From NCBI RefSeq assembly GCF_025999835.1, contig NZ_AP025628.1:930001-994000 (forward strand): a stretch of 64,000 nt of DNA, given 5' to 3'. Below are positions 1 to 64,000 of the stretch, piece after piece. The position numbers and the translations under genes are program-made. The stretch comes from Caldinitratiruptor microaerophilus (GTDB lineage: Bacteria; Bacillota; Sulfobacillia; Symbiobacteriales; ZC4RG38). The notes below the pieces were generated by a model. That model saw only the letters and a list, made by a program, of their open reading frames with translations, was not told the DNA's origin and searched no databases. Every line of letters starts with the position of its first letter. The first letter of the stretch is position 1.

Positions 1-342
1 GGGGTGCTGCACGGGACCGAGATCGTCTACCTCGACAAGGTGGAGAGCGACACGGCCACAGTCCGCATGGCGGCGACGATCGGCGGGCGGATGCCGGTCC
101 ACTCGACGGCCATCGGCAAGGCGATCCTGGCCCACCTGCCGGAGGACGACGTCAGGGCCCTGCTGGCTCGGACGGGCCTTCCCGCCCGGACCCCCCGGAC
201 CATCACCGACATGGAGGTCCTCATCGACCAGTTGCGGCTGGTCCGCCGCAGCGGCTGGGCGCTGGACGATACCGAGAACGAGGAGGGGATCCGCGCGCAG
301 CCTCCGGAGCGCGCGGTCGCCGGCCGTCACGCCGGCGGATCC
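1..342 (+). pseudogene. IclR-family regulator, C-terminal effector-domain remnant
   Basis: The frame is open at the left window edge and encodes the middle of an IclR effector-binding domain, with the family's typical VYLDKVES, HSTAIGKAILAHLP and GWALDDTENEEGIR stretches. Family members continue for about 60 more residues after EEGIR with a CVAAP-type strand. Here the sequence instead passes into Arg/Gly-rich filler and runs in frame into the DinB-like gene. An inverted pair, GGATCCGC (287-294) and GCGGATCC (335-342), brackets the point where similarity is lost. I read this as a 3'-deleted regulator gene. A genuine IclR-DinB fusion is less likely because the DinB part has its own ribosome site and start. 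The N-terminal helix-turn-helix lies outside the window. Confidence 0.65.
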
Positions 343-366
343 GAAGGCAATGGAGGGGTCACTCCG

Positions 367-867
367 ATGACGGCGGACGATCTGAGTCGCCTCATGGCCT
401 ACCGCCTCTGGGCACGCGGCCGGGTGCTGGCGAGCCTCGAAGTCCTCCCGGCCCAGACCTTCACGGCGCCGGCCGTCAGCAGCTTCCCGTCGATCCGCGA
501 CACGCTCGTGCACATCCTCAGCGCCGACATGATCTGGGTCTCCCGGCTGGGCGGCGTCTCCCCGGACGCCCACCTCCAGCCCGGGGACCACCCCGACCTG
601 GCCTCGCTCCAGGCGCGCTGGGAGGTGGTGGACCGGGCCCTGCGCGCCGCCGTCGAAGGACCCCCTCCCGCCGACCCCGGCCGGGTGGTGACCTATCGCA
701 CCACCGCGGGCGTCGAGTACCGCCAGCCCCTCGGCCAGATCGTCCAGCACCTCGTCAACCACCAGACCTACCACCTGGGGCAGGTGGCCACGCTCGTCCG
801 CCAGTTCGGCGGCCGGCCGCCAACGATCGACCTCGCCGTGTTCGATCGCGAGGGGGGTGCCGGATGA
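367..867 (+). CDS. DinB/YfiT-like four-helix metalloprotein
   Basis: A 166-residue protein of the DinB/YfiT-like superfamily, cytosolic four-helix bundles that usually bind a divalent metal through three histidines. Visible marks are the LMAYRLWARGRVL first helix, the DTLVHILSADMIWVSRL second helix with its histidine, and the C-terminal NHQTYHLGQV helix with two more. Members include putative thiol-dependent transferases and hydrolases; the substrate here cannot be told. The ATG at 367 is chosen because GGAGGGG lies at 352-358 with 8-base spacing, although the frame is open upstream into the IclR remnant. DNA-damage induction is known only for the Bacillus namesake and should not be assumed. 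Confidence 0.75.
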   Translation: MTADDLSRLMAYRLWARGRVLASLEVLPAQTFTAPAVSSFPSIRDTLVHILSADMIWVSRLGGVSPDAHLQPGDHPDLASLQARWEVVDRALRAAVEGPPPADPGRVVTYRTTAGVEYRQPLGQIVQHLVNHQTYHLGQVATLVRQFGGRPPTIDLAVFDREGGAG

Positions 868-1131
868 GGGAATCTTGAGGGTCCGATGCGACGCACCCGA
901 GAGGGCGCGTACCAGGGCGCCATCCCGGGTGTGTCGCTGGGCCATCCGCGCATACGGCGTGAAGACCACGAAGCATCGAAGAACCCGCCAGGGCGTACAG
1001 TGTGGGCTATCGCAACCGTTGCGCGGGGCACGAGAACGATGGCCACCGCCGACGGGCATCCGTGCTGGTGCGGCCGGCGTACCCTTCGGGGGCAATCGAG
1101 GAACTGTACAGCCACTTCCGTCACGAAACGC
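868..1131. other. intergenic stretch, no gene seen
   Basis: No frame here has a start, ribosome site and protein-like composition together. The longer open frames are arginine/proline-rich GC artefacts. The stretch ends in the promoter of the GntR-type regulator. Confidence 0.5.
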
Positions 1132-1158
1132 TTGACATCCAGGCCAATCAGGTATACT
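1132..1158 (+). promoter_or_regulatory. sigma-A-type promoter of the fadR-like gene
   Basis: TTGACA at 1132-1137 and TATACT at 1153-1158 with a 15-base spacer, slightly shorter than the usual 17. Predicted transcription starts about 30 bases before the regulator's ATG. Just after the -10 lies TTTCATTGATCAC with a central TGATCA palindrome (1167-1172), a plausible operator for autoregulation by the GntR/FadR protein; that role is inferred. Confidence 0.6.
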
Positions 1159-1195
1159 GATTTCATTGATCACACGGTCGGTAGAGGGAGGGGTG

Positions 1196-1981
1196 ATGTC
1201 CCTGGACTCCGCCAGCCGCCACCCCGAGCCCGCATTCCTCGCACAAAGCCGGTCGCGCCGGCGCCCGCTCCACCAGAGCCAGTTGCTGGCGGATCAGTTG
1301 CGCGAGCACATCGCCGCTGCCGCGCTTCCGGAGGGCGCGCGGCTGCCGAGCGAGCGGGAACTGATGCAGGCCACGGGTTACAGCCGGGCCACCGTGCGGG
1401 AAGCCCTCCGGCTGCTGGCCGACCAGGGCCTGGTCCGGACGCGGCCGGGGCCGAACGGAGGGGTCTTTGTCGCCCGGCCCGGCCCGGACCGGCTGGCCCA
1501 TTCGCTCGGGATCCTCCTGGAGGCGTCGCACGTGGACCTGGCCCAGCTCCTCGAAGCACGGGTCGAGCTGGAGTCCGCGGCGGCCCGTCTCGCCGCCGCC
1601 CGCATCACGGACGACGAGCTCCGTGCCCTGCGCGAGTCGTGCGGCCGGTTCGCCGCGGCCGTGGAGCGAGCAGACCTCGACGCCTGCGTGGAGGAGAACC
1701 TCGAGTTCCACGTTCGCGTGGTGGCAGCAAGCCACAACGAGGTCCTCGTACTGCTTCACGATGCCATCCGGGAGCTGGTCCGGGTTTCGACCCGGGATCC
1801 CGTGTACAGCCTGGAAGTCCAGCGGCAGGTCGTGCGGGCGCACGATCGGATCGTGGACGCACTGGAGGCACGCGACGCGGAGGCGGCAGCTCGTCGGGTT
1901 CGCAAGCACCTCGCAGCCTTCGAGGTTTACCTGCAGCAGACGAACCAGTACGAACTGCTGCGGCGGCGGTTTCGACTCTAG
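1196..1981 (+). CDS. GntR/FadR-family transcriptional regulator (FCD domain)
   Basis: A 261-residue regulator. Residues about 28-92 form a GntR winged helix with the signature LPSERELMQATGYSRATVRE. Residues about 105-240 form an all-helical FCD effector domain, seen in LLEARVELESAAARLAA and in the histidines of NLEFHVRVVAASHNE and RAHDRIVDAL that normally hold a metal or carboxylate. FadR-type proteins sense organic acids or acyl-CoAs and repress adjacent catabolic genes, so it probably controls the acyl-CoA run that follows. The ATG at 1196 follows GGAGG (1187-1191); the frame opens further upstream only at a TTG overlapping the promoter. Confidence 0.85.
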   Translation: MSLDSASRHPEPAFLAQSRSRRRPLHQSQLLADQLREHIAAAALPEGARLPSERELMQATGYSRATVREALRLLADQGLVRTRPGPNGGVFVARPGPDRLAHSLGILLEASHVDLAQLLEARVELESAAARLAAARITDDELRALRESCGRFAAAVERADLDACVEENLEFHVRVVAASHNEVLVLLHDAIRELVRVSTRDPVYSLEVQRQVVRAHDRIVDALEARDAEAAARRVRKHLAAFEVYLQQTNQYELLRRRFRL

Positions 1982-2014
1982 GAGGCCGAGGACCGACGCG
2001 GGGAGGGGACCGAC

Positions 2015-3163
2015 TTGGCAGGCGTGGGATTGCCGCCAGAGCACGAAGCACTCGCAGAGGCCGCGCTACAATTCGCACGTCAGATCATCGGGCCAGTGGC
2101 AGAAACGATCGATCGCGAAGACACGTTCCCCGTTGCAGTATGGAAGCAACTGGCAGAGCAGGGGTACACGGGGCTCGGAATCCCCGAGGAGTACGGAGGG
2201 AGCGGGGGCGACGTCCTGGCGGCGGCTCTGGTCGGTTGGGCGCTCACCCGTGCGAGCCCGGCCGTGGCGCTCTCCTACGGGGCGCATCTCAATCTCTGCG
2301 CCCACAACCTCTATCGCAACGGCAACGAGGATCAGCGCAGGCGGTACCTCCCGCGCCTGGCCAGGGGGGAGTGGATCGGCGCCCTCGGTCTGACGGAGCC
2401 CAACGCCGGATCGGACGCCACCGGCATTCGCGCGACGGCCCGCCGGGAGGGCGACGTGTACGTCCTCAACGGTACCAAGATGTTCATCACCAACGGTCCG
2501 GTCGCCGACGTGGTGCTGGTCTACGCGAAGACCCGGCCGGACCTGGGACAGCGCGGGATCAGCGCGTTCATCGTCGAGCGGACGTTCCCCGGCTTCCGGG
2601 TGGCTCAGACCCTCGACAAGCTGGGGATGCGCGGCTCACCCACCGGGGAGCTGGTCTTCGAAGACTGCCGCGTTCCGGCAGAGAACCTGTTGGGGCAGGA
2701 GAACGAGGGCCTGCGCATCATGATGAGCGGCCTTGACATGGAGCGGGCGTTTTTCGCCTGGGCGGGGGTGGGCATCGCCGAGGAGGCCTTTGAGCTCGCC
2801 CTTCGCTACGCCACCCAGCGGGAACAGTTCGGACGCCGGATCGGAGAGTTCCAGCTCATTCAGGCCAAGCTGTCCGACATGTACACCGGGATCCAGGCGG
2901 CACGGCTCCTGGCGCTTCACGCCTTGCAGCTCGTCCAGGAAGGGCGCAGGGCGAGCAAGGAAGCCGCGGCCGCTCTGCTGTTCGCGAGCCAGGTTGCCCG
3001 GCGAGCGACGGACGAGGCCGTACAGATCCACGGAGGCTACGGGTACGTCCGCGGCTCCGTCGTCGAGCGGCTGTTCCGCGACGCCAAGCTCATGGACATC
3101 GGTGCCGGGACGAACGAGATCCGCCGGACGCTGCTGGCGAGGGAACTTCTGGGCCTGCGGTGA
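2015..3163 (+). CDS. acyl-CoA dehydrogenase, isovaleryl/citronellyl-CoA type
   Basis: A 382-residue FAD enzyme that introduces an alpha-beta double bond into an acyl-CoA and passes electrons to ETF. Domain order is normal: N-terminal helices, central beta domain with GLTEPNAGSD and KMFITNG, C-terminal helices with REQFGRRIGEFQLIQAKL. Most acyl-CoA dehydrogenases carry the catalytic Glu in a YEGT-like motif; here that site reads IGAGT. The alternative Glu is present as Glu243 in GLDMERAFFA, the arrangement of isovaleryl-CoA dehydrogenase. This points to methyl-branched substrates and fits the Liu/Atu-like neighbours. TTG start at 2015 is set by GGGAGGGG at 2001-2008. Confidence 0.9.
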   Translation: MAGVGLPPEHEALAEAALQFARQIIGPVAETIDREDTFPVAVWKQLAEQGYTGLGIPEEYGGSGGDVLAAALVGWALTRASPAVALSYGAHLNLCAHNLYRNGNEDQRRRYLPRLARGEWIGALGLTEPNAGSDATGIRATARREGDVYVLNGTKMFITNGPVADVVLVYAKTRPDLGQRGISAFIVERTFPGFRVAQTLDKLGMRGSPTGELVFEDCRVPAENLLGQENEGLRIMMSGLDMERAFFAWAGVGIAEEAFELALRYATQREQFGRRIGEFQLIQAKLSDMYTGIQAARLLALHALQLVQEGRRASKEAAAALLFASQVARRATDEAVQIHGGYGYVRGSVVERLFRDAKLMDIGAGTNEIRRTLLARELLGLR

Positions 3164-3206
3164 CCTGTGGAGCCTGATTGGGAGAGGGAGAAGGGAGGAA
3201 GGAACT

Positions 3207-4778
3207 ATGCCCACCGGCCTCGAGATGAACCTCCTCCGCCGGTTCAACGTGGGCGACATCTTGCGGCGAAGCGCCCTCCGCACCCCTGACCGCCCGGCCC
3301 TGCGCTTCGGGGGCCGCAACATCTCGTACGCCGACCTGGACGGCATGGCCAACCGGGTGGGCAACGCTTTCCGGGCTCGGGGCGTTCAGCCCGGCGATGT
3401 CGTCGCCGTCCTGGCACTGAACTCCCCCGAGTTCGTCGCGACCTGGTTTGGCCTGGCCCGGATCGGCGCGGTCCTGCTACCGGTGAACGCCATGCTGCGA
3501 GGCCCGGAGATCTCCGCCATCCTGCGCCGGGCGCGGGTGAGAGGTCTCATCGTCGAGGAGGTCCTCCACCCCCTGGTCCAGACCGAAGCCGAGACGCTGG
3601 CGTCCGTTCCCTTCCGCTTCTGGCTGCCTTCCGGGCAGGCGGCGGACCCTCCGTCCGGTTGGGAAAGCTACCCTGCCGTGTTGAACGAGGCGGCGCCGGA
3701 GTTCCCGGAGGTCCAGGTGGAAAACGAGGCGCCGGCCACGCTCCTCTTCACGAGTGGAACAGAGTCAGCGCCCAAGGGTGTCGTCAACACCCATCTCAAC
3801 TGGTACGCCGCACTTCTCTCCGCCCTGGCCGACCTTGAGCTCAACCGCCGCCACCGGCCGCTGCTGGCGCTTCCCCTGTTCCACGTCGCCGGGCTCTACC
3901 TGCTTCTCGGGACCCTGGCGACGGGGGCCACGGGTGTGCTCCTCCGCCGGATCGACGGCGCGGAGGTGGTCTCGGCCATCGAGTCGGAGCAGGTGACCTA
4001 CCTGGTGCTGCCCGCCACGGCCTACGCCGGCCTTCTGCGCCTGCCCGACCTCGAACGGCGAAACCTCGGTTCACTCCGGCGGTGCGTGGTGTTCCAGTAC
4101 CTGCCCGGCGAGGCGCTCGACCGCTGGCTGCAGTTGGTGCCGCAGGCAGAGTGGGTAGGGTATTGGGGCCAGTCCGAACTCACGCCGCTGGGGGCGAGCA
4201 CCCCGCCGGAGGAACTCCGGGAACACCGGAGCCGTCCGGACCCGATCGGGAGGGCGCATCTGCCACTGGAGGTCCGCCTGGTCGACGGGGACGACCGGCC
4301 GGTTCCCCCGGGACAGGTCGGCGAACTGGTGGTCCGGGGTCCGGCGGTCATGGCCGGGTACTTCGACGACCCCGAGCGCACGGCGCAGGCGTTCCGGGGC
4401 GGGTGGCATCACACCGGGGACCTGGCTGTGGCCGACGAGGACGGCTTCCTCTACTTCGTGGACCGCCTGAAGGACATCGTCAAGACGGGGGGCGAGAACG
4501 TCTCGTCCCAGGAGGTGGAGGAGGTCATTGCCCGTCATCCCGCCGTCGCCGAGGTGAGCGTGATCGGGATTCCCGACCCCTACTGGGTCGAGGCCGTCGC
4601 GGCGGTGGTGGTCCGCCGGGGCCCGGTGACCGAGGAAGACATCATCCAGCACTGCCGTGCCCACCTGGCCTCCTTCAAGGTGCCGAAGCAGGTCTTCTTC
4701 GTGGAGGACCTCCCCCGGAGTCCGAGCGGCAAGATCCTGAAGCGCGAGCTGAAGCAGAAGTACGGTGGAAAGGCGTGA
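3207..4778 (+). CDS. AMP-forming acyl-CoA ligase
   Basis: A 523-residue adenylate-forming ligase that activates a carboxylic acid to its CoA thioester through an acyl-AMP. The phosphate loop reads LLFTSGTESAPKGVV, the A5-like region YWGQSELTPLG, the hinge TGDLA, and the catalytic lysine is in SPSGKILKRELK. The nucleotide loop is unusual in having ESAP where many members have GxP. It probably makes the CoA ester used by the upstream dehydrogenase. ATG 3207 follows AGGGAGGAAGGAA; the open frame extends upstream over the dehydrogenase but is a shadow there. Confidence 0.88.
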   Translation: MPTGLEMNLLRRFNVGDILRRSALRTPDRPALRFGGRNISYADLDGMANRVGNAFRARGVQPGDVVAVLALNSPEFVATWFGLARIGAVLLPVNAMLRGPEISAILRRARVRGLIVEEVLHPLVQTEAETLASVPFRFWLPSGQAADPPSGWESYPAVLNEAAPEFPEVQVENEAPATLLFTSGTESAPKGVVNTHLNWYAALLSALADLELNRRHRPLLALPLFHVAGLYLLLGTLATGATGVLLRRIDGAEVVSAIESEQVTYLVLPATAYAGLLRLPDLERRNLGSLRRCVVFQYLPGEALDRWLQLVPQAEWVGYWGQSELTPLGASTPPEELREHRSRPDPIGRAHLPLEVRLVDGDDRPVPPGQVGELVVRGPAVMAGYFDDPERTAQAFRGGWHHTGDLAVADEDGFLYFVDRLKDIVKTGGENVSSQEVEEVIARHPAVAEVSVIGIPDPYWVEAVAAVVVRRGPVTEEDIIQHCRAHLASFKVPKQVFFVEDLPRSPSGKILKRELKQKYGGKA

Positions 4779-4782
4779 CCGG

Positions 4783-5586
4783 ATGCTAAGACGTCGTGTA
4801 GAGAACGGAGTATGTTGGCTGAGCCTCGACCGGCCGGAACGCCGCAACGCCCTCGGCTCCGAGCTCATGTCGGCCCTGGAGGACGCCCTGCGGGACGCCG
4901 CCCGTGACCCCGCCGTCCGGGCGATCCTTCTCACCGGCGAGGGGGAGAGCTTCTGCGCGGGCGGGGACCTCGACGAGTTCCGGACGTACGGTTCGCTGGA
5001 TCCGACGGCTCTGTACGAACGAGCCCGCGGTGGCACGGGCCTCCTGCGCCTCGCCTTCGAGCTGACGACCCCGCTCGTGGTGGCGGCCCACGGCCACGCG
5101 CTGGCCGGGGGCATGGGCCTCGTGGCGATGGCTCACGTGGCGCTGGCCGCCGAGGGAACCGTGTTCGGCCTCACCGAGATCCAGGTAGGCCTGTTCCCGT
5201 ACACGATCCTGCCCCTGGTGGTGCGGGCGGTGGGGCCCCGCAGGGCCCTCGAACTGGCCCTCACGGGGCGCCGGTTCCAGGCGCAGGAGGCGCTCGGGAT
5301 GGGACTGGTGCACCGGGTGGTGCCGCGGGACCAGTTGCTCGGGGCGGCACAGGAGGTGGCACTCGAACTGGCCGGCCGCAGCCCGGTGGCGGTGCAGACC
5401 GGCCTGGAGGCGTGGAACGCCCTGAGGACCTGGGACCCGGGCCCGGCGCTCGATCACCTCAGCCTGCTTCGCAACGTGGCATTCGGCAGCCCTCAACTCC
5501 GCGCGGGCATCGAGCGGTTCCTGGGCCGGCGCCGGGGCTCCGGAGACGGGGACGCCGGCACAGGTGGGGCGGGGGGACGCGAATGA
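4783..5586 (+). CDS. enoyl-CoA hydratase/isomerase family protein
   Basis: A 267-residue crotonase-fold protein. The first oxyanion-hole strand reads SFCAGGDLDEF and the second ALAGGMGLVAMAHVALA. A glutamate lies in FGLTEIQVGLFPY at the position of a catalytic acid, supporting hydration rather than pure isomerisation. In Liu/Atu pathways the matching enzyme hydrates 3-methylglutaconyl-CoA or isohexenylglutaconyl-CoA. The start could be ATG 4783 or GTG 4765; I prefer 4783 because GGAAAGG precedes it. The stop overlaps the next gene's start (ATGA). Confidence 0.88.
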   Translation: MLRRRVENGVCWLSLDRPERRNALGSELMSALEDALRDAARDPAVRAILLTGEGESFCAGGDLDEFRTYGSLDPTALYERARGGTGLLRLAFELTTPLVVAAHGHALAGGMGLVAMAHVALAAEGTVFGLTEIQVGLFPYTILPLVVRAVGPRRALELALTGRRFQAQEALGMGLVHRVVPRDQLLGAAQEVALELAGRSPVAVQTGLEAWNALRTWDPGPALDHLSLLRNVAFGSPQLRAGIERFLGRRRGSGDGDAGTGGAGGRE

Positions 5587-6983
5587 GGACGGTACGGATC
5601 GGCGGAGGGCTGGGCTTCTACGGGGACAGCCTCGTTCCGGCGCTTGAGATGGCGGAGCGGGGGGAAGTCCAGTACATCGCCTTCGACCACCTGGCGGAGC
5701 TGACCCTGGCGATCCTCCAGAAGGATAGGCAACGGGATCCTTCGCTCGGTTACACCCGGGACCTGATCCCTCTCATGGCGTCGATTCTCCCCGTGGCCCG
5801 CCGCAAGGGGATCCGTCTCGTGACGAACGCCGGCGGACTGAACCCACTCGAGGCTGCGCAGGTGGTGGCCCGCCTGGCCGGGCAGCTCGGCCTGTCCCTG
5901 CGGATCGGGGTGGTGGCGGGCGACGACCTGCTGGGCCGCCTCGACGAACTGCGTGGAGCCGGCGCCGACCTGGCGCACGCGGATACGGGCGAGCCGCTGG
6001 AGACGGTCCGGGACCGGCTGGTCTTCGCCAACGCCTACCTGGGAGCGCTGCCGATCGCCCGGGCGTTGGCCCAGGGGGCTCATGTGGTCATCACCGGCCG
6101 TGTGGCGGACAGTGCCCTGTTCCTGGGACCCATCCTGCATGAGTTGGGCTGGGTTCTCCCGGCTCCCGGAGGCGCAGAACCGGACGCTTCGCCGGCGGCC
6201 TGGGATCGGATCGCCGTCGGGGTGGTGGCTGGGCACCTCCTGGAGTGCTCCGGTCAGGTGACCGGCGGGAACCACAGCGGCAACTGGGCCGAGGTGCCGG
6301 ACCTCGACCGGATTGGCTTTCCCGTCGCCGAGGTGGGAGAGGACGGGACACTTCGGATCACCAAGGTACCCGGGACGGGCGGCCGGGTGAACTTCGACAC
6401 CGTGCGGGAGCAGCTCCTGTACGAGGTGCACGACCCCTCCGCGTATCACACGCCGGACGTGACGGTGGATCTCACAGGCGTCGAACTGGACGAGGTCGGG
6501 CCCGACACGGTCCGGGTGCGCGGTGTGCGGGGCCGCAGGCCTCCGTCCGCGTACAAGGTCGTCATGGGCTACCGGGACGGCTTCCTGGGGCAGGGGGTCG
6601 TGGGCTTCTCCTGGCCCGACGCGCTCCGCAAGGCGGAGGCGGCGGCGGAGATCCTCCGCCGCCAGGCCGGCGCCCGCCGGCTGCCGATCGAGGAGTTCCG
6701 GGTCGAGTACCTGGGCCTGGACTCCCTGCACGGCCCCCTGGCGAGCCGCCGGCACGCCGAGGACCTCAACGAGGTGTACCTCCGGGTCGCCGTCCGCACC
6801 CGGAGCCGTGAGGCCGCTGAAGCCTTCGCCCGCCTGCTCCCGCCCCTCGGTCTCAGCGGCCCTCCCACGGCCAGCGGGTTCATCGGCGTCGACCGGGTGC
6901 GGGAGCTGCTGGGCGTCTGGCCTACCCGTGTGCCGCGGGAATGGGTCGACCCGTTTGTGGAGGTCCAGGTCATGGAAGTGTGA
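5583..6983 (+). CDS. atuA: acyclic terpene utilization AtuA-type protein (DUF1446)
   Basis: A 466-residue protein of the AtuA family, whose members occur in terpene and branched-acid catabolic operons. Biochemical function is not established. Recognisable stretches are the N-terminal IGGGLGFYGDSL, FDHLAELTLAIL, LVTNAGGLNP and the ITGRVADSALFLGP segment. The C-terminal ferredoxin-like domain often fused in proteobacterial AtuA is absent here and is supplied by the next gene. The start overlaps the hydratase stop by an ATGA junction, so the two are probably translationally coupled. Confidence 0.85.
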   Translation: MRTVRIGGGLGFYGDSLVPALEMAERGEVQYIAFDHLAELTLAILQKDRQRDPSLGYTRDLIPLMASILPVARRKGIRLVTNAGGLNPLEAAQVVARLAGQLGLSLRIGVVAGDDLLGRLDELRGAGADLAHADTGEPLETVRDRLVFANAYLGALPIARALAQGAHVVITGRVADSALFLGPILHELGWVLPAPGGAEPDASPAAWDRIAVGVVAGHLLECSGQVTGGNHSGNWAEVPDLDRIGFPVAEVGEDGTLRITKVPGTGGRVNFDTVREQLLYEVHDPSAYHTPDVTVDLTGVELDEVGPDTVRVRGVRGRRPPSAYKVVMGYRDGFLGQGVVGFSWPDALRKAEAAAEILRRQAGARRLPIEEFRVEYLGLDSLHGPLASRRHAEDLNEVYLRVAVRTRSREAAEAFARLLPPLGLSGPPTASGFIGVDRVRELLGVWPTRVPREWVDPFVEVQVMEV

Positions 6984-7031
6984 CCCGGTGAGTTCGGCGC
7001 AGAGGATTGACGGACGAGGGGAGGCTCACGG

Positions 7032-7397
7032 GTGCGGCTACAGTTGGTGCAGATTGCCACAGCACGTGCCGGAGACAAGGGGGATATCGCGGACATCAGC
7101 CTCTTCGCCCCCAACAAGGAAACGTACGAGGTACTGGAGCGGCAGGTGACGGCCGATCGAGTTCGCGCCCACTTCGAGGGGGTGGTCCGGGGCCCAGTCT
7201 TCCGTTACGAGCTTCCCCTCCTGCGAGCGCTGAAGTTCGTCCTCCACGGGGCGCTCGACGGCGGCGCTGCCCGGTCGCTGAGGGCGGACAACCTCGGCAA
7301 GACGCTGGGGGCCGCACTTCTGCGCATGGAGATCGACTGGCCGGAGGGCGTGCCGGCACGTGCTGCAGGGAAGCGTCGCGAGGAGGGAGGCCGGTGA
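7032..7397 (+). CDS. AtuA-associated small ferredoxin-fold protein
   Basis: A 121-residue protein matching the small domain that follows DUF1446 in longer AtuA proteins, opening with LVQIATARAGDKGDIADISLF. Despite the fold name no iron-sulfur cysteine cluster is visible. It probably forms a complex with the preceding AtuA subunit. GTG 7032 has GAGGGGAGG at 7017-7025. The last bases overlap the carboxyltransferase start (GTGA), continuing the coupled operon. Confidence 0.8.
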   Translation: MRLQLVQIATARAGDKGDIADISLFAPNKETYEVLERQVTADRVRAHFEGVVRGPVFRYELPLLRALKFVLHGALDGGAARSLRADNLGKTLGAALLRMEIDWPEGVPARAAGKRREEGGR

Positions 7398-8929
7398 GTT
7401 CCCCCATCGAGCGCCTGCACGCAGAGCGCGCCCGCATCATGGCCGGCGGGCGTGAACAGTACCACCGTCAGCTCGCCGAGCAGGGCAAGATGTTCGTTCG
7501 CCGGCGCCTGGAGCGACTTTTCGGGCCCGGCGGCATCGAGTGGGAGGACGGCCTCTTCGCCGAGGTGCAGAACCCCGAGTTGCCGGCGGACGCGGTGGTC
7601 ACTGGCGTCGGACGGGTCGGCGATCGCCGCGTCGCGTTCGCCGCGACGGATTCGACCGTCAAGGCCGGCTCCATGGGCCCCAAGTCCGTCGAGAAGATCC
7701 TGCGCATCCAGGAGACCGCGATGCGACTCGGCATCCCGATCCTCTACCTGATGGACTCGGCCGGCGCCCGCATCGTGGACCAGGTGCGCAACTTTCCGGG
7801 ACGCAGGCACGGGGGGCGGATCTTCTACAACCAGGTGCACATGTCCGGCGTGGTTCCGCAGATCAGCGTCCTGTTCGGGCCGTCCCCGGCGGGGGCAGCA
7901 TACATTCCGGCGTTCTCGGACGTCGTGATCATGGTCGAGGGCCAGGCGAGCGCCTACCTCGGGTCTCCCCGCATGGCGGAGATGGCCATCGGCGAGAAGG
8001 TCACCCTGGAGGAGATGGGCGGAGCCCGGATGCACTGCACGGTGAGCGGCCTGGGCGACTTCCTCGTCGAGTCGGAGGAGGAAGCCATCCGCCTGGTGCA
8101 GGCGTACCTCAGCTACATGCCGTCGAACTGGCAGGAGCTCCCACCCCTGGCGGAACCCCAACCGCCGGAGGAAGGGATCGACCTCGAGACGACCGTGCCC
8201 GCCGACCAGAACCGGCCGTTCGACATGTATGCCTTCATCCGGGGACTCGTGGACGCCGGCTCGTTCCTGGAGGTGAAACGGCTCTTCGCCCCCGAGTTGA
8301 TCACGGGGCTGGCCCGCCTCGGGGGCCAGGTCGTCGGCGTCGTGGCGAACCAGCCGCGCGTGAAGGGGGGGACCCTGTTCGTCGATTCCGCGGACAAGGG
8401 GGCCCGGTTCATCTGGCTCTGCAACGCCTACAACATCCCTCTCCTGTTCCTCGCCGACGTCCCCGGCTTCATGATCGGGTCGGCGGTGGAGCGTCAGGGC
8501 ATCATCCGTCACGGCGCCAAGATGATCGCCGCCGTCTCCGAGGCGACCGTGCCGAAGATCTCGGTGATCGTGCGAAAGTGCTACGGCGCCGGCCTGTACG
8601 CCATGGCTGGTCCGGCCTTCGGCACCGATGCGGTCCTGGCCTTGCCCTCGGCGCAGGTGGCGGTGATGGGGCCCGAGGCGGCCGTGAACGCGGTCTTCTA
8701 CAACGACATCCAGGCCATCCCGGATCCCGACGAGCGCCGTCGCTTCGTCGCCGAGCAGAGGGAGCGGTACGCCAGGGACATCGACATCTTCCGCCTGGCG
8801 GGCGAGCTGATCGTGGACGACATCGTCGCTCCGTCCGAACTTCGCGACCAGTTGATCCGGCGGTTCCGGGCGCTGCGCGGCCGGCGAGGCACGCTGCCGG
8901 CGAAGCACTGCCCGGTACACCCCGTGTGA
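7394..8929 (+). CDS. acyl-CoA carboxylase carboxyltransferase (beta) subunit
   Basis: A 511-residue carboxyltransferase of the propionyl-, methylcrotonyl- and geranyl-CoA carboxylase type, which moves CO2 from carboxybiotin to an acyl-CoA. Both crotonase-like halves are present: the N-half with YLMDSAGARI and FGPSPAGAAYIPAFSD, the C-half with PLLFLADVPGFMIG, KCYGAGLYAMAG and QVAVMGPEAAVNAVF. Length is normal. The gene is followed by a free biotinyl protein, but no biotin carboxylase lies in this operon or window, so that subunit must come from elsewhere. Neighbours favour methylcrotonyl- or geranyl-CoA as substrate. Confidence 0.9.
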   Translation: MSSPIERLHAERARIMAGGREQYHRQLAEQGKMFVRRRLERLFGPGGIEWEDGLFAEVQNPELPADAVVTGVGRVGDRRVAFAATDSTVKAGSMGPKSVEKILRIQETAMRLGIPILYLMDSAGARIVDQVRNFPGRRHGGRIFYNQVHMSGVVPQISVLFGPSPAGAAYIPAFSDVVIMVEGQASAYLGSPRMAEMAIGEKVTLEEMGGARMHCTVSGLGDFLVESEEEAIRLVQAYLSYMPSNWQELPPLAEPQPPEEGIDLETTVPADQNRPFDMYAFIRGLVDAGSFLEVKRLFAPELITGLARLGGQVVGVVANQPRVKGGTLFVDSADKGARFIWLCNAYNIPLLFLADVPGFMIGSAVERQGIIRHGAKMIAAVSEATVPKISVIVRKCYGAGLYAMAGPAFGTDAVLALPSAQVAVMGPEAAVNAVFYNDIQAIPDPDERRRFVAEQRERYARDIDIFRLAGELIVDDIVAPSELRDQLIRRFRALRGRRGTLPAKHCPVHPV

Positions 8930-8957
8930 AACAGAAAAGGAGGCAGGGTTCATTCCC

Positions 8958-9164
8958 ATGGTGGTCGCCAACATGGCCGGTGTTGTTCGCACCGTCCTGG
9001 TCAAGCCAGGCGATACGGTCGCCGCCGGACAGGACGTCATAATCCTCGAATCCATGAAGATGGAGGTTCCCGTACCGGCCGCGTCGGGCGGAGTGGTCCG
9101 CCACGTGAAGGTCCGGGAGGGTGACTTCGTCGACGAGGGGGACATCCTGGTCGAGCTGGAGTGA
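8958..9164 (+). CDS. stand-alone biotinyl carrier protein
   Basis: A 68-residue single-domain biotinyl/lipoyl protein. The biotinylation site is intact as ESMKME with Lys34 as acceptor, and the flanking strands (VKPGDTV and VREGDFVDEGD) complete the flattened barrel. It shuttles carboxybiotin to the carboxyltransferase encoded just upstream. The usual fused biotin carboxylase domain is missing. ATG 8958 is preceded by AAAAGGAGG about 13 bases away. It is the last gene of the run; a hairpin follows. Confidence 0.9.
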   Translation: MVVANMAGVVRTVLVKPGDTVAAGQDVIILESMKMEVPVPAASGGVVRHVKVREGDFVDEGDILVELE

Positions 9165-9232
9165 GTTCGAACAGCGTAACGGGCGCGACCCCCGTGACGG
9201 GGCCAGGATGCCACCCCGGTCCGGGTGCGATC

Positions 9233-9261
9233 GCCGGGGTGCCATTCGGAGGCACCCCGGC
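9233..9261 (+). terminator. terminator-like hairpin after the acyl-CoA operon
   Basis: GCCGGGGTGCC (9233-9243) and GGCACCCCGGC (9251-9261) form an 11-bp perfect stem with a 7-base loop between the biotinyl gene and gerA. No T tract follows, so it may slow or stop polymerase only weakly. Confidence 0.45.
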
Positions 9262-9324
9262 TCATCGTGCCCTGCATCGGGCCATACTAGGCCCGGCAGG
9301 CGGATCGGAGAAGGGGGTGGGCCG

Positions 9325-10905
9325 TTGCGCGACCGGGTCGCGCTGACCGGAGACCTCGATCGCGACGTCCAGGCCCTCAAGCACCTCATCCCCGCCGACG
9401 ACCTCCAGGACCGGCGCCTCGTCTTGGGGCGGGGGCGCGGGCCGGAGGCGGCGCTCCTGTACATCGAGGGGCTTGCCGACCCGCAGGTCCTCAACCGGGA
9501 CATCCTGGGCCCGCTCCTCGGCGGGCTGGCGGGCCAGAGCGAGGGTCCGGCGGGCGCGGCCGCCGGAGCCGTGACCGCGGCCGAGGCGATCGCCCGCCAG
9601 TGCACGTCCGTCTCCCGCATCCAGGCCAGCGCCGACCCGGGCCGGCTGGCCGGTGCGCTCCTGGACGGCGAGGCGGTGCTCCTGGTCGGCGGCAGCCGCA
9701 CCGGGGCGGCGCTGCAGGCCGCCGGCGGCCCGGATCGTCCGGTCGAGCCGCCGGGCGTGGAGGCGAGCCTGCGGGGCCCCCGCGACGCATTCGTCGAGAG
9801 TCTCGTGAACAACGTCGCCCTCGTCCGCCGGCGGATCCGGGACCGGTCCCTCCGAGTCCGGATCTTGCGCGTGGGCAGGCGCAGCCGCACCCGCGTGGCG
9901 CTGCTGTACCTCGGGGACGTGGCCCGGCCGGAGCTCGTCCGGGAGGTGCGGCACCGGCTGGAGACCATCGACTTCGACGGGATCCTCGACGCGCACCAGC
10001 TGGCGGAGATGCTGGGGCACGAGGGCAGATCCCCCTTCCCACGTGTGGAGAAGACGGAACGCCCGGACCGAACGGCGGCCGCCCTCTTCGAGGGTCGGGT
10101 CGCGGTGCTGGTGGACGTGTCGCCCTTCGCCCTCCTGGTCCCGGTCATCTTGCTGGATTCGTTTCAGGCGCCGGACGACTACTACACGCTCCCCGCGCTG
10201 ACGGCGTTCGTCCGCATCGTCCGTCTCCTCGGCTGGGCGGTGGTGACGTACCTGCCAGCGCTGTACGTGGCGGTGGCGCAGTACAACCCCGACTTGGTGC
10301 GCACCGAACTCACGCTGTTCATGCAGGCGGACCGCACGGGGATCCCCTTGACGCCGGTGGTCGAGGTGATCTTCCTGGAGTTCACCATGGAGATGATCCA
10401 TGAATCGCTCATCCGCCTGCCCGAAAAGGTGGGTTCGGCGGCGACGATCGTGGGCGGCCTGATCATCGGCCAGGCGGCCGTGCAGGCCCGGCTCATCTCC
10501 AGCGTGGTGGTCATCGTGGTGGCGTCCTCGGCCATCGGTTCGTTCACGTTCCCGAACGCCGAGATGGGGCTGTCGTGGCGTCTGGTGAAGTGGCTCAACA
10601 TCGGGGCGGCGGCGCTGTTCGGCCTGCACGGGCTGTTCATCGCCTCGCTTTGCCTCCTGGCCTACCTCAACAGCATCGACTCCTTCGGCGCGCCGTACCT
10701 GGCTCCGATCAGCCCGCACCTCCCGCGGGACGCCGCCCGTGACACGCTGCACCGGATGCACTGGGGGCGGCTCCGGTGGCGGGGATCGGTGTTCCGCCCG
10801 ACCGACCCGGACCGCGCGCCCCGCAGCGTTGCGCAGCAACAAGGCCTGACGCCGACCTCCGCGCCACCCGGCCGTCTCGGTCCGAAGGGGCGTGGTTCGC
10901 CGTGA
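9325..10905 (+). CDS. GerA-type spore germinant receptor A subunit
   Basis: A 526-residue membrane protein of the GerA/GerKA family, the largest subunit of nutrient germinant receptors in the spore inner membrane. The soluble N-terminal half (to about residue 250) includes DGEAVLLVGG and EASLRGPRDAFVESL. A helical membrane half follows with SPFALLVPVILLDSFQAPDDYY, VVEVIFLEFTMEMIHE and LPEKVGSAATIVGGLIIGQA, all characteristic of the family. TTG 9325 is the only in-frame start behind GGAGAAGGGGG. The stop overlaps the GerC-type start (GTGA). Expression in the forespore is expected from family knowledge. Confidence 0.9.
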   Translation: MRDRVALTGDLDRDVQALKHLIPADDLQDRRLVLGRGRGPEAALLYIEGLADPQVLNRDILGPLLGGLAGQSEGPAGAAAGAVTAAEAIARQCTSVSRIQASADPGRLAGALLDGEAVLLVGGSRTGAALQAAGGPDRPVEPPGVEASLRGPRDAFVESLVNNVALVRRRIRDRSLRVRILRVGRRSRTRVALLYLGDVARPELVREVRHRLETIDFDGILDAHQLAEMLGHEGRSPFPRVEKTERPDRTAAALFEGRVAVLVDVSPFALLVPVILLDSFQAPDDYYTLPALTAFVRIVRLLGWAVVTYLPALYVAVAQYNPDLVRTELTLFMQADRTGIPLTPVVEVIFLEFTMEMIHESLIRLPEKVGSAATIVGGLIIGQAAVQARLISSVVVIVVASSAIGSFTFPNAEMGLSWRLVKWLNIGAAALFGLHGLFIASLCLLAYLNSIDSFGAPYLAPISPHLPRDAARDTLHRMHWGRLRWRGSVFRPTDPDRAPRSVAQQQGLTPTSAPPGRLGPKGRGSP

Positions 10906-12047
10906 ACTGCCGCCTACAGGGGTGCCTGCGCCGCGTGGCCCTGGCCGGCGCGCTCGCCGTGTCGAGCGCCGGGTGCTGGGACCTGCGGACGCTCGACCAG
11001 CGGGCCTTCGCCCTGCTCATGGCAATCGACCGCCAGGAGGGACAGTGGCAACTCACGGCGCAGATCGCCGTACCGGGCGGACAGGACCGGGGAGGCGGCG
11101 CCGAGGGCACGCCCGCGGCCATCGAGCTCGTGTCCGGCAGGGGAAACTCGCTCCGGGAAGCGCTGGACGACCTCCGCAGCCGCCTGCACCGGGAACTGGA
11201 CACGAGTCACATGGACACGGTGGTCATCGGCGAGGCGGCCGCGCGGGAGGGGCTCGACCGGCTCCTCTTCCTGAGCCGGTCGCTGCGCGTGCCCGTGGTG
11301 GCGTCCGTGGCCGTCAGCCGGGGCCCGGCCGCCGAGGTGACCCGGGCGCGCAGCCCGGCCCTCAACCTGCCGGCGCTCTTCACCGCCCGGGCCTTCACGG
11401 GCTCGTTCACGCGGCACCCCGGGGTCATCCCGGTACCCGTCTGGATGCTGTTCAACCGCCTCCTTCCGTCGCCGTTCCAGGACCCGTACGCCCCGGGCCT
11501 GGTCTCCCGCGAGGGGCAGATCGACTTCGCCGGGGTCGCCCTCTTCTCGGGCCCCCGCATGGTCGGGTGGCTGGACGGGCACGATGCGGCGACCCTCGGG
11601 GTGATCCGGGCGCGCCGGGTGGTCGGTTCGGTGAGTGCCGACGTGCCGGCACAGGATGGGCAGCCCGGCGGCCGCACCGTCCTGCGGGTGGTCACCGGCC
11701 GCATCCGGTACTCGGCCGACCTTCGGGACGGGCGACCGGTATTGCGCCTGAACGCGTCCTTCCACGGCGACCTCGATGAGGCGCCGCCGGGACTTCTTCG
11801 GGACGCTCAAGGGCAGGCGCGGGTCGAGCAGGCCCTGGCGCGCGAGTCCGAGGCGCGCCTGGAGAGCCTGCTCCACCGGCTGCAAGAGATCGGCAGCGAT
11901 CCGATCGGGTTCGGGGAAGACTTCCGGGTACGGTGGCCCGACTCCCCGTTCGTGCGGGACAAGGCGTCCTGGCAGGCCGCCTACCGGCAGGCGGAAGTCG
12001 AGGCGCGGGTCGACATCTCGATCACCAGCTCGGGTCACCGGGAGTGA
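10902..12047 (+). CDS. Ger(x)C-family germinant receptor lipoprotein
   Basis: A 381-residue GerC-type lipoprotein. The N-terminus has a basic region, a short hydrophobic stretch and a lipobox SSAGC, so Cys25 should be acylated and the protein anchored to the outer face of the spore inner membrane. The family's CWDLRTLDQRAFALLMAID opening, the ALDDLRSRLHRELDTSHMDTVVIGE strand-helix unit (in two parts) and a C-terminal domain are present. GTG 10902 overlaps the gerA stop; a start further upstream would place extra residues before the signal. Confidence 0.88.
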   Translation: MNCRLQGCLRRVALAGALAVSSAGCWDLRTLDQRAFALLMAIDRQEGQWQLTAQIAVPGGQDRGGGAEGTPAAIELVSGRGNSLREALDDLRSRLHRELDTSHMDTVVIGEAAAREGLDRLLFLSRSLRVPVVASVAVSRGPAAEVTRARSPALNLPALFTARAFTGSFTRHPGVIPVPVWMLFNRLLPSPFQDPYAPGLVSREGQIDFAGVALFSGPRMVGWLDGHDAATLGVIRARRVVGSVSADVPAQDGQPGGRTVLRVVTGRIRYSADLRDGRPVLRLNASFHGDLDEAPPGLLRDAQGQARVEQALARESEARLESLLHRLQEIGSDPIGFGEDFRVRWPDSPFVRDKASWQAAYRQAEVEARVDISITSSGHRE

Positions 12048-12053
12048 GAGGGG

Positions 12054-13196
12054 GTGGCCGCGCTGGCAAGCGCCGGGATGGGCCCGGGGAGCCGGGCTCG
12101 GATCGCCTCCGGGGAGTTCGTGGCCCTGGTGGCGCTGGGAACGCTCTGAGGTTCGATCTTCCTCCTGCCCGGGCTGGCCGTCGAGGCGGGAGGACGCGCG
12201 GCCTGGATGGTCGCCGTGCTGGCCGGCGTGACCGCCTGGCTGGCGGGGCTGGTGGTGGCCGGCCTCAGCCGGCGCTTCGCCCCCGTCAGCGTGTTCCGCT
12301 ACGCCGGCGTGCTGGTCGGGCCCTGGCTCGGGAAAGCCCTCGGCGGCGCCATCGTGCTCACGGCGTTGGTGAACGCGCCCGTGGACCTGCGCGTGGCGGT
12401 GCAGGCGCTGTTCGGCGTGTTCTACCAGCAAACGCCGCCGTGGGTCGTTGTCATCATCTCGGCCGTTGGCGCCCTCGCCCTCGTGTGGTGGGGCCCGGTG
12501 CGGCTGGCCCGGCTGCAGCCGCTCCTGCTCGGGATCGTCGGGGCGGTGACGATGCTGCAGGTGCCGTTCCTGTGGCAGCGCAGCGAGTGGCGGCTGCTCC
12601 TCCCCGTTCGGTTTGAGGACGTGGCCGTCGGGAGCCGGGCGTTCCTGGCGGCGCTCGGCACCTTCCGGCTTCCCCTCATGCTGGCCTGGGTGGTGGCGCT
12701 CCTGGAAGAACCGCACCGGGCGCTGGAGCTCTACACGAAGGGGTTCTGGCTGGGGTGGCTCCTCGTGTTCCCCATGGTGGCGTTCCCGGTCGCCATCTTC
12801 GGTCCGGAAGGGGCACGTGAACTGAACAACCCCTTTCCCTACGTGCTATCGATCATCCGCCTGCCCAACTTCCCGGTGGAGAAGGTCGACTACCTGGCGC
12901 GGCTTACCTACAGTCTCACCGCGCTCGTGGTGGTGGCGCTCTTCTACCACATGGTCGCCGCAGGTGTGGGAGAGCTGACGCGGACGCGGCGGGACCGGCC
13001 GGTTCTGGCCCTGGCGGCCGCCGCGTCGGTACTTCTCACGGTGTGGATGCTGCCGGACGAGCCCGGGGAGCGCCTCAGCCGGGCCGTCCTGGTCGCGACG
13101 CTTGCCCTGGAGACCGGGTTCGTCGTTCTCTGGGCGCTGGGCCGGCTGCGCCGCCCCTCCCCGGCGACCCTCCGCCGATCGACGGACGGGGGGTAG
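12054..13196 (+). pseudogene. GerAB-type germinant receptor transporter-like subunit with in-frame TGA
   Basis: A GerB/spore-permease-like gene of the APC superfamily, normally a ten-helix subunit in the germinant receptor. Reading from GTG 12054 (GGAGTGAG at 12041-12048 upstream) gives a family-like first helix, RIASGEFVALVALGTL, then TGA at 12147-12149, then the uninterrupted continuation GSIFLLPGLAVEAGG. All remaining helices follow with no further stop. The family usually has a glycine or serine there, so a single GGA-to-TGA change is the simplest explanation. Restart at ATG 12207 would lack helix 1. An 11-base gap and a 9-bp hairpin follow the TGA; recoding is possible but unproven. Confidence 0.75.
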
Positions 13197-13323
13197 GCGG
13201 GTCGTCCAGAACCCGGGTGCCGCGGGGCCGGTACGCGTCCAACCGGGAATCTTGCGTCTCGCAGGGGCCGCGGGTACGCTGGAACCGGGCGGGGGGTCGT
13301 GCACGTACGGGGAGGAGGCCGGT

Positions 13324-13656
13324 GTGGTGGGCCCATCGGGCAAGACCGTCCTGGTCACCGGGTACGCGAAGGCCCCGCAGGGCACGTCGATGTACGAACA
13401 GTACAAGTACGCGGGGATCGTGCTGGAGGTCGAGACGGCGACGCACCGCGTGGTGGACGTCGAGTTCACCTTCGTGACGCAGCTGGCTCGGGACTTCGTG
13501 CGCCGTCTCATCGTGGGGTACTCCCTCCTGGATGAGGTCGACGAGATCGTCGCCGTGCTGAACGAACGGTACCTGGCCCCTTCACGGGAGGCGGTCGTGG
13601 TCGCGCTGCGGGCGGCCGCGCAGCGGTATCAGGAGCACGTCAAGTCCCGCAGGTGA
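13324..13656 (+). CDS. DUF3870-domain protein
   Basis: A 110-residue protein of the DUF3870 family, small proteins of unknown function found in Firmicutes and related bacteria. Family landmarks are VTGYAKAPQGT near the start, the YAGIVLEVE strand, VVDVEFTFVTQLARDFVRRLIVG and a C-terminal NERYLAPSREAVVVALRAA helix. GTG 13324 is chosen because GGAGGAGG lies at 13311-13318. It sits just after the germination genes and before CoA-transferase genes. Whether it belongs to either functionally is unclear. Confidence 0.8.
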   Translation: MVGPSGKTVLVTGYAKAPQGTSMYEQYKYAGIVLEVETATHRVVDVEFTFVTQLARDFVRRLIVGYSLLDEVDEIVAVLNERYLAPSREAVVVALRAAAQRYQEHVKSRR

Positions 13657-13992
13657 GCGATCGTCTCAGGGTAACGAATCGATCTTCTTCGAGTGACCTG
13701 TGCGCGAAGGGAGGAATCCACGTTCTTCCCGTCGTAATGTGCATGTAACAAACGACAGCCAAGACGGGGCGGAGCCCTCCGGCCGCCGGGTGGCGGCGGG
13801 GGGTCCGCCACCGGGGCAACGGGTGGTTCACCTGTGCCGGGGGGATCACCTCCCTCCGGGGAAGCAGGCGAGACCTAGCCCCTGGTGTGTTCCCTGCCTC
13901 GACAGGCGCTCGGCCGCGGCGGTGGGGGACCCCTGGGTGCTAGGTTTTTGTTATCGATCGAGCCCGGTCGCGGAGGGTTGTGGTCGGGATTG
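13657..13992. other. non-coding leader region before the CoA-transferase genes
   Basis: No gene seen. The stretch includes ATCACCTCCCTCC (about 13847-13859), complementary to ribosome-binding sites, and the long hairpin described separately. No convincing promoter could be picked. Confidence 0.4.
13873..13949 (+). terminator. attenuator-like hairpin with T tract
   Basis: ACCTAGC plus CCC (13873-13882) can pair with GGG (13935-13937) and GCTAGGT (13939-13945), leaving one bulged T. TTTTT follows at 13945-13949. The loop is long and holds a small GCCT/AGGC hairpin. It ends about 40 bases before the CoA-transferase start, so it could act as a transcription attenuator. It could instead be a read-through stop for the upstream gene. 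Confidence 0.4.
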
Positions 13993-14679
13993 GTGCACTC
14001 GTCGAAGCTGCGGACGGCCGCGGAGGCCGTGTCCGCCGTCCGTGACGGGGACACGGTCATGGTCGGGGGCTTCGGGTTGGTCGGGGCTCCCCTGACCCTC
14101 ATCGACGCACTGGCTGCCTCAACGGCGAAGGACCTGACGGTCATCAGCAACAACGTGGGGGAGCCCGGGCGGGGCCTGGGTGTGCTGCTGCGCCAGCGGC
14201 GCATCCGCCGGGCGATCGGCTCGTTCTTCACCAGCAACCCGGAGGTGGCCGAGGCGGCCGGCCGGGGCGAGCTGGAGGTCGAGCTGCTGCCCCAGGGGAC
14301 GCTGGCCGAGGCCATCCGGGCTGGCGGCGCAGGTATCGCCGGGTTCTACACCCCCACCGGGGCGGGTACGGAGCTGGCGAGGGGTCGGGAGACCCGGCGG
14401 ATCGGCGACCGGGAGTACGTGTTCCAGCCGGCCCTCACGGCGGACGTGGCCCTCATCCGGGCGCACGTGGCCGACGAGTACGGCAACCTCGTGTACTACA
14501 AGACGGCCCGGAACTTCAACCCGATCATGGCCACGGCGGCCCGCCACGTCATCGCGGAGGTCGACGAGGTCGTGCCGGCGGGTCAGCTGGACCCCGAGCG
14601 GATCGTCACCCCGCACCTCTACGTCGACGTCCTCGTGATCGCCACTCACAAGCTCGAGGGGGTGCCACGGGGTGTCTGA
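13993..14679 (+). CDS. CoA-transferase subunit A (3-oxoacid type)
   Basis: A 228-residue alpha subunit of a family I CoA-transferase, which moves CoA between a dicarboxyl-CoA or acyl-CoA and a 3-oxo acid. The glycine-rich phosphate/CoA loop reads [38 protein letters not shown] and [24 protein letters not shown] (in sections) are standard for the subunit. Start is GTG 13993 or the adjacent TTG 13990, behind GGAGGG at 13972-13977. The stop overlaps subunit B by 8 bases. Confidence 0.88.
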
Positions 14680-15349
14680 GGACGTGCGCTGGCGCATCGC
14701 CCGGCGGGCCGCTCTGGAACTGCGCCCCGGGGACGTGGTGAACCTGGGGGTCGGAATCCCGACCCTCGTGGCCGACTGCCTGCCCCCCGGCCTGACCGTC
14801 TTCCTCCACACGGAGAACGGGATGCTGGGGGTGGGCCCGTCGCCGGCGCCGGGCTCGGAGGATCCCTACCTCATCAACGCCGGCAAGCAGCCCGTGACGG
14901 AGTTGCCGGGCGCCTCCTACTTCCACAGCGCGGACTCGTTCGCCATGATCCGCGGCGGCCACATCGACGTGGCCATCCTGGGCGCGCTGCAGGTGGACGA
15001 GCGGGGGCGCGTCGCGAACTGGGCCGTTCCGGGCCGGTCGGTGCTTGGCGTGGGCGGGGCGATGGATCTGTTGACCGGCGCGCGGCGGGTCATCGTGACC
15101 ATGACCCACACCGGGCCCGGAGGGGAGCCCAAGCTGGTCCCCGAGTGCACCTATCCCATCACCTCCGTGCGCCCCGTGGACGTGGTGGTCACCGACCTCG
15201 CGGTTTTCCGCTGGGTCAACCGGGAGGGCCTGGTGCTCACCGAGGTCGCTCCGGGCGTCACGGTCGACGACGTGCGGGCCCGCACGGCCGCCCGGTTTCG
15301 CGTTGCCCAGGAGATCCAACCCTGGCAGGAGGTGCCCGGCGTTGCGTGA
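14672..15349 (+). CDS. CoA-transferase subunit B (3-oxoacid type)
   Basis: A 225-residue beta subunit partnered with the preceding gene. The catalytic glutamate that forms the covalent CoA thioester is in [11 protein letters not shown] (Glu48). The [12 protein letters not shown] and [19 protein letters not shown] segments are typical. With subunit A and the following thiolase it would activate and cleave a 3-oxo acid such as acetoacetate or 3-oxoadipate. The exact substrate is not determinable from sequence. It ends in an overlap with the thiolase start. Confidence 0.9.
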
Positions 15350-16535
15350 GGTGGTGATCGTCTCGGCTGTCCGCACCGCCGTGGGGCGGCTCGGAGGCGT
15401 GTTCAAGGACGTGCCTCCGGAGGTGCTGGCCGCCCGCGTCATCACTGCCGCCCTGGAGCGGGCCGGCGTGCCGGGGGAGATGGTCGAGGAGGTGATCATG
15501 GGCCAGGCCAAGCAGACCCAGGATGCGGCCAACCTGGCCCGGGTGGCGGCGCTGAAGGCGGGCCTGCCGGTTGAAGTGCCGGCCTACACCGTGAACCGGC
15601 AGTGCGGCTCCGGCATGCAGGCGGTCCACAACGCCGCGCAGGCCATCGCCTGCGGGCTCATCGACGTTGCCGTCGCGGGCGGGGTCGAGAGCATGAGCAC
15701 TGCCCCCTTCTACCTGCGCGGGGCGCGCTTCGGCCTTGGCTCGGGCAACGCGGTGCTGGCGGACCCCAACACGGAGAGCCAGCCCGGGTCGCAGCCCCAG
15801 GAGACGTACGGCCGGCTGACCATGGGGATGACGGCAGAGATCCTCGCCGAGCGGTACGGCATCTCCCGGGAGGAGCAGGACCGCTTCGCGCTGGCCAGCC
15901 ATGAGAAGGCGCTGGCGGCCATCGCCGCCGGGGCCTTCAAGGACGAGATCGTCCCGGTTCCGGTGACCGCCGGCAAGGGCGAGACCGTCCTGGTGGACAC
16001 CGACGAGCATCCCCGGCAGACGAGCCTGGATGCCCTCGCCCGCCTCAAGCCGGCGTTCAAGCCCGACGGCACGGTCACCGCCGGCAACGCGTCGGGGCGG
16101 AACGACGGCGCCAGCGCGATGGTCGTGATGTCCGCCCAGCGGGCGAGGGAACTGGGGCTGCGGCCGCTCGCCTACATCCGCGGACAGGCCGTGGCGGGGG
16201 TGTCGCCCGAGGTGATGGGCCTGGGCCCGGTCCCGGCCACCCGGAAGGTACTCGAGCGGACGGGGCTGCGGCTCGACCAGATGGACCTGGTCGAGATCAA
16301 CGAGGCCTTTGCCGCCCAGACGCTGGCCGTCCTGCGCGAACTCCCGGTCGACCCTGCCCGGCTCAACGTGCGCGGCGGGGCGATCGCCCTGGGCCACCCG
16401 ATCGGGAATTCGGGGGCCCGCATCCTGGTTACGCTCGTTCACGCCCTGCGCCAGACCGGCGGGCGTTACGGCCTGGCCACGCTGTGCATCGCCGGGGGCC
16501 AGGGCATCGCCACCGTCGTCGAGGCAGCGGGCTGA
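15342..16535 (+). CDS. thiolase (acetyl-CoA acetyltransferase family)
   Basis: A 397-residue thiolase that cleaves or forms 3-oxoacyl-CoA. The acyl-accepting cysteine is Cys88 in [26 protein letters not shown], the active-site histidine in [13 protein letters not shown] and the second cysteine in LCIAGGQG are all intact. TTG 15342 has an ideal AGGAGGTG at 15327-15334 and overlaps the CoA-transferase B stop. The order CoA-transferase A/B then thiolase is a common 3-oxoacid degradation unit. Confidence 0.93.
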
Positions 16536-16589
16536 TTCCTGGATTCACCGCAGGATCATCGCAGTCCAATCAGGGAGGGGCATAGCACG

Positions 16590-17825
16590 ATGCATGGTCT
16601 GAGCAAGGGGCGTGGGTTTTGGGGTGGCCGTTCTTCTCGCCGGGTCCTGCTGGCCGCCGCGCTCTCGGTCGCGCTGCTGGCTGCCGGCTGCGGCGGTGGT
16701 GGGGGCGCCGGGACGGCGGGGTCCGGTCAGAAAGCGCCGGCCGGAGGGGGTTCCGCCTCCGCCGAGGTGACGTACCCGTCCGAGGTGACCATCGGGGCCC
16801 TGGTTCCGCTCACGGGCACGGGGGCCTCGTACGGTGTGCTCGACTCGAACGGCGCCAACCTGGCCGTGGAGCAGCTCAACGCCAAAGGCGGCGTGAAGGG
16901 GATCAAGATCAAGATCGAGTACGAGGACCACCAGGCCAAGCCGCAGGTGGCGATCACGGGCTTCAACCGGCTCGTCGACGTGCACAAGGTGCCGTACGTT
17001 CTGTCCAGCTACTCCAGCGTCACGCTGGCGGTCGCGCCCCTCGCCGACGAAAAGAAGGTTGTCGTGATGAACGGTGGTGGCCAGAGCGATAACCTCGCCG
17101 GCGCGGCGAAGTACTTGTTCAACGACATCCCGCTGGTGGGCTTCGAGGCCCGGTCGCTGGCCCAGTACCTGGTCAAGGAGCGCGGCGTCAAGACGGCGGC
17201 GATCATCTTTGCCAACGACGACGGGGGCCGCTCGAGCCTCAAGGCGTTCAAGGAAGCGTTCACCCAGGCCGGCGGCACGATCGTTGCCGAGGAGGCCAGC
17301 GAGCTCGGCGGCAGCGATTTCCGGCCGCAGCTGGCGAAGATCAAGTCCAAGAACGCGGACGTCATGTTCATCGCCACGTACGGGCGGGACACGGCCGTCA
17401 TCATCAAGCAGGCGCGGGAGGTCGGGGTCCCTGGGGTCTACGCCAACACGTCCTGGTCCGTGATCCCCGACGTGTTCAAGCTGCCGGAGGCAGAGGGGCT
17501 CCTGTTCACGGCCCTGCACTTCACCCCGGAGGCGGGGTTTGCTGAGGCGTACAAGGCCAAGTATGGCGAGGACCCGGCTCTCTACTCCCTCACGTTCTAT
17601 GACGGCGTCATGATCTTCGCCAAGGCCCTGGAGTGGGTGGTGGACCACAAGTTGCCGCTCAACGGCGAGAGCATCTACAAGGCCATCAAGGAGATCCGTA
17701 CCTTCCCCGGCGGCGCTGGCCCGGTGACCTTTGCCGACGACGGCACCAGCACGAAGGACGTGGCCATCCGTGTGCTCAAGAACGGGAAGGGTGAGGATGT
17801 GAAGATCCTCAAGGCGGGTCAGTAG
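16590..17825 (+). CDS. branched-chain-amino-acid-type ABC transporter substrate-binding lipoprotein
   Basis: A 411-residue LivK-family binding protein. The N-terminus has an Arg-rich start, a hydrophobic core and the lipobox LAAGC, making Cys34 the lipid anchor, followed by a Gly-rich linker. The mature part starts with the family strand VTIGALVPLTGTGASYG and has two periplasmic-binding lobes. Beyond branched amino acids, these proteins bind amides, aromatic acids and other small carboxylates. The catabolic neighbours suggest a carboxylate here. ATG 16590 follows GGGAGGGG. Confidence 0.9.
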   Translation: MHGLSKGRGFWGGRSSRRVLLAAALSVALLAAGCGGGGGAGTAGSGQKAPAGGGSASAEVTYPSEVTIGALVPLTGTGASYGVLDSNGANLAVEQLNAKGGVKGIKIKIEYEDHQAKPQVAITGFNRLVDVHKVPYVLSSYSSVTLAVAPLADEKKVVVMNGGGQSDNLAGAAKYLFNDIPLVGFEARSLAQYLVKERGVKTAAIIFANDDGGRSSLKAFKEAFTQAGGTIVAEEASELGGSDFRPQLAKIKSKNADVMFIATYGRDTAVIIKQAREVGVPGVYANTSWSVIPDVFKLPEAEGLLFTALHFTPEAGFAEAYKAKYGEDPALYSLTFYDGVMIFAKALEWVVDHKLPLNGESIYKAIKEIRTFPGGAGPVTFADDGTSTKDVAIRVLKNGKGEDVKILKAGQ

Positions 17826-17917
17826 CAGTGCCCGGGGTCCTGGGCGGCGGGTACGCCGGGTGCGCCCCGTCGCCCGGGGCCATCCCAGCTGCGTGACGCC
17901 CATCGGGGGTAGGAAAT

Positions 17918-18799
17918 GTGGACCTGACCCTTCAGCTCCTCTGGACTGGCCTTGCCCTGGGCGGTATCTACAGCATGCTCGCCATGGGCTTCACGCTCAT
18001 CTATGGCACCACCCGACAGTTCCATGTAGCCCATGGTGGCATCTTCACGGTGGCCGGGTACGTGGGTTACATCGTTGCAGAGCGCCTGGCTCTTGGTTTG
18101 GTACCTGCCCTGGTGGTTGCGGTGATGGCCGCGGGCCTCGGTGGGCTAGCCGTGTACGAGGGGGTGTACCGCCCGCTCGTGCGCCGGGGCGCCACGCCGC
18201 TCGTGGTGTTCATCGCTTCCCTGGGACTCCTCTATACGCTAGATAACCTGTGCGCTCTCCTCTTCGGCCAGGACCCCCTCGTGGTGGAGACCGACCTGAA
18301 GGTACCATGGTCCCTGGGGAGCGTGTCGGTCACGCCGCTCCAGGTTGTCACCGTCGCGGTCGGGCTCGCGGTTTTTGGCGCCGCAGAGGCCATTCTGCGG
18401 TGGACCTCGGCGGGCAAGGCGCTACGCGGGGTGGCCGACTCGCCGGAGATGGCGCAGATCGTCGGAGTCGATGTCCGCAAGGCGTACCGCCTGGCCTACG
18501 TCATGGGGTCGGCAATCGCCGCCCCTGCGGCCCTCCTGATCGCCGCTGACGCCGGCATCACGCCGTTCCGGGGCAGCCTCCTGGTGCTCCTCTCTGCTGT
18601 CATCATGATCATGGGCGGTCTGGGGAGCCTCCCCGGAGCGCTGCTGGCCGGGTTTTCCGTGGCGCTGGCGGAGAGTCTCTCGGTTTCTGTTGTGTCTGCC
18701 GAATGGTCGGCAGCACTCGTGTTCACGGTGTTCATGGTCTTCATCGTGGTGCGGCCCACCGGCTTTTTCGGCGACAAGGTGACATCCGCCAAGCTGTGA
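17918..18799 (+). CDS. Liv-type ABC transporter permease (LivH family)
   Basis: A 293-residue membrane permease with about eight hydrophobic helices, first of the two pore subunits. It begins LLWTGLALGGIYSMLAMGF and carries the family's AHGGIFTVAGYVGY and a C-terminal IMIMGGLGSLPGALLAGF loop that contacts the ATPases. It works with the binding protein upstream and the permease and ATPases downstream. GTG 17918 is preceded by GGGGGTAGGAAAT. Confidence 0.9.
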   Translation: MDLTLQLLWTGLALGGIYSMLAMGFTLIYGTTRQFHVAHGGIFTVAGYVGYIVAERLALGLVPALVVAVMAAGLGGLAVYEGVYRPLVRRGATPLVVFIASLGLLYTLDNLCALLFGQDPLVVETDLKVPWSLGSVSVTPLQVVTVAVGLAVFGAAEAILRWTSAGKALRGVADSPEMAQIVGVDVRKAYRLAYVMGSAIAAPAALLIAADAGITPFRGSLLVLLSAVIMIMGGLGSLPGALLAGFSVALAESLSVSVVSAEWSAALVFTVFMVFIVVRPTGFFGDKVTSAKL

Positions 18800-18839
18800 G
18801 GCGGTCGTCACTCGGAGGAGGTCGCCTGCCCTGTCGTAC

Positions 18840-19751
18840 GTGCTGAATTTCCTGATCATGGCCGGGATCTACAGCATCCTCTCCCTTTCGCTGAACCTCC
18901 TGATCGGATACGTCGGTGTCTTCTCCCTTTCGCACGCCGCGCTCTTTGGCATCGGCGCGTACGTCAGCGCGCTGACCGTGAAAGAGCTCCACCTACCGTG
19001 GCTTCTCGCCGTGTTGGGGGCCGTGCTCGTGACCGGCATCGCCGGCAGCCTTGTGGCCGGGCCCGCGCTACGAATCGCCGGTGACTACTACGTCGTGGCA
19101 TCCTACGCCCTGCAGGTCATCGCGTATGCGGCCTTCGTGAACCTGACGGAGATCACGCAGGGTCCGGCGGGGCTTCCGGGCATCCCCCGGCCGGAGATCT
19201 TCGGTTTCCGTGTCGCCGGTCCGGTTCCGTACCTCGTCTTGACGGCCGCGTGTGTCTTGCTGGCCCTCGGCGTCGTGTGGAGGGTGGCACACTCCCCCTT
19301 CGGTCGGGTTCTGCGGGCGGTTAGCGAGGACGAGGTCGCGGTGATGGCCCTCGGCAAGGACGTCGTAGGCGCGAAGGTGAAGGTCGCGATGGTGTCCGCT
19401 GCTCTGGCCGGTATGGCCGGCAGCCTCTACGCCCACTACGTGACGTTCGTCAACCCGTCCAGTTTCACCGCGGACGAGTCGGTGTTCATCGCCACCCTGG
19501 TGATCGTGGGCGGCACGGGCAGCGTATGGGGATCCATCCTGGGCGCCCTGACTCTCACCGCGCTCCCGGAGGCCATCAAGGTCCTGCCGGTCCCGCTTTC
19601 CGTGGTCGGCCCGTTGCGGCAGTTGCTGTATGGTGTGCTGCTTGTCGCTTTCATGTTTCTCCGGCCACAGGGCCTGTTGGGGCGGAGCCCCTCCCGGACC
19701 TTGCGGAAGCCCACGCCTCAGGTCGCCGGCACCCCCGAAGTGGAGGTGTGA
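18840..19751 (+). CDS. Liv-type ABC transporter permease (LivM family)
   Basis: A second pore-forming permease, 303 residues from GTG 18840, with the family stretches LSLNLLIGYVGVFSLSHAALF, given in parts as SLNLLIGYVGV and SLSHAALFGIGAY, and VIVGGTGSVWGSILGA. The only good ribosome site, GGAGGAGG at 18814-18821, is 18 bases from that GTG but 9 bases from an in-frame CTG at 18831. The CTG would add Met-Ser-Tyr and give the LSYxLNF opening common in this family. The true start may therefore be CTG 18831. Confidence 0.9.
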   Translation: MLNFLIMAGIYSILSLSLNLLIGYVGVFSLSHAALFGIGAYVSALTVKELHLPWLLAVLGAVLVTGIAGSLVAGPALRIAGDYYVVASYALQVIAYAAFVNLTEITQGPAGLPGIPRPEIFGFRVAGPVPYLVLTAACVLLALGVVWRVAHSPFGRVLRAVSEDEVAVMALGKDVVGAKVKVAMVSAALAGMAGSLYAHYVTFVNPSSFTADESVFIATLVIVGGTGSVWGSILGALTLTALPEAIKVLPVPLSVVGPLRQLLYGVLLVAFMFLRPQGLLGRSPSRTLRKPTPQVAGTPEVEV

Positions 19752-19753
19752 AC

Positions 19754-20518
19754 ATGCTGCTGGAAGTGGACCACGTCAGCATGCACTTCGGCGGTCTGGT
19801 GGCAGTCAGCGACTGCACCTTCGGGGTCCGGCAAGGCACGGTGACATCGCTGATCGGCCCGAACGGCGCCGGCAAGACCACCGTGTTCAACCTCATCACG
19901 GGGTTCCTCCGGCCCACCACCGGCCGCATTCGTTACGAGGGCCGGGACGTCACGGGCCTCTCGCCGCAGCGACTCCTGCGCATGGGCGTTGCGCGCACCT
20001 TTCAGAACCTGCGCCTGCACCTCCAGATGACCGTCCTTGAGAACGTGATGCTGACCGCTCAGCGCCAGCCTGGCGAGGACATGTGGTCGCTCTTTCTGCG
20101 GCCCCGCATGACGTCCCGGGCCGAGGCAGAGGTGCGGGAACGGGCCCTCGAGCATCTGGACTTCGTGGGCCTGGCGGACAGGGCAGGGGAACTGGCCGAC
20201 AACCTGTCGTACGCCGAGCAGAAGCTCCTGTCGATTGCCCGGATCCTCATGACGGAGGCTCGCTTGCTCCTTCTCGATGAACCGGCTTCCGGGCTGGACC
20301 CGGACTCGCTTCGCACGGTGCTGCCCGTTGTGCGGCGGCTGGTCGAGCGCGGCAAGACGGTACTCCTGATCGAGCACAACATGGACCTGGTCAAGGAACT
20401 GGCGGACGAGATCGTCTTCCTTCACCAGGGAACCGTGCTGGCCCAGGGCAAGCCGGCCGACGTCATGTCCAACGCAGAGCTCACGGCCATCTACTTCGGG
20501 GGCGGGGTGACGGCATGA
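19754..20518 (+). CDS. Liv-type ABC transporter ATPase (LivG family)
   Basis: A 254-residue ABC ATPase. Walker A is GPNGAGKTT, the Q-loop follows RTFQNLRL, the signature is LSYAEQKLLSIARIL (an LSxxQ variant usual in this family), Walker B is LLLLDEPASGLD and the switch histidine is in LLIEHNMD. It powers import with the LivF-type partner. ATG 19754 lies 3 bases after the LivM stop, behind GGAGGTGT. Confidence 0.92.
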   Translation: MLLEVDHVSMHFGGLVAVSDCTFGVRQGTVTSLIGPNGAGKTTVFNLITGFLRPTTGRIRYEGRDVTGLSPQRLLRMGVARTFQNLRLHLQMTVLENVMLTAQRQPGEDMWSLFLRPRMTSRAEAEVRERALEHLDFVGLADRAGELADNLSYAEQKLLSIARILMTEARLLLLDEPASGLDPDSLRTVLPVVRRLVERGKTVLLIEHNMDLVKELADEIVFLHQGTVLAQGKPADVMSNAELTAIYFGGGVTA

Positions 20519-21219
20519 GCAGGGCGGTGCTGGAGGTGGACGGCCTCCGGGCCGCATACGGCAACAAGGAGGTCCTCCACGGGATCCACCTGCACCTGGC
20601 GCCCGGAGAGATCGTTGCGCTCTTGGGCCACAACGGGGCCGGGAAGTCGACCACCTTGCGCGCCATCTTCGGGCTCGTGCCGCCCACGGATGGCGTGGTC
20701 CGGCTGGACGGGCGGCCGGTACACCGGCTCCCGCCTGCTGACCGTGTCCGGGCCGGCCTGTCCATGACCCCGCAGGGCCGTGGGGTGTTCCCCCGGCTGA
20801 CCGTTCAGGAGAACCTCGACCTGGCCGCCTACACCGTGCCGCGCGGTGAGCGCCCGGAGAGGCTGCGGCAGGTACTGGAGACGTTCCCCATCCTGGGCGA
20901 GCGCCTGAGGCAGCGGGTTGGCACCATGTCCGGCGGCCAGCAGCAGATGGTTGCCCTTGCCATCGCCCTCATGCAAGGCCCCCGGGTCCTCATGCTGGAC
21001 GAGCCCTCCGTGGGTCTCTCTCCTGTCATGGTCGAGCAGGTCCTCAAGAGCATCCTCGAGATCAACCGCCGGCTGGGGACTGCCGTTCTGCTGGTCGAGC
21101 AGAACGTGCCCGCTGCCCTTTCCGTGGCGAAGCGGGTGCTGGTGATGAAGACCGGGCGCATCGTCGCGGAGGCCCGGCCTGAGGACCTCTCGGGCAACGC
21201 CCTCTGGGACCTGTTCTGA
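20515..21219 (+). CDS. Liv-type ABC transporter ATPase (LivF family)
   Basis: A 234-residue second ATPase of the importer. Walker A reads GHNGAGKSTT, signature MSGGQQQMVALAIALM, Walker B VLMLDEPSVGLSP, and the switch region ends LLVEQNVPAALSVAKR, with the Gln-Asn that replaces His in LivF proteins. The start overlaps the LivG stop by four bases. It completes a five-component LivK-H-M-G-F transporter. Confidence 0.93.
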   Translation: MSRAVLEVDGLRAAYGNKEVLHGIHLHLAPGEIVALLGHNGAGKSTTLRAIFGLVPPTDGVVRLDGRPVHRLPPADRVRAGLSMTPQGRGVFPRLTVQENLDLAAYTVPRGERPERLRQVLETFPILGERLRQRVGTMSGGQQQMVALAIALMQGPRVLMLDEPSVGLSPVMVEQVLKSILEINRRLGTAVLLVEQNVPAALSVAKRVLVMKTGRIVAEARPEDLSGNALWDLF

Positions 21220-21286
21220 GGCGGCGCGGCGGCAGGCGTCTCAGGCACGTGCCGAGCCCCAAGCCGCTCCGGAGGTGGATGGAGCC

Positions 21287-22363
21287 ATGCTGGCGGTTGT
21301 CAAGCGCGGTCCCGGTCCAGGCATCGGAGTGGAGGAGGTACCCGATCCGGAGCCGGGCCCCGGTGAGGTCCTGGTCCGCGTGCGGGCCGCGGCGATCTGT
21401 GGCAGCGACCTGCACATGTGGGCGGGGCACTCCGGGTACGAATGGGTTCAATACCCGTTGATCCCGGGGCATGAAGTGACGGGGGTGATCGTCGCCACCG
21501 GCGCCGGGGTCCCCCGGGAGCGGGTGGGCGAGCGCATCGTGGTGAACCCCTACGTCCCCTGCGGCCGGTGCTCGGCGTGCCTCTCCGGGAGTCCCCAGCT
21601 TTGCGACGGAGGTGGGTCGGCCATGGAGAAGGTGCCGGCCCGCTCGCTCCAGATCGGTTTCCGACGTCCCGGAGGCTTTGCGGAGCTGGTTACCGTTCCA
21701 GCTACGTCGGCAGTACCGCTCCCGGAGGGCCTGGGCTTCCGGGAGGCCGCTCCGCTCGAGGCCTTCGCCGTCGCCGTGCATGCGGTGGAACTGTGCAGCG
21801 TCCGGCCGGGGGACCGCGTGGCCGTGCTGGGTCCCGGCCCCATCGGACTGGGCGTGGTCCTGGCGTTGGCCGGCATGGGCCTGGAGCTCCTGATCCTGGC
21901 GGGGCTGTCGTCCGATGCCGCGCGCCTGGCCCGCGGCCGCGATCTGGGGGCGACCCACACAGCGTTCGTCGATGAGGTGGATCTGGCGCAGTACGTAGCG
22001 GCTCTGACCGGGGGCGCCGGACTGGACGCGGTGTTCGATGCCACCGGGAACCCGGCTGCCGTGGGTCCGGCCATCCGGTCGCTGCGGCGAGGTGGGGAGC
22101 TGGTGCTCGTCGGGATCAGCGGCCGGCCCGCCGAGTTGCCGCTCAACCAGATCGTCCGGGGGGAGATCGTCCTCCGCGGTAGCTACGGCATCACTCCCAG
22201 ATCGCTGCAGCGCGCGGCTGCCATGGTGGCGTCCGGCCGTGCGCCCCTCGGGCGGCTCGTGACCCACGTCCTGCCCCTATCCGAGGCCGCCAGCGCCTTC
22301 GAGCTCGCCCACTCCGCCCAAGCGGGCAAGGTCCTCCTGGCGCCCGTACCCGAGGAGGTCTGA
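21287..22363 (+). CDS. zinc-dependent alcohol/polyol dehydrogenase
   Basis: A 358-residue medium-chain dehydrogenase oxidising an alcohol with NAD(P). Catalytic zinc ligands Cys38 and His62-Glu63 (PGHE) and the structural zinc cysteines 92, 95, 98 and 106 are all visible. The Rossmann motif is VLGPGPIGLG. Resemblance is to threonine/sorbitol-type dehydrogenases; the substrate is unknown. ATG 21287 is chosen because GGAGGTGG sits at 21271-21278. GTG 21275 would lie on the ribosome site itself. Confidence 0.85.
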   Translation: MLAVVKRGPGPGIGVEEVPDPEPGPGEVLVRVRAAAICGSDLHMWAGHSGYEWVQYPLIPGHEVTGVIVATGAGVPRERVGERIVVNPYVPCGRCSACLSGSPQLCDGGGSAMEKVPARSLQIGFRRPGGFAELVTVPATSAVPLPEGLGFREAAPLEAFAVAVHAVELCSVRPGDRVAVLGPGPIGLGVVLALAGMGLELLILAGLSSDAARLARGRDLGATHTAFVDEVDLAQYVAALTGGAGLDAVFDATGNPAAVGPAIRSLRRGGELVLVGISGRPAELPLNQIVRGEIVLRGSYGITPRSLQRAAAMVASGRAPLGRLVTHVLPLSEAASAFELAHSAQAGKVLLAPVPEEV

Positions 22364-22367
22364 ACGG

Positions 22368-23099
22368 ATGCAGATCATCGACCTGAGCCTTCTGATCCGA
22401 GACGGACTGCAGTCGTACCCCTCGCATCCACCCATCCGGATCGCCCCGCACAACACGTTCGAGGAGACGGCGCCGCGCTACACGCCGCCCTGCCAGGGCT
22501 TCTCCTCCAAGATGATCTCGATCTCCGACCACGGCGGCACCCACGTCGACGCCCCGGTGCACTTCGTGCCCGGCGGCGCGTCGATCACGGACCAACCCCT
22601 GGGACGACACATGGGGCCAGGGGTGTTGTTGGACGTCTCCTCGAAGCCGGCGAGTCAACCGGTCACCGGCGCCATGCTGGAGCAAGCCGAGCGGGCCGCC
22701 GGGGTCCGCGTGGGAGAGGGGGACATCGTCCTCATCCGGTGCTGGCCCGGCCAGTGGGGTGACCCCGGCTTCCTGGAAGCCGCCGCGCTGGCCGCGGACG
22801 CGGCCGACTGGCTCCTGGCCCGGAAGGTGCGGGCGGTGGGGCTCGACCTCGGGAACGTCGACACCGGCCGGGACATGGCGCGGCCCGTGCACATGAAGCT
22901 CCTTCCGGCTGGCATGCCCGTTTACGAGAACCTGTGCAACCTGGACAAGCTGCCCCCTCGTTTCTTCTTCATCGGCCTGCCCCTCCGGCTCGAGGGCGCC
23001 ACCGCCTCCCCCGTCCGGGCGGTCGCGCTCGTGGGGGAGCCCTGGACGTCTCTGACCGGCGTCTCTGACGCTTCCGGAAGCGCCGCCGGGGGGCGGTGA
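22368..23099 (+). CDS. cyclase-family hydrolase (kynurenine-formamidase-like)
   Basis: A 243-residue metal-dependent hydrolase of the cyclase family. The metal motif is intact as HGGTHVDAP at residues 55-63, followed by HFVPGG. The C-terminal LPPRFFFIGLPLRLEGATASP loop (seen in parts) also fits. Characterised relatives hydrolyse N-formylkynurenine or isatin, but many act on other amides or lactones. It lies four bases after the dehydrogenase and four bases before an SDR gene, so the three probably act on one compound. Confidence 0.85.
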   Translation: MQIIDLSLLIRDGLQSYPSHPPIRIAPHNTFEETAPRYTPPCQGFSSKMISISDHGGTHVDAPVHFVPGGASITDQPLGRHMGPGVLLDVSSKPASQPVTGAMLEQAERAAGVRVGEGDIVLIRCWPGQWGDPGFLEAAALAADAADWLLARKVRAVGLDLGNVDTGRDMARPVHMKLLPAGMPVYENLCNLDKLPPRFFFIGLPLRLEGATASPVRAVALVGEPWTSLTGVSDASGSAAGGR

Positions 23100-23103
23100 C
23101 GCC

Positions 23104-23874
23104 ATGGCGTTTCGGGACCTGTTCGATCTGACCGGCAAGGTGGCGATCGTCACCGGGGGGGCAGGGACGATCGGGCGTGTACTCACGGTCGCCCTGGCCG
23201 AATTCGGCTGCGATGTGGCGGTTGCAGACCTGCGGCCCCAGGCTGCGGCGGATCTGCGCGGCGCCGTCGAGGGGTACGGGCGCCGGTTCCTCACGGTGGG
23301 CGTCGACGTGACCAAGCCCGACCAGGTACAGGCGATGGTCGACCAGGTCGTGCGGACCTTCGGGCGGGTCGACATCCTGATCAACCACGCCGGGTTGAAC
23401 ATTCGCAAGCCGGCGGTGGAGATCACGGAGTCCGACTGGGACACGGTGCTCGACGTGAACCTGAAGGGGATCTTCCTCGTGGCCCAGGCCGTGGGCCGCC
23501 AGATGATCCACCAGGGCACGGGGGGAAAGATCGTCAACACCGCGTCCGTGTCAGCCGTCCGGGGGCACCCCCGGTTGGCCGCGTACGCCGCAAGCAAGGG
23601 CGGGATCGCGCAACTCACGCGGGTGCTGGCCAACGAGTGGGCCCCGTACCGGATCAACGTGAATGCGATCGGTCCGGGATACCTCGAGACGGACCAGACC
23701 CGAACCTACCTCGCGGATCCGCAGCGCCGGGCGGAGATCCTGTCGAAGATCCCCATGGGCCGGCTGGGCACGCCGGAGGATCTCGTCGGGGCCGTGGTCT
23801 ACCTGTCGTCGCCGGCGTCGGACTACGTCACCGGGCATGTCCTGTTCGTCGAGGGAGGCCGTCTGATCGACTGA
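23104..23874 (+). CDS. short-chain dehydrogenase/reductase
   Basis: A 256-residue SDR. The nucleotide loop is TGGAGTIG, the NHAG strand follows as LINHAGLN, and the catalytic Ser-Tyr-Lys set is in NTASVSAVRG and AAYAASKGG. The C-terminal VTGHVLFVEGG closes the fold. It oxidises a hydroxy or reduces an oxo group with NAD(P); gluconate-5-dehydrogenase-like proteins look similar. ATG 23104 follows GGGGGGCGG. Confidence 0.9.
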   Translation: MAFRDLFDLTGKVAIVTGGAGTIGRVLTVALAEFGCDVAVADLRPQAAADLRGAVEGYGRRFLTVGVDVTKPDQVQAMVDQVVRTFGRVDILINHAGLNIRKPAVEITESDWDTVLDVNLKGIFLVAQAVGRQMIHQGTGGKIVNTASVSAVRGHPRLAAYAASKGGIAQLTRVLANEWAPYRINVNAIGPGYLETDQTRTYLADPQRRAEILSKIPMGRLGTPEDLVGAVVYLSSPASDYVTGHVLFVEGGRLID

Positions 23875-23929
23875 CCCCCAGGTCGACCGGGCGAAGTGTC
23901 CCCGGCCCGGTCAGGGAGGTGCGTGTGAG

Positions 23930-24772
23930 GTGGGGGCCGACAAGCGACTTCCGGGGTTCAACGGAGCCGCAGGGCCGGACGGGAGCGCCGCCGGCGTGGA
24001 TTCGCCGCGGCCGCAGGAGGATACCGGGAGCGGCGGCCGGGTGCATGAGGTGCTCCAGGTCTTCGCGTCGATCTACGGGGAGGTTCCTGACTGGGTTGTC
24101 GCCCTGGCATCCGCCTCGCCAAAGGCGCTGGTCGGGTACTACGACCTGAGGGCGGCTGCTCTGCCTGATGGCGCTCTCCCCCGGCGGTACAAGGAGCTGA
24201 TCCTCGTCGCCATCAACGCCGCCCGGCGGTACGAGCCGAGCATGCTCATGCACACCCGGGGCGCGATCCAGGCCGGGGCCACGGCGGCGGAGGTCGTGGA
24301 GATCCTTCTGCCCTGCATCCTGTCGCGAGGCATTCCGGCGTGGTTTACCGGGATGAAGGCGGTGGACCTTGCCCTGCAGTTGGCGGGAGCATCGTCTCCA
24401 CGTGGGAGTTCCACTGCCGACGAAGTTGCGCCGGCGCTCTCGGATGCCCTTGCCTACTTCAAGAGCGATCTCGGAGACGTTCCGGCGTGGGCCGCGGCCC
24501 TGCATGCGGCCAGTCCCAAGGCTGCGCGGGCGTACGCCATCCTCCGGGCAGCCATCCTCCGCGACGGCGTGTTGCCACGGTGGGTGAAGGAACTCGCCCT
24601 GGCTGGGGTCAACGCGGCGGAACGGTATCCGCAGGGCTTCGAACTACACGCCCGTACGGCGCTCCGGCTGGGTGCGACGCGGCAACAACTGGCGGAAACC
24701 CTGCTGGTGGCCGTGCTCACCGCCGGTATCCCTGCCTGGTTCACGGGGTTTCCTGTTCTGTCGGAGGGGTAG
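23930..24772 (+). CDS. tandem carboxymuconolactone-decarboxylase-like protein
   Basis: A 280-residue protein with two CMD/AhpD-like domains, about residues 55-150 and 185-280. Each has a PDWVVALASASPKAL-type helix, an LPRRYKELILVAINAA-type helix and a HTRGAIQAGAT or HARTALRLGAT turn. The Cys-x-x-Cys redox pair of AhpD peroxidases is absent from both, so a decarboxylase- or lyase-like role is more likely than peroxidase. GTG 23930 follows AGGGAGGTG at 23913-23921. It closes the catabolic gene set that begins near 13324. Confidence 0.8.
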   Translation: MGADKRLPGFNGAAGPDGSAAGVDSPRPQEDTGSGGRVHEVLQVFASIYGEVPDWVVALASASPKALVGYYDLRAAALPDGALPRRYKELILVAINAARRYEPSMLMHTRGAIQAGATAAEVVEILLPCILSRGIPAWFTGMKAVDLALQLAGASSPRGSSTADEVAPALSDALAYFKSDLGDVPAWAAALHAASPKAARAYAILRAAILRDGVLPRWVKELALAGVNAAERYPQGFELHARTALRLGATRQQLAETLLVAVLTAGIPAWFTGFPVLSEG

Positions 24773-24871
24773 AGATTCGAGACGTTGACCGGCAGCAGGT
24801 GCCTGTGCACGGCGTTCCACCGGCCTGGGCATGAGACAGAGGTCTACCGCGGCTGGACGAGGGGAAGCTGC

Positions 24872-24900
24872 TTGACGCCAGGGTGGTCGATCCATACCCT
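24872..24900 (+). promoter_or_regulatory. possible promoter of the AbrB-like gene
   Basis: TTGACG at 24872-24877 and TACCCT at 24895-24900 with 17-base spacing, 35 bases before the AbrB-like start. The -35 is good and the -10 weak. Confidence 0.4.
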
Positions 24901-24934
24901 GAAAGCGGACGACCATCGACAGGGGATATGTGGA

Positions 24935-25183
24935 ATGCGGTCTGTTGTGACGGTCAGCAGCAAGTATCAGATCGTCATCCCCAAGGAACTACGGGAGGCG
25001 CTTCACATTTCTCCCGGTGACCAACTGCTCGCGGAAGTGATGGAGACGGGAGAGATCCGGCTGCGCCGGCGGCCGCGGAGCTATACCCAGGCTCTGCAAG
25101 GGCTCCACAAGCATGTCTGGAAGGGAGTCGATGCCGTAGACTACGTGCACGAGGAGCGCGCCGGTTGGGAGAACCTGAAGTGA
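24935..25183 (+). CDS. AbrB/MazE-like swapped-hairpin DNA-binding protein
   Basis: An 82-residue protein with an N-terminal AbrB-type fold, recognised by VTVSSKYQIVIPKELREAL and SPGDQLLAEV. Such proteins are transition-state regulators or the antitoxins of VapBC/MazEF-like pairs. The C-terminal YTQALQGLHKHVWKGVDAVDY region looks like an antitoxin tail that would fold on a toxin. No PIN- or MazF-like gene follows, so it is either solitary or has lost its toxin. ATG 24935 has only a weak ribosome site. Confidence 0.75.
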   Translation: MRSVVTVSSKYQIVIPKELREALHISPGDQLLAEVMETGEIRLRRRPRSYTQALQGLHKHVWKGVDAVDYVHEERAGWENLK

Positions 25184-25383
25184 ACGGAAAACGTGGTGAG
25201 TCGCCATCCGGGGCCGGTCAACCGCGACCAGACTCGGCACCGACCGGCACCATCCTGATCAGGGCCTGGAACCCGGCCGTCCAGGGTAGAGGGGGGACAG
25301 AGGATACCCCTCGCCCCATGCGGACCAGTAGGCGCGCTCCAGCGTCACCTGGATCGACCAGGCCCAGTCCTCGAACCGCGGGG

Positions 25384-26373
<990 letters not shown>

Positions 26374-26420
26374 GGGGGTGAAGACCTCCTCGTCGGGCCG
26401 GTGATGGCAGCGCCTGCCGC

Positions 26421-27425
<1,005 letters not shown>

Positions 27426-27553
27426 GGCGATCCCCTCCCGGGGCCGGGGGATTCGACGCCGGGGGCGGGATCTCCTCGCGAGGCCGACCGGGCCGGGCGT
27501 GCCCGGTGACCCGGCGCCTGCCGGGGGGCCCCGGCAAGGAGATTCGTGCGGCG

Positions 27554-27669
27554 ATAGTTGGCGATGAATGCGCTCGGTCGGCAGATCCTATCAATTAGGT
27601 ACTGACAACAGTTGGCGAACTGGTCTCATTTGCCGAGCGCCTATGGATCTATCCGCAACCGCCAACTAT
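27554..27669. repeat. nested inverted repeats bordering the AT-rich module
   Basis: The outer pair is ATAGTTGGCG (27554-27563) and CGCCAACTAT (27660-27669); the inner pair is GCGCTCGG (27570-27577) and CCGAGCGC (27633-27640). A further AGTTGGCGA copy lies at 27610-27618. The nested arrangement could fold as one large hairpin or mark the end of a transferred segment. TATCAAT at 27589-27595 recurs in the operator on the other side of the module (29445-29451). Function is not known. Confidence 0.5.
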
Positions 27670-27690
27670 GTGAGTCGCTAGATCCCTTTC

Positions 27691-28470
27691 CTATTCATTC
27701 GCCAGGGTGGCTTTCGTTACTTTGGTTAGCAGTTGTTCAGCCTCTGCAATACCCCTTGCCGTTAGGCGGCATAAGTGATCCCTGTACTCGATGAGCCGCT
27801 CCTTGTGGAGAGGGATTAAGACTCTAGTCCGGAAGTTGCTTTTGTGCTGGTATTCTACCCATATGCGCAAAACTTCATCCGAGACCGGTTCAGCGTGGGT
27901 GTAAAGGAGCACCAGCACCTGTTGACGTGCAGGCATCCTCGGGTCCAATACCCGCTTGACGGTATCGTCTTCATATACTAAGCTAATGCGTCGCTGCACC
28001 AACGAGTCGACCAGCTGTTGGCATTGAGCCGGTGATGATCCTGAGCTCAAGCGAATCAACTCGGCAAGTACCCAGCTACAGCTTCCTAGGATGTAAGTCG
28101 CATCCATGAAATTTGGGTTAACCGGCGACAGATGCCCCACACCCCGTTTGTTCCGCAGGTTATACACGGACCATAGTGCTCGGGGCAGGTGAATGCGAAA
28201 GGATACGTCACCGCTAGTGGCGCTTTCATAGCGTTTGATTTCAGCATCGTTGAATTGATTCAGCGGCTTCCCGATTGGTTGTGTAACACCGAACAACTCA
28301 AGTTCAATGATTCGCCTAGCAGCCTCGACGAAGAAACCGGCTTCCAATTCACTCGGCTTCCAACGACGTTGTGCATAGCTGGTCTGCATCTGAAGATAAC
28401 TATCGATCAAGGCGGCGACAACATCCGGAGGATACTTACTGCTGAGCAGGGCCTCAATATGAGATCTCAC
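27691..28470 (-). CDS. hypothetical protein with HEPN-type R-x6-H motif and C-terminal winged helix
   Basis: A 259-residue soluble protein that I do not recognise as a named family. The N-terminal helical region ends in YNLRNKRGVGHLSP, where Arg106-Asn107 and His113 match the R-N...H motif of HEPN ribonucleases and of abortive-infection C-terminal domains. Residues about 175-255 look like a winged helix, ending RDHLCRLTARGIAEAEQLL. Codon use and base composition are much less GC-rich than the flanks. GTG 28470 overlaps the upstream gene's stop by four bases. A toxin or defence effector is my inference; catalysis is unproven. Confidence 0.6.
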   Translation of the reverse strand: MRSHIEALLSSKYPPDVVAALIDSYLQMQTSYAQRRWKPSELEAGFFVEAARRIIELELFGVTQPIGKPLNQFNDAEIKRYESATSGDVSFRIHLPRALWSVYNLRNKRGVGHLSPVNPNFMDATYILGSCSWVLAELIRLSSGSSPAQCQQLVDSLVQRRISLVYEDDTVKRVLDPRMPARQQVLVLLYTHAEPVSDEVLRIWVEYQHKSNFRTRVLIPLHKERLIEYRDHLCRLTARGIAEAEQLLTKVTKATLANE

Positions 28471-29063
28471 GACGGCACGCCGACTAGGGCCGCGAGTACC
28501 CTGCGGGCTTCCTCCCTTCCAGGTGCGGTCAACCTATACGATGCGGACGCTCCTTTCCCGGTAACGACAAAAAACTTAGTTCCCTTTAAGTTTGAAGCAA
28601 AGTTATTCTGATCGTAGCATGCGTGCTCTTTGCATAGCTCACGGAGTTCTTCGGCGCTCGCCGGCTGATCAGAGGTTAAGAAATCTTTGGTCAACAGATA
28701 GAGCAGACAGAGTTTGCGCTGCTGTTCGGCTTTCGATCCCTTCACCCCCGCCAGAATCTTAATTGCCCCATCGGAATCGAAATGCACTACACGCTCTAGC
28801 TGCTCCCTGGAAACCCCAAAATGCCGTTCGAGGGCTTCCTCCGTTTCCGTCTTAGCGGGGGTGGCGGCCGTCGGAGCTACTGTAGATTCCTCCGCGGCGG
28901 GGACTTCGTTAAATCGATCAAAGGTACCCTTCTTCGTAAGTACCATTTCAATCAAGTCGTGATACCGCTCTAACTGCTGAGCCACGAAGTCTGTCGGCCC
29001 ATGAAATTCGAAGGTGCCATCACGCAGGTTGATACGTGCCGTGGCTGCAGCCGCTTCAGACAT
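28467..29063 (-). CDS. hypothetical protein, partner of the HEPN-like protein
   Basis: A 198-residue protein, first gene of the pair. It has an N-terminal strand-helix unit (INLRDGTFEFHGPTDFVAQQL), a Pro/Ala/Thr-rich linker at about residues 55-80, and a C-terminal part that reads like a winged helix (KLCLLYLLTKDFL to YRLTAPGREEARRVL). I know no characterised homologue. ATG 29063 follows GAGGGGGGT on the minus strand. The GTGA overlap with the next gene implies coupled translation, as in toxin-antitoxin or two-component defence modules. Low GC relative to flanks indicates transfer. Confidence 0.65.
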   Translation of the reverse strand: MSEAAAATARINLRDGTFEFHGPTDFVAQQLERYHDLIEMVLTKKGTFDRFNEVPAAEESTVAPTAATPAKTETEEALERHFGVSREQLERVVHFDSDGAIKILAGVKGSKAEQQRKLCLLYLLTKDFLTSDQPASAEELRELCKEHACYDQNNFASNLKGTKFFVVTGKGASASYRLTAPGREEARRVLAALVGVPS

Positions 29064-29433
29064 GCAGCTTACCCCCCTCGCACATATCATTTTGCAAACT
29101 AACATTCGCCAGTGCTTGACCCAAATCCTTCAAGGCTTGCTGCAACAGTTTGTCACCTTAGCACCTGAGCCCGTCTGGTCTCTGTCAGTCTGCGCCGAGT
29201 CCCTATCGGGGGATGCTAGGATGAAGATAGCGGCGCTCGGCGTGACCATAAGGTTAAGATGAACTTGCGATGAAGGTCCATCGGTCGCTGACGTTGGTTT
29301 CATATCGGACTAGGTGAGAGGGCTCTGACCGAGAAGTCGCTTCTATTTCGGAGCAGTCCGTGTTGCTGGCCCGCGAAATCTTGGACTTTGTGCGGTCCGT
29401 GCTCGATAGGACTGGTACCGGGCATGCGATGAG
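29064..29433. other. intergenic, AT-richer, no gene seen
   Basis: No convincing reading frame. It must contain the leftward promoter for the HEPN-like pair, but no clear -35/-10 pair stood out. The rightward operator and promoter follow at 29434-29504. Confidence 0.4.
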
Positions 29434-29467
29434 TTGATAGATCGTATCAATAGATGCTATTGATACG
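29434..29467. promoter_or_regulatory. palindromic operator with three TTGATA half-sites
   Basis: CGTATCAATAG (29443-29453) and CTATTGATACG (29457-29467) form an 11-bp perfect palindrome around ATG. A further TTGATA at 29434-29439 makes an inverted pair with TATCAA at 29445-29450. The array abuts the -35 at 29475, the usual place for an activator or repressor dimer pair. The regulator is unknown. Confidence 0.65.
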
Positions 29468-29474
29468 TATTGGC

Positions 29475-29504
29475 TTGACAAAGGCATGGTCCGCCCGCCA
29501 TAAT
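29475..29504 (+). promoter_or_regulatory. sigma-A-type promoter under the palindromic operator
   Basis: TTGACA at 29475-29480 and CATAAT at 29499-29504 with 18-base spacing. The transcript would begin near 29511 with a GC-rich leader in which ATCCGCG (29516-29522) pairs with CGCGGAT (29562-29568), ending at AAGGAGG (29571-29577). Confidence 0.7.
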
Positions 29505-29586
29505 ACGGTAGCGTGATCCGCGGCGCGGGGGACCCGCCGGCGGGCGCAGATCCGGCGGATTCGCGGATGAAAGGAGGGTGAGCGAG

Positions 29587-29916
29587 GTGCAAGCGGTCGG
29601 CATCATCGGCGAGCGGAAAGCGATCACCGGCCTCACCACGGGGACCGGGACGGCGGTCACGCTCGTTCTTGGCGGGCGTCTTGGCGCGCGCCGTACCACC
29701 CTGCGCGGCGAGCCCCAGCCCCGTCCCACCTTCGACGTCCTCGTCTCGCCCACCATCCGCGGGACGCCCCAGTTCCGACGAGGGGGACCCGGTTCCCCGT
29801 CGGACTTCGGGATCCGGCTGGAGCCGTGGGCGGAAGCCCACGGCTCCAGTGTTTTCTCGGGCCGGATCGCCCGGGAGGCCGGCGGCCGGCCGGCGGTCAG
29901 GAGGGAATGGCCATGA
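29587..29916 (+). CDS. hypothetical small ORF behind a strong promoter
   Basis: A possible 109-residue product starting at GTG 29587, 9 bases after AAGGAGG. The first 35 residues (VQAVGIIGERKAITGLTTGT onward) look protein-like. The rest is Arg/Pro/Gly-rich and its DNA contains a perfect terminator hairpin at 29818-29857. Its stop overlaps the next small gene's ATG. Either a short true peptide ends up in this frame, or the transcript is a regulated leader or small RNA and the frame is open by GC bias. No family recognised. Confidence 0.35.
   Translation: MQAVGIIGERKAITGLTTGTGTAVTLVLGGRLGARRTTLRGEPQPRPTFDVLVSPTIRGTPQFRRGGPGSPSDFGIRLEPWAEAHGSSVFSGRIAREAGGRPAVRREWP
29818..29857 (+). terminator. 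strong intrinsic terminator
   Basis: CTGGAGCCGTGGGC (29818-29831), loop GGAA, GCCCACGGCTCCAG (29836-29849), a 14-bp perfect stem, then TGTTTTCT. It is the clearest Rho-independent terminator in the window and lies about 340 bases after the promoter at 29475, defining a short transcript. Confidence 0.75.
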
Positions 29917-30080
29917 TCCTGAGGATCGGTTTCCTGGAGATCAACCTGAGCGTGCAGATTCAACCGCGGCAGGCCGTGGCGGATCCCCGCCGGGTGCCGG
30001 GGCATCCGGACCGGTACGTGGAGGCGCTGCGCGAAGAGATCCTGCGGATCCTGCGGTACGAGCCGCCGCCGAGGCCGTGA
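29913..30080 (+). CDS. small hypothetical protein
   Basis: A 55-residue frame with ATG 29913 seven bases after AGGAGGGA. It begins ILRIGFLEINLSVQIQP and ends with a basic helix ALREEILRILRYEPPPRP. No family recognised. The good ribosome site and its position after a terminator suggest it could be made when the terminator is read through. Confidence 0.5.
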   Translation: MILRIGFLEINLSVQIQPRQAVADPRRVPGHPDRYVEALREEILRILRYEPPPRP

Positions 30081-30198
30081 TGCGCGCCGGCAGGAAGTTA
30101 CGCAGGCAACGCCGGGAGGCGCTGGCAGGGGTCTCCCGGCATCTCGTTCCCTTGTCTTGCAGACGGGGTGGCGGCGGGAGTCGGTCGTCCGGGACAGT
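30081..30198. other. start of a roughly 480-base gene-free interval
   Basis: The interval 30081-30563 has no supportable gene. It holds the five-palindrome cluster and a separate 9-bp hairpin, listed next. Confidence 0.4.
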
Positions 30199-30367
30199 GT
30201 GCAGTTCCTGCACGGTACCCAGGGTGCAGTTTCTGCCTCTTGAGGGGCCGTGGCAGGCGGTAGCGGTGCAGAAAGTGCACCTTGACCCTGGGTCTTGTGG
30301 TACAGGAGCGGTCTCGCGGGGCTCAAGCCGCAGTTTCTGCCCCCCACGTGGGGTGCAGAACCTGCAC
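30199..30367. repeat. cluster of five GTGCAG-N3-CTGCAC palindromes
   Basis: Copies start at 30199 (GTGCAGTTCCTGCAC), 30224 (GTGCAGTTTCTGCCT), 30266 (GTGCAGAAAGTGCAC), 30328 (CCGCAGTTTCTGCCC) and 30353 (GTGCAGAACCTGCAC). Two are perfect 6-3-6 palindromes and three are variants. The first two and the last two are both spaced 25 bases, the middle gaps are 42 and 62. Such iteration fits cooperative binding of a dimeric regulator or a partition/replication-type site. No binding family is identified. Confidence 0.7.
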
Positions 30368-30388
30368 GGCGTCCCGCATGGCGGCAGC

Positions 30389-30409
30389 CGGTTCCGCCAA
30401 GCGGAACCG
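30389..30409. repeat. 9-bp inverted repeat with 3-base centre
   Basis: CGGTTCCGC (30389-30397), CAA, GCGGAACCG (30401-30409). It is perfect and has the same 3-base centre as the nearby palindromes but a different sequence. Could be an operator or an RNA hairpin in the leader of the RmlD-like gene. Confidence 0.45.
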
Positions 30410-30563
30410 AGGCGGGCGGCCCCACGCCAGGTGCCGTGCCGGGCGCCGAGGCCGGCCCGGTGCCGGTGCAGCCAGCGGCGCCGCACGGCCGGCCCGGAAG
30501 GATCCCCACCCGTCCGGGGCGAAGGCGTGAAGGGCCCATCATTCCCACATGCACAGGTGAACC

Positions 30564-31442
30564 ATGCGCATTCTTGTGACCGGCGCCGGCGGGATGCTCG
30601 GGCAGGACCTGGTGCGGGCGCTGCGGGAGCGGGGGCACGAGGTGGTGCCCCTCGCCCGGGCGGACCTCGACGTGACCGACCTCGGCGCCGTGCGGGCGGC
30701 CGTGCGGACCCTGCGGCCGCACGTGGTGGCGAACTGCGCGGCCTGGACCCGGGTCGACGACGCCGAGTCGCACCCCGACGCCGCTTTCCGGGTGAACGCG
30801 CTCGGCCCGCGCAACCTGGCGGTCGCCTGCCACGAGGCGGGCGCGGCGCTCCTGCACATCAGCACGGACTACGTCTTCGACGGCCGGAAGGGCGCGCCGT
30901 ACCGGGAGTTCGACCCGCCCGCCCCCCTGGGCGTGTACGGGGCTTCCAAGCGCGCGGGGGAGGAACTCGTGCGGGGCCTGTGCCCGAAGCACTGGATCGT
31001 CCGCACGCAGTGGCTCTACGGCGCCGGGGGGCCGAACTTCGTCCGGACGATCCTCCGCCTCGCCCGGGAGCGGCTGGAGGCCGCAGGGGCGGGAGAGGCG
31101 CCGGATCCGCTGGCCGTCGTCGACGACCAGGTGGGCTCGCCCACGTACACCCGGGACCTGGCCCAGGCCCTGGCGGACCTGGTGACCTCGCCGGCCTACG
31201 GCACGTACCACCTGACGAACCAGGGCGCGTGCACCTGGCATGAGTTCGCCCGGACGATCCTGACCCTGGCCGGCCTCGACCGCGTGAAGGTCCGCCCCGT
31301 CGCCACGGCGGAGTTGGGCCGGCCGGCCCCCCGGCCGGCCTACTCGGTCCTGGATAACCATCTCTGGCGGGTGGAGGGCCGGGCGCCGCTGCGGCCGTGG
31401 GCGGAGGCGCTGGCGGCTTTCCTCCGCGAGGGGCAGGCCTGA
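30564..31442 (+). CDS. dTDP-4-dehydrorhamnose reductase-like protein
   Basis: A 292-residue extended SDR of the RmlD family, which performs the last step of dTDP-L-rhamnose synthesis. The nucleotide loop is VTGAGGMLGQDL, STDYVFDG marks the family, and the catalytic Tyr-Lys pair is in YGASKRAGEE. No other rhamnose gene lies nearby, so a role in another sugar-nucleotide or nucleoside pathway is also possible. ATG 30564 has AGGTGA upstream. Confidence 0.85.
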   Translation: MRILVTGAGGMLGQDLVRALRERGHEVVPLARADLDVTDLGAVRAAVRTLRPHVVANCAAWTRVDDAESHPDAAFRVNALGPRNLAVACHEAGAALLHISTDYVFDGRKGAPYREFDPPAPLGVYGASKRAGEELVRGLCPKHWIVRTQWLYGAGGPNFVRTILRLARERLEAAGAGEAPDPLAVVDDQVGSPTYTRDLAQALADLVTSPAYGTYHLTNQGACTWHEFARTILTLAGLDRVKVRPVATAELGRPAPRPAYSVLDNHLWRVEGRAPLRPWAEALAAFLREGQA

Positions 31443-31459
31443 ACGTCCCCGGGGGCGGC

Positions 31460-32176
31460 CTAGAGCCCCAGGAACAGGTCGCCGGCAGGCCGCGCGCCGT
31501 CCGGTAGCCCCGGGCCGGCGCCGAGCTGGTAGGTCTCGTACCGGAACGCCCAGCGGGAGGCGCGGCGGTCGGCGAAGAAGATGCGGTCGATGCTCAGGTG
31601 CTGCGTGCGGTGGGCGCGCAGCGCCTCTTCCTTTCGCGTCGCGAAGGCCCGGATGTCGACGAGGAAGTCCACGTCCGGATGCCGGCGCGGATCGGCCATG
31701 GCCCAGGGGGGCGTCGGGGTGGTGTACAGGAGGCGCACCTCGCCGAGGCCCCCGGCCCGTGCCCGGTCGACCGCCCGCCGGGTGAGGGCGCTGATGGCCA
31801 CGTGGTCGGGGTGGCCGTTCGAGCCGGTGGGGTCGAACGTGACCACGACCTGCGGGCGGTGGCGGAGGAGGAGCCCGGCCAGGCGGCCGGCGGCCTCGTC
31901 GGGGTCGGCGTCGCCCAGGCGGCGGTCGATGTAACCCAGGAAGTGGACCTCGGCGATCCCCAGGATGGCGGCCGCCCGCCGGAGCTCCTGCTCGCGGACG
32001 GCAGGCAGCTCGTCGCGCGTGCAGATCGGGGGGTCGCCGGGCTTGCCGGCCTCGCCCCGGGTGGCGGTGCTGAGGACGACCTTCACCCCCGCCTCGGCGT
32101 AGCGGGCCGCCGTGCCGGCGGTGAGGAACGACTCGTCGTCCGGGTGAGCGAAGCTCAGGAACAGGCAGCGATCCAC
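31460..32176 (-). CDS. PIG-L family deacetylase
   Basis: A 238-residue zinc deacetylase of the LmbE/PIG-L/BshB family. The metal motif is AHPDDE (residues 10-15) and the second histidine set is in NGHPDHVAIS. Relatives deacetylate GlcNAc-inositol, GlcNAc-malate in bacillithiol synthesis, or sugar antibiotics. Bacillithiol partners are not in the window. The GTG at 32176 gives a normal N-terminus with GAGGTG upstream; the open frame extends further but the added residues are not family-like. Confidence 0.85.
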   Translation of the reverse strand: MDRCLFLSFAHPDDESFLTAGTAARYAEAGVKVVLSTATRGEAGKPGDPPICTRDELPAVREQELRRAAAILGIAEVHFLGYIDRRLGDADPDEAAGRLAGLLLRHRPQVVVTFDPTGSNGHPDHVAISALTRRAVDRARAGGLGEVRLLYTTPTPPWAMADPRRHPDVDFLVDIRAFATRKEEALRAHRTQHLSIDRIFFADRRASRWAFRYETYQLGAGPGLPDGARPAGDLFLGL

Positions 32177-32359
32177 CGGACTCTGGTCACCTCGTCCCCG
32201 GGTATTCGAACCGCGCCCGCCCGGGTCCTCCTGGGCCCGCCGGACGGCCGGGAGCACGCACGAGCCCGGGGGGAGCGGCCCGTGGCCCGGGCCACCCGTG
32301 CCGGGGCCCGCATGAGCCTGACCACCGCCGCCGGGTCGTGCGGGAACCGGCCGTCACGT

Positions 32360-32614
32360 TCACGCCGGCGGCAGGATCAGCCGGATGGTGGGAACGCCGG
32401 CCCCGGAGATGTCCACCCGGTCGACGTTCGCACCGGGCACGATCAGGCCGGAGAGGCCGGCGATCAGGGCGATCAGCCGGGCGGGTCCGGTCACGGGCTG
32501 GGTCGAGGGGGTGAAGTTGATCTCGACCCGGCCCCGCTCCACCCGCACCATGCTGATCGTCAGGTTCCCCAGGATCCCGAGCAGTGCGACCAGCAGGCGG
32601 TCCAGTTCAGGCAA
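32360..32614 (-). CDS. small hypothetical protein
   Basis: An 84-residue protein from TTG 32614, with GGGGAGGCG about 8 bases upstream on the minus strand. It has a hydrophobic amphipathic start (LDRLLVALLGILGNLTISMV), a strand GRVEINFTP and a second hydrophobic part ARLIALIAGLSGLIVPGANVD. No family recognised. Even composition and the good ribosome site support a real gene. Confidence 0.55.
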   Translation of the reverse strand: MPELDRLLVALLGILGNLTISMVRVERGRVEINFTPSTQPVTGPARLIALIAGLSGLIVPGANVDRVDISGAGVPTIRLILPPA

Positions 32615-32650
32615 CGGGATCGCCTCCCCGTGACGTTTCCTCTGTTTATG

Positions 32651-33499
32651 TTACGTGCCGTTCCCCTCGGCGGTGCGGGGGCGGGCCGGGTGTCGCACCC
32701 CGTCCTCGGTGACGAGCGCCGTGACGAGGTGCGCCGGCACCCGCTCGAAGAGCGGATTCCAGCAGGCGACGCCGGGGGGCGGCTGCAGTTCGGCCGGATC
32801 GCCGTCCTCACCGGGCGGCCCTGCGGCGCCTGCGTCCTCCGGCCAGAACTTGAGGGTTTCGGCGCAGACGTAGAGCGGCACGCCGGCCGTCCGCGCCGCC
32901 AGCGCGAGGAGGTGGGTACCCACCTTGTTGACCACGGACCCGTCGGGGAGGACCGCATCGGCGCCCACGAGGGCCAGGCTGGTCCGGGTCGCCGCCACCG
33001 CCAGCGCCGCGTCCGGGACCAGCGTGACCGGCACGCCGGCGTCCCTGAGGTCGGCCGCCATGTCCCTGCCCTCCCCGAGCGGCCAGCCGGTCGTGACCCA
33101 GGCCGACGGGCGCCTTCCCTGCGCCACCGCCTCGCGGAGCACGGCCAGGACGGCCCGCGAGCGGCTGTGGACCAGGACCCGGGCCCCTTCCGGGATGAGG
33201 GCGGCGCCGTGCCGGGCCAGCTCGGGGAGGGCCTCGCGAGCCCGCCGCAGGTAGTCCGCCAGCGCGCCGGGCGGATCCGGACTCCTCGCCGCCGCGACTG
33301 CACGGTGTACGGTCGCCATGGCCGGCTTGAGGCGCAGGGCCTCCTCGCAGGCCGCTCCCAGGTCTCCCTCCTCCTGAATGCACGCCAGCAGGGCCTCCGC
33401 CACACGGGCCCCGATGTCCCCCGCCCCGGCCGTGGCGAAGAACGCAGGGTCGTCGAGAAGGCGTCGCCATCGCAAGGCCATTCCCTCCGCCATCGACAT
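32651..33499 (-). CDS. eIF2B/MtnA-like sugar-phosphate isomerase family protein
   Basis: A 282-residue protein of the eIF2B alpha/methylthioribose-1-phosphate isomerase superfamily. Supporting segments are RVLVHSRSRAVLAVLREA, ADAVLPDGSVVNKVGTHLLAL and the C-terminal PLFERVPAHLVTALVTEDG. The Gly-rich catalytic Cys/Asp pattern of true MtnA is not obvious, and it is shorter than MtnA, so ribose-1,5-bisphosphate-isomerase-like activity is equally possible. Start choice is uncertain: ATG 33499, ATG 33481 or TTG 33475, the last with the best-spaced GGAGGG. Confidence 0.7.
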   Translation of the reverse strand: MSMAEGMALRWRRLLDDPAFFATAGAGDIGARVAEALLACIQEEGDLGAACEEALRLKPAMATVHRAVAAARSPDPPGALADYLRRAREALPELARHGAALIPEGARVLVHSRSRAVLAVLREAVAQGRRPSAWVTTGWPLGEGRDMAADLRDAGVPVTLVPDAALAVAATRTSLALVGADAVLPDGSVVNKVGTHLLALAARTAGVPLYVCAETLKFWPEDAGAAGPPGEDGDPAELQPPPGVACWNPLFERVPAHLVTALVTEDGVRHPARPRTAEGNGT

Positions 33500-33621
33500 T
33501 TTTTGCCTGCAACATAGGGACATCGAAGCGATTTGGGTGTAAAATAGATGCAGGTTGCCTGGGCTCAGGCATTCCTGGCGCTCGGTTCCATGTCACGAGG
33601 CGCAAGGGGTTGGAGCACCGG

Positions 33622-35940
33622 ATGAAGCGCCTGATCCTGGGATTCGTCCTCTCCCTGGCGATGGCCTCCACTGCCGCGGCCCACACCGTGTATCCCCGGG
33701 ACCCCGAGGGGCTGAACGTGCGGAGCGGCCCGGGAACCGGGTATCCCGTCGTGTCGACGCTGGCGCAGGGGCAGGGGGCCGCGTTCCTCGAGCGGCAGGG
33801 GAAGTGGTACCGGGTCCGCCTGCCGGACGGAAAAGAGGGCTGGACCGCCTCCTGGGTGGCCAGGCTGCGGTACGATCCGCCGGCCGCCGGTCGGGTGACG
33901 GCGGACGTCCTCAATGTCCGCGCCGGCCCCGGCGTCCAGTTTCCGATCGTCGGGACGGTGACCCGGGGTCAGGTGCTGGAGGTCCGGGAGATCGCCGGCG
34001 ACTGGTGGCAGGTCGCGCCCACCGGCGGTCGGGTCGGGTGGGTGAGCGGCGCGTACATGGAGGAGGTCACCCCGGCCTCGCCGGAGCCCGCCCCCTCGCA
34101 ACCGCCCGAGCCCCAGCCGGAGCCGGGCGCGCCCTCCCCGGAGGCGCCACTGCCCCCCGTTCAGAGCGAGATGCCCGAATGGCTGCGAACCGGGGACGTG
34201 ACGGATCCGCCATCTTCGGTGTCCGCTTCCGAACCGGCCGCACCGGGGTCCGCACCCGGGACGCCGGCCGGCCCCGACCCAGCCACCTACCGCCTCCCGT
34301 CCGAACGGGAAGACGGGCGGGCCGGACCGCCGAAGCAGGTGTCGCTGGCGGCAGCCGAAGCGCCGCTGCGGACGGGACGCAGCCCGAGGTACCCGGCGGT
34401 GGACCGCGTCCGGGCGGGCGAGCCTCTCACCTATGTGGCCGCCAGCGAGGGATGGGTCCGGGTCCTCTCGCCCCGGGGGATGGAGGGCTGGGTGCCCGGC
34501 CCCCTCGTGAACCTGGAGGACCCGGGGCAGGATCCGCTGCGCGGTCCGATCTACCGGCTTTCCGAGAACCTGTGGTCGATCGCCCGGCCGGAGGTGCGGG
34601 AGGTCCGGCCGGCCGACGGCCTGCGCCTGCGCGCGGGTCCGGACCTCTCCGCCCGGGTGCTGGACGTCCTGCCGAAGGGGACCCGTGCACTCGTCCTCGC
34701 GCGGCAGGGGGAGTGGCTCCAGGTCCGGCTTCCGGGCGGCCCCGTCGGGTGGGTGGCCGGCTCCTACACGCGCCCGGTGGGCACCGGGGCGGGCCGGGTG
34801 ACGTCGGCCGTGCTGGAGCTGGTCCAGGCGGGCGTCTTCCGGCTCGAGGTCGCCGGCGACCTCCGCGGCGCGAAGGTGGACGAGACTGACCGGGGCCTCG
34901 CCGTGGCGGTGCCGGATCCCCGCTCGGGTGCCGCCCACCTGCCGGTGGTGACCGGGCCCGTGCGAGCCCTCGAGATGGGCCCCGCCGGCGTCACGCTGGA
35001 GTGGCGCAGCCCGTCGTTCTGGCGGGTGGAGGAGTCCTCGGCCAGCCGGCTTGTCGTGGAGGTACGCCCGGCCGTCACGGCGGTCGAGCGACGCGATGGG
35101 GATCCGGAGTCGTGGCGGGTGGAGGTCCGGGGGCAGGTCCAGCCCGATGCGGCCTACGTGGACGGGTCGATCGTGATCTCCCTGCCAGGTGCCGTCCTCC
35201 AGGCCGGCCGCCTGCCGCGCGGGGTGGAGACGCGCCCGGGGCCGGACGGCCTCGAGCTCCGCATCCCGACGGACCGGGCCTTCGCGCTGCGGCCGGATGA
35301 GAGCGGTTTCACGGTGCTGCTCTACCGGCCCGGGCTCGCGGGCAAGCGCATCGTCATCGACCCCGGCCACGGCGGCGACGACCCGGGGGCGCAGAACCGG
35401 GCCCTGGGGGTCGAGGAGAAGGCGGTGAACCTGGCCATCGCCACCTACCTGCAGGCGGTGCTCTCCTCCCGGGGTGCAGAGGTGTACATGACCCGGACGC
35501 AGGACGCCGCCGTGCTCCCTCCGGACCTCCGGGCCCGGGTCGGCGAGGGGGAGAAGGAGCGGGCCGAGCTCGACTACCGCACGTTCGTGGCGAACGCGCT
35601 GGGGGCCGACCTCTTCCTGTCCGTCCACGCCAACGCCGGCGGCGCCCTGCAGGGGACGGAGACGTACTGGTCCGCGCAGAACTACAACGCCGGCCGCAGC
35701 CGCCGGCTGGCGGCGCTCGTCCAGGAGGAGCTGGTCCGTGAGCTGGGCCGCCCCGACCGGGGGGTGAAGGAGGCCCTCTTCTACGTGATCCGGTACAGCC
35801 ACGCTCCCTCCGCCCTCGCCGAGGTGGCGTTCGTGAGCGACCCCACGGAGGCCCAGCTTCTCCGGGACCCGGCTTTCCAGCAGCGGGCGGCGGCGGCGCT
35901 CGCCCGGGCGGTGGAGCGGTTCTTCGAGGGGCCCGGCTGA
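33622..35940 (+). CDS. N-acetylmuramoyl-L-alanine amidase with SH3b repeats and AMIN region
   Basis: A 772-residue secreted cell-wall hydrolase cleaving the MurNAc-L-Ala bond. It has a signal peptide (MKRLILGFVLSLAMASTAAA), bacterial SH3 domains near residues 25-80, 90-137, 240-290 and 330-382 (NVRSGPGTGYPVV, NVRAGPGVQFPIV and LRLRAGPDLSARV are typical), a Pro-rich linker at about 150-220 and an AMIN-like strand region at about 390-560. The C-terminal Amidase_3 domain has zinc ligands in DPGHGG, VEEKAVN and SVHAN and a glutamate in LAEVAFVS. TAAAAT-like -10 TAAAAT lies at 33540-33545. A sporulation or germination wall role is possible. Confidence 0.9.
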   Translation: MKRLILGFVLSLAMASTAAAHTVYPRDPEGLNVRSGPGTGYPVVSTLAQGQGAAFLERQGKWYRVRLPDGKEGWTASWVARLRYDPPAAGRVTADVLNVRAGPGVQFPIVGTVTRGQVLEVREIAGDWWQVAPTGGRVGWVSGAYMEEVTPASPEPAPSQPPEPQPEPGAPSPEAPLPPVQSEMPEWLRTGDVTDPPSSVSASEPAAPGSAPGTPAGPDPATYRLPSEREDGRAGPPKQVSLAAAEAPLRTGRSPRYPAVDRVRAGEPLTYVAASEGWVRVLSPRGMEGWVPGPLVNLEDPGQDPLRGPIYRLSENLWSIARPEVREVRPADGLRLRAGPDLSARVLDVLPKGTRALVLARQGEWLQVRLPGGPVGWVAGSYTRPVGTGAGRVTSAVLELVQAGVFRLEVAGDLRGAKVDETDRGLAVAVPDPRSGAAHLPVVTGPVRALEMGPAGVTLEWRSPSFWRVEESSASRLVVEVRPAVTAVERRDGDPESWRVEVRGQVQPDAAYVDGSIVISLPGAVLQAGRLPRGVETRPGPDGLELRIPTDRAFALRPDESGFTVLLYRPGLAGKRIVIDPGHGGDDPGAQNRALGVEEKAVNLAIATYLQAVLSSRGAEVYMTRTQDAAVLPPDLRARVGEGEKERAELDYRTFVANALGADLFLSVHANAGGALQGTETYWSAQNYNAGRSRRLAALVQEELVRELGRPDRGVKEALFYVIRYSHAPSALAEVAFVSDPTEAQLLRDPAFQQRAAAALARAVERFFEGPG

Positions 35941-35954
35941 TGGCCGGGCCCCTC
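35926..35954. terminator. hairpin between convergent genes
   Basis: GAGGGGCCCGGC (35926-35937) and GCCGGGCCCCTC (35943-35954), a 12-bp perfect stem overlapping the amidase stop, between convergent genes. No T tract, so possibly a bidirectional pause or terminator. Confidence 0.5.
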
Positions 35955-35973
35955 TGTCGGTGGGTGCCCTCTG

Positions 35974-36723
35974 TCACTGGATCCCGAAGACGACCCGCAC
36001 CCGCACCTCGAGCCGGCTGGTGCCGGGCAGCACGGGCATGGAGGCGCCGGCGCCCGCAGGGACGGCCGCCTCGGCGCGGACGAGCACCGGCGGCGGCGTG
36101 GCGCCCTCGTCGAGCACGACCACCTCGAGCGGTGCTCCCACCTGCACCCCGAGGCGACCGGCGACCTGCCCGGCCTTCGCGCGGGCGTTGTCGACGGCGC
36201 GCTGCAGGGCGTCGCCCAGCGCACGCTCCTGCTCCCAGACGAGGAACTCGACCCCGTCCACCGTGTTGGCGCCGGCGGCCACGGCCGCGTCGATGAGGGA
36301 CCCGACCTGATCGAGGTTCCGGGTGGTGGCCGTCACGCTCGTGAGCGCGCGGTAGCCCCGGAGCTCCTGCCGCTCTTTCTCGCGGTTCCAGTCGTACTCG
36401 GGATGGAGGGCCAGCGTCGCGGTGCGGAGGGAGTCCTGGTCGATCCCCTTGCCCCGCAGGGCGGCCACCACGGCGTTCATCGCCCGGGCCGCCTCCGCGT
36501 AGGCGGCCGCCGCCGTGGCAGCCTGGCGCTGGACGCCCACGGTGATTCGGGCCGCGTCGGGCCGGGCCTCGACCACCGCCTCGCCCGTGACCTCGATCCC
36601 GCGCCTCTCGGAACCCGGGTCGGCGGCACGGGCCGGCGAGCCGGGCAGGACCGCCGGCGCGGCGAGGGCGGCCGCGCCGGCGGCCGCCAGGGCGAGGGCA
36701 AGAGATCCGAGCCAGCGCTTCAT
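35974..36723 (-). CDS. exported SIMPL (DUF541) domain protein
   Basis: A 249-residue protein with a signal peptide (MKRWLGSLALALAAAGAAAL, then an Ala-Pro-rich stretch to about ARAAD) and one SIMPL domain. IEVTGEAVVEARPDAARITVG (in parts) opens the domain, and YRALTSVTATTRNLDQVGSLID and a C-terminal LEVRVRVVFGIQ strand follow. Family members are envelope proteins such as BP26; some assemble as rings, but the biochemical role is not settled. ATG 36723 follows AAGGGGGA. Confidence 0.85.
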   Translation of the reverse strand: MKRWLGSLALALAAAGAAALAAPAVLPGSPARAADPGSERRGIEVTGEAVVEARPDAARITVGVQRQAATAAAAYAEAARAMNAVVAALRGKGIDQDSLRTATLALHPEYDWNREKERQELRGYRALTSVTATTRNLDQVGSLIDAAVAAGANTVDGVEFLVWEQERALGDALQRAVDNARAKAGQVAGRLGVQVGAPLEVVVLDEGATPPPVLVRAEAAVPAGAGASMPVLPGTSRLEVRVRVVFGIQ

Positions 36724-36803
36724 GGCGAATCCCCCTTGTCTCATCGGAATGGTTCGCCCCTTGGACGGGGGAACCCGGGGGTCGGTTGCACGAAGAATGC
36801 GTC

Positions 36804-36828
36804 GGCCTGCCGGTGGCACCGGCAGGCC
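36804..36828. terminator. hairpin upstream of a tiny membrane-peptide gene
   Basis: GGCCTGCCGGT (36804-36814), loop GGC, ACCGGCAGGCC (36818-36828), an 11-bp perfect stem followed by CGTTTCCG. Weak as a terminator because the T run is short. Confidence 0.35.
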
Positions 36829-36861
36829 CGTTTCCGTAAACTGTGGCGGAGGGTGATGAAG

Positions 36862-36945
36862 ATGTTCGAGACCTCCCAGCAGATCAGCCCCACCCTGCTC
36901 ATCGTGCTGGTGCTGGTCCTGCTTCTCCTGATGCCCACCCGGTGA
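36862..36945 (+). CDS. 27-residue single-helix membrane peptide
   Basis: A very short gene: MFETSQQISPT, then a hydrophobic helix (LLIVLVLVLLLLM), then PTR. ATG 36862 is eight bases after GGAGGG (36848-36853). The 3' end overlaps the opposite-strand nucleotidase gene by 47 bases. Spore-forming Firmicutes make many such peptides, but no family is assigned. Confidence 0.4.
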   Translation: MFETSQQISPTLLIVLVLVLLLLMPTR

Positions 36946-37615
36946 CTGCGTCCTCCTCTGGCTGCGGGGCGGGCCCCGGTTCCCCGTCCTCCCGGCGGGC
37001 CGGGGCCCACGCGCCAGGGTAGGGCGGGACAGGGCGCCCTGCCTCCAGGTCGATCAGGATCCGGTGCACCAGGGCCTCGAACTCGGCCCAGTCCCGGACA
37101 CGGTAGGCGTCGTGGAAGTTCCGGTTGTAGGGGTAGTCCATCAGCACCCGGATGCCGTGGAAGTGGCGGAGGTTGCGGGGCGCGTCGTCGAAGAGGACGT
37201 CGCCCCGGACGAGGTCCTTCCGGTACGTGATGATCACGTTCTCCTTCCGGACGAAGGGGAGGTGCCGGCGGACCCAGGCCACCTTGTCCGCCATCGCCTG
37301 GCGGGGGCTCGCGGTCAGGACCACCAGCTCGGCGCGCTCTTGCAGGCGCTCCAGCACCGGCACGGCGCCGGGGATCGGCTCCAGGTCGGCGAAGAACCCG
37401 GGCCGGCTCAGGTAGTGGTAGATCCGCTTTCCGCACTCGGGGCGGACGAAGCGGTGCCACTCCCACTCGACGATCTCGTCCAGGGTGAGGTCGTCGTCCC
37501 ACTCCCGGTTGTAGGCCGCCAGCCACTTCGCCGCCAGGTTGGCGCAGATCCCGTCGAGGTCGAAGAGGAGCACCGGCTTGCCCTTTGGCCCGAGAACCTC
37601 TTCGCCCACGCTCAC
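36899..37615 (-). CDS. 5'(3')-deoxyribonucleotidase-like HAD phosphatase
   Basis: A 238-residue HAD-superfamily protein resembling the NT5C deoxyribonucleotidase group, which dephosphorylates deoxynucleoside monophosphates. The nucleophile motif is LLFDLDGICANL (Asp19, Asp21), the second motif VVLTASPRQAMADK, and the acidic motif DVLFDDAPRNLRHF. The last 30 residues are a low-complexity Pro/Glu/Ala tail. GTG 37615 overlaps the thioesterase stop (GTGA), so the two are cotranscribed. Confidence 0.8.
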   Translation of the reverse strand: MSVGEEVLGPKGKPVLLFDLDGICANLAAKWLAAYNREWDDDLTLDEIVEWEWHRFVRPECGKRIYHYLSRPGFFADLEPIPGAVPVLERLQERAELVVLTASPRQAMADKVAWVRRHLPFVRKENVIITYRKDLVRGDVLFDDAPRNLRHFHGIRVLMDYPYNRNFHDAYRVRDWAEFEALVHRILIDLEAGRPVPPYPGAWAPARREDGEPGPAPQPEEDAVTGWASGEAGPAPAR

Positions 37616-38094
37616 GCCTCTCCCTTCGCCGCGCGCCGCTCCTGCGCCCGCCGCTCCGCCGCCTCGTACCGCCTGCGCTCGTCGTCCGTCTCGGGGACGA
37701 CCGGGGGCACCGGCGCGGGCCGCCCGTCCGGGCCGAGGGCCACGAAGGTCAGGCTGGCGCTGCAGGTGTGGGAGCGGCTGCCGGTGGCGAGGTCCTCGCT
37801 GAACACGTCGACGTCCACGGCGACCGAGGTGCGCCCCGCCCAGGTGGGCCGGGCGTGGAGGATGAGCGCCTGCCCCACCCGGACCGGCCGGAGGAAGTCC
37901 ACCCGCTCGATGGAGGCGGTGACGCAGACCCGCTCGGCGTGGCGGATGGCCGCCATCGAGCCCGCGATGTCGATGAGGTACAACACCCGGCCCCCGAGCA
38001 TGTTGCCGAGGGGGTTCGTATCGTTGGGGAGGACGAGCTCCGTCGTGTGCACCTCGGAAAGGCGGGGTGGCTTGGGGCTCAGGGGTTCCGGCAT
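37612..38094 (-). CDS. acyl-CoA thioesterase (hotdog fold)
   Basis: A 160-residue hotdog thioesterase of the YkhA/YciA type. It has the family start VLPNDTNPLGNMLGGRVLYL (the Asn-Gly-Asn/Asp catalytic area), SMAAIRHAERVCVTASIERVDFL in parts, and a HTCSASLTFVAL strand. It hydrolyses acyl-CoAs, perhaps controlling CoA release. ATG 38094 is preferred because AAGGTG is spaced for it; GTG 38103 sits on the ribosome site. Confidence 0.88.
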   Translation of the reverse strand: MPEPLSPKPPRLSEVHTTELVLPNDTNPLGNMLGGRVLYLIDIAGSMAAIRHAERVCVTASIERVDFLRPVRVGQALILHARPTWAGRTSVAVDVDVFSEDLATGSRSHTCSASLTFVALGPDGRPAPVPPVVPETDDERRRYEAAERRAQERRAAKGEA

Positions 38095-38124
38095 CGCATC
38101 CACCTTCTGACGGTCTTGCCCTAC

Positions 38125-38153
38125 AAGTTAGCGGATTCGCCGGTCGCTGCCAA
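38125..38153 (-). promoter_or_regulatory. possible promoter of the thioesterase gene
   Basis: On the minus strand TTGGCA (38153-38148) and TAACTT (38130-38125) with 17-base spacing, about 30 bases before the start. Confidence 0.45.
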
Positions 38154-38756
38154 GGCCTCGCTGGGCGCGCTGTGTGCGGGTACAGGGTGCATGCCGGACT
38201 GGCTCAGGGAATCACGGGCCACGGGGGTCTCTGGCAGCGTGGGCAAGGTCGCGGCTTCCGCTTGCTGCGTGGCCGAGCCTCTGGAGGAAGGCCGAAGAGA
38301 ATACCTGCACCTGGTACTTCTGGGCTCACTTCCCTCCAAGCGACAAGAAATGCGCTCCAACGCGCTCCGTTGACTCACACAGATTGTCTCACCACCCTTG
38401 GCCGCTGCCTCCACGGCGCGCCGGCGCCGGCTCAAAGTCTACAGAAAGTGACATTATGGTTGCGCTGGCCCCAGGTCGACCGGGGATTCGGCCGTCCAGA
38501 CGGGGCGATGCGCCAAGATTTGCGAGTCAAGGCCGGCGCCTGACCCCCACGGACTGTCGCACATTCCACGGAGCGGAACAGCGGCATGGGATGCGGGACC
38601 GCCAGCCTGTGGCGTGGGCCCCGAAGCACCGCGCGGGGAGCTCCGGGGGTCGCAATCCACGGCCGCGGGAGGTTGGCCGGGTGGCACCCCGTGGCAGGTG
38701 GACCCGAACGCCGGGCCGGTTGGGCTCGGCCGGCAACCTCACTTGGCGGAATGAGG
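38154..38756. other. 600-base intergenic stretch, no gene seen
   Basis: Frames on both strands are short, overlapping and Arg/Pro/Ser-rich, without a ribosome site. Base composition is mixed, with small less-GC-rich patches near 38320-38460. It could hold a decayed gene, but nothing recognisable remains. Confidence 0.4.
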
Positions 38757-38785
38757 TTGACAGACGACGCTGCCGCCGGTAGAAT
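38757..38785 (+). promoter_or_regulatory. consensus sigma-A promoter of the c-di-AMP riboswitch operon
   Basis: TTGACA at 38757-38762, 17-base spacer, TAGAAT at 38780-38785. It is the best vegetative promoter in the window. Transcription should start near 38792, giving a leader of about 330 bases that carries the riboswitch. Confidence 0.85.
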
Positions 38786-38835
38786 GAACCCGGAACGCAA
38801 AACCGAACCGCCCGCGCTCGTGCGGGTGGCCGCCT

Positions 38836-38986
38836 GGATCGCCGAATCCCCCGCCGGCAGGCGGGGGAGCGGGGGACCCACCGTTCGGGGCGAATTCGGC
38901 TCCCTCCCGTCCGGGAGGCGGCCGATAGGGCAACCTCCACTGCCCGAGCCCGTCAGCTAACCTCGTAGGCGTTGCGGAGGAGGCAG
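38836..38986 (+). promoter_or_regulatory. c-di-AMP riboswitch (ydaO/yuaA class)
   Basis: The leader contains the conserved elements of the ydaO/yuaA aptamer in order: GATCGCCGAA with a hairpin, GAGCGGGGGACCCA, TTCGGGGCGAAT, a variable hairpin, GATAGGGCAACCTCC, and the diagnostic CCCGTCAGCTAACCTCGTAGG ending with GGCGTTGCGGAGG (the diagnostic string is about 38949-38969). Known members bind cyclic di-AMP and usually turn expression off when it is high, controlling potassium, osmolyte and wall genes. It lies between a consensus promoter and a three-gene operon. Assignment is from consensus match; no covariance search was run. Confidence 0.92.
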
Positions 38987-39004
38987 GGGTCACGGAGGCG
39001 CACG

Positions 39005-39030
39005 GCTCCAGGGCCGCCTGGCCCTGGAGC
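39005..39030 (+). terminator. hairpin in the riboswitch expression platform
   Basis: GCTCCAGGGCC (39005-39015), loop GCCT, GGCCCTGGAGC (39020-39030), an 11-bp perfect stem about 20 bases after the aptamer. No T tract follows, so control might act through pausing, Rho or translation rather than a classic terminator. Confidence 0.5.
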
Positions 39031-39119
39031 GATTCGCGTTCCGGGCCGAGCCGCCGCCTCCCCTCCCGGTCGAGCGGCCGCCGACCCGCGCAGCGCGGGC
39101 ACGGAGGGAGGGCACGTCC

Positions 39120-40289
39120 ATGTTTCGAACCCGACCCGCCGCAGCCGGCCGCCGCGCGGGACCGCGCGGATCGGGGCGCTCGCTCCCGCCGGTGGCGGTG
39201 CTCGGCGCGGGGCACGGGGGATTGCCGCTGGCCGCCTACCTGGCGCTGCAGGGCGCTCCGGTGCGCATCTGGAACCGTTCGCCCGGCCCGGTCGCCGCAG
39301 TCGAGGTCCAGGGCGGCATCCAGCTGGGCCTTCCGGACGGCACCGAGCTCCTGGCCGAGCCCGAGCGGGCCACGTGCGACATCGGCGCGGCGGTCGCCGG
39401 CGCCCGGGTCCTGCTGGTGGCCCTCCCGGCGACCGCCCACGCCGGCGTGGCAAGCCTCCTGGCGCCGCACCTGCGCCCGGGGCAGGCCGTCCTGCTCCTC
39501 CCCGGGCGGACGGGCGGGGCGCTCGAGTTCCGGCGCACCCTGCGCGAGCATGGCGCCCCACCGGGGGTCGTCGTGGGGGAGGCGCAGACGTTCCCGTTCG
39601 CCAGCCGCGTGGTGGCGCCGGGGGTCGCCGCGATCCACGGGATCAAGCGGGAGGTGCCGGTCGCCGCCCTGCCGGCCGGAGACACCCCGCTGCTCCTCGC
39701 CGCCGTGAGCCCGCTCCTGTCGATGGTGACGGCGGCCCCGTCGGTGTTGCACACCTCGCTCGAGAACGTCGGCGCGATGCTGCACCCCGTCATCACGCTG
39801 CTGAACGCCGGCCGCATCGAGAACGACGCCCGCGGCTTCGAGTTCTACGGGGACGGGGTGACCCCCGGCGTCGCCGCGGTCCTGGCGGCCGTGGACGCCG
39901 AGCGGCGGGCCGTAGCGGCGGCGTACGGGGTGCAGGCGCGCGCCCTGTCCGAGTGGATCGAGGCCGCCTATGGGCACCGCGCCCCCGACCTGCACACGGC
40001 GGTCGCCCGCAACCCGGCCTACCGGGGCATCCGGGCTCCGACGGTCCTGAGCCACCGCTACCTGGAGGAGGACGTCCCCACGGGGCTCGTCCCCCTGGCC
40101 GAGCTGGGCATGGCGGCGGAGGTGCCCTGCCCGACGATGGTGGCCCTCATCCGGCTGGCTTCCGCCCTGCACGGGGTGGAGTACTTCCGGACCGGGCGGA
40201 CCCTCGAGCGGCTCGGCCTGGGCGGCCTGACGCCCGACGGCATCCGGCGGTTCGTGCTCGAAGGGGAGGTGGAAGCATGCCCGGCCTGA
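39120..40289 (+). CDS. opine (octopine/nopaline-type) dehydrogenase family protein
   Basis: A 389-residue NAD(P)-dependent dehydrogenase of the family that reductively condenses an amino acid amine with a 2-oxo acid. The Rossmann loop GAGHGG is at residues 29-34. The C-terminal NAD/NADP octopine/nopaline DH domain has ENVGAMLHPVITLLNAGRIE, including the His-Pro of the catalytic site. First gene behind the c-di-AMP riboswitch, with GGAGGGAGGG (39102-39111) before ATG 39120. It overlaps the next gene by 13 bases. Its partner genes suggest it makes or uses a non-protein amino acid; the substrates are unknown. Confidence 0.85.
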   Translation: MFRTRPAAAGRRAGPRGSGRSLPPVAVLGAGHGGLPLAAYLALQGAPVRIWNRSPGPVAAVEVQGGIQLGLPDGTELLAEPERATCDIGAAVAGARVLLVALPATAHAGVASLLAPHLRPGQAVLLLPGRTGGALEFRRTLREHGAPPGVVVGEAQTFPFASRVVAPGVAAIHGIKREVPVAALPAGDTPLLLAAVSPLLSMVTAAPSVLHTSLENVGAMLHPVITLLNAGRIENDARGFEFYGDGVTPGVAAVLAAVDAERRAVAAAYGVQARALSEWIEAAYGHRAPDLHTAVARNPAYRGIRAPTVLSHRYLEEDVPTGLVPLAELGMAAEVPCPTMVALIRLASALHGVEYFRTGRTLERLGLGGLTPDGIRRFVLEGEVEACPA

Positions 40290-41959
40290 TCCTGGGCGCG
40301 GCGGTCGGCGAGTGCGTGCACGTGGCGGGGGTGGCGAACTTCCTCCGCCTGGCGGAGGAGGTCGGGTACCGCACGATCCTGCTGGGGCCGGCGGTGCCGG
40401 TGCCGAGGCTCATGCAGGCGGTCCGGGAGCACGATCCGGACATCGTGGCGGTGGGCTACCGCCTCACGCCGGAGGCCTGGGAAGGGGTCCTCAAGAGCCT
40501 CGTCCGGGCGGTGGACGGGGCCGGGGAAAGGCGCCGGCGCTGGGTGTTCGGCGGCACGGAGCCCACCGCGAGGGTGGCGGCGGCGTCAGGGCTCTTCGAG
40601 GCCGTCTTCGACAGCCGCTCCACCCCGGCCGACGTGCTGGCCTTCCTGCGCGGCGCCGGGGCACGGGAGAGCGGGCGCATGCCGCCCCAGACGCTGGTCG
40701 AGCGCATCCTGTGGAAGCACCCCTACCCGCTGATCCGCCACCACTTCGGCCAGCCCACGGTGGCCGCGACCGAGGCCGGGATCGCGGCGATCGCCGACGC
40801 CGGCGTCCTGGACGTGCTCTCCCTGGGCCCCGACCAGAACGCGCAGGAGCACTTCTTCCGGCCGGAGGAGATGGACCCGGCCCAGGACGGGGCGGGCGGG
40901 GTGCCGGTGCGCACGGCGGACGACCTCCGCCGGCTCTACGCCGCCTCCCGCCGCGGGAACTACCCTCTCATGCGCTGCTACAGCGGGACGCGCGATACGC
41001 TGCGGTGGGCGCCGATGCTTGCGGAGACCATCCGCAACGCCTGGCTCGCCACCCCGCTCTTCTGGTACGGCGTCCTGGACGGCCGCAGCCGCCGGCCGCT
41101 GCGCGAGTCGATCCCCGAGGCGCAGCGGCTCATGCGCTGGCACGCCGAGCGGGGTATCCCGGTGGAGATGAACGAGTCCCACCACTGGAGCCTCAGGGAC
41201 GCGCCCGACGTGGTCGCGGTGGCGGCCGCCTACCTGGCCGCGCGCAACGCCCGTGCGGCCGGCGTGCGGGACTACGTCCAGCAGCTCATGTTCAACACGC
41301 CGCCCGGCACCTCGCCGGCGATGGACCTGGCCAAGATGCTGGCGAAGCTCGACCTGGTGGAGTCCCTCGCCGGCCCGGACTTCCGGGTGTGGCGGGAGAC
41401 GCGGGGCGGCCTGACCTCGTTCCCCGCCGACCCCGACGTCGCCCGGGGGCACCTGGCGGCCACGACGTTCCTGCAGATGCAGCTGCGGCCCCACATCCTC
41501 CACGTGGTGGCGGCCTCCGAGGCGCACCACGCGGCCACGGCGGACGACGTGATCGAGAACTGCCGCATCGCCGACGGCGCCATCCGGCAGGCGCTGCTGG
41601 GCCTGCCGGACATGACCCTCGACCCCCGGGTGGCGGCGCGGAGGCGCCGGCTGGTCGAGGAGGCCCGGCTCCTCCTGGCGGCGATCGCCCACCTGGCCCC
41701 GCCGGGCACGCCCGATCCGCTCACCGACCCGGAGACGCTCGCCCGGGCGGTGGAGGCCGGGCTCCTGGACGCGCCCCACCTGCGCGGCAACCCGGCGGCC
41801 CGCGGGCAGATCGTGACCCGGATGGAGGACGGGGCCTGCGTGGCCGCCGACCCGGCCACCGGCCGGCCGATCGCCGAAGCCGACCGGATCCGGTCGCTCC
41901 TCGGCTTCGTCCCCGATCCGGACGAGCCCGGCGTGCTTCTCACGCCGGCGGGGAGGTGA
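40277..41959 (+). CDS. fused cobalamin-binding and glutamate-mutase-E-like barrel protein
   Basis: A 560-residue protein. Residues 1-110 form a B12-binding Rossmann domain: the usual Asp-x-His-x-x-Gly is present as Cys13-Val-His15-Val-Ala-Gly18, followed by VAVGYRLTPE and a VFGGTEP glycine pair, so the cobalt-ligating histidine is retained. Residues about 150-440 resemble the barrel subunit of glutamate mutase, with YPLMRCYSGTRDTLRW, IPVEMNESHHWSLRD and VVAASEAHHAATADD. A C-terminal helical extension follows. A carbon-skeleton or amino-acid mutase is inferred; exact chemistry is unknown. It lies between opine-dehydrogenase-like and asparagine-synthetase genes. Confidence 0.75.
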   Translation: MPGLILGAAVGECVHVAGVANFLRLAEEVGYRTILLGPAVPVPRLMQAVREHDPDIVAVGYRLTPEAWEGVLKSLVRAVDGAGERRRRWVFGGTEPTARVAAASGLFEAVFDSRSTPADVLAFLRGAGARESGRMPPQTLVERILWKHPYPLIRHHFGQPTVAATEAGIAAIADAGVLDVLSLGPDQNAQEHFFRPEEMDPAQDGAGGVPVRTADDLRRLYAASRRGNYPLMRCYSGTRDTLRWAPMLAETIRNAWLATPLFWYGVLDGRSRRPLRESIPEAQRLMRWHAERGIPVEMNESHHWSLRDAPDVVAVAAAYLAARNARAAGVRDYVQQLMFNTPPGTSPAMDLAKMLAKLDLVESLAGPDFRVWRETRGGLTSFPADPDVARGHLAATTFLQMQLRPHILHVVAASEAHHAATADDVIENCRIADGAIRQALLGLPDMTLDPRVAARRRRLVEEARLLLAAIAHLAPPGTPDPLTDPETLARAVEAGLLDAPHLRGNPAARGQIVTRMEDGACVAADPATGRPIAEADRIRSLLGFVPDPDEPGVLLTPAGR

Positions 41960-41965
41960 GGCGGA

Positions 41966-43504
41966 GTGTGCGGGGTCGCCGGGTACCTGGTCCCCCGGGG
42001 GCGGCCGGAGCCGGACGTCGGGGCGGTGCTCGACGCCATGCCCTGGCGCGGCCCCGACGGCCGGGGCGTGCTGCATGACCAGGGCGGAGGCTACGCGCTG
42101 GGCCTGGGGCACCTGCGCCTCGCCATCATCGACCCGGCCGGAGGGCGGCAGCCCATCTGGAACGAGGACCGGAGCCTGGCCATCGTCCTGAACGGGGAGA
42201 TCTACAACTACCGGGAACTGCGGGAGCGGCTGGGACACCACCGCTTCCGCACCCGGTCGGACGCCGAGGCCGTCCTGCACCTGTACGAGGACGAGGGCCC
42301 GGCCATGTTCCGGCGCCTGATCGGCATGTACGCCCTGGCCATCTGGGACCGGCAGGGGCGGCTCCTCCTGGCCCGGGACCCGCTGGGGATCAAGCCCCTC
42401 TACTGGGCCCGGGACGGGGCGGGCGGCGTGTTCTTCGCCTCGGAGATCAAGGCGCTCCTGCGCATGCACCCGGACGTGCACGCGTTCCCGCCCGGGGCCT
42501 GGTACCGCACCGGCGACGGCCTGCGCCGGTTCTGGACGGTGCCGGCGGGCGGCGGCCTGCGGGACCCCGAGGAGGCGGTGGCGTCCGTGCGCCGCGAGCT
42601 GGTGGCGGCGGTCGACCGCTGCCTCGTGGCCGACGTCCCGGTCGGGGTCTTCCTGTCCGGCGGGCTCGACTCCAGCCTGGTGGCTGCCATCGCCCGGCGC
42701 CTCCACGGGCCGGGGCTCAAGAGCTTCGCCGTGGGGATGGCGGGCTCGCCCGACCTGGCGATGGCCCGGCGGGTGGCGGCCTTCCTCGGCACCGACCACC
42801 ACGAGCACGCCTACACGCCGGCCGAGGTCCGGCGCGTGCTGGGGCCGGTCATCTTCCACCTCGAGTCGTTCGACCCGCCGCTCGTGCGCAGCGCCGTCGC
42901 CACGTACTTCGCGGCCCGCCTGGCCTCCCGCCACGTGAAGGTCGTCCTGACCGGCGAGGGTGCCGACGAGCTCTTCGCGGGGTACCATTACCTCAAGGAG
43001 TTTGCCGGCGACCCCGCGGCGCTCGGCGCCGAACTCCGCCGCATCGTCCGGCGCCTGCACCGGACGAACCTGCAGCGGGGCGACCGGCTGACCATGGCCC
43101 ACGGCGTGGAGGCCCGGGTTCCCTTCCTCGAGGTGCCCGTGGTGGAGGCGGCCCTCCGGATCGACCCGGCCCTGCTCCTCGGCCCGGAGCGCACCGCGGA
43201 GAAATGGCTCCTGCGCCGCGTGGCTGAGCCCTACCTCCCGGAAGAGGTGGTAGGGCGGCGCAAGGAGAAGTTCTCGCTCGGCACCGGGACCGGCCAGTAC
43301 CTCGAGGCGCTGGCAGCGGCGATCCCCGACGCCGAGTTCGAGGCCGGACGCCGTCTTCCGTGGGGCGTGCGGCTGTCGGGCAAGGAAGAGTTCCTCTACT
43401 GGCGCCACTTCGCCCCGTCGCTCGGCCAGGAGCACCTGGTCCGCCGCATGGGGCGGAGCCGGACGCTTGGGGACTACGACAAGAACGCCGCCGCCTGGCG
43501 TTGA
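41966..43504 (+). CDS. asnB: glutamine-hydrolysing asparagine synthetase-like amidotransferase
   Basis: A 512-residue class II amidotransferase. The nucleophile is Cys2 (GTG start then CGVAGYL), glutaminase residues are in RLAIIDP and LNGEIYNY, and the synthetase half carries the PP-loop SGGLDSS and GEGADELFAGYHYL. It is shorter than many AsnB proteins. It would adenylate a carboxylate and convert it to an amide. Being third in a riboswitch-controlled operon with two unusual amino-acid enzymes, its real acceptor may not be aspartate; AsnB paralogues are known to amidate osmolytes and peptides. Confidence 0.88.
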   Translation: MCGVAGYLVPRGRPEPDVGAVLDAMPWRGPDGRGVLHDQGGGYALGLGHLRLAIIDPAGGRQPIWNEDRSLAIVLNGEIYNYRELRERLGHHRFRTRSDAEAVLHLYEDEGPAMFRRLIGMYALAIWDRQGRLLLARDPLGIKPLYWARDGAGGVFFASEIKALLRMHPDVHAFPPGAWYRTGDGLRRFWTVPAGGGLRDPEEAVASVRRELVAAVDRCLVADVPVGVFLSGGLDSSLVAAIARRLHGPGLKSFAVGMAGSPDLAMARRVAAFLGTDHHEHAYTPAEVRRVLGPVIFHLESFDPPLVRSAVATYFAARLASRHVKVVLTGEGADELFAGYHYLKEFAGDPAALGAELRRIVRRLHRTNLQRGDRLTMAHGVEARVPFLEVPVVEAALRIDPALLLGPERTAEKWLLRRVAEPYLPEEVVGRRKEKFSLGTGTGQYLEALAAAIPDAEFEAGRRLPWGVRLSGKEEFLYWRHFAPSLGQEHLVRRMGRSRTLGDYDKNAAAWR

Positions 43505-43776
43505 GCGCGCCGGGGGAAGGATGGCAGCTCACGTGACGCCAGCGGCTCGCCTCGTGCTCTTGCTGAACCGCCTGGCCCCGCGCCCGCCGCACCCGTTCAA
43601 CCTGGCCGCGGCGGGCCGGAGCACGTATGCGTGCTCGAACGCCCGTAGCCGGGCGGCTCCACACTTCCTCCACACCGCCGCCAAACCGCCACAAGGCGGG
43701 CCGGGTACACTGAGAGTGGGTCGGGCGAGAGCCCCGGTGACCGGTTCCGCCCGGCCGCAAGAAGGAGGTAATGGCC
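43505..43776. other. intergenic stretch before the SHOCT gene
   Basis: No gene seen. TACACT at 43706-43711 is a possible -10 element without a good -35. No clear terminator for the asnB operon was found. Confidence 0.35.
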
Positions 43777-44013
43777 ATGATGTGGCACTGGGGAGCCGGC
43801 TGGGGCACAGGCTGGATGTGGCTGTGGATGATCCTCTGGGGCGTCCTGTGGGTGGCGCTGATCGGCGGGTTCGTTTACGCCCTCGTGCGGGTTCTCGGCA
43901 ACCTCGGGGGGCGCGACCGGACGGCCCTGCGCATCCTCGAGGAACGGTTCGCCCGCGGGGAAATCACCGCCGAGCAGTTCCGGGAGATGCGCCGCCAGCT
44001 CGAGGGGAAGTAG
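43777..44013 (+). CDS. small membrane protein with SHOCT domain
   Basis: A 78-residue protein: Trp/Met-rich N-terminus, one strongly hydrophobic helix (WMILWGVLWVALIGGFVYAL), then a SHOCT domain at about residues 48-78 (LRILEERFARGEITAEQF). SHOCT domains are short C-terminal helical hairpins of uncertain function in many bacterial membrane proteins. ATG 43777 is preferred over 43771 because AAGGAGG at 43762-43768 is then 8 bases away. Confidence 0.85.
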   Translation: MMWHWGAGWGTGWMWLWMILWGVLWVALIGGFVYALVRVLGNLGGRDRTALRILEERFARGEITAEQFREMRRQLEGK

Positions 44014-44063
44014 GCCGGCGCCCGTGTCCGGGTGGCGCCGGCCCTCCGCCGGCCCTCTCGGGG

Positions 44064-44594
44064 TCATCGCTGCACCTGCCGCACCCACGCCGTGAGGGAC
44101 TGCACCGTGGCCGCGCCCAGCAGGGACTCGGTGATACCCCTCGCGGCGGCGATGTGGCCCGCCGTGGTCTCGATCAAGCCCCCGAGCCGCTCAAGCAGGC
44201 CGCGCACCGACGGGTCCCGGGGCGCGGCCGCCGTCATCCGGCCCCAGGCCTCCGCGGCACGGGCCTGGTGGCGCGCCGCCGCCTCCTGGCAGGCCACGAC
44301 GAGGGCCAGGAAGCCCGGGTGCCACTCCCCGGCGAGTAGCCGGCGCAGCGAACCGACGGCGGTGACGAGGTGGTAGCTCACCTCGTAGTTTTCCCGATGA
44401 AGGGTCCGAAACCCCGGCAGCACGCGCACGGACGGGATGAAGTGGCCCAGCGAGGCGTCGGCGCACTGCAGTTCGAGGCTGTGGCGGGCGGCCATCAGGC
44501 GCTCCAGGACCCGCCCCAGGTACGGCGCCGCGTAGGCCGGGGCGACCGGCAGTGCGGGTGCCGGCGCCGCGGCCGGGGGAGCCAGGAGGAACAA
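44064..44594 (-). CDS. hypothetical helical protein
   Basis: A 176-residue protein from TTG 44594, behind GGGGAGG. The N-terminal 22 residues are Ala/Pro-rich and hydrophobic. The rest is predicted helical, with repeated arginine-alanine helices (LGRVLERLMAARHSLELQ, YHLVTAVGSLRRLLAGEWHPG and ACQEAAARHQARAAEAW). I do not recognise a family. It is divergent from the ClC channel gene, sharing its promoter region. Confidence 0.55.
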   Translation of the reverse strand: MFLLAPPAAAPAPALPVAPAYAAPYLGRVLERLMAARHSLELQCADASLGHFIPSVRVLPGFRTLHRENYEVSYHLVTAVGSLRRLLAGEWHPGFLALVVACQEAAARHQARAAEAWGRMTAAAPRDPSVRGLLERLGGLIETTAGHIAAARGITESLLGAATVQSLTAWVRQVQR

Positions 44595-44689
44595 GTCGCT
44601 CGCCTCCCCGATCGTCGCTTCGGTTCTCCGCGGATCGCGGATTTCGTCCTCAGCTTATGTGGTGCAGCGGGCCGGCGGGCCTGCCCCTG

Positions 44690-44698
44690 TGCTATAGT
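44690..44698 (+). promoter_or_regulatory. extended -10 promoter of the ClC gene
   Basis: TG at 44690-44691, one base, then TATAGT at 44693-44698. The -35 region is not consensus, as is usual for extended -10 promoters. Confidence 0.45.
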
Positions 44699-44775
44699 GG
44701 AACCAGGACCCGCCCAGGCCACGCCCGGCGGGTTCGTAACGAGGAGGCAGCGACTCCGAGGAGGCGTCGGCCCCG

Positions 44776-46605
44776 TTGGATCCCAACACCGCCTGGCAAC
44801 GAGAGGCCCCGGCCGCCCCGGCCGGGGCGGTGGAGCGCGTCCCCCGGGGGGCCGCCACCCCCGGGGCTCTGGCGCGCACGTATCACGGCTCCGTCCGAGT
44901 GGTTCACTGGACCGACCTGGCGCTCGCGCTGCTGGTGGCCGGCACGGGGGTGCTGGCCGCCGCGCTGACCCAGGCGTTCGACGAGGCGATCCAGTGGCTC
45001 TACCGGTTTGACTTCGGGACGCTCCCGGCCTTCCTGTCCGCCCGGGGGTGGCCGGGGTGGCTGCCCTACGTGGGCGTGCCGGCCCTGATGGGCGTCGTGG
45101 TCGCTGCGCTCAAGGCGCTGGTTCCGGCGGAGAACAAGGGCCACGCGATCCCGGAGGTCATCGTCGCCCTGCTGCGCCGGGAGGGGCGGATCCCGCTGCG
45201 GTCCACGGTGCTGAAGACCCTTGCTGCCGTGGTGACCCTGGGGTCGGGCGGCTCGCTGGGACGGGAGGGGCCGGTCGTGCTCCTGGGGGGCGGCGCCGGG
45301 TCGGCGGTCGGGCAGGCGCTGCGGCTCCCCGGCGAGTGGGTGAAGGTGCTGGTGGCCGCCGGGGCCGGCGCGGCCATCGCCACGGCGTTCCACGCCCCGA
45401 TCACCGGCGCGTTCTTCGCCCTGGAGATCATCCTCACCCAGTTCACCGCCCGGGCCTTCGCACTCGTGGCGCTCGCCTCGGTCACGGCCGGGGCGGTGGC
45501 CCGCTTCATCATGGCGGCGCCGCCCTTCCCGATCCCGGCGTACCGGCTCCACAGCGCGGGCGAGGTGGTGGCGTACGTGGGGCTGGGCCTGCTGGTCGCC
45601 CCGCTCGCCCTCCTCTACATCCGGGCGCTCCACGGGGCGGAGGAACGGGTGGCCCGGGTGCGGCGCGTGCCGGCGTGGGCCAAGGCGGCGCTGGGCGGGG
45701 TGCTCTTCGGCCTGATCGGCCTCGCCGTGCCCGGCACCCTGGGGCCCGGGTACGAGGTCATCGTCGCCGCGCTCGCCGGCGGCCTGCCCCTGGCCACCCT
45801 CCTGGTCCTGCTGGCGGGCAAGCTCGCCACCTGTTCGATCACCCTCGGGTCGGGGTGGAGCGGGGGCGTGTTCGCCCCCGCGATGTACCTGGGCGCCATG
45901 GCCGGAGGCGCTTACGGCACGGTGCTGGGGATGCTGCTGCCCGGCCGCGTGGGTCCTCCCGGCGCGTACGCGGTGGTGGGGATGGCGGCGATGATCGCCG
46001 GCGCCACCCAGGCGCCGCTCACCGGCATGACCCTGATCCTCGAGGTGACCCGGGACTACCAGATCGCCCTGCCGGCGATGCTCGCCTGCGGCATCGCCAG
46101 CGTGTTCAGTCACCGGCTGACGCCGTACTCGATCGACACCCTGCACCTGCCCGAGAAGGGCGTGGTCCTGCCCTGGCAGGTGCAGGACCTCCGCGGCATC
46201 CCCGTCCGCGAGGCGATGGTCACCCCGGTCCACACCGTCCGGGATGATCAGGTCCTGGGCGACGTGATCCAGCTCATGCAGCGGTACCACCACGACGGCT
46301 ACCCGGTGCTCGACCGGCAGGGCCGGCTGGTCGGGATCATCACGCTGGGCGATATCCGCGACGTGCCGCTCGAAGGCCGCCTCCGCGTCCCCGTGGGGCA
46401 GGTCATGCACCGCGACCTCGAGGTGGTCACGCCCGACCAGTCCCTGGCCGACGCCGCCCTCGCCCTGGCGCGGCGGGGCGTCGGGCGTCTGCCCGTCGTC
46501 GACCCCGACGACCCCCGGCGGCTGCTCGGGATCATCACGCGCAGCGACATCCTCCGGGCGTACCAGGGGCGGATCGGGCAGGGCGGCGGCCTCTTCGGCG
46601 TGTAG
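44776..46605 (+). CDS. ClC-type chloride channel/transporter with CBS pair
   Basis: A 609-residue membrane protein. The ClC domain (residues about 45-440) carries GSGGSLGREGPVV with the gating glutamate, AIATAFHAPITGAFFALE, and GSGWSGGVFAPAMYLGA. A C-terminal CBS pair (about 465-600) reads VREAMVTPVHTVRDDQ and VGQVMHRDLEVVTPDQ; CBS pairs bind adenine nucleotides. The gating Glu allows a proton/chloride antiporter role. TTG 44776 follows GAGGAGGC. It is adjacent to an MscS-type channel, suggesting an ion or osmotic theme with the upstream c-di-AMP operon. Confidence 0.92.
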   Translation: MDPNTAWQREAPAAPAGAVERVPRGAATPGALARTYHGSVRVVHWTDLALALLVAGTGVLAAALTQAFDEAIQWLYRFDFGTLPAFLSARGWPGWLPYVGVPALMGVVVAALKALVPAENKGHAIPEVIVALLRREGRIPLRSTVLKTLAAVVTLGSGGSLGREGPVVLLGGGAGSAVGQALRLPGEWVKVLVAAGAGAAIATAFHAPITGAFFALEIILTQFTARAFALVALASVTAGAVARFIMAAPPFPIPAYRLHSAGEVVAYVGLGLLVAPLALLYIRALHGAEERVARVRRVPAWAKAALGGVLFGLIGLAVPGTLGPGYEVIVAALAGGLPLATLLVLLAGKLATCSITLGSGWSGGVFAPAMYLGAMAGGAYGTVLGMLLPGRVGPPGAYAVVGMAAMIAGATQAPLTGMTLILEVTRDYQIALPAMLACGIASVFSHRLTPYSIDTLHLPEKGVVLPWQVQDLRGIPVREAMVTPVHTVRDDQVLGDVIQLMQRYHHDGYPVLDRQGRLVGIITLGDIRDVPLEGRLRVPVGQVMHRDLEVVTPDQSLADAALALARRGVGRLPVVDPDDPRRLLGIITRSDILRAYQGRIGQGGGLFGV

Positions 46606-46621
46606 GCGGACGTGTGAGGAC

Positions 46622-47728
46622 GTGCGACAAGGAATCCGGCGCAGGGGGGATGGCAGACTGACGAGCCTGCTGTACGCCTCGGTCTACGGAAACCCGGTGT
46701 GGCGGTGGCTGGTGGCCGCCGGGACGGCGGTGGCGGCGTACGTCGCCCTTCGCGTCCTCCAGCGGCTGGTCGCGGGCCAGCTCGGCCGCCTGGCAGCGCA
46801 GACGGCCAACGAGGTCGACGACTTCCTCGCCGACCTGATCCGGCGCCGCACGAAGGCACCCTTCCTCTTCATCGCGGCTCTCTTTGCCGGCACCCTGGTG
46901 GTGTCCCTCCCCGACCGCGCCCAGCAGGTGGTGCGGGGCGCCTTCCTGACCGCCCTCTGGCTGCAGGTGGCGGTCTGGGGCAACGCCGCCATCGCCTGGT
47001 GGCTGCCGCGGCTTTACCGCCGGCAGGGGGAGCTGGACGCCGAGACGGCCTCGGTCTACAGCGCCCTGTCGCTCATCTCGCGGGTCGGGCTCTGGGTGCT
47101 GGTGCTGCTCCTCGTCCTGGAGGGCGTGGGGGTCAAGGTGACCGCCCTGGTCGCCGGCCTGGGGCTCGCCGGGGTGGCCGTGGCGCTGGCCGTCCAGAAC
47201 GTCCTCGGGGACCTGTTCGCGTCGCTCTCGATCGTGCTGGACAAGCCCTTCGTCGTCGGCGACTTCATCGTCGTGGGGGACTTCCTGGGCACCGTCGAGC
47301 ACGTGGGGATCAAGACGACCCGGGTCCGCAGCCTTTCCGGCGAGCAGATCGTGTTCTCCAACGCCGACCTGCTCCAGAGCCGGATCCGGAACTACAAGCG
47401 GATGCAGGAGCGCCGGGTGGTCTTCGAGCTCGGCGTGACCTACGAAACCCCTTACGAGAAGCTCGCCGCCATCCCGGACATGGTCCGGGCGATCATCTCG
47501 GAGCAGCCCCACGCCCGCTTCGACCGGGCGCACTTCGCCCGCTACGGCGACTTCTCCCTGGTGTTCGAGGTCGTGTACTACGTCACCAGCCCGGATTACA
47601 ACCTCTACATGGACACGCAGCAGGCCATTAACCTGGCGATCTTCCGCCGGTTCCAGGAGGAGGGCATCGAGTTCGCCTACCCGACGCAGAAGCTCTACTT
47701 GAGCCCGGCCCACACGGCCAGGGCGTAG
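46622..47728 (+). CDS. MscS-family mechanosensitive ion channel
   Basis: A 368-residue MscS-type channel. Four or five hydrophobic helices fill residues 25-190, the pore helix being VTALVAGLGLAGVAVALAVQ. The beta domain begins GDLFASLSIVLDKPFVVGDFI in parts and has TTRVRSLSGEQIVFSNADLL, given as TTRVRSLSGEQI and VFSNADLL. It opens under membrane tension to release solutes on osmotic downshift. The start may be GTG 46622 or an in-frame CTG at 46658 that follows GGGGGGATGG. Confidence 0.9.
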   Translation: MRQGIRRRGDGRLTSLLYASVYGNPVWRWLVAAGTAVAAYVALRVLQRLVAGQLGRLAAQTANEVDDFLADLIRRRTKAPFLFIAALFAGTLVVSLPDRAQQVVRGAFLTALWLQVAVWGNAAIAWWLPRLYRRQGELDAETASVYSALSLISRVGLWVLVLLLVLEGVGVKVTALVAGLGLAGVAVALAVQNVLGDLFASLSIVLDKPFVVGDFIVVGDFLGTVEHVGIKTTRVRSLSGEQIVFSNADLLQSRIRNYKRMQERRVVFELGVTYETPYEKLAAIPDMVRAIISEQPHARFDRAHFARYGDFSLVFEVVYYVTSPDYNLYMDTQQAINLAIFRRFQEEGIEFAYPTQKLYLSPAHTARA

Positions 47729-47750
47729 CCGGCGAGCCCGCCGTCCTCAA

Positions 47751-47757
47751 GCCCCCT
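47751..47757. repeat. target-site duplication, left copy
   Basis: GCCCCCT immediately outside the left end of the insertion sequence; identical to GCCCCCT at 49365-49371 outside the right end. Confidence 0.8.
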
Positions 47758-47776
47758 GCAGGATCTACGCAACTCC
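47758..47776. repeat. left terminal inverted repeat of the insertion sequence
   Basis: GCAGGATCTACGCAACTCC, paired with the right end at 49346-49364 with three mismatches. Confidence 0.8.
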
Positions 47777-47935
47777 GGTTTGTGAGAGGCCGAAAAGGTC
47801 GGTTGGAGTAGGTCTCAGTGGGGACCGGGAAAGAGAGAGAGAAGGAGAACATACAGAGCAAGGGCTCTGTGTCTGCCAGTAGATGGATTTTGCGCTTCGT
47901 TCCTGCGTCTCCCGCCCGCCCGTGCCCGGGAGCGG

Positions 47936-49195
47936 TTAGCCGGCGGCCAGGTAAGGGAGTAGCTCAGCAGGGGCGACCCGGAGGGCGGCGTACAGTTCGC
48001 CAGCGAACCACCGGGCCGGCTTCTCACCCTGCCTGGCCATGCGGAGGCGGCGGTAGACGAAAGTGAGGAAGAGGTTGAAGGCCACCGCCAGGAGCAGCCA
48101 GGTGCTGAGCAGTGCCTCCGGGCTTTGGTGGGCGAACGGGTGGTTCCAGTGGAACTCGTGCTTGAGCTGGTGAAAGCCGGTGTTCTCGAGGTTCCAGCGG
48201 TGATGAGCCGCCTCCCACAGAGCCCGGGTGGGAAGCTGTCCCGGGGACAGGTTGGTGGCGTAGAAGGCCCTGGGGCGGAGCCTGCCGGGGAAGGGGGTCT
48301 GGCGGCGGCGGGTGGCGGGTTCGGGGAGTTCCTCCTCGTCCACGATCAGAACCCGCAGGGCGCCGGGGTACGAGTCCCACGAGGTGAAGTGGTCCTCGTC
48401 CCATGCCTGGACCCGGAGGCGGCGGTGGCCCCACGAAGTGACCCAACGGGCGGGTTGGGAGCGGGCGGCCAGGGCCTGAGCGTCGCGGAGCAGCAGGCGG
48501 CGCTCCTGGTCTTTGACCCGGACGATGAACCCGCGGCCAAGCCGGTCGATCTGGGCGAGGAAGGGTCCCTGGGCGAAGCCGGCGTCGAGGAGGAAGACGT
48601 GGACCCAGGGAAAGGCGTTGGCGAGCCGGTCGACGAGGCGGCCAGCCGCGGCCACTTCGGACTCGCCCCGCTGGACGGGTTCGAGGTCGAGGAGGATGCG
48701 GGGGTGGGTGCCGACGATGGAGGCGACGACAACCCGGTGGTAGTATTCGGTCTGACCGTCGGCCCGGGTACGGGAGAGGCAAGCGGCGCAGTGGCGGTGG
48801 GGGGTGTGGAAGGGCTCGCTGCCGTCGATGGCGACCATGACGAAGGGGCCGACGGAGCCGGGGGACCAGAGCTTGTTGCGGCGCATGCGGCGGATGAGGG
48901 GGACGAGGAGCTGGGTGCGGAGGGAGTCGTGGTCGAGCTGAGCGGCGATGCGGGCGAGGGAGTCGGCGCTGATGTGGCGACCGGTGAGACGGTGCAGGGC
49001 GGGACGGTCGAGAAGGCGGCCGAGTTCCTCGCGGCTGTGGACGCGGGCGACGAAACCGAGGATCCAGGCAAGCAGGGCGGAATGGGTAGGGATCTGGGCA
49101 CGGGCGGGATGGCGGTGGGCACGGACAGGGGCGAGGAGCTGGGGGAGCAGAAACGTGCTGGAGGCATAGCGAAGGAACTGGCTGAGGAGTTTCAT
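47936..49195 (-). CDS. DDE transposase of the insertion sequence
   Basis: A 419-residue IS4-like DDE transposase. Catalytic-region marks are VAIDGSEPFH (first Asp), FLLDAGFAQGP (second Asp) and HHRWNLENTGFHQLKHEF (Tyr/Arg/Glu-type C1 signature, with the catalytic Glu). The C-terminal LLAVAFNLFLTFVYRRL helix is common in such enzymes. ATG 49195 follows GGGGAGGT; an in-frame extension upstream lacks a ribosome site. The frame is intact, so the element may be active. Confidence 0.88.
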   Translation of the reverse strand: MKLLSQFLRYASSTFLLPQLLAPVRAHRHPARAQIPTHSALLAWILGFVARVHSREELGRLLDRPALHRLTGRHISADSLARIAAQLDHDSLRTQLLVPLIRRMRRNKLWSPGSVGPFVMVAIDGSEPFHTPHRHCAACLSRTRADGQTEYYHRVVVASIVGTHPRILLDLEPVQRGESEVAAAGRLVDRLANAFPWVHVFLLDAGFAQGPFLAQIDRLGRGFIVRVKDQERRLLLRDAQALAARSQPARWVTSWGHRRLRVQAWDEDHFTSWDSYPGALRVLIVDEEELPEPATRRRQTPFPGRLRPRAFYATNLSPGQLPTRALWEAAHHRWNLENTGFHQLKHEFHWNHPFAHQSPEALLSTWLLLAVAFNLFLTFVYRRLRMARQGEKPARWFAGELYAALRVAPAELLPYLAAG

Positions 49196-49345
49196 TCTCG
49201 ACCTCCCCGGCCACCCATTTGGGAGAGGATGGGTGGTCCGGGATTCTTCTTCGCGCCTTACCAACAAATTCCTCCTAGGCAGGCCGCGAATTTTGCGGGT
49301 CACACCAACGGCCGCGAATTGTCACTGCGATCCGGGGTAGCGCGG

Positions 49346-49364
49346 GGAGCTGCGTAACTCCTGC
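49346..49364. repeat. right terminal inverted repeat of the insertion sequence
   Basis: GGAGCTGCGTAACTCCTGC, reverse partner of the left end; followed directly by the right GCCCCCT duplication (49365-49371). Confidence 0.8.
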
Positions 49365-49380
49365 GCCCCCTGTGGCCGAC

Positions 49381-49410
49381 TTGCGGGGCCGGCGGCCCGG
49401 ATGCTACACT
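49381..49410 (+). promoter_or_regulatory. promoter of aroQ
   Basis: TTGCGG at 49381-49386, 18 bases, TACACT at 49405-49410, with TG one base upstream of the -10. It lies 10 bases outside the insertion sequence's right duplication, so the promoter was spared by the insertion. Confidence 0.5.
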
Positions 49411-49445
49411 AGCGCGGGCGACTTGCCGGAAGGGGGGCGCACGGC

Positions 49446-49892
49446 GTGGCGCGGGTGCTGGTCCTGCACGGCCCGAACCTGAACCTCCTGGGGGTGCGGG
49501 AGCCGGGGATCTACGGCACCACCACGCTGGCGGAGATCGACCGGCAGCTCGCGGAGCGGGGACGGGAGCTGGGCCTGGAGGTCGTGACCTTCCAGTCCAA
49601 CCACGAGGGCGCGCTGATCGACCGCATCCACGCCGCCCGCACCGAGGTCGACGCGATCATCCTGAACCCCGGGGCGCTGACGCACTACAGCTACGCGCTG
49701 CGGGACGCGCTGGCCGCGGTGGGCCTGCCCGCAGTCGAGGTGCACCTCTCGAACATCCACGCCCGGGAGCCCTTCCGTCAGCACTCGGTGACCGCCCCGG
49801 CCTGCCGGGGCGTCATCGCGGGATTCGGCGCCCGGAGCTACCTCCTCGCGCTGGAGGCCGTGAGGGCGATCTTGCAGGAAGGAAAGGACTGA
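49446..49892 (+). CDS. aroQ: type II 3-dehydroquinate dehydratase
   Basis: A 148-residue flavodoxin-like dehydratase of the shikimate pathway, converting 3-dehydroquinate to 3-dehydroshikimate as a dodecamer. Active-site segments are intact: [16 protein letters not shown] (with the catalytic Arg and Tyr), [27 protein letters not shown] and [14 protein letters not shown]. Length is typical. GTG 49446 follows GGAAGGGGGG. It heads a core run aroQ-pepP-efp typical of Firmicutes. Confidence 0.95.
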
Positions 49893-49902
49893 CCGGACCC
49901 GA

Positions 49903-50976
49903 ATGTCGCGGGTAGAGAAAGTCCGCGCGGAGATGCAGCGGCGCCAGCTCGACGCGTTCATCTCCCTGCGGCCGGAGAACCGGTCGTACCTGACGGGCTT
50001 CACGGGAACCGCCGGCATGGCCGTCGTGACCGCGACGGGGGCGTACCTCCTGACGGACTTCCGCTACGTGGAGCAGGCCCAGGCCCAGGCGCCGGGGTTC
50101 GCGGTCCGCCAGGTGGGCAGGAGCAACCGGTACGCCGAGGAGCTCAAGAAAATCCTCCAGGAAGAGGGTATCCGGCGCGTCGGTTTCGAATCGGACTACT
50201 TGACGGTGGATGCCCACAACCGGTATGCGGGCGAGCTCGCGGGGGTCGACCTGGTGCCCGCCGCCGGCCTCGTGGAAGGGATCCGGCGGGTGAAGGAGCC
50301 GGAAGAGATCGAGGCGATCCGGCGCGCCGCCGCGCTGGCGGACGAGGCGTTCGACCACATCCTCCGCTTCCTGCGGGCCGGCGTGACCGAGCGGGAGGTG
50401 GCGCTCGAGCTCGAGTTCTTCATGCGCAGGCGGGGGGCCGGCGCCCTGGCGTTCGACACGATCGTCGCCTCGGGGCCGCGCTCGTCTCTCCCCCACGGGG
50501 TGGCCTCGGACCGGGCGATCGGCCGGGGCGACCTCGTGACCCTGGACTTCGGCTGCGTCGTCGACGGCTACTGCTCGGACATGACCCGCACCGTGGCGGT
50601 GGGCGAGCCGGACGAGAAGCAGCGGGAGATCTACGCCATCGTCCTGGAGGCGCAGGAGCGTGGGCTGGTGGCGGTCCGGGCCGGGGTGGCTGCCAGGGAC
50701 GTGGACGCCGCCTGCCGGGACTTCATCGCCGCCCGGGGCTACGGCGAGAACTTCGGACATTCGACGGGCCACGGCGTCGGCCGGGCCGTGCACGAGGAAC
50801 CCAGGCTGGCGGCGGAGGTCGACGACGTCCTGGTCCCGGGCAACGTCGTGACGGTCGAGCCGGGCATCTACCTCCCCGGGTGGGGCGGGGTGCGCATCGA
50901 GGACCTGGTCCTGGTCACGGAGACCGGGTGCGAGATCCTGAGCCGGTCACCCAAGGCACTCATCGTCCTGGAATGA
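49903..50976 (+). CDS. Xaa-Pro aminopeptidase (M24 family)
   Basis: A 357-residue metallopeptidase removing an N-terminal residue next to proline. It has a creatinase-like N-domain ([14 protein letters not shown]) and a pita-bread C-domain with metal ligands Asp in [18 protein letters not shown] (two), His in [16 protein letters not shown], Glu in [10 protein letters not shown] and Glu in IEDLVLV. ATG 49903 is 10 bases after the aroQ stop. The aroQ-pepP-efp order is widely conserved in Firmicutes. Confidence 0.93.
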
Positions 50977-51049
50977 AGGCTCCGATACAAGGCCGGCGGG
51001 CGTGTGGCCCTGGTCTGGCGGGGGAATTGCAGGCAGGAGGTTCGCACGC

Positions 51050-51607
51050 GTGATCAACGTGAACGATTTCAGCCGGGGCGTGATCATCGAGTACGAGGGC
51101 TCGGTCTACCAGGTCCTCGAGTTCCTCCACGTGAAGCCCGGCAAGGGGGCGGCGTTCGTCCGTGCCAAGCTGAAGAACCTGCGCACCGGCGCGGTGATCG
51201 AGACCACGTTCCGCGGCGGCGAGCGGGTGCCCCGGGCGCAGGTGGAGCGCGCCGAGTACCAGTACCTGTATGAGAGCGACGGCCTCTACACCTTCATGCA
51301 CTCGGAAACGTACGAACAGGTCACCCTCACCGCCGATCAGGTCGGGGACGCCAAGAACTTCCTCGTCGAGAACATGACCGTGTACCTCGTCAACTGGGCC
51401 GGGCAGATCATCGGCATCGAGCTGCCGAACACGGTGGAGCTCGAGGTGGTGGAGACCGAGCCCGGCGTGCGCGGCGACACCGCCCAGGGCGGCAGCAAGC
51501 CGGCCAGGCTCCAGACGGGGTACGTGGTGCAGGTGCCGCTCTTCGTGAACGTCGGCGACCGGGTGAAGGTCGACACACGAACGGGCGAATACCTGGGCCG
51601 GGCCTGA
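51050..51607 (+). CDS. efp: translation elongation factor P
   Basis: A 185-residue EF-P that rescues ribosomes at polyproline stretches. Three beta-barrel domains are complete. The tip loop reads HVKPGKGAAF with Lys32 as the usual modification site; the PGKG form is that of Bacillus-type EF-P carrying 5-aminopentanol or unmodified Lys. The C-terminal signature is FVNVGDRVKVDTRTGEYLGR. GTG 51050 follows AGGAGG. Confidence 0.96.
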   Translation: MINVNDFSRGVIIEYEGSVYQVLEFLHVKPGKGAAFVRAKLKNLRTGAVIETTFRGGERVPRAQVERAEYQYLYESDGLYTFMHSETYEQVTLTADQVGDAKNFLVENMTVYLVNWAGQIIGIELPNTVELEVVETEPGVRGDTAQGGSKPARLQTGYVVQVPLFVNVGDRVKVDTRTGEYLGRA

Positions 51608-51724
51608 GCTCGGCCCTTCCAGTTTTCCGCTCCCTGCCGGACTACATGGCGCGGGCCGGGCCCGGTCATGCTAAACCTGGTCATCGAAGACACGCATGCG
51701 CGCGATCAGGGGAGGCTCTGGCCC

Positions 51725-52132
51725 ATGGCAGACCTGCGGGCCCGGGTCGCCTACCTGTCCGGCCTGATCGAGGGCCTGGACGTCGAGGCCGGCTCAGCCG
51801 AGGGGCGCGTGCTGGCCGAGATGGTGGGCGTGCTCGGCGAGATGGCGGAGGCCGTCGAGGCGCTGAGCCGGCAGGCCGAGGAACTGGAAGAGTACGTAGA
51901 CGAGGTGAGCGAGGACCTGGACGACCTCGTGAGCGAGATCGCCTTCATCCCCGACGGCCAGGTCCTCAACGAGGAAGGCGACGACGGCGACGCGGACGAA
52001 GAGGCCGCGGGGGCGGACGTCACCGAGATCCGCTGCCCCAACTGCGGGGCGACCGTCGCCGTCACGGCAGGGGAGGGCACGGACGGGGCGGTGTCCGTCA
52101 CCTGCCCGAACTGCGGCGCGCCGGTGAGCTGA
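51725..52132 (+). CDS. CD1247-like zinc-ribbon protein
   Basis: A 135-residue acidic protein. The N-terminal domain (LRARVAYLSGLIEGLD) is the conserved CD1247-type region found in Firmicutes; a coiled acidic middle part (EELEEYVDEVSEDLDDLV) follows. The C-terminus has two CPNCGA pairs forming one zinc ribbon. Function unknown. It regularly sits between efp and the spoIIIA operon in this group. ATG 51725 follows GGGGAGG. Confidence 0.8.
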   Translation: MADLRARVAYLSGLIEGLDVEAGSAEGRVLAEMVGVLGEMAEAVEALSRQAEELEEYVDEVSEDLDDLVSEIAFIPDGQVLNEEGDDGDADEEAAGADVTEIRCPNCGATVAVTAGEGTDGAVSVTCPNCGAPVS

Positions 52133-52150
52133 GGCCGGCGACCCGAGCGC

Positions 52151-52178
52151 GGGGGCCCGTCCGCACGGACGGGCCCCC
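52151..52178 (+). terminator. strong hairpin before spoIIIAA
   Basis: GGGGGCCCGTCCG (52151-52163), CA, CGGACGGGCCCCC (52166-52178), a 13-bp perfect stem flanked by GCGC/GCGC. There is no T tract, but its place between a core operon and a sporulation operon fits a terminator. Confidence 0.6.
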
Positions 52179-52186
52179 GGCGCGCA

Positions 52187-52216
52187 GGCATAACCTGTCC
52201 CGCCCGGGCGTATCCA
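52187..52216 (+). promoter_or_regulatory. possible sigma-E-type promoter of the spoIIIA operon
   Basis: GGCATAAC (52187-52194) and CGTATCCA (52209-52216), 14 bases apart, partly resemble the mother-cell sigma-E pattern (about GKCATATT and CATACAAT). Placement fits the known control of spoIIIA, but the -10 match is weak. Confidence 0.25.
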
Positions 52217-52241
52217 TGCGGCGTGGGAGGTGGCCGGGGCG

Positions 52242-53171
52242 GTGGAAGCGGTCCTCCCGTACCTGGCCCCCTCGCTCCGGGAGCCCGTGGCCGGGGCCGC
52301 CCGCCGCCTGCCCGGGCTGGAGGAGATCCGGCTGCGTGCCGGCCGCCCCGTCGAGCTGGTGGCAGCCGCCGGCAGCGGGTTCGTGACCGAGGACGGCCGG
52401 CTCGCCGCCGAGGCGGAGGCTGGGCGTCCGATCGGGGCCGAGGAGGTCTCCCGCACCTTCCAGCTGGTCTGCCAGGGCTCCGTCTACGCCTGGGAGGAGG
52501 AGCTGCGGGGCGGGTTCGTCACCCTGCCCGGCGGGCACCGGGTCGGCGTGGCCGGGCGGGCCGTCGTGGAGGGGGGCCGGGTGCGGACGATCCGGCCGGT
52601 GGGAGGGCTCAACATCCGGATCGCCCGCCAGGTGCGCGGCGCGGCGCTTTCCCTGCTGCCGCGCCTCCGCCGTGCCGGCGGCCGGCTGGCCTCGACGATC
52701 CTGCTGGCGCCGCCCGGCGGAGGCAAGACGACCCTCCTCCGGGACCTGATCCGGCTGGTCTCGGGCGGGGTGCCGGCCCTGGGGCTCGCGGGGGCGAGGG
52801 TGACGGTGGTGGACGAGCGGTCCGAGATCGCCGGGTGCGTGGCCGGGGTGCCCTCCCTCGACGTCGGGCCCCGGACCGACGTGCTCGACGGCTGCCCCAA
52901 GGCGGAGGGCATGATGCTCGCCATCCGGGCACTCTCGCCCGAGGTCCTCGCGGTGGACGAGATCGGCCGTCCGGAGGACGTGGTCGCGCTGCGGGAAGCC
53001 CTGCGCACCGGGGTCACGGTCCTCGCCACCGCCCACGCGGGGTCGGTGGAGGAGGCGCGGCGCCGCCCGGCCCTGGGCCCGCTTCTGGGCGAGGGGGCGT
53101 TCGAGCGGGCGGTCGTCCTGAGCCGGCGCTCGGGTCCCGGAACGGTGGAGGCCGTCTGGCCGGCGGGGTGA
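52242..53171 (+). CDS. spoIIIAA: stage III sporulation protein AA (ATPase)
   Basis: A 309-residue secretion-type ATPase of the SpoIIIA-SpoIIQ channel linking mother cell and forespore. Walker A is APPGGGKTTLLRDL with Lys162, VVDERSEIAG and the Walker B-like LAVDEIGRPEDV follow, and the TAHAGSVEE switch is present. It faces the mother-cell cytosol. GTG 52242 is chosen because GGGAGGTGG at 52225-52233 is then correctly spaced; GTG 52230 lies inside it. First gene of the complete AA-AH operon. Confidence 0.95.
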   Translation: MEAVLPYLAPSLREPVAGAARRLPGLEEIRLRAGRPVELVAAAGSGFVTEDGRLAAEAEAGRPIGAEEVSRTFQLVCQGSVYAWEEELRGGFVTLPGGHRVGVAGRAVVEGGRVRTIRPVGGLNIRIARQVRGAALSLLPRLRRAGGRLASTILLAPPGGGKTTLLRDLIRLVSGGVPALGLAGARVTVVDERSEIAGCVAGVPSLDVGPRTDVLDGCPKAEGMMLAIRALSPEVLAVDEIGRPEDVVALREALRTGVTVLATAHAGSVEEARRRPALGPLLGEGAFERAVVLSRRSGPGTVEAVWPAG

Positions 53172-53181
53172 GGTGGTGCGG

Positions 53182-53694
53182 ATGCTCCTGCGGCTCCTGG
53201 GAGCCGGCGCGGTCTTCTGCGCCGGGGCGGCGATCGGCTGGCAGCTCGCGCAGCCCCTGAGGCGCCGGCCGGAGGAACTGCGGTCGCTGGCCGCGGGGCT
53301 GGCGCTCCTGGAGACCGAGATCGCCTACGGGGCAACGCCGCTTCCTGCCGCCCTGGAGCGCGCGGCCTCCGCCGGCCCGCCGGCCGCTGCGCTCTACGGC
53401 CGGGCGGCGGCGCTCTGCCGGCAGGGGAGGCTGCCGTCCGAGGCCCTGGAGGAGGCCCTCGCGGAGCTGTACGCGAACTCGTCGCTCACCGCCGCCGACC
53501 GCCAGGCCCTGTCCCTGCTCGCGCGCGTGCTGGGCGCCTCGGACCGGGCCGACCAGGCCCGCCACCTCCGCCTGTGCCGGGAGCGCCTGGCCGCCGCCGA
53601 GGCGCAGGCGGAGGCGGAGCGGCAGCGGCACGAGCGGGTGTACCGCCAGCTCGGGCTGGCGGCGGGGGCGGCGGCCGCCATCCTGCTCTTGTAG
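53182..53694 (+). CDS. spoIIIAB: stage III sporulation protein AB
   Basis: A 170-residue protein with an N-terminal and a C-terminal membrane helix flanking a helical GspF-like domain. It starts LLRLLGAGAVFCAGAAIGW and ends LGLAAGAAAAILLL. RRRPEELRSLAAGLALLETEI is the conserved cytoplasmic segment. It resembles type II secretion inner-membrane platform proteins and would partner the SpoIIIAA ATPase. ATG 53182 has AGGTGG six bases upstream; GTG 53173 or 53176 are alternatives. Confidence 0.92.
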   Translation: MLLRLLGAGAVFCAGAAIGWQLAQPLRRRPEELRSLAAGLALLETEIAYGATPLPAALERAASAGPPAAALYGRAAALCRQGRLPSEALEEALAELYANSSLTAADRQALSLLARVLGASDRADQARHLRLCRERLAAAEAQAEAERQRHERVYRQLGLAAGAAAAILLL

Positions 53695-53729
53695 GCCGCC
53701 TAGACCGCCGGGACGAGGGGGAGCCTGGC

Positions 53730-53927
53730 GTGGACGTCGAGGTGATCATGAAGATCGGGGCCATCGGGATCCTGGTGGCCGCCCTGTTCGTCGTGCTCAA
53801 GCAGGCCGGCCGGGAGGAGCACGGGCTCCTGGTGACCATCGTCGGCGTGGTGGTCGTGCTCACCATGGTCATGACCCTCGTGGCCCGCTTCTTCGAGACG
53901 GTGCGCACCATATTCCGTCTGTACTGA
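53730..53927 (+). CDS. spoIIIAC: stage III sporulation protein AC
   Basis: A 65-residue two-helix membrane protein. The VDVEVIMKIGAIGILVA start matches family members that begin with a short acidic segment before helix 1, so GTG 53730 is chosen over ATG 53748; GAGGGGGAG lies upstream. Helix 2 is LVTIVGVVVVLTMVMTLV. Length equals the B. subtilis protein within a few residues. Confidence 0.93.
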   Translation: MDVEVIMKIGAIGILVAALFVVLKQAGREEHGLLVTIVGVVVVLTMVMTLVARFFETVRTIFRLY

Positions 53928-53942
53928 ACCGGGGGTCCCGCG

Positions 53943-54329
53943 ATGGAAATGCTCCAGGTCCTCGGGCTCGCCCTCGCCGCGGGCGTGGTGCTCGTGGTCC
54001 TGCGCCAGCAGCGGCCTGAGATGGCCCTGCTCCTGTCGGTGGCGACGGGGGTGGTGCTCTTCACCCTCGTCGTGGGCCGCCTCCTGGCCGTGATCCAGAC
54101 CCTGGAGGCGCTCGGCAGCCGGGCACGGATCGACGTCGCGTACCTCGGCACGGTGCTGAAGATCATCGGGATCGCCTACCTGGCCGACTTCGGGAGCCAG
54201 GTCCTCACCGACGCCGGCGAGCGGGCGATCGCCGCGAAGGTGGAGATGGCGGGCAAGGTCCTGATCCTCCTCCTGGCGGTCCCGATCCTGGTCGCGATCC
54301 TCGAGCGATTGCTGGACATGGTGGGGTGA
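53943..54329 (+). CDS. spoIIIAD: stage III sporulation protein AD
   Basis: A 128-residue membrane protein with four hydrophobic stretches. VLGLALAAGVVLVVLRQQRPE is the first helix and GIAYLADFGSQVLTDAGERAIA, in parts IAYLADFGSQVL and TDAGERAIAAKVE, is the strongly conserved loop. Part of the channel's membrane platform. ATG 53943 follows GGGGGTCCCGCG closely. Confidence 0.94.
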   Translation: MEMLQVLGLALAAGVVLVVLRQQRPEMALLLSVATGVVLFTLVVGRLLAVIQTLEALGSRARIDVAYLGTVLKIIGIAYLADFGSQVLTDAGERAIAAKVEMAGKVLILLLAVPILVAILERLLDMVG

Positions 54330-54332
54330 GCC

Positions 54333-55616
54333 ATGCGTCCGGCTGCGGGGGAGGGGGAGGCGGTGGGGTGGCGTGCGCGGGTGCTCCTGTCGGCGGGGGT
54401 CGTCCTGGCCTCCCTGGCCGCCGGACCCCGGGCGGCGGCGGCGGGGAGCCCGCCGCCGGGCGCGGCCGGGCCGCCGGGTGCCCTCGCAGCCCCGTCCGCC
54501 TCCCACGCGGAGGCCACGCCGGATCCCCGCCAGCTGCTCCAGGACCAGCTGGAAGCCCTCGACACGGCGCCGCTCGAGGGCGTCCTGAGCGAGATGAACC
54601 GGGCCTGGGCGGGGTACGGGCCCGAGCTCAGCCTGGAGCAGGTCCTGGACCTCTACCGGGGCGAGGGCCGCCGGTGGGACCCGGTCTCGATCCTGCGGGG
54701 GCTGGCCCACTACTTCCTGCGGGAAGTCCTCGGCAACTCCGGTCTCCTCCTCAAGCTCGTGGTGCTGAGCGCGCTGGCGGCCCTCCTGGGGCACCTCCAG
54801 GGAGCGTTCGCGCACGAGGCCACGTCCCGCATCGCCCACGCGGTGGTGTACCTGGCGCTGGCCGGGCTGGCCCTCACCGGCTTCGGCCTGGCCGCCGAGG
54901 CCGCCCGGCAGGTGATGTCCGACCTGCAGGGCTTCCTCCTCGCTCTACTCCCGACCCTCCTCGTCGCCCTCGGGGGGCTCGGCGGGGCGGCGACCACCGC
55001 CCTCCTCCAGCCTGCGCTGCCGGTCCTGACGGGCGGGGTCATCGCCATCACGTCGACGGTCGTGTTCCCGCTCATCTACCTGGCCGCCGTCCTCGACATC
55101 GTCAGCGGCCTGGGTGAGGGGTTGCGCCTCACCCACCTGGCCTCCCTCCTCCGCCAGTCGGCCCTGGTGGTGATGGGGCTGGCGCTCACGGTGTTCCTCG
55201 GGGTGACCGGGGTCAAGGCGGTGGCGGGGACGGTCGGCGACTCCCTGGCGCTGCGGACCGCCAAGTACATGAGCGGCGCCCTCATGCCCGTCGTGGGGAA
55301 GATGTTCGCCGACGCCGCGGAACTGGTCTGGTCCTCCGGGCTCCTCCTCAGGAACGCCCTGGGTCTCCTCGGGCTGGCCGGCATCTTCTTCATCACGGCG
55401 TTCCCGTGCCTGAAGATCCTGTCCCTGATCCTGGTCTACCGCGGCGCCGCCGCCCTCGTGCAGCCCCTGGGCCCCACGGGCGTCGCCTCGCTCCTCCACA
55501 CCATGGCCGGCGCCCTCACCCTGATGTTCGTCTCCGCCTCCCTTGTGGGGCTCATGTTCTTCCTGGGCGTGGGGGTGCTCCTGGGGGCGGCGAATGCGGC
55601 CGCCATGCTGCGCTGA
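54333..55616 (+). CDS. spoIIIAE: stage III sporulation protein AE
   Basis: A 427-residue polytopic membrane protein, the largest SpoIIIA subunit. It has a signal-like N-terminus, an exposed region with EVNRAW-like SEMNRAWAGYGPELSLEQ, then about eight helices including LLLKLVVLSALAALLGHLQ and LRLTHLASLLRQSALVVMGL, and LALRTAKYMSGALMPVVGKM. Length and order match the family. ATG 54333 is four bases after the spoIIIAD stop. Confidence 0.94.
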   Translation: MRPAAGEGEAVGWRARVLLSAGVVLASLAAGPRAAAAGSPPPGAAGPPGALAAPSASHAEATPDPRQLLQDQLEALDTAPLEGVLSEMNRAWAGYGPELSLEQVLDLYRGEGRRWDPVSILRGLAHYFLREVLGNSGLLLKLVVLSALAALLGHLQGAFAHEATSRIAHAVVYLALAGLALTGFGLAAEAARQVMSDLQGFLLALLPTLLVALGGLGGAATTALLQPALPVLTGGVIAITSTVVFPLIYLAAVLDIVSGLGEGLRLTHLASLLRQSALVVMGLALTVFLGVTGVKAVAGTVGDSLALRTAKYMSGALMPVVGKMFADAAELVWSSGLLLRNALGLLGLAGIFFITAFPCLKILSLILVYRGAAALVQPLGPTGVASLLHTMAGALTLMFVSASLVGLMFFLGVGVLLGAANAAAMLR

Positions 55617-55626
55617 GGGGAGTCCC

Positions 55627-56286
55627 ATGGACGCACTGCGGGAGATGGCCCGTAGCCTCGTGATCCTCGCCGTTCTCGCCCTGGGCCTGGAGATGGCCCT
55701 CCCCCAGGGCGCCATGCGCCCTTACGTGCGGGCGACCGTAGGCCTCCTGGCCATGCTGGTGATCCTCGACCCCGTCCTGGCCCTCGCCCGCCGCCCGGTC
55801 GCCGCCCTGCCGGCGGGCCCGCTGGACCCCGGCTCGACCCGCTTCCCGACGCTGGAGGAGATCGCCGCCGCCACGAAGCGCCTGCGCCAGGAGAACGAGG
55901 GTCTCATCGCCCGGGAGTTCGGGGAGCAGGTGCGGCGGGCTGCCGAGCGGGCGGCCCGGGCCCTGCCCGGCGTGGCGTCCGCCCGCGCCGACGTGCACCT
56001 CGGCCCTCCCGAGGCGCCCCTCGGCCCGCCGAAGGTGACCCTGGTCCGGCTCGAGGTCCGGCCCGGGTCCCGGCCGGAACCGGAGGCGGCCGCCGTCGAG
56101 CCCGTCCGGCCGGTCGAACCGGTGCGGGTGGGCGCCGGCGAGGGGCCCGGGAGGAGCCTCCCGACCGGCCCCCCGGCGGGGGCGCTGGCGCGGGAGGTGC
56201 AGCGGCACGTGAGCGCCGCGCTGGGGCTGCCGGCGTCCCGGGTGCTCGTAACCGTCCGGGAGGCGGCGCCGGCTGGGGGGCCGTGA
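55627..56286 (+). CDS. spoIIIAF: stage III sporulation protein AF
   Basis: A 219-residue protein with two N-terminal helices (SLVILAVLALGLEMALPQG and VGLLAMLVILDPVLALA) and a C-terminal soluble domain with a ring-building-like fold. QNEGLIAREFGEQVRRAAERA in parts and AREVQRHVSAALGLPASRVLV (shortened) are recognisable. A Pro/Glu-rich insertion near residues 150-180 is longer than in Bacillus. ATG 55627 follows GAGGGGAGT. Confidence 0.9.
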   Translation: MDALREMARSLVILAVLALGLEMALPQGAMRPYVRATVGLLAMLVILDPVLALARRPVAALPAGPLDPGSTRFPTLEEIAAATKRLRQENEGLIAREFGEQVRRAAERAARALPGVASARADVHLGPPEAPLGPPKVTLVRLEVRPGSRPEPEAAAVEPVRPVEPVRVGAGEGPGRSLPTGPPAGALAREVQRHVSAALGLPASRVLVTVREAAPAGGP

Positions 56287-56314
56287 GCGAGCGCAGACAG
56301 GGGAGGGACGGCCG

Positions 56315-56962
56315 ATGGAGGGCGAGCGACCCACCATTGAGGGGCTGCTGAGCCGGTGGCTGAACCTCAAGGACCGGCAGGTGCGGGCGATCCTGTACAT
56401 CCTGGTGCTGGGCCTGGCCGGCATGTGGATCGTCCAGTTCGACCGGTTCCTCGGCGCCGGGCGGATGCGCCAGGGTCCAGCCGGCACGCTCGTGACCGGG
56501 CCCGCTGCCGGTCCCGCCGACCCCGTCGCGTCGGACCTGCGGAGCCAAGAGACGCTCCTGGCGCAGGACCTCGAGCGCGTGCTGTCCGCCGTCGCCGGCG
56601 CCGGCGAGGTCCGCGTCCAGGTGACCCTGGCCTCCGGGCCCGAGCGTGTGCCGGCCCTCGAGTCGCGGCAGGGCACCCGCACGATCGAGGAGCAGGACGC
56701 GGACGGGGGACGGCGCCGGACGACCGACCAGAACCAGGAGACCCGCCCGGTCATGGCCGGTGCCGGCGGGGGCTCCGAGCCCTGGGTGCAGGAGACCCGG
56801 GGGGCCGAGGTCGCCGGCGTCCTGGTGGTGGCCGAGGGGGCGCGCTCGGCGCGCGTCCGGTACGAACTGCAGCGGGCCGTCGAGGTGGCGCTCGGCATCC
56901 CCCCGAACCGGGTGGTCGTGATGCCGATGGGCGGGGACAGGACAGGAGGTGGCAGCCGGTGA
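56315..56962 (+). CDS. spoIIIAG: stage III sporulation protein AG
   Basis: A 215-residue bitopic protein whose soluble domain forms the large ring of the channel. Helix 1 is VRAILYILVLGLAGMWIVQF. The ring-building motif is split as in other SpoIIIAG proteins: RVLSAVAGAGEVRVQVTLAS before an insertion (residues about 105-160) and AGVLVVAEGARSARVRYELQ after it. ATG 56315 follows AGGGGAGGGACGG. It overlaps spoIIIAH by GTGA. Confidence 0.93.
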   Translation: MEGERPTIEGLLSRWLNLKDRQVRAILYILVLGLAGMWIVQFDRFLGAGRMRQGPAGTLVTGPAAGPADPVASDLRSQETLLAQDLERVLSAVAGAGEVRVQVTLASGPERVPALESRQGTRTIEEQDADGGRRRTTDQNQETRPVMAGAGGGSEPWVQETRGAEVAGVLVVAEGARSARVRYELQRAVEVALGIPPNRVVVMPMGGDRTGGGSR

Positions 56963-57498
56963 AGGGGAGAGGGCGGGCGGACCTCGTGCGGTTCGCGCTC
57001 TTCCTGGTGATCGTGGCCGGGCTCGTGGCGTACGTGGCGGCCTGGCGGCGCGGGCTCGGGCGTGACCGGGCGGGCCGCTGGGAGGCGCCGGGCGCCGCCC
57101 CGCCGGTCGGGTTGTCCGCTCCGCCCGCGGCGGACGGAGGCGCGGAGGGCGGCGACTTCTTCGCCGACTTCCGCCTCGAGCGCGACCGGGCCCGGGGTCG
57201 GGAGCGGGAGATGCTGCGGGAGCTCATGACCCCGTCGACCCCGGAGGAGGCCCGCCGGCAGGCGAACGAGCGGTACCTCCGGCTGAGCCGGCTCATGGGC
57301 CTGGAGGTGGAGCTGGAGGGGCTCATCCGCAGCCGGGGTTTCGAGGACGCGGTGGTCTTCCTCGGGGACAGCGCCGCCCAGGTGGTGATCCGGACCCCCT
57401 CGCTCACGCCGGTCCAGGTTGCCGCCGTCGCCGACCTGGTGCACCAGGTCGCGGGGGTCGACCCGGACCGGATCCGGATCGTGGCACGTGAGCGGTGA
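56959..57498 (+). CDS. spoIIIAH: stage III sporulation protein AH
   Basis: A 179-residue bitopic protein that meets forespore SpoIIQ across the intermembrane space. The N-terminal helix is LVRFALFLVIVAGLVAYVA. A flexible linker is followed by FFADFRLERDRARGREREML and the ring domain ending PVQVAAVADLVHQVAGV. GTG 56959 overlaps the spoIIIAG stop. Last gene of the operon. A SpoIIQ gene is not in the window. Confidence 0.92.
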   Translation: MKGRGRADLVRFALFLVIVAGLVAYVAAWRRGLGRDRAGRWEAPGAAPPVGLSAPPAADGGAEGGDFFADFRLERDRARGREREMLRELMTPSTPEEARRQANERYLRLSRLMGLEVELEGLIRSRGFEDAVVFLGDSAAQVVIRTPSLTPVQVAAVADLVHQVAGVDPDRIRIVARER

Positions 57499-57514
57499 TG
57501 GCATCCACTCCATG

Positions 57515-57523
57515 TGCTAGAAT
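57515..57523 (+). promoter_or_regulatory. extended -10 promoter of the Asp23-like gene
   Basis: TG at 57515-57516, one base, TAGAAT at 57518-57523, 28 bases before the TTG start. It lets the alkaline-shock genes be expressed apart from the sporulation operon. Confidence 0.5.
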
Positions 57524-57550
57524 GCCAGTTGGGCGGAAGGGGGGATCCCG

Positions 57551-57943
57551 TTGACCCCGGATGGAGCTCCGGGCGCGGAGGAGTCGGCCAGCGTCCGCAT
57601 CGCCGACGACGTGGTGGCCGTGATCGCCAGCATCGCCGCCACCGAGGTCGAGGGGGTCGCCGGCATGTCCGGCGGACTGGTGAGCGGCATGGCGGAGATG
57701 CTGGGCAAGAAGCAGCTGTCCAAGGGCGTGAAGGTCCAGGTGGGCGAGAAGGAGTGCGCCCTGGACCTCTTCCTCGTCGTGGAGTACGGCGTGCGGATCC
57801 CGGAAGTGGCCCAGCGCGTGCAGGAAAACGTGAAGCGCGCGGTGGAGAGCATGACCGGCCTGAAGGTGGTCGAGATCAACATCCACGTGCAGGGGATCTC
57901 GATGCACAGCGAGGACCGGACCGACGAAGTGAAGGTGCGCTGA
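57551..57943 (+). CDS. Asp23/Gls24 family envelope-stress protein
   Basis: A 130-residue Asp23 (alkaline shock) protein. Conserved parts are VRIADDVVAVIASIAATEVEG, given here as IADDVVAVIASIAATEVEG, VKVQVGEKECALDLFLVVEYG (in sections) and a VEINIHVQGI strand. It is a cytosolic protein tethered to the membrane by AmaP, which is encoded next. TTG 57551 follows GGCGGAAGGGGGG. Confidence 0.93.
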   Translation: MTPDGAPGAEESASVRIADDVVAVIASIAATEVEGVAGMSGGLVSGMAEMLGKKQLSKGVKVQVGEKECALDLFLVVEYGVRIPEVAQRVQENVKRAVESMTGLKVVEINIHVQGISMHSEDRTDEVKVR

Positions 57944-57958
57944 GGGGAGCGGAGACGT

Positions 57959-58498
57959 TTGGGCACCCTGGACCGGGTCATCCTCACCCTGTACACCCTG
58001 TCCCTGGCCATCCTGTCCTTCCTGACGGCTCTCTACGCCGTGAGCCCGGACTGGGTGCCGATCGTGCGGTGGTTCGAGGAGGCGCGTTCCGGCCCGAACC
58101 GGCTCGTGCTCGGGCTGGTCGGGGCCGCCTTCTTCGCGGTCAGCGTCCGGCTCATCTTCTTCGCCTTCGCCCGCCGCGGAGCCGGACAAGCCGTGGTGCA
58201 CGAGACCGAGGTCGGCGAGGTGCGGATCTCGCTCAGCGCGGTCGAGAGCCTCGTCCGCCGGGTGGCCCGGGGGATCAAGGGCGTCCGGGACGTGAAGGCG
58301 GGGGTCTTCCTGGGCCCCTCGGGGCTCGTCGCGGAGATCCGGGGCACGCTCAGCCCGGATGTCAGCATCCCCGACGTGTCGGCGGAGATGCAGTCGGCCG
58401 TGAAGGCGCAGGTCCACCGGGTGGTCGGGGTCGAGGTCGCCGAGGTGCGGGTCCGGGTGGAGAGCCTGGCCACCGAACCCCGCCGCCGGCTGGACTGA
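57959..58498 (+). CDS. amaP: alkaline shock response membrane anchor protein AmaP
   Basis: A 179-residue protein with two N-terminal helices (LTLYTLSLAILSFLTALYAV and LGLVGAAFFAVSVRLIFF) and a C-terminal Asp23-like domain (VRISLSAVESLVRRVARGIK onward). It anchors Asp23 in Staphylococcus. TTG 57959 follows GAGGGGAGCGGA. The gene sits between Asp23- and DUF2273-type genes, the usual order. Confidence 0.9.
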   Translation: MGTLDRVILTLYTLSLAILSFLTALYAVSPDWVPIVRWFEEARSGPNRLVLGLVGAAFFAVSVRLIFFAFARRGAGQAVVHETEVGEVRISLSAVESLVRRVARGIKGVRDVKAGVFLGPSGLVAEIRGTLSPDVSIPDVSAEMQSAVKAQVHRVVGVEVAEVRVRVESLATEPRRRLD

Positions 58499-58507
58499 GG
58501 ACGGGGG

Positions 58508-58756
58508 GTGCGGGCGGTGTGGGAGGCGTGGGTCCGGGAACTTCTGACCCGCCACCGCTACAAGACGCTGGGAGCGCTGTCCGGCCTCGTCTTCGCCCTC
58601 CTGGTGGTCTGGCTGGGTCTCCTTTGGGCGCTGTTTATCGTCCTGTGCACGGGCACAGGTTACTGGGTGGGAAAGCGCCTGGACGAAGCACCGGAGAGCG
58701 TGGCGGAGTTCCTGGAGCGGTTCCTGCCGGGGTCTGGCGGCCCGCGGCAGGGGTAG
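58508..58756 (+). CDS. DUF2273 small membrane protein
   Basis: An 82-residue two-helix membrane protein of DUF2273. HRYKTLGALSGLVFALLVVW and ALFIVLCTGTGYWVGKRLDE carry the conserved G...Y/WxxGK pattern. It accompanies Asp23 and AmaP in Gram-positive bacteria. Function unknown. GTG 58508 is used; GTG 58517 is an alternative. Confidence 0.9.
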   Translation: MRAVWEAWVRELLTRHRYKTLGALSGLVFALLVVWLGLLWALFIVLCTGTGYWVGKRLDEAPESVAEFLERFLPGSGGPRQG

Positions 58757-58768
58757 GGGGCATCGGCG

Positions 58769-59194
58769 GTGAAGCGGCGCCGCGCGAGGGCGCTGGCCCT
58801 GGAGGTTCTGTACGAGATCGACCTGACCGGCCACAGCCCCGAGGAGGCGTGGCAGGGCGCCCGGGCGCGCTCGTCCGGGCTCGACGACGAGGGCGGGGCG
58901 TACGCGTGGCGCCTGGTGTCGGGGGTCACGGCCCACCGGGCGGAGCTGGACGCGGAGATCGCGTCGCGGGCCCGGGACTGGACCCTGGAACGCATGGCCG
59001 CCGTCGACCGCAACGTGCTCCGCATCGGCCTCTACGAGCTCCTCTACGTCCCCGAGGTTCCGGAGAGCGTCCTGGCGAACGAGGCCGTCGAGCTCGCCAA
59101 GGTGTACGGCACGGAAGATTCCCCCCGCTTCGTGAACGGTATCCTGGGGGCCGCCATCCGTGACGGCCTGCGCAAGTCGCGCACGGGCGCGTGA
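58769..59194 (+). CDS. nusB: transcription antitermination factor NusB
   Basis: A 141-residue all-helical RNA-binding protein that helps rRNA antitermination with NusE and NusA. It opens RRRARALALEVLYEIDLTG and has WTLERMAAVDRNVLRIGLYE (the most conserved helix) and AVELAKVYGTEDSPRFVNGI. Length is normal. GTG 58769. It leads the nusB-folD-xseA-xseB-ispA-dxs order common in Firmicutes. Confidence 0.95.
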   Translation: MKRRRARALALEVLYEIDLTGHSPEEAWQGARARSSGLDDEGGAYAWRLVSGVTAHRAELDAEIASRARDWTLERMAAVDRNVLRIGLYELLYVPEVPESVLANEAVELAKVYGTEDSPRFVNGILGAAIRDGLRKSRTGA

Positions 59195-59245
59195 CCGCCT
59201 GCCCCGGGGCTCTGCTCCCACGACCTCGCCGAGGAGGGCGCACAC

Positions 59246-60118
59246 ATGCCGGCACGCATCATCGACGGGAAGCAGATCGCCGCAGACCTGCGGGCCGACC
59301 TGGCCCGGGAGGCGGCAGCGCTCAGGGAGCGCGGCCTGGTACCGGGGCTCACCGTCATCCTGGTGGGCGAGGACCCGGCCTCCGTGATCTACACCCGGAA
59401 CAAGCAGCAGGTGGCCGCGGAACTGGGGTACAAGTCGGAGCTCATCCGACTGCCGGCGACCACCACGCAGGACGAGCTGCTGGAGCTCATCGCCCGCCTG
59501 AACGCGGACCCGACGGTCCACGGGATCCTGATCCAGTCCCCGCTGCCCCCCGGCCTCGACGAGGAGTTCATCTTCTCCCAGGTGCACCCGGACAAGGACG
59601 TCGACGGCTTCCACCCGGTCAACGTCGGCCGGCTGTGGACCGGGCAGAAGGGGCTCGTGCCCTGTACGCCGGCCGGGATCATGCACATGCTGCGGGTGAC
59701 CGGCATCGACCCGAAGGGGCTGCGGGCCGTGGTGGTGGGGCGCTCGAACATCGTGGGCAAGCCGATGGCGGCCCTTCTCCTGAACGCCCACGCCACCGTG
59801 ACGCTCTGCCATTCCCGCACCCGGGACCTGCCCGCCGTGTGCCGCGAGGCGGATATCCTGGTGGCGGCCGTGGGGCGGGCGCGGATGATCACGGCCGACT
59901 ACGTGAAGCCGGGCGCCGTGGTGATCGACGTCGGGGTGAACAAGGTGCCCGGGACCAAGAACAAGATCGTGGGCGACGTCGACTTCGAACCGGTTGCCGA
60001 GGTCGCCGGCCACATCACCCCGGTGCCGGGGGGCGTCGGGCCCATGACCATCGCCCAGCTCATGAAGAACACCCTCATCGCCGCCCGCAGGGCGTGGGGG
60101 CTGCCGGAGGAGGGGTGA
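59246..60118 (+). CDS. folD: methylenetetrahydrofolate dehydrogenase/cyclohydrolase
   Basis: A 290-residue bifunctional folate enzyme interconverting 5,10-methylene-, methenyl- and 10-formyl-THF with NADP. The catalytic Tyr/Lys are in [19 protein letters not shown] (in the family's YxxxK helix), then [22 protein letters not shown] and the cofactor loop [21 protein letters not shown] 59246 follows GCCGAGGAGGGCG. Confidence 0.96.
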
Positions 60119-60122
60119 GGGC

Positions 60123-61379
60123 GTGTCGGTCCTCCCGGCGCTGCCGGAGCGGCGAGAGGTCCTTTCCGTACGGGCGCTGACCCTTTACGTCAAGAACCTC
60201 ATCGAGGGCGACGAACTGCTCGCCGACCTCTGGGTGCGGGGCGAGATCTCCAACTGGCGGCGCCACGTCTCCGGGCACTGCTACTTCACGCTGAAGGACG
60301 AGCACGCGCAGGTCCGCTGCGTGATGTTCCGCTCCCAGGCCGCCCGGCTCCGGTTCGAGCCGGAGGACGGGATGCGGGTCCTGGCGCGCGGGCGGGTCGG
60401 CGTGTTCGAGCGCGACGGGCTGTACCAGTTCTACGTGGCCGAGCTCGAGCCGGACGGCCGCGGCGCCCTGCACCTGGCCTTCGAGCAGCTCAAGGCCCGC
60501 CTGCAGGCGGAGGGCCTCTTCGACCCGGCCCGCAAGCGGCCCCTGCCGAGGCTGCCGCGCAAGATCGGCATCGTGACGTCGCCCACGGGGGCGGCGATCC
60601 GCGACATGATCACGGTTGCCCGCCGCCGCTTCCCCAACGTGCACATCGTGCTGGCGCCCGCTCTCGTGCAGGGCGACGAGGCGCCGGGAAGCCTCATCGC
60701 CGCCCTGGCCCGGGTCGTCCGGGTGCCGGGGGTCGACGTGGTGATCATCGGCCGGGGCGGCGGGTCGCTCGAGGAGCTGTGGGCGTTCAACGACGAGGCC
60801 CTGGCGCGGGCCATCGCGGCCTGCCCGGTCCCGGTCGTCTCGGCCGTCGGGCACGAGACCGACTTCACCATCGCCGACTTCGTCGCCGACCTGCGGGCCC
60901 CGACGCCGTCCGCGGCGGCCGAGCTGGTCGTCCCGAGCAAGAGTGACCTCGTGCGCCTGCTGCGGACGGCGGAGGCGAGGCTGGAGGCGGCGGCGCGCGC
61001 GCAGATCGCCCGCCGGCGCGAGCGCCTGCGGCTCCTGACCGGCCGGCGGGTCCTGCAGCGCCCCGTGGACGGCATCCTGGCGGCCCGCCAGCAGATCGAC
61101 GGCCTCACCCGCCGGCTCGCCCTCGCGGCGGATGGGCTCATCCGCCGCCACCGCGCCGCCCTCGGCGGGCTGGCCGGCCGGCTGGACGCGTTGAGCCCGC
61201 TCGCCGTCCTGGCACGGGGATACGCCATCGTCCGGGACGAGGCCGGCCGCGTGGTGCGGGCGCCCGGCGACGTCACCGCCGGCCAGCGCCTGGAGGTGAT
61301 CCTCCAGCACGGCCGCCTCTGGGCGCGGGCCGAGGGCCCCGGGCCGGCGGCAGGTGCGGCCCGGGACAAGGGCGAATAA
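60123..61379 (+). CDS. xseA: exodeoxyribonuclease VII large subunit
   Basis: A 418-residue catalytic subunit of exonuclease VII, which degrades single-stranded DNA. The N-terminal OB fold holds LWVRGEISNWRRHVSGHCYF in parts and the catalytic domain GIVTSPTGAAIRDM, VIIGRGGGSLEELWAFNDE and VSAVGHETDFTIADFVADLRAP (shortened). A coiled middle and the C-terminal YAIVRDEAGRVVRAP complete it. GTG 60123 is four bases after folD. Confidence 0.95.
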   Translation: MSVLPALPERREVLSVRALTLYVKNLIEGDELLADLWVRGEISNWRRHVSGHCYFTLKDEHAQVRCVMFRSQAARLRFEPEDGMRVLARGRVGVFERDGLYQFYVAELEPDGRGALHLAFEQLKARLQAEGLFDPARKRPLPRLPRKIGIVTSPTGAAIRDMITVARRRFPNVHIVLAPALVQGDEAPGSLIAALARVVRVPGVDVVIIGRGGGSLEELWAFNDEALARAIAACPVPVVSAVGHETDFTIADFVADLRAPTPSAAAELVVPSKSDLVRLLRTAEARLEAAARAQIARRRERLRLLTGRRVLQRPVDGILAARQQIDGLTRRLALAADGLIRRHRAALGGLAGRLDALSPLAVLARGYAIVRDEAGRVVRAPGDVTAGQRLEVILQHGRLWARAEGPGPAAGAARDKGE

Positions 61380-61416
61380 CCATAGGCGCCGCAGGCGGTA
61401 CGGGCAGGGAGTGGTC

Positions 61417-61680
61417 GTGACGGAGGCGCGGAGCGAGGGCGCCGGGGCCCTCACGTTCGAGGAGGCGCTGGCCCGGCTCGAGGAAGTGGTCCGGGCGCTG
61501 GAGGCCGGGGACCGGAGCCTGGAGGAGTCGCTGGCGCTCTTCCAGGAGGGAATCGAGCTGGCCCGGCTGTGCCAGGCGCGCCTGGACGAGGCAGAGGCCC
61601 GGATCGAGAAGCTGCTGGAGATCCGCGACGGCGCCGCCGTCACGGAGCCGTTCGAGCCGCCCGGAGGCCAGAACCCGTGA
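61417..61680 (+). CDS. xseB: exodeoxyribonuclease VII small subunit
   Basis: An 87-residue helical hairpin protein that binds along the XseA coiled region. The conserved core is LTFEEALARLEEVVRALEAG then SLEESLALFQEGIELARLCQ. GTG 61417 is favoured over 61411 because GCAGGGAG at 61404-61411 overlaps the latter. The stop overlaps ispA by GTGA. Confidence 0.93.
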   Translation: MTEARSEGAGALTFEEALARLEEVVRALEAGDRSLEESLALFQEGIELARLCQARLDEAEARIEKLLEIRDGAAVTEPFEPPGGQNP

Positions 61681-62573
61681 CGTCGCGGACGCTGGCGGAG
61701 GTCCTGGCGGAGTCGGCCGCCCGGGTCGAGGCCGCACTCGAGCGCTACCTGGGTCCGGAGGCGGGTCCGCCCCGGCTGGTGGAGGCGATGCGGTACAGCC
61801 TCCTGGGGGGCGGCAAGCGGCTGCGGCCTTTTCTGGTGCTCACCGCCGCCGAGGTGTGCGGCGGCGACCCGGAGGCGGCGCTCCCCGCGGCCTGCGCGGT
61901 CGAGATGGTGCACACGTACTCCCTCATCCACGACGACCTGCCGTGCATGGACGACGACGACTTCCGCCGCGGCCGGCCGAGCGCCCACCGCGTCTTCGGC
62001 GAGGGATTGGCCGTGCTGGCGGGCGACGCCCTCCTCACCCTGGCCTTCGAGGTCATGGCGGGGCTCGAGGGCGACCCGCGCGTCGGCCCCGGGCGGGCGA
62101 TCCGCGCCGTGGCGGAACTGGCCCGCGCGGCCGGGCCGGCCGGCATGGTCGGCGGCCAGGTGCTGGACCTGGAATGGGAGGGGCGGGACGCGCCGGTGGC
62201 CGTCCTGGAGGATCTCGACCGGCGGAAGACGGGGGCGCTCATCGCCGGCAGCCTCCGGATCGGCGCCATCGTCGCCGGGGCCAGCCCCGCCCAGGAGCAG
62301 GCCCTGACGGCGTACGGGCTGCACCTGGGACTGGCCTTCCAGATCCAGGACGATATACTGGACGTGGTGGGCGATCCGGCCGTGCTGGGCAAGCAGGCCG
62401 GGTCGGACGAGCGGCAGGCCAAGTCGACCTACGTGCGGGCGCTGGGCCTGGAGGGCGCGCGGGCGCGCGCCCGGGCGGCCGCGCAGGCCGCCACCGAGGC
62501 GCTGGCCCCCCTCGGGCCGGGCGCCCGGGTCCTGGCCGAGCTGGCGGCCTACGTGATCGAACGGGAGCGCTGA
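61677..62573 (+). CDS. ispA: polyprenyl (farnesyl/geranylgeranyl) diphosphate synthase
   Basis: A 298-residue trans-prenyltransferase joining IPP to allylic diphosphates. First Asp-rich motif [10 protein letters not shown] starts at Asp86, the second is [24 protein letters not shown] and KTGALI are also present. The residues before the first motif suggest C15-C20 products. It precedes dxs, so isoprenoid precursor supply and chain building are adjacent. GTG 61677 overlaps the xseB stop. Confidence 0.94.
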
Positions 62574-62577
62574 GGCC

Positions 62578-64000
62578 ATGCTGCTGGAGGGCATACGAGG
62601 CCCCGAGGACCTGCGGGGCCTGAGTGTCCCGGAACTGGAACGCCTGGCCGGCGAGATCCGGCAGGTCGTGGTGGAGACGGTGGCCCGGACCGGTGGCCAC
62701 CTCGCCCCCAACCTGGGGGTGGTGGAGCTCACCCTGGCGCTGCACACCGTCTTCTCGAGCCCGCAGGACAAGATCCTCTGGGACGTGAGCCACCAGAGCT
62801 ACCCGCACAAGCTCGTGACGGGGCGCCTGCCGCTCTTCCACACGCTGCGCCAGGTGGGCGGACTGGCGGGGTACACCCACCCCGCGGAGAGCCCCCACGA
62901 CCACTTCCACTGGGGCCACGCGTCCACGGCGCTGTCGGCGGCCATCGGCCTGGCGAAGGCGCGCGACCTGGCGGGGGAGACCTACGACGTGGTGGCCGTG
63001 GTGGGCGACGGGGCGCTCACCGGCGGCATGGCCTTCGAGGCGCTGGACCACGGCGGCCACGACAAGACCCGCGTGATCGTGGTCCTGAACGACAACTCCA
63101 TGTCGATCTCCCCGAACGTGGGCGGGATCAGCCAGCTCCTCGCCCGAATCCGCACCGGGCCGCACTACCAGGCCCTGAAGCAGCAGGCCGCCGAGGTCCT
63201 CAAGGGCCTGCCGGTGTTCGGCCCCCAGGCCTTCGACGTGGTCGACCGCATGAAGGAGGGGGTCAAGCACCTCCTGCTGCCCACGATGTTCTTCGAGGAC
63301 CTGGGCTGGACGTACCTGGGTCCGGTCGACGGCCACAACCTCACGGCGCTCCAGGCGGCGCTCCGGCAGGCCCGGAGCCTCCGGGAGCCGGTGGTGGTGC
63401 ACGTCGTCACCACCAAGGGGAAGGGCATCCCCTACGCGGAGGAGCTCCCGGACAAGTACCACGGCGGCGGTCCCTTCGACATCGCCACCGGCAGGTTCCT
63501 GCCCGGGGCGACGACGTACAGCGAGGTCTTCGGCAACACGATGGTCCGGATCGCCCGGGAAGACCCGGACGTGGTGGCCATCACCGCCGCCATGCCCGGC
63601 GGGACCGGGCTGAGCCGGTTCGCCCGGGAGTTCCCGGACCGCTTCTTCGACGTGGGGATCGCCGAGCAGCACGCGGCAGCCTTCGCCGCCGGCCTGGCCA
63701 AGGGCGGGAAGAAGCCGGTCTTCGCCGTGTACTCCACCTTCCTGCAGCGGGCCTACGACCAGGTCATCCACGACGTGGCCCTCCAGGGGTTGCCCGTGGT
63801 GTTCGCCATCGACCGGGCCGGCCTCGTGGAGGACGGCGCCACCCACCAGGGCGTGTTCGACGTCGCCTACCTGCGGTGCGTGCCCGGGATCGTGGTCGGG
63901 GCACCCCGGGATGAGAACGAACTCCAGCACATGCTGTACACGGGGATCCGGTACCGGGGCGGGCCCTTCGCGCTGCGGTACCCGCGCGGCAAGGCGCAGG
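62578..64000 (+). CDS. dxs: 1-deoxy-D-xylulose-5-phosphate synthase, cut by the window edge
   Basis: The first 474 residues of the thiamine-diphosphate enzyme that starts the MEP isoprenoid pathway from pyruvate and glyceraldehyde-3-phosphate. ThDP motif [15 protein letters not shown] begins near Asp144 and [14 protein letters not shown] completes it; the second domain has [17 protein letters not shown] and [17 protein letters not shown] (the Arg/Asp region). Some usually conserved spots differ: SHQSYPHKL for GHQAYxHKI and [10 protein letters not shown] for GHSSTSISAA. ATG 62578; the C-terminal domain lies beyond the right edge. Confidence 0.95.

Follow-up and report, generated by a model that had tools for sequence, protein, structure and literature searches.

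What is made by an operon that places an opine dehydrogenase (ODH), a B12 mutase-like fusion protein (MUT) and an asparagine synthetase-like enzyme (ASN) behind a c-di-AMP riboswitch? The question is raised by a locus of Caldinitratiruptor microaerophilus located within the 64,000-nucleotide stretch analysed here (NZ_AP025628.1, positions 930,001 to 994,000), called the window, to which all coordinates refer. A first-pass annotation from the letters alone had proposed an undescribed route to a rearranged, N-alkylated and amidated amino acid, used as a compatible solute or signal. Its view of the locus as a biosynthetic route that is governed by c-di-AMP and so far undescribed holds. No description of the ODH-MUT-ASN combination was found in the literature searched, though older riboswitch surveys beyond it may list the genes. 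The best-supported interpretation, to which we assign a probability of about 0.58, is that c-di-AMP represses an osmotic-response operon whose product is an opine-derived compatible solute or potassium counter-solute.

Operon layout and leader RNA

The three genes follow the promoter and aptamer in the order ODH, MUT, ASN (Table 1). They are as tightly packed as first described, with the start of MUT overlapping the end of ODH by 13 nt and ASN beginning 6 nt past MUT. The consensus promoter and the ydaO/yuaA-class aptamer were likewise recovered; in a covariance search the aptamer matched RF00379 over the full model, at a score well above the gathering threshold of 38 bits. This is the only RF00379 copy found in the C. 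microaerophilus genome, and its conserved core is common to 28 aligned aptamers of related loci. The genome also encodes two diadenylate cyclase domains.

Table 1. Features of the operon, its leader and the downstream channel genes (window coordinates)
Feature	Position	Strand	Evidence or remarks
Sigma-70-type promoter, TTGACA-17-TAGAAT	38757..38785	+	11/12 consensus matches; shuffles expect 0.0 +/- 0.1
c-di-AMP riboswitch aptamer, ydaO/yuaA class	38830..38986	+	RF00379, 79.9 bits, E 6.1e-17, full model 1-134
GC-rich expression-platform hairpin	39005..39030	+	Folding; 11-bp stem, no U-run
Candidate anti-Shine-Dalgarno stretch, GCCUCCCCUCCC	39056..39067	+	Predicted pairing with Shine-Dalgarno 39103-39112; inference only
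Shine-Dalgarno of ODH, GGAGGGAGGG	39103..39112	+	7 nt 5' of ATG at 39120
Opine dehydrogenase ODH, 389 aa	39120..40289	+	PF02317 8.7e-46
B12-binding + MutE-like barrel fusion MUT, 560 aa	40277..41959	+	PF02310 1.9e-9
AsnB-type glutamine-dependent amide-forming enzyme ASN, 512 aa, GTG start	41966..43504	+	PF00733 8.4e-74, GATase_7 1.1e-42
ClC channel	44776..46605		
MscS channel	46622..47728		

The expression platform proved less clear-cut: the hairpin noted in the first pass is present as a stem but lacks a U-run. At the matching place in relatives (L002, L005, L007, L015 and others) a hairpin is followed by a U-run, and such terminators 3' of the aptamer have the layout of an OFF switch. In the window, the candidate anti-Shine-Dalgarno stretch is predicted to pair with the Shine-Dalgarno of ODH, and pairing of a like kind is predicted in L002 and L005. 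The predicted access of the Shine-Dalgarno in the window leader was 0.11 in each of the two folds tested, with no difference between them. The missing U-run and the equal access in both folds count against the favoured interpretation and leave any switching mechanism of this particular leader tentative.

The ClC and MscS genes do lie downstream of the operon, as had been pointed out, but they are not conserved there: ClC was found near MUT at 0 of 80 loci and MscS at 1 of 80. These neighbours are local to the C. microaerophilus genome and do not count as evidence. Plasmid carriage of the operon was looked for, with no match.

The three enzymes and their partners

The enzyme families named in the first pass agree with the domain matches (Table 1). 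The closest solved structure to ODH is that of N-(1-D-carboxyethyl)-L-norvaline dehydrogenase (CENDH; PDB 1bg6, 7.3e-84), with similarity over the full length, and the catalytic residues His202, Arg292 and Asp297 of CENDH are all kept. ODH is the sole PF02317 gene of the genome. Unlike CENDH, it has a B12 mutase gene as its partner at nearly all loci examined, adjoining MUT at 77 of 80 MUT loci from Bacillota, Bacteroidota, Planctomycetota, archaea and others. ASN adjoins MUT at 34 of the 80, equivalent to 34/74 untruncated loci (a tblastn count, overlapping-frame artefacts left out), and is missing altogether from most of the tested genomes that have no MUT-adjacent copy. The co-occurrence anticipated from this one locus thus extends across phyla, and the association of the three genes is not due to chance. 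Two of the three outcomes that the first pass had named as refuting it, a missing covariance hit and missing co-occurrence, did not come about.

MUT carries the fold of glutamate mutase without its substrate-binding residues. PF06368 (Met_asp_mut_E) scored 16.8 bits against MUT, below the gathering cut-off of 26.6, and matched the best MUT homologue at 3.8e-9. The AF2 model (pLDDT 91.2) has glutamate mutase E as its best PDB fold match (1cb7_B, E 1.5e-15), and profile-profile comparison with MutE gave 96% (E 4e-9). Like glutamate mutase MutS/MutE (1cb7), MUT combines a B12 domain with a TIM barrel and conserves the His that serves as lower ligand of B12 and the Glu that contacts the ribose (E415, aligned with MutE E330). 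Unlike it, MUT is one chain with an N-terminal B12 domain, and the DxHxxG motif of glutamate mutase reads CxHxxG in most family members. In a profile alignment at 13% identity, MutE Arg66, Arg100 and Arg149, the arginine claw that holds the glutamate carboxylates, align with invariant MUT His156, Gln190 and Tyr235. Since these arginines are not kept, the substrate of MUT is probably not glutamate, and the earlier label of a glutamate-mutase-type enzyme stands for the fold but not for the substrate.

These residues weigh against the scheme closest to the first-pass annotation, in which MUT is a single-chain glutamate mutase forming 3-methylaspartate, which ODH would alkylate and ASN amidate. 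The fold match and the cofactor contacts fit this scheme; the replaced claw does not, and neither does a genome in which a separate MutE and a methylaspartase were both sought without a hit above cut-off. It is improbable. Our preferred reading is supported by a cobalamin adenosyltransferase encoded in the genome. It also has a difficulty of its own: no MutL-type reactivase was found there, and how adenosylcobalamin is maintained is left without an explanation, which counts against it.

ASN is nearer to AsnB (PDB 1ct9, 6e-81) than to beta-lactam synthetase or CarA (1jgt, 2.9e-21; 1q15, 7e-14), and shares with AsnB the GATase and synthetase domains, the PP-loop SGGLDSS and, in the window copy, the glutaminase nucleophile Cys (MCGVAGY). 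It scored 402 against TIGR01536 (cut-off 267) and 496.5 against PRK09431 (cut-off 499). A separate AsnB is encoded elsewhere in the genome, and the Thr of the DVTTIRAS motif, which is said to matter for aspartate activation, is not conserved. The glutaminase Cys is lost in 22 of 33 homologues, and some relatives lack it or most of the GATase domain. These Cys-less proteins resemble beta-lactam synthetase and CarA, AsnB-fold enzymes with a dead glutaminase that act on N-carboxyalkyl-type substrates. Synthesis of N-acetylglutaminylglutamine amide also uses an amide-forming AsnB-type enzyme for an osmolyte, together with an ATP-grasp enzyme; however, ASN reached only 252.9 against TIGR03104 (cut-off 570.1), and the operon partners differ too.

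At four loci (L019, L036, L041 and L048) a D-Ala-D-Ala-ligase-like (Ddl-like) ATP-grasp gene lies between the aptamer and ODH; the L041 sequence stops just past MUT. This ligase stands in for ASN within the operon in at least three loci. Other Ddl-like genes were rejected as replacements, being either ordinary Ddl on the opposite strand (L016, L018, L021, L076) or located upstream of the aptamer (L054, L064). ASN is optional and outside the ODH-MUT core. Amidation as a core step, as first proposed, is therefore abandoned on three grounds: the incomplete occurrence of ASN, the frequent loss of its Cys, and its replacement by the ATP-grasp ligase.

Riboswitch association across genomes

Of 50 genomes tested, 34 have the RF00379 class, and in 31 of them an aptamer lies just 5' of ODH-MUT, on the same strand. 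Where genes have split off, they are found under aptamers of their own, namely ODH at L152 (in the genome of L009) and ASN at L079. By inspection of the encoded proteins, other aptamers of the same genomes lie ahead of transporters resembling OpuC, KimA and Ktr/Trk. As the operon in Bacillota sits behind an RNA switch responsive to osmotic state, an undescribed osmotic-stress compound is probable. No c-di-AMP riboswitch was found at the widespread ODH-MUT loci outside Bacillota, so osmotic control rests on association in one group. A Na+ riboswitch was found neither in the window nor in 22 related loci scanned; these 22 loci are without the c-di-AMP aptamer, and no other riboswitch was found in them either.

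Precedents exist: the osmolyte genes ablA and eam are known targets of c-di-AMP and Na+ riboswitches, and a tandem Na+/c-di-AMP riboswitch sits on ablA in Dehalobacter (PMC9337991). The Dehalobacter leader and the window share the riboswitch class, the expected OFF logic and targets that rearrange an amino acid. ablA encodes lysine 2,3-aminomutase, whereas the window operon encodes an opine dehydrogenase and an adenosylcobalamin mutase fusion, with no Na+ riboswitch found.

Some aptamers in the related genomes precede wall-binding proteins (SH3/LysM, RlpA-like), wall genes being further known targets of c-di-AMP riboswitches. Together with the Ddl-like ligases next to ODH, this would suit a cell-wall or envelope constituent, such as an opine-containing or amidated peptide precursor, instead of a cytosolic solute. 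However, the core pair also occurs in methanogenic archaea (L028, L074), which lack peptidoglycan, and there is no consistent linkage to Mur-like or export genes; we give this explanation a slim chance. A signal, a metallophore-like opine or another secondary metabolite, for which regulation by c-di-AMP would be a by-product of growth state, is very unlikely: opine dehydrogenases of other bacteria make metallophores and the dead-glutaminase AsnB architecture has its parallels in beta-lactam synthetase and CarA, but metal transporter, export and resistance genes are not consistently linked, ODH belongs to the CENDH/octopine family, and an operon shared by fermentative thermophiles and archaea is more like a primary-metabolism trait.

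A candidate solute pathway

In the favoured osmotic-response model, high potassium and turgor would lead c-di-AMP to occupy the leader and turn the operon off, in relatives by forming a terminator and in the window perhaps by masking the Shine-Dalgarno. When osmolyte is needed, c-di-AMP would drop and the operon would come on. The core would be ODH and MUT, with a variable amide-forming last step. ODH would reductively join an amino acid and a 2-oxo acid, and MUT would catalyse an adenosylcobalamin-dependent 1,2-shift on the opine or its amino-acid precursor; given the altered MUT pocket, we favour the opine. ASN, if present, would activate a carboxylate with ATP and form an amide, using glutamine-derived ammonia in C. 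microaerophilus and, where the glutaminase is dead, probably free ammonia or an internal or external amine. This dispensable step would take away charge or enlarge the solute. The step order ODH, MUT, ASN is a guess, offered tentatively. A bolder proposal is a compatible solute of a new class: an adenosylcobalamin mutase would act on the opine itself and rearrange it, and in some lineages an AsnB-fold or ATP-grasp enzyme would close or cap the product. Many bacterial phyla and some archaea would make this solute, with c-di-AMP as the switch in Bacillota; we regard the proposal as rather unlikely in this full form.

The analysis predicts a cross-phylum metabolic pathway that is testable in cultivated organisms, as Thermoanaerobacter (L011) has the intact set and Caldanaerobacter (L012) a set with a Cys-less ASN. 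Few B12-dependent carbon-skeleton mutases exist, and one family linked with the making of opines would extend their range by a new reaction. Should the product prove to be an osmolyte, it would to our knowledge be the first compatible solute that is of opine type and B12-dependent, and it would connect c-di-AMP with the synthesis of solutes in addition to their transport.

Gene layout, leader and switch

An opine dehydrogenase (ODH), a one-chain protein with a B12-binding domain and a MutE-like barrel (MUT), and an AsnB-type amide-forming enzyme (ASN) follow one another with next to no intergenic space.

Features of the operon and its surroundings (window coordinates)
Feature	Position	Strand	Remark
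SIMPL (DUF541) protein	35974-36819	-	near NT5C-type nucleotidase and 4HBT thioesterase
Strong sigma-70 promoter	38757-38785		upstream of aptamer
c-di-AMP aptamer (ydaO/yuaA class, RF00379)	38830-38986		full-length
GC-rich hairpin	39005-39030		3' of aptamer
ODH	39120-40289	same as MUT, ASN	
MUT	40277-41959	same as ODH, ASN	
ASN	41966-43504	same as ODH, MUT	GTG start
ClC chloride channel with CBS domains	44776-46605		downstream of operon
MscS-type channel	46622-47728		in tandem with ClC, downstream of operon
DDE_Tnp_1 transposase	47936-49303	-	just past the channels

A genome search found this aptamer class in single copy in the 3.6-Mb genome. The ligand is probably made, since two diadenylate cyclase domains are encoded. 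In many relatives, a hairpin and U-run lie directly 3' of the aptamer, which is the layout of a transcriptional OFF switch. No U-run follows the window aptamer, and folding of its leader revealed no clear switch; folding does predict that 39056-39067 can mask the Shine-Dalgarno sequence at 39103-39112, and likewise at the related loci L002 and L005. We infer OFF switching by terminator formation in relatives and perhaps by Shine-Dalgarno masking in the window leader. At another locus, L075, a single ODH-MUT operon is preceded by two tandem aptamers (6509-6632 and 6772-6898), and the region 3' of the second showed no U-run hairpin. The ClC/MscS pair is not conserved at related loci.

Linkage across genomes

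One pattern-based scan across some 85,000 species genomes, limited to 80 loci, supplied the MUT loci, and all counts apply to this part of the relatives of the window's MUT. ODH adjoins MUT in 77 of the 80 listed loci, which are not phylogenetically independent; ASN does so in 34, with six of the 80 ending just after MUT. Judged by record titles, the taxa include Bacillota, Bacteroidota, Ignavibacteria, Planctomycetota, Armatimonadota, Acidobacteria, Spirochaetes and methanogenic archaea. A same-orientation aptamer precedes ODH-MUT in 31 of 50 genomes tested, and the class occurs anywhere in 34.

The strongest regulatory evidence is provided by split-off copies with their own aptamers. At L079 the ASN gene stands separately with its own aptamer and terminator, and the L009 genome carries MUT-ASN without ODH, its ODH gene lying elsewhere (L152) under its own aptamer. 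Other aptamers read in these genomes precede genes whose products, by inspection, resemble OpuC, KimA and Ktr/Trk transporters or wall proteins of the SH3/LysM or RlpA type; such genes form the usual c-di-AMP regulon. At L154 (G008:C9), also by inspection, an aptamer lies upstream of a SulP-type anion transporter look-alike.

A Ddl-like ATP-grasp gene lies between aptamer and ODH at L019, L036, L041 and L048. At L019, L036 and L048, ASN is absent from the vicinity, and a full-length copy is also missing from the rest of the genome; the L041 sequence ends just after MUT. Among 29 tested genomes lacking ASN beside MUT, a clear member of the ASN family, or a strong relative of it, is encoded at another site in three (G007, G020, G026), and G033 has only a partial match.

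Enzymes of the operon

ODH matches PF02317 (8.7e-46), and its closest solved structure is N-(1-D-carboxyethyl)-L-norvaline dehydrogenase (1bg6, 7.3e-84). Alignment with 1bg6 shows that His202, Arg292 and Asp297, which presumably form the catalytic pair and bind the carboxylate of the keto acid, are all retained. Genuine opine dehydrogenase chemistry is likely, and the genome has no second gene of this type.

The B12-binding domain occupies the N-terminal 111 residues of MUT, and the rest matches MutE weakly; PF06368 was found in 25 of 51 homologues (best 3.8e-9). The confident AlphaFold2 model (pLDDT 91.2) has glutamate mutase E as its top PDB match (1cb7_B, E 1.5e-15), and profile-profile alignment with genuine MutE sequences gave 96% probability (E 4e-9, 445 columns). 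In this alignment MutE Glu330 pairs with invariant Glu415, and arginines 66, 100 and 149, which we take to be substrate-binding, pair with invariant His156, Gln190 and Tyr235; because identity is 13%, the pairing may shift by one or two positions, and two of these sites have an arginine, Arg154 or Arg233, two residues away. Searches of the genome found neither a separate MutE nor a methylaspartase above cut-off nor, by Pfam, a MutL, but did find a cobalamin adenosyltransferase; a glutamate-fermentation pathway was therefore rejected.

In other Bacillota, a family related to MUT (L134, L135; G164:C59, G132:C156; up to about 1,200 aa) looks like a triple fusion of B12 domain, MUT-like barrel and MutL-like ATPase, the last label being read from sequence; this extra region is consistent with an AdoCbl mutase. 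Divergent MutE-family proteins at L118-L122 score about 190-310 bits against PF06368, with a large part of the N-terminal barrel unmatched, and are perhaps another mutase subfamily. Sub-threshold PF06368 and MutL matches in the control genome of Haloferax volcanii might represent a MUT relative in a halophile.

ASN is closest to E. coli AsnB (6e-81), and a second AsnB is encoded elsewhere. It retains the N-terminal Cys (MCGVAGY) that is presumably the glutaminase nucleophile. Among 33 alignable ASN proteins from homologous loci, 11 keep this Cys and 22 have lost it; the ASN step therefore does not require glutamine hydrolysis. Much of the GATase domain is also missing in 18 of the 22. Losses in the other four (L003, L005, L009, L012) look like separate, more recent events, and L005 is among the window's nearest relatives.

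Proposed osmolyte pathway

The operon probably encodes an osmolyte pathway, on at low c-di-AMP. When osmolyte is needed, c-di-AMP would fall and the operon would be expressed; in a putative order, ODH would form an opine, MUT would carry out a 1,2-shift, and ASN or the ATP-grasp enzyme, in loci having either, would form an amide. Because ODH and MUT occur without ASN or ATP-grasp, their product should be useful alone, with amide formation as a refinement. Osmolyte genes for beta-lysine and beta-glutamate are known to be governed by Na+ and c-di-AMP riboswitches (PMC9337991), which sets a precedent for c-di-AMP control of a pathway that rearranges an amino acid into an osmolyte.
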